IMG/VR virus record: IMGVR_UViG_3300044712_000622
Span: 1 to 21,036 of that record
DNA: 21,036 nucleotides
Reading direction: 5' to 3' (one strand)
Source of the DNA: a virus
The stretch's first letter is position 1. Each line of letters opens with the position of its first letter. Below are positions 1 to 21,036 of this stretch, in pieces. The position numbers and the translations under genes were made by a program. The notes under the pieces are model-generated. The model had not been told where the DNA came from and searched no databases. It saw nothing but the letters and a program-made list of their open reading frames with translations.

Positions 1-212
1 AACCATCCGTTTGGGAAATTTACAAGAAGAATATTAGCGTATGTCGTCATATTACGTTAGATGCAAGATTGATTTCACAGTACAAGAATATCTTCGCTCC
101 AGTTAAAAGCGTTCCTCCAATGATGAACATGACGCCTAGTATGCAAACGGGTATTCCGCAGCAAGGAGCACAGCAGCCCAACGCAAACGTCATTAAACTT
201 TTTGATGATTAA
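1..212 (+). CDS. C-terminal end of an unidentified phage protein (5' end outside window)
   Basis: An open frame enters from the window edge (codons begin at base 3) and stops with TAA at 210-212, leaving about 69 residues. The visible part starts with an ordinary mixed segment (WEIYKKN, then RLISQYKNIF). It passes into a flexible Pro/Met/Gln/Asn-rich linker (roughly the last 35 residues) and ends in VIKLFDD. A flexible linker ending in a short hydrophobic-plus-acidic tail is the form of many partner-binding tails in phage replisomes, such as clamp-binding peptides or SSB-type tails. That is analogy only; I do not recognise the family. It precedes uvsX on the same strand, so a replication or recombination role is plausible. 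Confidence 0.6.
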   Translation, partial: PSVWEIYKKNISVCRHITLDARLISQYKNIFAPVKSVPPMMNMTPSMQTGIPQQGAQQPNANVIKLFDD

Positions 213-218
213 TTTATT

Positions 219-362
219 ATGACTTGCACAAACTGTCAAAAGAAAAAACAGACCGTTGTTCATACAAATAAGGCATTCAAAGCAAACGTACAACAATTAA
301 TTGAAAATATTAAAAAACAGAGAGTAAAGGGATATTCTAATGGCAAGACCGAAGAAAAGTGA
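219..362 (+). CDS. Small CxxC protein overlapping the uvsX start (47 aa)
   Basis: ATG at 219, six bases after the preceding stop, opens a 47-codon frame ending in TGA at 360-362. The protein starts MTCTNCQKKKQ, with one CxxC pair at residues 3-6, followed by a basic, probably helical segment. It overlaps the first 23 bases of uvsX in another frame. No convincing Shine-Dalgarno sequence precedes it, so translation would depend on coupling to the upstream stop. In its favour, it fills exactly the gap between two genes on the same strand, and short CxxC proteins are common in large phages. A single CxxC could bind half a zinc site in a dimer, or may mean nothing. Function unknown. Confidence 0.45.
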   Translation: MTCTNCQKKKQTVVHTNKAFKANVQQLIENIKKQRVKGYSNGKTEEK

Positions 363-1521
363 AGAAATTCAGCCCATAGTTATTGCAACAGAAAAAGATT
401 TAGATAATGCCTTTAAGGCGATGGATAAGATCAATTCTGATGCAACTTATTTGTCTGATAGTCCGCTTTCAGAAGTTAAGGATTGGATTCCAACTGGTTG
501 TTATGCATTGAATGCCATTATTTCAGGAAGCGTATACAAAGGCGTACCTTCTGGAAGAGTTACTGGATTTTATGGGTTACAATCGAGCGGAAAAACTATG
601 ATTGTAAATAAAATTGCCGCAAATGCTCAAAAGATGGGTTATAAACATGTGGCATATTTTGATAGTGAAAATGCACTAGACGCTATGGTTGCTGAACGTC
701 TTGGTGGTGATATTACAAAAATTAAACACTTGCCAGTTGAACTAATTGAAGATTGTAAAAATCAGTGTATAAAATTACTTACAGGATTAATGGAAATTGG
801 AGCAAAACGTAAAGCTGTCATTATTATAGATTCGCTTGGAAATCTATCTACACGCAAAGAGTTAAACGACGCCTTAGAGGGATCAGATGCTTCAGACATG
901 GGACTAAGAGCTAAATCCCTATCAAGTTTAATACGACTATTAACATATCGTGCGGCCAAAGTAGAAGCACCAGTTTTGTTCACAAATCATGTTTATGAAA
1001 ATCCCGGACAACTACACCCCGGCATGATTAAGAAGCAGTCTGGTGGACTAAAGCCGCTGTTTATTGCATCAGTATTAGTGCAATTGTCAGTTTCAGCTAA
1101 TAAAGTCGAAGATAATAAAAATGCAGCAACAAGTGTAATAGGCGACAGAATAAACGGGGTAACACTTACCGCACTAACGGCAAAAAATCGATTTGTACCA
1201 CCATTTATAGCCGCCGAAAACATTCAACTTAATTTTAAAACCGGTTTAAGTATGTATATGGGATTGCTTGATCTGGCTGAAAAATATGGTATGATTACAA
1301 AAGAAGGAACACGATATATTTATAAAAATGAAATTATAGGATTTCGTTCTCAATTTGAAGATAAGGGAGAATTTTGGGAGAATGGACCACTACAAGAACT
1401 AGATGGTTTAATTCAAAAAGACCTTACGTATTCAAATGAAAAATATAAAGACCTGAAAGCAGAAGTTGATGCAATTGATGTAGACTTTGAAACGGAAGAA
1501 AATAAGGAACAACATGTCTGA
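340..1521 (+). CDS. uvsX: UvsX-like RecA-family recombinase
   Basis: This 393-aa protein is the size of T4 UvsX (about 390 aa). It is a RecA/Rad51-family strand-exchange ATPase that coats ssDNA and drives strand invasion in recombination-dependent replication and repair. The Walker A motif GLQSSGKT is at residues 79-86. The Walker B strand AVIIID ends at D164 and is followed by SLGNLSTRKE, as in UvsX. The L2/allosteric region with TNHVYENPG and KKQSGG lies near residues 215-235. The C-terminus is acidic (residues about 375-390). The ATG is preceded by a clear ribosome site, AAAGGGA, seven bases upstream. The stop overlaps the helicase start by 8 nt, so the two are probably translationally coupled. 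Known partners in T4 are gp32 and the loader UvsY; UvsY is not visible in this window. Confidence 0.93.
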   Translation: MARPKKSEEIQPIVIATEKDLDNAFKAMDKINSDATYLSDSPLSEVKDWIPTGCYALNAIISGSVYKGVPSGRVTGFYGLQSSGKTMIVNKIAANAQKMGYKHVAYFDSENALDAMVAERLGGDITKIKHLPVELIEDCKNQCIKLLTGLMEIGAKRKAVIIIDSLGNLSTRKELNDALEGSDASDMGLRAKSLSSLIRLLTYRAAKVEAPVLFTNHVYENPGQLHPGMIKKQSGGLKPLFIASVLVQLSVSANKVEDNKNAATSVIGDRINGVTLTALTAKNRFVPPFIAAENIQLNFKTGLSMYMGLLDLAEKYGMITKEGTRYIYKNEIIGFRSQFEDKGEFWENGPLQELDGLIQKDLTYSNEKYKDLKAEVDAIDVDFETEENKEQHV

Positions 1522-2860
1522 AAAATTCGATTCTAACTTTTTTGAATTTATTATTTGTCAAAATTGTTTAAAAGACCCTTCTTATATCGCATCAATTATT
1601 GATTATTATAATCCAATATATTTTAATAATCCAGATATTAGGACTATAACAAGTAAAATTATTCCATTTTTTCAAAAACGAAACACGATTCCAACATTTA
1701 CTGAAATAAAAGTAATGTTGATTACAGAAGAAGAAAAACAATCATTTTTAAACGTTTTAACTGCTTTAAAAGATTTGAATGAAAAATATAATATAGACGA
1801 ATTATATGAAAATACAGAACAATTTTTAAGAGAACGAGCAGTTTATAATGCACTTTTGCAAACTACAAAAGAATTGTCAGATAAAAATATAGATACTACT
1901 AAAATATTAGACACATTCAATTCGGCTTGTAATATTTCACTTATTGATAAATTGGGTTTAGATTTTTTTGAACAAATAAATGAAATTGCCAACGAGATTA
2001 CACAACCAAATAATGTTATTTCAACAGGATGGAAGTGGCTTGATGAGCGTATTGGTGGCGGGTGGCAGACCAACGGAAGAGCACTGTACGTTTTTACCGG
2101 ATTTACCAACGTTGGAAAGTCAATATTTTTAGGCAATATTGCAATCAATGCACTTAAACAAAATAAAACCGTTGTACTTATAACTCTAGAAATGCCAGAA
2201 ACAATGTATGCAAAAAGAATATGTAGTAATATTACTAAAGTTCCTTTTGACACACTTTCTACGTCTATTGACGAAATGAAAGCGTCTTTATATACATTTA
2301 AAAATGAATATCAATCTAAATTAATTATTAAAGAGTTTCCAACAAAAAGCATGACCATTCATCACATGAATAGCTTTGTTCAAAAATTAATAAAAAAAGG
2401 TATTAAGCCCGATCTATTAATTGTCGATTATTTAAATTTGATGAAGGGTCGAAAAAGTTCAGGATTATATGAGGAAATCAAAGAAACTTCTGAACAATTG
2501 CGTGCAAGTACATATACTTTTAAAATACCTTGTATAACTGCAACACAATTAAATCGAAAGGGAGCAGGGAAAGAAGACCCCGGCATGGAAACGATTAGTG
2601 AAAGTATTGGTGTATCGTTTACTGCTGACGTTCAAATGAGCATTTGGTCTGATCCAGCAGAGAGAACCATTGGAATTACTCATTTAGGAATACAAAAAAA
2701 TCGATTTGGACCAAATTTTGGATCGACTCCGCTTAAAATAGATTATTCTACATTATCGCTAGAAGAAATTGAACAGCAAAGAAGTAGCATATCTGATCAA
2801 CAAATTGCAGGAAATAGTGTTGAAGACGCACTTATAGGATTACAGGCACGGTTAAAATAA
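1514..2860 (+). CDS. 41: gp41-like replicative DNA helicase (DnaB family)
   Basis: This is a 448-aa hexameric 5'-3' helicase of the DnaB/gp41 type, which unwinds DNA at the fork and recruits primase. I choose ATG 1514 over the in-frame ATG at 1487, because AAGGAA sits just upstream and it leaves the usual short overlap with uvsX. The N-terminal helical domain spans about residues 1-165. The RecA-like motor follows: STGWKWLDERIGGG leads into Walker A GFTNVGKS (196-203). The H1a segment is TLEMPE, with the catalytic Glu near 226. Walker B is LLIVDYLN (about 301-308) and H3 is TATQLNR (about 342-348). The last about 35 residues are polar and could be a partner-binding tail. Its stop overlaps the next start (TAATG), so it sits in a coupled replication operon. 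Confidence 0.92.
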   Translation: MSEKFDSNFFEFIICQNCLKDPSYIASIIDYYNPIYFNNPDIRTITSKIIPFFQKRNTIPTFTEIKVMLITEEEKQSFLNVLTALKDLNEKYNIDELYENTEQFLRERAVYNALLQTTKELSDKNIDTTKILDTFNSACNISLIDKLGLDFFEQINEIANEITQPNNVISTGWKWLDERIGGGWQTNGRALYVFTGFTNVGKSIFLGNIAINALKQNKTVVLITLEMPETMYAKRICSNITKVPFDTLSTSIDEMKASLYTFKNEYQSKLIIKEFPTKSMTIHHMNSFVQKLIKKGIKPDLLIVDYLNLMKGRKSSGLYEEIKETSEQLRASTYTFKIPCITATQLNRKGAGKEDPGMETISESIGVSFTADVQMSIWSDPAERTIGITHLGIQKNRFGPNFGSTPLKIDYSTLSLEEIEQQRSSISDQQIAGNSVEDALIGLQARLK

Positions 2861-3234
2861 TGCATACAAATACCATAAAGCCATATTTAAAAAATAATCC
2901 AGTTTTTATTCTAAATGAAAAAGACTTCGACGTTTTTTTGTTAAAATTTGGAAGTTTATTATTTTTATTAAATAATAAGAATATTAATCCAACATTTTTA
3001 TTTATTTCACTTGTAAAAGATGAAAACTTACAAAAAATCTTTATAAAGATGTCAGGAATAAATAATTTAATAGAAATCTTAAAAACAATTTTAGTTTGTT
3101 ATCCTAATTTGATAAAATCAAAGATAGTAAAAGATAATTCAATTAAAATATTAAAAAACAAAAAACAAAAATTATTACGCAATATGAAAGATAAAGATGC
3201 CAGAAATAACAGAAAATCAAAAAAGAATCTATAA
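2860..3234 (+). CDS. Lys-rich hypothetical protein between helicase and gp59-like gene (124 aa)
   Basis: The ATG overlaps the helicase stop by one base (TAATG), an arrangement that implies coupled translation. The first about 75 residues are rich in Ile, Leu, Phe and Asn with helical character (FGSLLFLL, NNLIEILKTILV). The last about 35 residues are strongly basic, with many Lys/Arg and almost no hydrophobics, as in a nucleic-acid-binding tail. There is no signal peptide, cysteine pair or ATPase motif. The hydrophobic stretch at residues 26-40 is too short and interrupted to call a membrane segment. It ends 38 nt inside the next gene. I do not recognise it. From position it could be a small replisome accessory, but that is inference. 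Confidence 0.7.
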   Translation: MHTNTIKPYLKNNPVFILNEKDFDVFLLKFGSLLFLLNNKNINPTFLFISLVKDENLQKIFIKMSGINNLIEILKTILVCYPNLIKSKIVKDNSIKILKNKKQKLLRNMKDKDARNNRKSKKNL

Positions 3235-3883
3235 TCAACATCTTTCAACTTATAAACATCATCAAAATAAGCCATATACGTTACGAGAAAATTTTGATGA
3301 GTTTGCAGAAAAAGATGCAGAACATTATCAATGTCTTATTAAATTAGATAACTTTTTCTATAATCATAAATATGTTAATCGTAAATTATTTTTTGACGCT
3401 CCTTATGTAATTTATGAAGATAGAGAATTTTTTGATCTTTGTTTTTATAATTCACAAGCAGCTATAAAATGTTATACATTATATATAAAACAATTAGAGG
3501 AACAATCGCCTGATGGAAAATCTCAACTAGAATTTATTAGTGATTCATTAAAATTTATTCGTGATTATTGTATTGAACGAAAAGTTCACCTAATAGATTA
3601 TTTTAAACTTAATGATTGCATAACTTCACAATGGGGAATAGATTTTGTTGCTAATAATGTATCCATTTATGTATTATTAGGATTTGAATATTTTAACATA
3701 CCAATAAAAGACATGATGATTGGAATGCCACAAGAAGAACGAGAATTATTTTTTGAAAATGCACTTAATAATTACGCATTATATAAGGAAAAATTGGGCA
3801 ATTCTAAAAAAGCAAAAAAATTAGTAATTGAAGGAATAAAGGCAATAGATAAAAACATAAACGAAAACTTGCAATCTATTTAA
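3197..3883 (+). CDS. 59: Probable gp59-like helicase loader (remote)
   Basis: This is a 228-aa, apparently all-helical protein; T4 gp59 is 217 aa. T4 gp59 binds gp32-covered forks, loads gp41 helicase and gates polymerase. Recalling the T4 protein, I see the same order of weak landmarks: Y..YIKQLE in the first half; a DS..FIRDY segment followed by VHLIDYF; NVSIYVLLGF where T4 has IISFETFILLD; and a closing YALYKEKLGNSKKAKKLVIEGIK, which resembles T4 AYRKILNIDSQKAKNVFIETVK. Identity is low, so this rests on length, helical content, the C-terminal resemblance and context between the helicase and SSB genes. The start lies 38 nt inside the preceding ORF with only a weak ribosome site. If it is not gp59, it is an unknown replication accessory. 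Confidence 0.55.
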   Translation: MPEITENQKRIYNQHLSTYKHHQNKPYTLRENFDEFAEKDAEHYQCLIKLDNFFYNHKYVNRKLFFDAPYVIYEDREFFDLCFYNSQAAIKCYTLYIKQLEEQSPDGKSQLEFISDSLKFIRDYCIERKVHLIDYFKLNDCITSQWGIDFVANNVSIYVLLGFEYFNIPIKDMMIGMPQEERELFFENALNNYALYKEKLGNSKKAKKLVIEGIKAIDKNINENLQSI

Positions 3884-3896
3884 TTTGTGATAAAAT
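3869..3896 (+). promoter_or_regulatory. Candidate sigma70-type promoter for the SSB gene
   Basis: TTGCAA at 3869-3874 and TAAAAT at 3891-3896 are separated by 16 bases, and TGA directly precedes the second hexamer, giving an extended -10 (TGnTAAAAT). Transcription would start near 3903, about 40 bases before the SSB ATG. The -35 half overlaps the end of the gp59-like gene. This is the best host-type promoter I can find in the window. A strong separate promoter would fit the high SSB level a T4-like phage needs. It is predicted by eye only. Confidence 0.45.
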
Positions 3897-3901
3897 ATAG
3901 G

Positions 3902-3909
3902 TAAATAAT
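3902..3909 (+). promoter_or_regulatory. TAAATAWT element upstream of SSB gene (late-promoter-like)
   Basis: TAAATAAT lies 35 bases before the SSB start codon. The same octamer pattern precedes five other genes in the window and resembles the T4 late promoter TATAAATA. Here it sits beside a sigma70-type candidate, so SSB could be transcribed both early and late, or this copy may be chance in AT-rich DNA. Confidence 0.3.
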
Positions 3910-3942
3910 AAAACAAAGAAAAACAAAACAAGGAGTAATGAT

Positions 3943-4842
3943 ATGATTAATTATGATGAAATACTAAACAAGATTATTGATGCAAATACGAAAACCGATA
4001 TTAGCAACTCTAAGGATTATATTAAGATTGATATTATTGGAAACACTATAACCGGAAGACTTCTTCCTAACATTAAAGATGTTGCACATAGCACTACGGA
4101 ATATTTCCATCATGGGTGGAAAAGCAAAATCGATGGTGGCGGCATCTTTCAGCTTTGTCCAAACACATATGGTCAGAAGTGTCCGACATGCAACAAAAGC
4201 ATAACAATGTGGCGCGGGACTGATCCTATACAGAAAGAGCTTTCAAAACAAATTCGTCGCCGCCAAAATTGGTTGGTAAATTTTTATGTTATTAATGACG
4301 TAAAAAATCCTAAAAACAATGGAACGGTAAAGATTTTGAAATATGGAATGCAGATTAAAAAGAAGTATGATATGGCCACAACCGGGGTTGATAAGGAAAT
4401 TTATGGTTCTAAAATTTGGAGATTAGATGATAAGGGAGTCAACTTTAGAATTATTTGCGAACAAAATTCTGAAGCAAAAGAAGCTTGGCCAACATATACA
4501 AATTCTGGTTTTATTCCATCAGCACCAATTGAAGGTATGACTGATGAAAAGATTAATCAGATTTTAAATAATGTTTTTGATCTTACGAAGGGATTCCAGA
4601 GAAAGACTTATGACGAGCTTCTTGCTGAGTTAAATAAGCATTTTTTCAGCAACGATATTACAATAATTAATGAAAAACCATCAGAAACACCTACACAGCA
4701 ATCCTTAACTCCTGTGGAAGACGATCTAAATATGAACTTAGCGTCAGCACCAGAACCCGCTGAAAAGGTAAATAATATTGTAGAATCTGTAAGTTCAGAT
4801 AATGAAATAGATGCTATGATTAGAGAATTACAAGCTAAATAA
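3943..4842 (+). CDS. 32: gp32-like single-stranded DNA-binding protein with zinc site
   Basis: At 299 aa it matches T4 gp32 (301 aa). It coats ssDNA at the fork and organises UvsX, gp59 and polymerase. The N-terminal about 20 residues would be the cooperativity region. The zinc subdomain is visible as H56/H57, C72, C80 and C83 (CPNTYGQKCPTC), the same H-C-C-C order as T4 H64, C77, C87, C90. The OB-fold core runs to about residue 225, rich in aromatic and basic residues (RRRQNWLVNFYVI). A flexible Ser/Pro/Glu-rich linker and acidic tail (DNEIDAMIREL) follow. In T4 the acidic tail is the protein-docking site. A strong ribosome site AAGGAG at 3930-3935, seven bases before ATG, and a promoter candidate upstream suggest high expression. 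Confidence 0.9.
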   Translation: MINYDEILNKIIDANTKTDISNSKDYIKIDIIGNTITGRLLPNIKDVAHSTTEYFHHGWKSKIDGGGIFQLCPNTYGQKCPTCNKSITMWRGTDPIQKELSKQIRRRQNWLVNFYVINDVKNPKNNGTVKILKYGMQIKKKYDMATTGVDKEIYGSKIWRLDDKGVNFRIICEQNSEAKEAWPTYTNSGFIPSAPIEGMTDEKINQILNNVFDLTKGFQRKTYDELLAELNKHFFSNDITIINEKPSETPTQQSLTPVEDDLNMNLASAPEPAEKVNNIVESVSSDNEIDAMIRELQAK

Positions 4843-4852
4843 TGGTTAAAAT

Positions 4853-5407
4853 ATGGCAAATCCACAAGAAGAAGTAATGGATATTTTAAATTTGACTCGT
4901 ACTGTAAATACGGATATACAGGAATTTAATAGAACAACATCCAACGATAGCCGCAATTTGCGGGCAAATTTAATAGACCCTAAAAAAGCAGCAGCAGATT
5001 TACTTTCCAAAGTAACATCATCCACAATAAACAATACTCCAATGGTACAACCAATACAACAAATTCGAACGCTGGATGGATATTCTGTTTCTGCACCACG
5101 CCCATTGATACCACTTCCAGAGGGAGTATCAATGCCGTCGCCAATGCCGCCACCATTGCCACAACAACTTCCACCACCGTTGCCACAAACCATAAACACA
5201 CAACCCGAACAAATGTCTAAAAACGTACAACTTGAGCTTCCACTCGATATAAACGGTAAAAGATATTCAAATACAATTGAATATTTTGAAGAACGATATG
5301 ATCGAATTGAAGCGAAATTTGATATTATTAACGCCAAACTTACAGAATTACTATCGAGAACAAAGAGACGCTATGAGCGAAAACCAACCACAGAAAAATT
5401 GGACTGA
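4853..5407 (+). CDS. Hypothetical protein with proline-rich linker and coiled-coil C-terminus (184 aa)
   Basis: I do not recognise this protein. The first about 80 residues are polar (many Asn, Thr, Ser) with an AAADLLSK helix. Residues about 82-120 are a low-complexity Pro/Met/Gln linker with three PPPLP-like turns. Residues about 140-170 (IEYFEERYDRIEAKFDIINAKL) have heptad spacing of a coiled coil, followed by a basic end. The ATG is 10 bases after the SSB stop with no good ribosome site, so it probably relies on coupling. It overlaps the following small gene by 35 bases. An adaptor that joins two partners through flexible and coiled segments fits the layout. In T4 the gene near 32 and 59 is gp33, but I see no gp33-type C-terminal clamp motif. 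Confidence 0.75.
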   Translation: MANPQEEVMDILNLTRTVNTDIQEFNRTTSNDSRNLRANLIDPKKAAADLLSKVTSSTINNTPMVQPIQQIRTLDGYSVSAPRPLIPLPEGVSMPSPMPPPLPQQLPPPLPQTINTQPEQMSKNVQLELPLDINGKRYSNTIEYFEERYDRIEAKFDIINAKLTELLSRTKRRYERKPTTEKLD

Positions 5408-5660
5408 AGATTTGGACAATTTAAAGTCTCTTTCTCCATCACATAACAAGCGACATATACCAATAAAAGGGTTAAATGTTCGCGGAGAATATAAGTTTGA
5501 CTCTAACGAAGCTTATGATATGCTTAATAAGAGATTAACATTAATAGAAAAGCGAATAGATAGATTAGAAAAAAGTTTAAGCCTTACCAATATTAGACAA
5601 ATAAGAAACAAATTAAATCAACTAGAAGGGGACATTAATGGAAATCCTAGTAGATCGTAA
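5373..5660 (+). CDS. Small coiled-coil hypothetical protein (95 aa)
   Basis: I place the start at ATG 5373 rather than the in-frame ATG at 5277. The longer form would bury 131 bases inside the upstream gene, whereas ATG 5373 follows an AAAGAGA-type ribosome site and gives a 35-base overlap. The product begins MSENQPQKNW and is polar and probably unstructured to about residue 45. Residues about 48-85 (LNKRLTLIEKRIDRLEKSL) carry a strong coiled-coil heptad pattern. It overlaps the clamp gene by 23 bases in another frame. Function unknown. Its coiled coil resembles the end of the preceding protein, so the two may pair. Position next to the clamp makes a transcription or replication adaptor conceivable but unproven. 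Confidence 0.7.
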   Translation: MSENQPQKNWTEDLDNLKSLSPSHNKRHIPIKGLNVRGEYKFDSNEAYDMLNKRLTLIEKRIDRLEKSLSLTNIRQIRNKLNQLEGDINGNPSRS

Positions 5661-6384
5661 ATTAATCTTAAGCAAATTTCTTATACCTCTTAATAAATTT
5701 ACAGACCAAGCAATAATATACTTAGACAAAGATTATATTGATTGTGTTTCATATACGACAAGTGATAAGCAGTCAATTATACTTTATACTAAATTGTTTA
5801 TTAAAAACGATATTCAAGACCCTACATTTAAAGGCATTAAATTAAATATTGGAAGTGTTAAAAAATTAATAAATGCTTTTAATTGTATTAATGATGATAT
5901 CATTCGTCTCAATATTGAGAAAAATTCTATATCTTATACTTCTCCTGATGCTAATTTTAAATTTCATTTAAAAGAGGACGGAGTAATAGAAACTGCTCCG
6001 ATAACGGTCGAAAAAATAGCCAGGATAGGGTTTAAAACTGAGATCACACTATCTCCAGACAAACTAGAAGAGATCATACGTGCAAGCAGTTTTAGCACCG
6101 ATAGCAATAAAATATATCTTAATATTAAAAATAATACTTTATATGCAGATTTAACAGATAAAACTATTCAAAATTTAGATAGTATAAGTATTTTATTAAC
6201 AAGTGATATACAGGGAGAACCATTAACAGAACCTGTACCATTACGATTAGATGTATTTAGAATTTTGTCCTCAATAAAATTTGAAAAATTAAATATGAAA
6301 TTTAATAAAGATGGGGTAGTTGTATTTGAGATTGTAGAGAATAATTATTTAATGAAATATATAACATCAAGTTTAATAAAATAG
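5638..6384 (+). CDS. 45: gp45-like sliding clamp (DNA polymerase processivity factor)
   Basis: The 248-aa protein is close in length to T4 gp45 (228 aa). It would form a trimeric ring that tethers DNA polymerase and, in T4, also activates late transcription through gp55 and gp33. The sequence shows the two-domain clamp character: repeated short beta strands rich in Ile, Asn, Lys and Asp, domain boundary near residue 125-135, ELSPDKLEEIIRAS-type helix (TLSPDKLEEIIRASSF) at the start of domain two, and a final strand set LNMKFNKDGVVVFE ... YLMKYITSS. Clamps diverge strongly in sequence, so the call rests on this pattern and on the neighbours. The ribosome site AGGGGA lies six to seven bases before ATG, and the start overlaps the preceding gene. 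Confidence 0.8.
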   Translation: MEILVDRKLILSKFLIPLNKFTDQAIIYLDKDYIDCVSYTTSDKQSIILYTKLFIKNDIQDPTFKGIKLNIGSVKKLINAFNCINDDIIRLNIEKNSISYTSPDANFKFHLKEDGVIETAPITVEKIARIGFKTEITLSPDKLEEIIRASSFSTDSNKIYLNIKNNTLYADLTDKTIQNLDSISILLTSDIQGEPLTEPVPLRLDVFRILSSIKFEKLNMKFNKDGVVVFEIVENNYLMKYITSSLIK

Positions 6385-6393
6385 GAGAAGAAA

Positions 6394-6756
6394 ATGAATA
6401 AGCCAACAACACTTGGATATTTTTTAAAAAGAATGCGTGATTGCGGATATCGTGTTGAAAAATTGTTTGTAGATTATTCCGAAGCTGATCCAAGATCGTG
6501 GACGGTGGTAATTGATCCCGGTAATGCATCTGTATTTTGCACTTGTTTTGTAAATATGACGGAACCAGGTGATAACTATTTTGAATTTTATGATGGTGGA
6601 CAATTCCTACCTAATTTTAAAATTAAAACCGAATCTATAGAAGTATTGCTTGAACATCTTAATCGATATAATATTATAAACAAGACAAAAGAATATAGCG
6701 AAAATCCAACAAGTATAATCAATACAATGGAAAACGAAATAGACCCTACTAAATAA
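6394..6756 (+). CDS. Hypothetical protein, compact alpha/beta domain (120 aa)
   Basis: A strong ribosome site (TAGGAGA, 6382-6388) precedes ATG 6394, nine bases after the clamp stop, so it is probably co-transcribed with the clamp. Residues 1-90 look like one folded domain: LGYFLKRMRDCGYRVEKLF, then DPRSWTVVIDPG, VFCTCFVNM, and NYFEFYDGGQFLPNFKIKT, followed by a helix IEVLLEHLNRYNI. The tail after about residue 95 is polar. There are three cysteines (residues about 17, 49 and 51) but no complete metal site. The order helix, beta strands, helix suggests a small alpha/beta fold. I know no assigned function, and the clean pattern suggests a conserved phage protein rather than a spurious frame. 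Confidence 0.75.
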   Translation: MNKPTTLGYFLKRMRDCGYRVEKLFVDYSEADPRSWTVVIDPGNASVFCTCFVNMTEPGDNYFEFYDGGQFLPNFKIKTESIEVLLEHLNRYNIINKTKEYSENPTSIINTMENEIDPTK

Positions 6757-6757
6757 T
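6750..6757 (+). promoter_or_regulatory. TAAATAWT element upstream of the 6778 gene
   Basis: TAAATAAT contains the stop codon of the preceding gene and lies 22 bases before the next ATG. It matches the element seen upstream of five other genes, and a late-type start about six bases downstream would give a short leader. Because it overlaps coding DNA, it could be coincidence. Confidence 0.35.
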
Positions 6758-6777
6758 TATAGAAAGCGAAGTAGGGC

Positions 6778-7137
6778 ATGAATGCATTAGAAAACACTAA
6801 TAGTACTCCAAAACGTAAAAAAAGAGCTATTAATAAGCCTACTACAACGATAAACAGTCCACGCTTATCTCTTCCGCCAGAATTTCTTAAAGAATTAGAC
6901 GCACAATTAGCAAAAACTATTCAAAAAGAATTAAAAAAAGAAAAACAAAAAACAGAAGGTGATTATAAAATTCTAGAAACAATTATTCAAGAATATTTAA
7001 AAAGTTTTCTAATAATAGGATTTGGAATTAATGGAGATAAGGTTTTTATTGGTCATGCAACTACAGCCGAACAGCACGATTCGCTTATTGAGCATTTAAG
7101 ACAAACCTTTATCAATATTATTGGAAACTCGCTTTAA
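6778..7137 (+). CDS. Hypothetical protein with basic N-terminus (119 aa)
   Basis: The first about 30 residues are basic and polar (PKRKKRAINK). A Lys/Glu-rich helical segment (about residues 35-62) and a compact end follow, including FLIIGFGINGDKVFIGHATT and a final helix DSLIEHLRQTFINI. The second half looks like a small folded module of about 55 residues. The start is unusual: GTAGGG ends only one base before ATG, so the ribosome site is too close to be optimal, and the leader has an internal GAAAG. Function unknown. It stands alone between the clamp cluster and the hub genes, with a promoter-like element before it and a possible weak terminator after it. Confidence 0.7.
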   Translation: MNALENTNSTPKRKKRAINKPTTTINSPRLSLPPEFLKELDAQLAKTIQKELKKEKQKTEGDYKILETIIQEYLKSFLIIGFGINGDKVFIGHATTAEQHDSLIEHLRQTFINIIGNSL

Positions 7138-7161
7138 TTGTTTCCACTATCTGGTTTTTTT
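7122..7161 (+). terminator. Weak hairpin plus T-run after the 6778 gene
   Basis: TGGAAAC (7122-7128) can pair with GTTTCCA (7140-7146) across an 11-base loop. A run of seven T follows at 7155-7161. The eight bases between stem and T-run and the modest GC make this a poor intrinsic terminator, but it falls exactly at the 3' end of a gene and before a new promoter-like element. Confidence 0.3.
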
Positions 7162-7172
7162 GGATTTTCTAA

Positions 7173-7180
7173 TAAATAAT
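7173..7180 (+). promoter_or_regulatory. TAAATAWT element upstream of the hub gene cluster
   Basis: TAAATAAT lies in the 60-base gap, 19 bases before ATG 7198. The gap also holds TAGGA, a ribosome site eight bases from the ATG. This is one of the two best-placed copies of the element (the other precedes the gp26-like gene at the same spacing) and would drive the three-gene hub run at 7198-11583. Confidence 0.45.
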
Positions 7181-7197
7181 TCAAATAGGAAATCCAT

Positions 7198-8067
7198 ATG
7201 GCCAATTTACAAGATCAATATTTTGATTCTGATGATATCTATACAATAGACGCATTATTGGCATCTCCTAGCAGCAACGATCCACAAGCTAATTCCAGTA
7301 CAATTGATAATGAAATTAAAAAAGATACTGAAAGAGCAAAAACTCAAGGATTGAATAATCTTATTGATGTTATTGAAAAAATAAATAAAGTGTTAGATAA
7401 TAAAAACGCACTTGAAATAAGACAATATGTTAGAAAATATAAAGATTTGCATTCGCTATTAGAATCCCGAATTGAAAAATTAAAATATTTTCAACCCATT
7501 TCAGAATATATAGGTTCAGAATTTTTAGCATATACTCCAGACAAATCATCATTACAATTGGAAAAATGGTCAAACTCAACAATTGGATCGATTTTTACTC
7601 CTACAGCAATAAGAAAAAATCTAAAAGGTAAAATACGATCTGAACTATATAACGAAATAGAAACATCATATATCAACTTAAATATTGCGCTTAAAAGTAA
7701 TATTCCAAACGAATTTCTTGTTGAAAGAACTACAAACCAGCCGCAGCAATCTCCCTTGTCGAAATTTGCACATGGTTATCACATTGCTGGAGATTTTTCA
7801 TTTTTGTTATTACATATGAATAGCAGTAAACCAAACACTGTCATACATTCTATAGAACAAGCATTTAATGATTTTCTACAAGAACAAGTACAACAAATTA
7901 ATTATTATTATCCAATTTCAGAAGAAACTGCGGTTTCAAATACTGCTTATACAACCAGCGAAGAACAAAAAACTGTTGAAATAAATAATAAAAAAGATTT
8001 AGCAATTAATCCATTTACAAAAGTAAATAATGATGCATTAAAACCGGTTCAACCAAAAGAGAATTAA
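7198..8067 (+). CDS. Hypothetical protein in the hub/spike operon (289 aa)
   Basis: I do not recognise this protein. Residues 1-45 are acidic and polar. Residues about 50-110 are helical with charged heptads (LIDVIEKINKVLDNKNALEIRQYVRKYKDL). The middle is mixed, and residues about 185-245 form a distinct module (FAHGYHIAGDFSFLLLHMNS, IEQAFNDFLQEQVQQINYYYP). The last about 45 residues are polar Asn/Lys/Thr-rich. It has no signal peptide, membrane span or cysteine cluster. It is the first gene after a promoter-like element and ends one base before the gp5-like hub ATG, so it is probably made with the hub. A hub assembly factor, chaperone or minor baseplate protein is a reasonable guess from position alone. 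Confidence 0.75.
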   Translation: MANLQDQYFDSDDIYTIDALLASPSSNDPQANSSTIDNEIKKDTERAKTQGLNNLIDVIEKINKVLDNKNALEIRQYVRKYKDLHSLLESRIEKLKYFQPISEYIGSEFLAYTPDKSSLQLEKWSNSTIGSIFTPTAIRKNLKGKIRSELYNEIETSYINLNIALKSNIPNEFLVERTTNQPQQSPLSKFAHGYHIAGDFSFLLLHMNSSKPNTVIHSIEQAFNDFLQEQVQQINYYYPISEETAVSNTAYTTSEEQKTVEINNKKDLAINPFTKVNNDALKPVQPKEN

Positions 8068-8068
8068 A

Positions 8069-10732
8069 ATGGAAAAAGATTATCATATTTATCTTGGTAT
8101 TTGTCTGGCAAATAATGATCCAGAAATGCGTGGTCGCATTAAAATTTACATACCACAATTAGCACCAACTATAAATGGACTAGAAGTTGGTGACAATCAA
8201 AATGTTGATAAATTTTTCAATTTTATTGGAACAAACAACGAAACTTCTAACGAAATTTCTAACAATTTACAGGCATTAAAAGATATACTTCCGTGGGCCG
8301 AATATGCTGGTCCAATATGTGGTGGAAATGCCTCTGGAAGATATAATGCAACACTTAAAACCGGAACTACGTCGGATTCAAATGCTTGGCAGGGAGACAA
8401 TTTAACAGACGGATTTAGACCGGCACAATTGTATGTTGGTGATCAAGCACATCCAGACGCATTTTCAGAAACTGGTATTCATAATAATAAGTTTGTAAAT
8501 CAATATGCTTATCAATACACTCCATCAAACTATTCAGGATTTGCAAGAGGACTATTTAGCATTCCAAATGTTGGAGCACACATATATGTATTCTTTATGG
8601 ATGGAGATAGAAATTTTCCAGTATATTTTGCGTCTGCCTATAGTCAAGAAGACATTAAACGTATATTTACATTAAATCAAGACGTTTCTGTTGATAGTAA
8701 TATGGACTATCCAGCAACATATGAAAACGTAGATAAGAAAAATTTAAAAGATGCTAATGTTAGAACATATCGATCTAAAACTGTACTTAATAGTAATAAA
8801 CATACTATTGAGGCAATTGATACCGATTTACACGAAATACTTAAATTCACACATTATTCGGGATCATTTAAAGAATTCAACAATTATGCAAATATTGAAT
8901 TGGCAACAAACAACGATCAAAAATTAGTTATTGGTGATCAATTTTTAACAGTACAAAAAAATCAAAGCGAATATATAAAAAAGCATCGTGAACTTATTGT
9001 CGGCGGCGATCATTATATAAACATAGGCGAAACAGATCATAATAAAGTAAAAGAAATATTAAATATTCATAAAAAAATTCATGAATATAAAATGTTATTT
9101 GACGTACAAAGAGCACAATATGGTGAAATGCCGCCGAATAATTTATCTCCAAAACAAATTCGTTCAGGAAAGTTTACCAAATGTCCAATTTGTCAAGGAA
9201 AGCCATATGATCCATATGATGAAAATTACGGTTCAGACATTTTAAATTTTTGGAAAGAAGCTCCAAAATACAGAGAAGATGTGTGCATGGCAGCAGCCAT
9301 ACCAGAAGAATTAACCGGAGAAGAGGCAAAAGAACAGGAACAGCAATTTAATACCTTTTTAACTGGAGATTGCCACAGCATCTATCTTGAAGGCGTGTCT
9401 GAACAAGAACAGCAAGAAAACGAGTATTGTCATCCAATCGAACACCCATATAAAGGACAAATAGGATATTATAAAGGAACGCGCTGTGCATGTTGCAATA
9501 ACGAGAATCAAGCAACAGGACAGAAAGCAACGCCGGGCGAATCTCCATCTACCGAATCTGGAGCATGGAAACCTGAACAAACTAAACAAGCTGGAAAAGA
9601 TTTAGACCAACTAATACTTTCATTAACTCCTGATTTGTTTAAACTTGAAAAAGAATTGGGCGCTGGCGGCGATGAAATTAAAACTGTTTCCATGAATAAA
9701 ATAGAAACTATTGGATTAACGATGAACGATATGCCATCTTTTAGAGTCGATCCAATTGGAAAATTAAAAATTGATGGATGTTGGGTGGCTCCACAGGGAA
9801 CCTATGATAATTTTCGACCATCTCCACATGTTGAATATGTTGATGTTGCAGACATACCGGGTGGCGATTATATTCTTACTTGTATGAATAAATATAAACT
9901 TCTTGTAGGTTCAAGAGGAATTAACATACAAACAACAGGTCCAATAGACATTTATGGCACCATTGTTAACTTTACTGCTGAACAATTAAATATTAGTTCA
10001 AAAAATGAAATTGTAATTGATGGTGGAGAAAGGTTGACGCTTAGAGCCAAAAAAATAACAGCACTTCCTGTAGAACATAATGCATTTGTTGTTGAAGGAT
10101 TATTACATGTTACAAGAAATGTTATTGTTGAAGGTGGATCGATGTATGAGGGAGAAGTTGCCATACTACACATAACAGCACCAATAGAATGGCAAGAAAC
10201 ACAATCCGCACTGTGGATGCCAACACCAGACGAAGCATGTACAATGCTGGCAATCATTAACGGAAAACAAGCCACCATATCATTACCAAGGCATACTCAT
10301 TGGTTTAAAAATCTACCATTAACATTGTTGCCGCATCCAGAAGCCGTAAGAGAGGCAATGATGACAAAGGGAATCAACTCCAGAAACAGAATTGCAGCAT
10401 CTTCAGCAGCTTCCAATCCAACCGGAAATTGTGATAGCAGCCTTATCGATTCAGTAGGTGAACAGTTTGATAATTATGCTTACGAGCAAGCAAACAAGGA
10501 CTATCAAGATCAAAGCGGCGATCCAAATCCATTACCAAAGGAAATAGATGGAGCAGGCACATATACAAGAAAGACATATAATTGTCGAACCATTGGAAAC
10601 GCTTTTAGTGGTGATGTTACCGAAGTTAAAATTTCATATTATTGGACCTACAAAGAGAAATATAATGGTAATTTTATTGTTGTGGGAACTGTTAGTAGTG
10701 GAAATCAAATAATAGATTTGGGGATTGCCTAA
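8069..10732 (+). CDS. 5: gp5-like baseplate hub / central spike protein
   Basis: This 887-aa protein has the gp5/VgrG plan: it forms the trimeric needle under the tail hub. The N-terminal OB-fold begins YLGICLANNDPEMRGRIKIYIPQL and closes with FSIPNVGAHIYVFFMDGD (163-180), with an extended loop between. Residues about 275-320 repeat short beta strands. An unusual Cys/His-rich insertion follows (C372 to C476). The beta-helix needle runs from about 560 to 745 (IDGGERLTLRA, VEGGSMYEGEVAI). The motif H742-T-H744 recalls the metal-binding HxH of spike tips such as P2 gpV. About 140 more residues follow, ending in a beta-rich segment. I see no lysozyme domain such as T4 gp5 carries (T4 gp5 is 575 aa). 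The ATG is one base after the previous stop, and the stop overlaps the next ATG. Confidence 0.82.
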   Translation: MEKDYHIYLGICLANNDPEMRGRIKIYIPQLAPTINGLEVGDNQNVDKFFNFIGTNNETSNEISNNLQALKDILPWAEYAGPICGGNASGRYNATLKTGTTSDSNAWQGDNLTDGFRPAQLYVGDQAHPDAFSETGIHNNKFVNQYAYQYTPSNYSGFARGLFSIPNVGAHIYVFFMDGDRNFPVYFASAYSQEDIKRIFTLNQDVSVDSNMDYPATYENVDKKNLKDANVRTYRSKTVLNSNKHTIEAIDTDLHEILKFTHYSGSFKEFNNYANIELATNNDQKLVIGDQFLTVQKNQSEYIKKHRELIVGGDHYINIGETDHNKVKEILNIHKKIHEYKMLFDVQRAQYGEMPPNNLSPKQIRSGKFTKCPICQGKPYDPYDENYGSDILNFWKEAPKYREDVCMAAAIPEELTGEEAKEQEQQFNTFLTGDCHSIYLEGVSEQEQQENEYCHPIEHPYKGQIGYYKGTRCACCNNENQATGQKATPGESPSTESGAWKPEQTKQAGKDLDQLILSLTPDLFKLEKELGAGGDEIKTVSMNKIETIGLTMNDMPSFRVDPIGKLKIDGCWVAPQGTYDNFRPSPHVEYVDVADIPGGDYILTCMNKYKLLVGSRGINIQTTGPIDIYGTIVNFTAEQLNISSKNEIVIDGGERLTLRAKKITALPVEHNAFVVEGLLHVTRNVIVEGGSMYEGEVAILHITAPIEWQETQSALWMPTPDEACTMLAIINGKQATISLPRHTHWFKNLPLTLLPHPEAVREAMMTKGINSRNRIAASSAASNPTGNCDSSLIDSVGEQFDNYAYEQANKDYQDQSGDPNPLPKEIDGAGTYTRKTYNCRTIGNAFSGDVTEVKISYYWTYKEKYNGNFIVVGTVSSGNQIIDLGIA

Positions 10733-11583
10733 TGACAACAAAAATGACATTTGTAGATCGTCGCCAAGAAAAAGATACGCAATCAAACATAGTTGATGCT
10801 CAAAAAATTATTGATTATTTTCTTTCTTTAGACCCAAACAATAGAATTATACCTAATAGCCCATTATATAATGTTGCCGTTAAACAATATAATGATAACG
10901 TAAAAACAACAACAGTTCGCCCACCAGTACCAAATTGGTTCTGTGGAAAAGTTGATGCAGCAACAGGAGAACTATTAACATCCAAAGACGACGAAGAAAT
11001 GCGAGCATCTGGTGGATATTCATCAACAGTAATTAATCCGTATGATACTACTGCAATAATTTTATCGGCATACGATCCAGACGGATGTTTGGAAAATGGA
11101 ACACCGGGTTCTTTTGGATATTCAAAATGTAGCGATACACTTCAAGAAACAATAGAAACTTCTGGTATTGATTGGTACGTCAGCACGTTAACAGAAGTGG
11201 GTGGAGAGGAATTTGTAACCGAAACTCCAGATGCTGATTCATTACACAAGCCCATCTATTCTACATCTGGAGCAACAGAAGTTGCCGAAGATTCAGGTGG
11301 TGGCCTAGTGTGGAACCCAGATTCTTCTCGCGGAACAGCTAAAATAATCTTTCCAAGTTCATATTCGGGAACCATTTCAAACGTATATGCGTGGGGAGAT
11401 GGATATAAAGAAGAATATTATCGAAAAGAACCAAACGAAAACGGCAATCGACAACGATATTACGGACGAGTTCCGATTGAAGACTTACCAAAACAAATAA
11501 CCGTAAGATGTGATAGAAATGTTGGTGGATCATCAAGAGACGTTTATATTAAAATTACAGATACACAGAAACGACACGATTAA
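10732..11583 (+). CDS. Hypothetical virion-type protein following the spike gene (283 aa)
   Basis: The start overlaps the spike stop (TAATG), so it is translationally coupled to the spike. Residues 1-75 are mixed helical (QKIIDYFLSLDP). From about 75 on it is rich in Gly, Ser, Thr, Tyr and Asp with alternating beta character, with three cysteines around 60-145. The last about 90 residues read like a small beta-sandwich: GTAKIIFPSSYSGTISNVYAW, then RQRYYGRVPIEDLPKQITVRC. This composition is typical of virion surface or receptor/peptidoglycan-facing proteins. No enzymatic motif is visible. A spike-tip or hub accessory, or a cell-wall-active domain missing from the spike, would fit the context, but neither is shown. 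Its stop overlaps the stop of the convergent gp27-like gene. Confidence 0.75.
   Translation: MTTKMTFVDRRQEKDTQSNIVDAQKIIDYFLSLDPNNRIIPNSPLYNVAVKQYNDNVKTTTVRPPVPNWFCGKVDAATGELLTSKDDEEMRASGGYSSTVINPYDTTAIILSAYDPDGCLENGTPGSFGYSKCSDTLQETIETSGIDWYVSTLTEVGGEEFVTETPDADSLHKPIYSTSGATEVAEDSGGGLVWNPDSSRGTAKIIFPSSYSGTISNVYAWGDGYKEEYYRKEPNENGNRQRYYGRVPIEDLPKQITVRCDRNVGGSSRDVYIKITDTQKRHD
11580..11583. other. Convergent gene junction with overlapping stop codons
   Basis: The + strand gene stops with TAA at 11581-11583 and the - strand gene stops with TAA read from 11582 to 11580. The two coding regions overlap by four bases, with no room for a dedicated bidirectional terminator. I see no hairpin with a T-run on either side close to the junction. 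Confidence 0.9.
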
Positions 11584-13154
11584 CCAGTATAAGACGGTTC
11601 TGCTTCTACATCAGTATATTTTGTAATATTTAAATTATCATAACTATGTAATTTAATACTAGTTACTTCATTAATATACATATTATGAAAGAATACATGT
11701 TTTACTTTGGTTATAAACCATTGTCCACAAAGTTTATAATCAAAAAGATTATCACTAAACGACATTCTATCTATTCCAACAAACTTTCCAGATTTTCTAA
11801 TTGTTGCACCATCAACATCAAAAACTAAACAGTTGTTTAAAAACAAACTAGAATATAACATTCTGCCTAATCCTTTTTTTGTAATAGCAGCCTTGTCACT
11901 TCTTATTGAATATACCGGCTCAATAATCCTATTTTTTGTTTTATCACTATTTAATGTTAATAGCGGATGTGGGCCATTTTTGCTTAAAACTTTACGATCA
12001 ATATAAACACTTTTTATCTTATCCTCTAAATTATTAACATTAGAGTCTGACATGTTTATTGAAAAAGTTTTCGTTTTAAAATCATAAGAATGAACAGGAG
12101 TAGTAACAATTGTTTTTGTATTATCGCCACCACTCATATCAACATATTGATATTTTTTAATTTTTGTTAATTTAACATCTATTTCTGAATCAAACTCTTC
12201 TAAAATGGGAGCCTTATAAACAGAAGGGCGATCTAATCCCGCTGTTTCATCAAAAAATAAATGCTCAATTTGATACTCTAAAGGAAATGATGGATCACAT
12301 CCTGCTTTAGAAAAAATTTGATAAACGGGTTCTAATTGAAACTTTCCACTATAGCGTTCTTTTGAAAAAATACAGATGTCGATGGCATCTTCTGGCGTAT
12401 GCTTAACACCACCAGTTTTTTTACTTATATGATTTTTTAAAATGTATTCTATATTTTCCCAAACATTTTTATCTTGAAAAGCAGTATATAGAATTTTAGT
12501 TGATCCAGAATCAAAAATATTATAATCTACCAAGAATCCACTAGTTATTAAAATGTCTTTAACAGCATCTCCAGTAAACATTTTTCGTTCATCATCATTT
12601 GCTAAACTTGGATCATATGTTGTTGGGTTTTGTTTTTTTGTAGGATTCTCATATGATGTAGCAGTTGACCACTGTATTCTCTTATCTAACATTTTTTGAT
12701 AACTAATATCCCAAAAATATAATTTTTTAAGTTTTTGAGTTACGTCTTTAACTTCCAAATCTTCTTTATCATACACAACACAATTATGTTTTATTTCCCA
12801 CATTTCAGGTGGTATATTTTTTAAAGGTATTTCAGAATCTCCATCTATATCAGGACGTATGGTAATGTCTAAATAATCTTTACCATCGTTTCGAAAATTA
12901 TAACGTTTCTTAGTCGCTTGTTTATCAACAAGATTACTTATATCTTCATCAGTAAACTTTCTTTCAAAAATTTCAAAAGGGTTTTCATATATTAAAAATC
13001 CTCTAACTGGCCAAAAATGTAAGTCATCTTCAATAACAAGTTGAACAACAGCTTCTGGATTTAAAAATACTTCATCACCATCAGGATTCCACAATCTTAT
13101 TTCAAAAAGATATTTTTGAAGATTAAAAATTTTATAAGAGATATCATTATTCAT
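11580..13154 (-). CDS. 27: gp27-like baseplate hub protein
   Basis: This 524-aa protein is longer than T4 gp27 (391 aa). It would form the hub ring that joins the spike to the tail tube. The evidence is the C-terminal segment at about residues 456-489 (SGKFVGIDRMSFSDNLFDYKL, then GQWFITKVKHVF), followed by YINEVTSIKL. This matches the closing module of the gp27/gpD hub family, which has a gly-rich turn, a GQW/Y-I strand and a V.H.F strand. The N-terminus (FEIRLWNPDGDEVFLNPEAVV, then WPVRGFLIYENPFEIFE) also reads like a hub beta-domain. The middle third is charged and less clear. The start overlaps the gp53-like gene by eight bases without a strong ribosome site. The stop overlaps the convergent gene's stop. 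Alternative: another tail hub/baseplate protein. Confidence 0.65.
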   Translation of the reverse strand: MNNDISYKIFNLQKYLFEIRLWNPDGDEVFLNPEAVVQLVIEDDLHFWPVRGFLIYENPFEIFERKFTDEDISNLVDKQATKKRYNFRNDGKDYLDITIRPDIDGDSEIPLKNIPPEMWEIKHNCVVYDKEDLEVKDVTQKLKKLYFWDISYQKMLDKRIQWSTATSYENPTKKQNPTTYDPSLANDDERKMFTGDAVKDILITSGFLVDYNIFDSGSTKILYTAFQDKNVWENIEYILKNHISKKTGGVKHTPEDAIDICIFSKERYSGKFQLEPVYQIFSKAGCDPSFPLEYQIEHLFFDETAGLDRPSVYKAPILEEFDSEIDVKLTKIKKYQYVDMSGGDNTKTIVTTPVHSYDFKTKTFSINMSDSNVNNLEDKIKSVYIDRKVLSKNGPHPLLTLNSDKTKNRIIEPVYSIRSDKAAITKKGLGRMLYSSLFLNNCLVFDVDGATIRKSGKFVGIDRMSFSDNLFDYKLCGQWFITKVKHVFFHNMYINEVTSIKLHSYDNLNITKYTDVEAEPSYTG

Positions 13155-13500
13155 TTTGTGTTGTCTTTGTTAAGATATTTTTAATATAATATGGTTTAAT
13201 AATTTTTAAAAGTGTTCCGGCTGTTGGCTGTTTTGTAGGATCATCAATTTGATTTGCTGCACAAATAATCCACCAAAGTTTCACACTTTTATAGAAATTA
13301 AAAGCAATATTTGGATACGTATCAATCGATTTTGTTTCATAATAATCATATACTTCACTATCTAAATCTTCAGGAAAATCTACCTTTTTAAGCAAATTGT
13401 AATAATAAAATTCGTTTTCATCAGTATAAATATTAAAAATATTTTCATAGTTTTCTGATGTAATGTCTTCTGCTTTTTCTTTTATATCTGTTATTTTCAT
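13147..13500 (-). CDS. 53: gp53-like baseplate wedge protein (LysM-type domain)
   Basis: I choose ATG at 13500, giving 117 aa, one base after the previous stop (TAATATG). The slightly longer frame would need a TTG start. The second half, TYPNIAFNFYKSVKLWWIICAANQIDDP, followed by TAGTLLKIIKPYYI, is the WW.I..AN.I.DP ... G..L.I signature of the gp53/LysM-like wedge family. T4 gp53 is 196 aa and bolts baseplate wedges to the hub. The N-terminal about 60 residues are acidic and here carry a YYYNLL / YDYYETK segment. It lies between the tube initiator-like and hub-like genes, as expected for a baseplate operon. No Shine-Dalgarno sequence is obvious, so coupling to the upstream gene is likely. Confidence 0.72.
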   Translation of the reverse strand: MKITDIKEKAEDITSENYENIFNIYTDENEFYYYNLLKKVDFPEDLDSEVYDYYETKSIDTYPNIAFNFYKSVKLWWIICAANQIDDPTKQPTAGTLLKIIKPYYIKNILTKTTQNE

Positions 13501-13501
13501 A

Positions 13502-14455
13502 TTATGCAACCGCTTTTTCTACTTGATCTACACTTTGTGGTTTATTCGTATTTTTTTGAAAAACCCCATTAAGTGTTTGTTTTAGTGACATATCTTTATC
13601 TGTTGTAGCAACAATTTTGCTACCAAAAGTTTTAACAGCGTCATCTAAAATTTGTCTGCTTTCTGTAATTAATTCTTGTATTCTTATATCAAACAAATAA
13701 GCATCAGGTATAACCTCTTCTCCTTGATCTGTTGCAATCATATTTAATTGTCCTAAATTTGAAATACTTAATTGTTGTATGACAGCAGCAGGACAGTATC
13801 TAACACCGGGTATAAGAACACTAAAAATCGCTGGTGGTGATGCTAAAATTGCAGTTCTCTGATCGTGTAGTGTTGACATCATCAATCTTCTTTTAAAACG
13901 CAAATTTTTAGTAATATCTTCTGAATACATTTTAGTTCCGTTTTGAATTGTATTAAATAATACAAATCTAATATTATAATCTGCTAATCCTGATCCAGAC
14001 CAAATTTGTGGTTGATTAACAGATGTACCTGGTGCTAATTGTAATATCTGTGCAGCTTGTCTTGCAAGATTCAATATTCTATCTGCAATTGGATAATCCA
14101 TTAATCCTTTTGTTTTTTCCCAAGTTTGATTTATAAAATGATCATATTCTTGAAAATATGGAAGAGTAAATACTATACCAGTTCTTTTTGCATGATATAA
14201 ATTAGCATAAGGATTTTCCGAAGATACAAAATTTCCTTGTGCCATATCTTTAACATTACTATACCAATATAATAATTGTGCATATAGTGTTGCAATATCT
14301 TGTTCATATTCGACCAATTGAATATAAGGGACTCCATATCTCTGACTAGGCGGCGTTACTGTCCAAGCATAATTATAAACAATATCAAAATCACCTTTAT
14401 CAACATCATATAACGGAATTTTTAATTCAGGACCAGTTAAAGTTATTTTAGACAT
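13502..14455 (-). CDS. gp48/gp54-like baseplate tail-tube initiator or cap
   Basis: The 317-aa length matches T4 gp54 (320 aa) better than gp48 (364 aa). These proteins sit on the hub and start tube polymerisation. The diagnostic part is in the second half: IPGVRYCPAAVIQQLSISNLG (about 215-235), then EEVIPDAYLFDIRIQELITESR (about 247-267). This is the P-G-x-x-x-P-A / P-D/E-A-x-x-x-x-I-x-I-x-E-L pattern of tube-initiator proteins. The first half is aromatic-rich and helical (YAQLLYWYSNVKDM). An AGAGG ribosome site lies six bases before ATG, and the start overlaps the tape measure stop by one base. The order tape measure then initiator matches T4 29-48-54. I cannot decide between gp48 and gp54 by eye. 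Confidence 0.65.
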   Translation of the reverse strand: MSKITLTGPELKIPLYDVDKGDFDIVYNYAWTVTPPSQRYGVPYIQLVEYEQDIATLYAQLLYWYSNVKDMAQGNFVSSENPYANLYHAKRTGIVFTLPYFQEYDHFINQTWEKTKGLMDYPIADRILNLARQAAQILQLAPGTSVNQPQIWSGSGLADYNIRFVLFNTIQNGTKMYSEDITKNLRFKRRLMMSTLHDQRTAILASPPAIFSVLIPGVRYCPAAVIQQLSISNLGQLNMIATDQGEEVIPDAYLFDIRIQELITESRQILDDAVKTFGSKIVATTDKDMSLKQTLNGVFQKNTNKPQSVDQVEKAVA

Positions 14456-16740
14456 TATACGCCTCTTTCCAATCTCTCATATATTTTTGTTCTATATTCA
14501 TATGCGGGATCACGAACATCAGTATTAGGAATACGTTTTTCATTCTTCTCTTGAATTGGAACCAAACTAGGCAAAAATCCCAATTGCTGTTGGTTTATGT
14601 TTGCAATATTAGCAAAAAGTTTTGTATGTTCATCTAAAACAGAAACCATCTTATTAAACTTATCATTTAATAATGTAAGTTGTTTTTCAACATTTTTAAA
14701 TGTTTTTCCTAATATATCATCTGGCTTTGCATAAATATCAGTTGATCCTGATCTATATAATCTATCTTCATTTGCTGGTTGATACGTTATAATTGCAGCT
14801 TTTGTTTTAACAGGTTTTGTTTCGGGTTTAGGAGAAGATGTATCATTTTCAATTTTATCTCCCTTAATCCATTTTTGCATACGTTCTGGTAATATAGATA
14901 AAATACCATTTTTTATACTATCACCAAGATTAACAATCCAATCGAAAAATTTTTTAAATCCGTTTTTAAATGCGTCTACAGTATCATTCCACTTATTAAT
15001 AACCCAATCGACAATTAATGATGCACCTTCACCAATAGCTTTTCCAAATGCAATAAACTTATCTTTTATCCACTTAAACGTCTTTGTTAAAAAGTTTAGA
15101 ATTAACCATGCGCCTTCACCAACAGCCTTTCCAAATGCAATAAATTTATGTGCAATAGTATCTAATATATTCCATAATACTTTTATACCTTTCCATAAAG
15201 CTTTTAAAGCTTCCCAAGTATAAAATGCTGCAATTCCCAACCATTCTCCAAGCTTAACAAAAGCATTCCATAATTTCTTTATGACATCTAAAATACCAGC
15301 TACAATCCAATCACCATTTTTAAATACCCATATAAGAACGTCTCCCAAAAGCGCCCCTATCCATTTTATACCTTCCCACACTCTTTTTAGTATTGGCAAT
15401 ACATTTTCTTTGAGCCATATTCCAAAATCTTTTAAAATAGGCATTACTTTTTTAGCAAATTCGCCAATAGCAGGCTTAAGTCCTTCATTCCACCACCTTT
15501 TTATACTGGTCCATATTTTTTCTAATTCCGGCAAAACTGAAGATTTAAACCATTCTCCAAGCTTATCAAATTTTTTAGCCAGTGCTTCGCCACCGATCCA
15601 TCCAAGTATGGCACCAACAGCGGCTCCCAATATTCCACCAATTAATGTACCAACAATCGGAACAATCATTGTTCCAAGACCAGCCCCAACCAAAGCCCAC
15701 TTTCCAGCATTTTTGAATGCGCCTTCCATTCCACTACTCAAGCCCCCCAATAACCCACCCAATCCAGCAGAAATCTTTGACGTTCCCCACTCTTCTGCTT
15801 TCATCCAACCTTTAATACCATCCATTGCCATCCAAACCAATCCACCAGCCAATAATGCAGGGCCGACCAACTTGCTTAAAAAGCTAGGCAATGCTTTTCC
15901 AGCAAACATTCCGCCTAATAATGAAGCTAAAAACCCTTTTTTGGGAGATTCTAATTCTTCGCCTTCTAAAGACGACGAACCCTTTCGTTTTACAGTTTTA
16001 TTATTCATATCTCCAAAAATAGATTTTAATTTATATATAGTTTGATCAGATATATCGACAACATTTACATCTAATGTTTGTTCAAAAACCGAATCAGCAG
16101 ATTCTGAAGATCGTGCGGAAGTCTGTTCAGAAGAACTATTTATTTTTTCAACTATTTCATCAATTTTTTTAGAAAATGTAGAAATTGATTTATCAATAAT
16201 TTTTATACTTTTATCAATTTTTAATATATCTATTGAAAAATTTTTAATAAAACTTTGAAATGGTTTATCTAATGTAAAAAATTTAATAAAGTTTTGAAAA
16301 TTCTTATCTAATGTAAAAAATTTAATAAAACGTTCAAAATCTTTATTAGCCATTAAATTAGCACTTCCTGTATTTGTAACAGAAGAACGAGAAAGAGCAC
16401 CCGCTCCTGCTCCAGTAGTTTTTGGTGCTATTGAAACTCCGCTAGTATCAAATTTTAATTTTCCAATTATTTCTTTTGCTTTTTTTTCTAAAAGTGTTTG
16501 AATATTAATTGAGTCTTTATCAATTTTAAGAGCTTTTTTAATCTTGTTTTCCCATTCATCGGCAATATCTTTAGTTTTTATTCTATTAAAAATGTTTTCA
16601 ATTTTGTCAGCTATTTCTTTTTGAATTGATGGGTTTTCAGTAAAAACGGCTTTAAACGTTTCTGAAATATCATAATCACCAGACCCTGTTAATGTTAAGT
16701 CTGGTGTCTCAAATGTTAAATTTATAGTTCCTGTAGCCAT
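14455..16740 (-). CDS. 29: Tape measure protein (gp29-like)
   Basis: The 761-aa protein has classic tape-measure features: a long helical body, a hydrophobic core and tandem repeats. It would set tail length (at about 0.15 nm per residue, roughly 110-115 nm) and may leave the virion during infection. A 13-residue repeat is at 138-176. Hydrophobic Gly/Ala-rich stretches are at about 272-305 and 350-385 (IVPIVGTLIGGILGAAVGAI), as expected for membrane insertion. From 390 to 605 there are many Trp-spaced helices (WFKSS, IWTSIKRWW, KRVWEGIKW, KALWKGIKVLW), including a long repeat KFIAFGKA(V/I)GEGA at 532 and 561. The C-terminal about 100 residues are charged and likely dock on the hub. No Shine-Dalgarno sequence is visible before ATG (AAAAAT only), which would keep output low, as suits a few copies per tail. 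Confidence 0.88.
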   Translation of the reverse strand: MATGTINLTFETPDLTLTGSGDYDISETFKAVFTENPSIQKEIADKIENIFNRIKTKDIADEWENKIKKALKIDKDSINIQTLLEKKAKEIIGKLKFDTSGVSIAPKTTGAGAGALSRSSVTNTGSANLMANKDFERFIKFFTLDKNFQNFIKFFTLDKPFQSFIKNFSIDILKIDKSIKIIDKSISTFSKKIDEIVEKINSSSEQTSARSSESADSVFEQTLDVNVVDISDQTIYKLKSIFGDMNNKTVKRKGSSSLEGEELESPKKGFLASLLGGMFAGKALPSFLSKLVGPALLAGGLVWMAMDGIKGWMKAEEWGTSKISAGLGGLLGGLSSGMEGAFKNAGKWALVGAGLGTMIVPIVGTLIGGILGAAVGAILGWIGGEALAKKFDKLGEWFKSSVLPELEKIWTSIKRWWNEGLKPAIGEFAKKVMPILKDFGIWLKENVLPILKRVWEGIKWIGALLGDVLIWVFKNGDWIVAGILDVIKKLWNAFVKLGEWLGIAAFYTWEALKALWKGIKVLWNILDTIAHKFIAFGKAVGEGAWLILNFLTKTFKWIKDKFIAFGKAIGEGASLIVDWVINKWNDTVDAFKNGFKKFFDWIVNLGDSIKNGILSILPERMQKWIKGDKIENDTSSPKPETKPVKTKAAIITYQPANEDRLYRSGSTDIYAKPDDILGKTFKNVEKQLTLLNDKFNKMVSVLDEHTKLFANIANINQQQLGFLPSLVPIQEKNEKRIPNTDVRDPAYEYRTKIYERLERGV
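15013..15147 (-). repeat. 87-bp period repeat inside the tape measure gene
   Basis: Two copies of KFIAFGKA(V/I)GEGA(W/S)LI lie 29 residues apart (residues 532-547 and 561-576). The DNA is nearly the same over about 40 bases (15023-15063 and 15110-15150 on the + strand). This suggests an internal duplication that lengthened the helical rod. Confidence 0.8.
16213..16329 (-). repeat. 39-bp tandem repeat inside the tape measure gene
   Basis: Three consecutive 13-residue units start FIKFFTLDK, FIKFFTLDK and FIKNFSIDI (residues 138-150, 151-163, 164-176). Units one and two share 26 identical bases (16304-16329 and 16265-16290). The third is diverged. The high DNA identity indicates a recent duplication. 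Confidence 0.85.
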
Positions 16741-16747
16741 ATTTTTA

Positions 16748-16755
16748 ATTATTTA
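16748..16755 (-). promoter_or_regulatory. TAAATAWT element just upstream of the tape measure gene
   Basis: Read on the - strand, TAAATAAT occupies most of the 16-base gap and its hexamer TAAATA ends nine bases before ATG. A late-type start about six bases downstream would leave a leader of only a few bases, so this copy would make a nearly leaderless message or be unused. Confidence 0.3.
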
Positions 16756-16756
16756 G

Positions 16757-16990
16757 CTATGTCGCAGGATTCTGAAAGGGACTATTCATTGGATCAATAG
16801 GGGTTCCAAGTATCATATCCTTTGGTGCATTATCCTTTTGTTGCTTGGCTTGCTCTTCTTTGGCATAGACAAGGTATATTTCCCGCTCAATAGGAGGCGT
16901 AGAATCTATGTAGGCAGCGTCGAACCCCAACTTGCTGACGAGAGTATAGGTTTCTCTCAAAATACGATTTAAATCGTCTTCAAACAATCC
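16757..16990 (-). CDS. -1 frame extension of the gp26-like chaperone (gp51/G-T-like)
   Basis: This open frame of about 76 residues lies directly after the gp26-like stop and before the tape measure, where lambda has T of the G/G-T chaperone pair and T4 has gene 51. It has no ATG start; the first possible start is TTG at 16987, with AGGG too close to serve. The frame is continuous upstream with the -1 frame of the gp26-like gene through a T_TTT_TTT slippery site at 17005-17011. It would therefore be made as a 365-aa fusion reading SFF-YSFLKG-LFEDDLNRIL. The residues are acidic N-terminally (EDDLNRILRETYTLV), then PPIEREIYLVYAKEEQAKQQK and a Pro/Asn-rich tail. GC is clearly higher here than in its neighbours. 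Confidence 0.7.
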   Translation of the reverse strand, partial: GLFEDDLNRILRETYTLVSKLGFDAAYIDSTPPIEREIYLVYAKEEQAKQQKDNAPKDMILGTPIDPMNSPFQNPAT

Positions 16991-16992
16991 CT

Positions 16993-17853
16993 TTAGGAAA
17001 CTGTAAAAAAACTGGCATCTATCTTTAACCTTTGCTCAACAGTAACCTTTTCGTTGATAACTTCCTTAAAAAGTATTACCTTTTCAAATTCTTTGTTTAC
17101 CTGATTAATATAATTAATAATCATATTATTAATTTTAGCTGGAATCTTTGACATAATTGTTAAACGATCTACAAATTTCAAATCTTTTAAGTTTAATTCA
17201 ATAATTTCACCATTTTCATTTTTAATATTAATTTGTTTAATATATTTTACAATTTCGTTGGTAAATACCTCACCAACCGTTTCTCTTAATTCTTTTTCGT
17301 TTTTGATTTCAATTGATGTGACATTTCGACGCAGTTCTGATTCCAGCTTAAATTCGTCGTTTATTGTTGGCAATCCACAAAAAATTTGAAACATTTCTTT
17401 ATCATCTTTGAGAACTGCTGAACCGATTTGAATTTCAGAAATAGCTGTATTAATTAAATCTTTGAGATTTATACGACGAGTAATCTTTTCAGGAGGATTT
17501 GTGTTTGGTACTTCAAAAACCAAGTCTAAATCATTACTAATGCTCATTGCTCGCATTGTCATGGCAACAATCATTTTATCAAAAATTGTAAATTCGCCAA
17601 CATCAACAGAATTATCTACACAGTTTTCTTTAATAATTTCACGCAATGTAAAAATAAATTCAGTATTATATGCCGGTGAATCAATAATGGCCTTTAATAA
17701 CCTTTTTTGTTGTGAAGTGTTAATTTCTCTAAACATTAAATTCTTATTAAGAGAAGGAATAAAAATCTCATATACAAATGTTTCATTTGCTCGATTAATA
17801 ATTTTTATTATGTCATTAAGTGTACCGGTTTTTTGTTGAATAGTATCTGTCAT
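16993..17853 (-). CDS. 26: gp26-like tape-measure chaperone / baseplate hub assembly protein
   Basis: This 286-aa protein lies just upstream of the tape measure; T4 gp26 is 208 aa. The N-terminal part YEIFIPSLNKNLMFREINTSQQKRLLKAIIDS (residues about 28-60) matches the common start of this family, a beta hairpin followed by a helix carrying Q-Q-K-x-L-L-K. TIFDKMIVAMTMRAMSISNDL follows. The rest is helical and charged. Such proteins are thought to hold the tape measure during tail assembly and not to remain in the virion. A good AGAGGA ribosome site precedes ATG 17853, with a TAAATATT element 19 bases further up. The gene ends with the slippery heptamer described for the extension, so it probably yields two products, 286 aa and about 365 aa. 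Confidence 0.65.
   Translation of the reverse strand: MTDTIQQKTGTLNDIIKIINRANETFVYEIFIPSLNKNLMFREINTSQQKRLLKAIIDSPAYNTEFIFTLREIIKENCVDNSVDVGEFTIFDKMIVAMTMRAMSISNDLDLVFEVPNTNPPEKITRRINLKDLINTAISEIQIGSAVLKDDKEMFQIFCGLPTINDEFKLESELRRNVTSIEIKNEKELRETVGEVFTNEIVKYIKQINIKNENGEIIELNLKDLKFVDRLTIMSKIPAKINNMIINYINQVNKEFEKVILFKEVINEKVTVEQRLKIDASFFTVS
17005..17011 (-). promoter_or_regulatory. Programmed -1 frameshift site T_TTT_TTT
   Basis: On the - strand the 0-frame reads AGT TTT TTT ACA, four codons before the stop. Seven T in this register allow both tRNAs to re-pair after a one-base backward slip, after which TAC AGT TTC enters the downstream open frame. A short hairpin TTCC-TAAA-GGGA lies five to six bases downstream, and an AAAGG Shine-Dalgarno-like site lies 17 bases upstream. 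Both are weak stimulators. Confidence 0.65.
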
Positions 17854-17870
17854 AAATTCCTCTATTTGTT

Positions 17871-17878
17871 AATATTTA
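17871..17878 (-). promoter_or_regulatory. TAAATAWT element upstream of the gp26-like gene
   Basis: TAAATATT on the - strand, with the TAAATA part ending 19 bases before the ATG in a 42-base gap that also holds the ribosome site AGAGGA. The spacing equals that of the copy before the 7198 gene, which supports a promoter role. Confidence 0.45.
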
Positions 17879-17895
17879 AATGTAGATTTAAAAAG

Positions 17896-19422
17896 TCAAG
17901 CGGTCTTTTTGTGCATAGGAGTATCGTCTTCATTAATTGATTTTTCTTCTACATTTAGTCCTTCGGCAGACGAAAGCGCATTTTCTGTTATAGCATCGGC
18001 TTGATTGTTCTTTTTAACCACATCTTCGTGATTTATTTCACCATTACGAACATCGTTTATTGAAGCATTTGGTCGTACTAAATTATATTTTAATTTTGTA
18101 TTAGACATAACGGTATCTGCATTGGCATCCGAAGTTCGCTTTTCAATGGATCGATTAACTTGTAAATTGCTTATATTATCGTTGGAATTGGTTAAAATAT
18201 TGACATTTACTTCTGCTGGTTTTCCCTTTGTCTGTTGTTCAATATTTTTTGCATAATGAGTATAATCATTCTCATTAATTTTCTTTTCTACATAGTGACC
18301 AAAAGAAGTACCAGTGCTATTACGTTCAATAATATCAATCGAAGCTCCAGTTGTCTTATCCGCATTCAATAACGGTCTGCTAATTTCATCTTTAGAACTT
18401 GTATTTCCAATTGCTCTATTTGTAAAATCATTAATTTCGTCTGTTAATCCAGTTCCCAATCCGGCAACATATCCTTCCGCGCCATTAATAGCATTATCAA
18501 CGGCTCCCTGTATTGTTCCGGCAACATTTGTTACAATTCCAGTAGCAGTTCCAGCCAATACGTCTTTTCCAAAGTTAGCCGCCTGATCAATAGCATTTTG
18601 AATATATTGCTCTGTAGCAGATACTATACCCCTATCAAAGCTAACGCCGAGTTGTCTTTCCAATTCATCTTTTAATCGATCACCAAGACTTTCAAAATAT
18701 CCCTTTGTAGCACCACTAACACTAATAAGATTCAATAGTGTGGTTTCTGTTGGAATGAGACTATAATGGCTAAAGGCAAACTGTACAGTTCTTATGCGAT
18801 ACATATCCGAACCGGAATAATTATATTCTTGTTCGTCTATATTTACAGGACAACAACCATAATATCTTACAGCCTTTCTTTTAGCTAACGGATTTTTGGG
18901 ACCAGTTTTTGCTAAAAATATAATATCAATATCTGTTTTTAATGTTTGATTTTTTAAACTTTCATGCGATACGGCAACCTGCCACGGACGCAATACATAA
19001 TCAACAAAAGATACATTATTTTCAACAAAAGCAATATTTAATAATGGAAAACCAGTTCTACCTTGTCCAACTATACCCTGAATATATCCAGTATTTTTAA
19101 TACCTTCTCTAGTAATATCGACAGAATCCCCAACAATTTTTACTCCAGTTGCTATTATTAATCCCTTTGTATTATTAATAATTGCTTTAGATTTAATAAA
19201 AGTATCTTGAAGTCCCTTCCACCCTTCTTTTGGTTCAACATAATTATTAATAATATCTATCGGAACGTTTGTTAGCGTTGCCAACCACATACTATTAATT
19301 GGCAGAGCGTTTGCAGTTACTAAGAAAGAAGAATAAAAAGCATCATAAAAATTTGTATATTGCCCCATTCCACGGTTTGTAGCATCGCTAGTAAATGGAT
19401 TTTTTAAATTAATAAGAGCCAT
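17896..19422 (-). CDS. Tail-tube-fold protein with long C-terminal extension (gp48/gp19-related)
   Basis: The 508-aa protein carries a tail-tube-like module at about residues 85-222. It contains KIVGDSVDITREG, a loop with GQGRTGFP, FVDYVLRPWQVAVSH, then KTDIDIIFL, AVRYYGCCPVNIDEQEYNY and RTVQFAFSHYS. This order (strand-helix W, long strand, P-V-x-I-x-x-x-x-Y, final aromatic strand) is that of phage tube proteins. The main tube protein of T4 is only 163 aa. Here about 280 residues follow: an Ala/Gly-rich amphipathic part (about 262-330), then a polar Asn/Ser/Glu-rich tail to the end. It follows the sheath gene, as tube genes do. It could be a tube cap (gp48-like), a tail terminator-side tube protein, or an expanded tube protein. 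A second short possible tube gene may lie outside the window. Confidence 0.62.
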   Translation of the reverse strand: MALINLKNPFTSDATNRGMGQYTNFYDAFYSSFLVTANALPINSMWLATLTNVPIDIINNYVEPKEGWKGLQDTFIKSKAIINNTKGLIIATGVKIVGDSVDITREGIKNTGYIQGIVGQGRTGFPLLNIAFVENNVSFVDYVLRPWQVAVSHESLKNQTLKTDIDIIFLAKTGPKNPLAKRKAVRYYGCCPVNIDEQEYNYSGSDMYRIRTVQFAFSHYSLIPTETTLLNLISVSGATKGYFESLGDRLKDELERQLGVSFDRGIVSATEQYIQNAIDQAANFGKDVLAGTATGIVTNVAGTIQGAVDNAINGAEGYVAGLGTGLTDEINDFTNRAIGNTSSKDEISRPLLNADKTTGASIDIIERNSTGTSFGHYVEKKINENDYTHYAKNIEQQTKGKPAEVNVNILTNSNDNISNLQVNRSIEKRTSDANADTVMSNTKLKYNLVRPNASINDVRNGEINHEDVVKKNNQADAITENALSSAEGLNVEEKSINEDDTPMHKKTA

Positions 19423-19435
19423 AATATACCTTTGA

Positions 19436-19443
19436 AATATTTA
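19436..19443 (-). promoter_or_regulatory. TAAATAWT element between sheath and tube-fold genes
   Basis: TAAATATT on the - strand sits in the 26-base gap, 15 bases before ATG 19422, followed by the ribosome site AAAGGT. It would allow the tube-fold gene to be transcribed separately from the sheath. Confidence 0.4.
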
Positions 19444-19448
19444 ATAGA

Positions 19449-21036
19449 CTATCCAATTAATTCTTCAAAGTTTTGATCGGTATTTGTGGAATAAAATGTT
19501 ACAAGAATAAATTCAGCAGTACGAACCGGCTTAATATAAATATCAACCTTCATTTCATTGTTATCAATAACTGTTGGAGTATTGTTTTTTTCATTGCAAA
19601 GAATCATATAATCATAACAACCGCTATTATTTTTAGCTAAATCGAAAATAGGATTTAAGTTATTTACAACACGACTTCTTGTAGAAACTGTATTTGGCTC
19701 TCCAACAAAATAACGCAATGTTTTTAGTGTTGATCTTTCTAATGCTAAAAACAATCTTCTAACATTTAATCTGTCAAACGCAGAAGGTTTGGCCTGAAGC
19801 GTTTTTTGCCCCCAAACCACATAGCCGCCACGCGGAAAATATACAACAGGATTTACACCAATTCGATATAATGTATCTTGTTGTGATTGATTGGTTTTTA
19901 ATGCAATATCAGTAACATTTTGAACAATGCCATTGTTCAAACCAAACGGAGCATACCAAGGACGATATCTAGAATCCATACGAGCAGTAATAGCTGCTTG
20001 CCATGCCGAAAACGGTAACCATACAAACTTACCAGTTGCACCGTCATAGATACTAATCCAATTTGCATAAGTTGCCGCATAATTGGAATTTGCCTTTGCA
20101 TAAAGATTTTTTAAAGGCGTATAAATATGAGATGTAAAATTACGATCCGAACGATCTAAAGTTTTTGATTTTTCGCCTTGAACAAATACACACCTTAATG
20201 GATCAGAATAATGTATACAATCTTTTCTTGTTGTTGTACAAAATGTATTATATAAGTCGAATATAGTCTTATGATATTGGGCAAATAAGGATTGTTCGCC
20301 AGTACTTGGATTACAAAGCTCTGATAATCGGGTTGTAATATTTGCAGCATCATCAAACGTTTGTACACCATTCGCATCAGCAACATAAGCCCATATTGTT
20401 TCCAATCCCGCCCCAATAACAATATCAATATCTATTGATTGTAAATCATCTGCCAATGTTAATGCTCGTTCGATCTTAGACGGAACATTACCAATATATT
20501 TTAAATTATTATCAACAGTTTTTCTTGGAGTATATGCACCAACAGGATATAATTTTTTACTTAAATTGATAATATTATCAATAGTTATTTGATTGGCAAT
20601 TTTATTATTTACAACCATTTTCAAATAATTTGATTTTTGGTTAATAGTATCAGATAAGAAAAATGAATCCATTTCTCTGGTTGTATTGTTGGCACGCTGA
20701 TCATTAACCGCTAACGAACCAATATAGTGTTCAACTGGAATATAAAATAATTTATCAGTTTCGGCTTCCAATGGAGAAGATCGCATTCTAAATAAGTATA
20801 AAATTAAAGAATCATTATAAAACGAATTCGAAAAATCATAATTATAACTAGTTTCAATAACTTTAGAAATGCTGTCTTTTGATGTTACGATGGAATCTGT
20901 TCCAGTTAATGGGAATAATAACAAATCGGTGTCTAATGTTATTTTACTATTATTACTTGATATTGTTTTAATTTCAGTAATGCAATCATATGTTCCTTCA
21001 ATAATATGTGAATTATCGGCAATTCCAACATAATAT
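19449..21036 (-). CDS. 18: Tail sheath protein, gp18-like (5' end outside window)
   Basis: The frame is open to the window edge (reading YYVGIADNSHIIEG at the edge), so the gene begins outside the window and at least 528 residues are present. A TTG near 20924 is inside the frame and is not the start. The sheath signature is in the C-terminal part: FVWLPFSAWQAAITARMDSR, then RPWYAPFGLNNGIV, VNPVVYFPRGGYVVWGQKTL, RLNVRRLFLALERSTLK and RYFVGEPN. These form the conserved inner domain and the C-terminal arm that link subunits of contractile sheaths, including T4 gp18 and pyocin-type sheaths. The region before it (about residues 190-310) holds the variable outer domain with several cysteines (FCTTTRKDC, DPLRC). 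The protein contracts on infection to drive the tube through the cell envelope. Confidence 0.93.
   Translation of the reverse strand, partial: YYVGIADNSHIIEGTYDCITEIKTISSNNSKITLDTDLLLFPLTGTDSIVTSKDSISKVIETSYNYDFSNSFYNDSLILYLFRMRSSPLEAETDKLFYIPVEHYIGSLAVNDQRANNTTREMDSFFLSDTINQKSNYLKMVVNNKIANQITIDNIINLSKKLYPVGAYTPRKTVDNNLKYIGNVPSKIERALTLADDLQSIDIDIVIGAGLETIWAYVADANGVQTFDDAANITTRLSELCNPSTGEQSLFAQYHKTIFDLYNTFCTTTRKDCIHYSDPLRCVFVQGEKSKTLDRSDRNFTSHIYTPLKNLYAKANSNYAATYANWISIYDGATGKFVWLPFSAWQAAITARMDSRYRPWYAPFGLNNGIVQNVTDIALKTNQSQQDTLYRIGVNPVVYFPRGGYVVWGQKTLQAKPSAFDRLNVRRLFLALERSTLKTLRYFVGEPNTVSTRSRVVNNLNPIFDLAKNNSGCYDYMILCNEKNNTPTVIDNNEMKVDIYIKPVRTAEFILVTFYSTNTDQNFEELIG

Follow-up and report, generated by a model that had tools for sequence, protein, structure and literature searches.

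A predicted −1 frameshift in a gp26/gp51-type tail assembly chaperone gene of an uncultured T4-superfamily phage clade

Introduction

The abstract of Vladimirov, Gautam and Davidson (2022, Virology 566:9-15) reportedly states that frameshifting is conserved in several T4-like groups and that T4 uses genes 26 and 51. In phage lambda, a short form, gpG, and a −1-extended form, gpGT, are encoded between the tail tube and tape measure genes (Xu, Hendrix, Duda 2004; PMC5009743), and a 2016 review described the G-T frameshift as widely conserved 'except T4' (PMC5009743). A poly-T −1 slippery site in the TAC-N genes of T4-like phages is credited to Vladimirov et al. 2022 by PMC12846349, and PMC10885494 cites the same authors for T4-like phages in which the short and long forms have a gene each. 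At the tail assembly chaperone (TAC) locus of phage Adele, Vandenendeviridae and Andersonviridae, a −1 shift was inferred from a conserved GTTTTT and an uninterrupted −1 frame (PMC12846349).

The locus described here resembles lambda in its position, Adele in the kind of evidence it offers, and the T4-like TAC genes of Vladimirov 2022, as they are cited, in combining a gp26/gp51-type chaperone with a poly-T −1 site. With a probability of roughly 0.92, we take it to be the TAC gene of a contractile-tailed phage of the T4 superfamily, which would produce TAC-N, the short isoform, and a minority of −1 frameshifted TAC-NC. We infer the slippage, its efficiency and the chaperone role.

Results

Gene neighbourhood and structure of the junction

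The window, the whole stretch of DNA analysed, is a 21,036-base IMG/VR virus fragment. It encodes a UvsX-like recombinase and sheath, tube, gp25-like wedge and hub proteins, which identifies the virus as a T4-superfamily myovirus. The features of the chaperone locus are as follows.

14455..16740, minus strand: tape measure protein gene, the expected chaperone client (PHROG tape measure families, best E 9e-8)
16757..17005, minus strand: predicted −1-frame extension, gp51-like TAC-C domain, 82 aa plus stop, beginning YSFLKGLF (phrog_634, dN, profile match)
16985..16987, minus strand: TTG, candidate start of the small ORF, judged unused (sequence)
16993..17005, minus strand: dual-coded stretch, both frames used after a slip (sequence)
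16993..17853, minus strand: gp26-like gene, TAC-N, 286 aa (ORF; ATG preceded by GAGGAA)
17005..17011, minus strand: slippery heptamer T_TTT_TTT in the 0-frame register, encoding Phe-Phe (sequence; conservation)
17896..19422, minus strand: tail tube-like gene, upstream of the chaperone gene (phrog_45 tail tube, E 4e-6)
19449..21035, minus strand: tail sheath gene, 5' end cut by the window (phrog_23 tail sheath, E 4e-60)

The chaperone gene sits between the tail tube and sheath genes and the tape measure gene. The small −1 ORF directly precedes the latter, as the sequence-only reading had claimed, with a gap of 16 bases to a gene that matches PHROG tape measure families. The tape measure ATG (16740), 16 bases past the end of the −1 ORF, lacks a Shine-Dalgarno-like sequence, and coupling of its translation to frameshifted ribosomes is therefore conceivable. 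In one relative of the window, on the contig that carries locus L127, a homing-endonuclease-like ORF of about 600 aa, recognised by eye, lies between the sheath and tail tube genes (L009:9672-11483).

The 286-aa ORF (17853-16993, minus strand) terminates in AGT TTT TTT ACA GTT TCC TAA. The AGT codon occupies 17013-17011, the heptamer 17011-17005 and the 0-frame stop TAA 16995-16993. Re-reading the sequence bore out what had been claimed for this gene end, its coordinates and its frames, and the T run at 17005-17011 indeed forms an X_XXY_YYZ heptamer in the 0-frame register. The −1 frame, said to be open from the slip site through the stop at 16757, is open already from 17035 and closes with TAG at 16759-16757. 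The predicted fusion has the claimed length of about 365 aa, 283 from the 0 frame and 82 from the −1 frame.

How readily such a junction arises by chance was estimated within the window. Runs of at least seven A/T are common (19 in the window). By codon shuffle, an in-frame heptamer of six or more T falls within the last 12 codons in 2.6% of cases (P 0.026), and a first-order Markov model puts the probability of an open frame of 85 codons at 6.5e-4. The same scan over the whole window passes one other gene end, TTT GGG G at 10729. At that site, the −1 frame is the next ORF of annotated size, with its own ATG. The T7 run and the open −1 frame are by themselves suggestive, a lead that becomes decisive once homologues are added. 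Since A/T runs are common in this AT-rich window, conservation must decide on the frameshift.

Conservation within the clade

Relatives were collected by an alignment-based search with the sheath protein, which gave 80 loci, and the chaperone gene was then located with N and C profiles. Neither the gp26-like protein nor the protein encoded at 13502-14455 gave a match when scanned as a single sequence against viral contigs, and an alignment scan returned the L003 contig alone. The L003 homologue of TAC-N is 77% identical to that of the window, with synonymous sites saturated. It retains AGT TTT TTT ACA, the open −1 frame, and a poor TTG as the sole start of the small ORF.

An N gene followed by a −1-frame C ORF defines the A-type locus. 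Exactly seven T, in frame, are found in all A-type loci with a complete junction, namely the window and 11 other contigs (L003, L138, L140, L143, L144, L145, L147, L149, L151, L168, and L191; L138/L140 and L143/L144 are near-identical pairs). A homologous −1 ORF is present in every A-type locus whose contig runs on; L140 is cut by the contig end. The codon before the heptamer is AGT, AAT or GAT. The sequence-only reading had proposed aligning homologous loci, and the alignment came out as it predicted: heptamer and open −1 frame alike persist across homologues, and the small ORF has no conserved start codon.

An assembly or sequencing error would place the true T run at six or eight, leaving the gene plainly fused or broken. 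A homopolymer beside a frame break invites this suspicion, as do relatives with one fused ORF. Against it, the arrangement, with a comparable spacing to the 0-frame stop, recurs in independent contigs from many metagenomes and in isolate genomes. The shared seven T in independent contigs dispose of this earlier worry, and we regard the chance of such an error as practically nil.

Conservation in wider T4-like phages

The motif T_TTT_TTC/T is kept by every one of the 66 unique loci surveyed from Kyanoviridae, a Methylophilales phage, Straboviridae, Menderavirus, and the window clade. Its holders include S-ShM2, MC09, Melnitz-2, Cronobacter LPCS28, Aeromonas CC2, KVP40, Stenotrophomonas Ps15, and cyanophage-like loci from IMG/VR. 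In these gp26 genes, the heptamer lies 7-16 bases ahead of the stop and is followed by a −1 ORF of about 56-66 codons (in two of the wider loci the sequence breaks off ahead of the gp26 stop, and in three within the −1 ORF). The codon before Phe-Phe in the 66 unique loci is AGT, TCT, AAT, GAT or GCT, the third base being invariably T. Over 33 clusters, which are not independent and from which relatedness is not removed, the product of the codon-usage probabilities is 2e-17. The heptamer is absent from the gp26 homologues of Vibrio D495 (L115) and Kuttervirus ST-W77 (L116), and from T4.

The wider loci bear on transcriptional slippage, in which RNA polymerase would stutter on the T7 run and produce some mRNAs with one U more or less, joining the frames with no ribosomal slip. 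A seven-base homopolymer in all A-type loci of the window clade would suit this mechanism. However, the cyanophage and Straboviridae sites are mostly T6C, which is shorter than the runs usually needed for transcriptional slippage, and they keep the codon register for tandem tRNA slippage. The run also never exceeds seven in the window clade. We therefore regard polymerase stuttering as highly improbable and favour a slip of the ribosome.

Selection and initiation in the −1 ORF

Between the window and L003, the −1 ORF has a dN of 0.13 with dS saturated; the other two frames contain stops and display no such dN/dS pattern. On this comparison, the −1 ORF is judged to be under purifying selection. 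The extension has a PHROG hit, phrog_634 ('baseplate hub assembly catalyst', gp51), at an E value of 9e-4. The overlapping frame shows coding selection with no conserved start codon.

The main alternative to a frameshift is a pair of separate genes, the small ORF being translated independently, either beginning at TTG 16987 or through termination-reinitiation at the stop of gp26, to yield a free gp51-like protein. Many cyanophages have an ATG 15 nt past the slip site and a separately annotated gp51, and the 0-frame stop and the TTG are near each other in the window and L003. The TTG at 16987-16985, common to these two, is nevertheless not conserved in the clade, and in the window it follows AAAGGG by one base, too close for normal initiation. 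The claim that the small ORF lacks an ATG, a GTG or a usable ribosome site at its start stands, this TTG being the sole nearby candidate. The start varies across the loci, with ATG in some, TTG in others, and none within about 60 bases in several; in several A-type loci, the first 48-70 bases after the slip site contain no −1-frame start codon. In L091-L098, L100, and Melnitz-2, the slip site is precisely where the −1 frame becomes open, and no start codon occurs until 63 bases further along, which leaves the shift as the sole plausible route of expression. Separate genes would, moreover, have no use for the heptamer, which is kept everywhere, and the two parts also occur as natural single-ORF fusions. 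Taken together, these points make separate translation very unlikely, and we retain the frameshift as the preferred reading.

The records of two isolate phages, Cronobacter LPCS28 and Aeromonas CC2, carry no annotation for the gp26 −1 extension and show a gap before the next gene (L111:2224-2386 and L113:2206-2372).

Possible stimulators of the slip

No conserved 3' RNA element was found in the window or its relatives, and the structure z score downstream of the site, −0.78, is not significant. A GGAGGG 9-10 nt upstream of the slip site is clear in many cyanophages and weak in the window. This spacing is near the geometry of the dnaX stimulator. A dnaX-like stimulated site combines a Shine-Dalgarno-like element about 10 nt upstream with downstream RNA structure, and the window lacks this combination. 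At L001:4662-4680 and other Kyanoviridae loci (among L029-L089), the Glu codon within GGAGGG at this spacing is written GAG more often than elsewhere in the genes.

Homology and predicted structure of the two parts

The gp26-like ORF matches cyanophage gp26 weakly by BLAST and clearly by profile. The A-type N profile aligns with cyanophage gp26 at 97.0% (E 9e-11), and the C profile with cyanophage gp51 at 93.2% (E 3e-7). The cyanophage TAC-N (gp26) profile in turn matches T4 gp26 (98.1%, E 8e-14), and a joined cyanophage/Straboviridae profile matches T4 gp51 (95.7%, E 9e-9). Compared directly by profile, the window family shows no significant match to T4 gp26 or gp51; it can be linked to both through cyanophage and B-type proteins, the latter described below. 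From the joined-profile match to gp51 and the cyanophage gp26 match to T4 gp26, T4 gp51 is taken to be the long form in one piece and T4 gp26 the short form. PMC10885494 cites a published view that is in line with this assignment.

Over its whole length, a virtual A-type fusion can be aligned with the single-ORF TAC-NC proteins of the B type (HHalign 99.9%, E 4e-32) and the C type (98.5%, E 2e-15), and also matches the cyanophage/Straboviridae fusion (98.6%, E 8e-16). This full-length profile alignment with single-ORF homologues shows the extension and TAC-N to be parts of one protein, of which the extension is the C-terminal domain. In sister lineages, the two parts are uninterrupted within a single ORF; the 365-aa fusion thus exists naturally.

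The AlphaFold2 (AF2) model of the window TAC-N is a confident one, with a pLDDT of 85.2 and a pTM of 0.82. In BFVD, its fold is similar to those predicted for baseplate hub subunits and hub assembly proteins of T4-like phages (55 hits at E <= 1e-3). A fold search of the PDB with the same model matched no solved structure. The model of a B-type long form (pLDDT 82) has N-terminal elements in much the same order, with a helical C domain after them.

Three architectures in one uncultured clade

The clade contains three architectures. The A type, in the window and its relatives, is the frameshift arrangement. The B type consists of tandem genes, a single-ORF TAC-NC followed by a TAC-N without the C part (L153, L155, L161-L164, L167, L169, L172, L174, L178, L192, and L193; the evidence is weaker for L173, L184, and L190). 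The C type has one fused TAC-NC (L010, L011, L013, L016, L017, L019-L027, L166, L183, and L185-L187); L160 and L171 were left out of this type, as they end before a second gene could appear.

The B-type TAC-N ends at the point where the slip would occur, and the heptamer is absent. Four B-type TAC-N genes keep Phe-Phe as TTC TTC or TTC TTT, which breaks the heptamer. With a separate TAC-NC gene present and the heptamer gone, these loci serve as a good negative control for its role in frameshifting. In nine loci (L153, L161, L163, L167, L169, L174, L178, L192, and L193), the tandem TAC-NC and TAC-N genes form a solution like T4 26/51, apparently of separate origin.

Neither single-sequence nor profile searches found a second TAC-N in the C-type contigs, which are incomplete fragments, the ones searched whole measuring 39-92 kb. 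An internal slippery site that would shorten the fused protein was sought and rejected; T_TTA_AAA is present in some loci, where it is not conserved and lacks an early stop. In eight C-type loci (L010, L011, L013, L016, L017, L020, L022, and L026), the fused TAC-NC gene, with no slippery site, directly follows the tail tube gene. The next gene in the same eight, at the expected tape measure position, encodes 450-495 aa and is Pro/Glu-rich in several.

A sheath tree was rooted with RB3, syn9, QD01, S-SRM01, and IBB_35. The A-type loci are basal and the B and C types form one clade (95/93); monophyly of the A type has an AU p of 0.17 on this tree, which has long branches. With A basal and B and C in one clade, frameshifting looks ancestral and the two-gene design looks derived separately from that of T4, to the extent that the long branches and this AU p allow. 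A further scenario is possible but doubtful: the tandem TAC-NC/TAC-N pair may have replaced the frameshift independently of T4, and the C-type lineage may then have kept the fused long form alone. If so, that lineage would rely on one chaperone isoform alone for tail building, and the rule of a set ratio of two isoforms would not be universal.

Discussion

The preferred reading, a programmed −1 frameshift, implies the following course of events. The majority of ribosomes would terminate at 16993 and produce the 286-aa TAC-N. A minority would slip back one base, with two tRNA-Phe moving simultaneously on U_UUU_UUU, and continue in the −1 frame to yield the 365-aa TAC-NC, with an added C-terminal domain predicted to be helical. 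On the model of lambda gpG/gpGT, many TAC-N would coat the tape measure protein, few TAC-NC would recruit tail tube subunits to it, and both isoforms would depart before the tail is completed. The likeness to the G/G-T chaperones that was first proposed is supported by the gene position, the conserved in-frame heptamer, and the coding-selected −1 frame.

On this reading, the known range of the tail-chaperone frameshift grows by an uncultured, separate branch of the T4 superfamily. The small ORFs that many cyanophage records list as separate 'gp51' genes, and those without annotation in phages such as Aeromonas CC2 and Cronobacter LPCS28, probably encode the ends of frameshift products. Frameshift, tandem genes, and a single fused gene among relatives also provide a natural experiment on why two isoforms are kept. 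No report of the A/B/C series or of a possible single-isoform lineage was found in the literature searched.

The locus differs from the described systems in several respects. Lambda gpG/gpGT uses a different heptamer, and no sequence or solved-structure match to it was found. Adele and the Vandenendeviridae and Andersonviridae belong to other phage families and carry a GTTTTT motif, whereas the window has the full T_TTT_TTT heptamer. T4 genes 26 and 51 are separate, divergently oriented, and without a slippery site, unlike the window locus. The sequence-only reading had set these separate T4 genes beside a single frameshifted gene; its account of T4 is correct, but the link is not new, being the subject of Vladimirov, Gautam, and Davidson 2022, as that work is cited. 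The window belongs to an uncultured clade, with a sheath at most about 37% identical to those of isolates over the matched part. What is new here is a further clade with the series of frameshift, tandem two-gene, and single-fused-gene loci: beyond the frameshifted TAC genes of Vladimirov 2022, as cited, the window clade also contains tandem TAC-NC/TAC-N pairs and a single fused TAC-NC.
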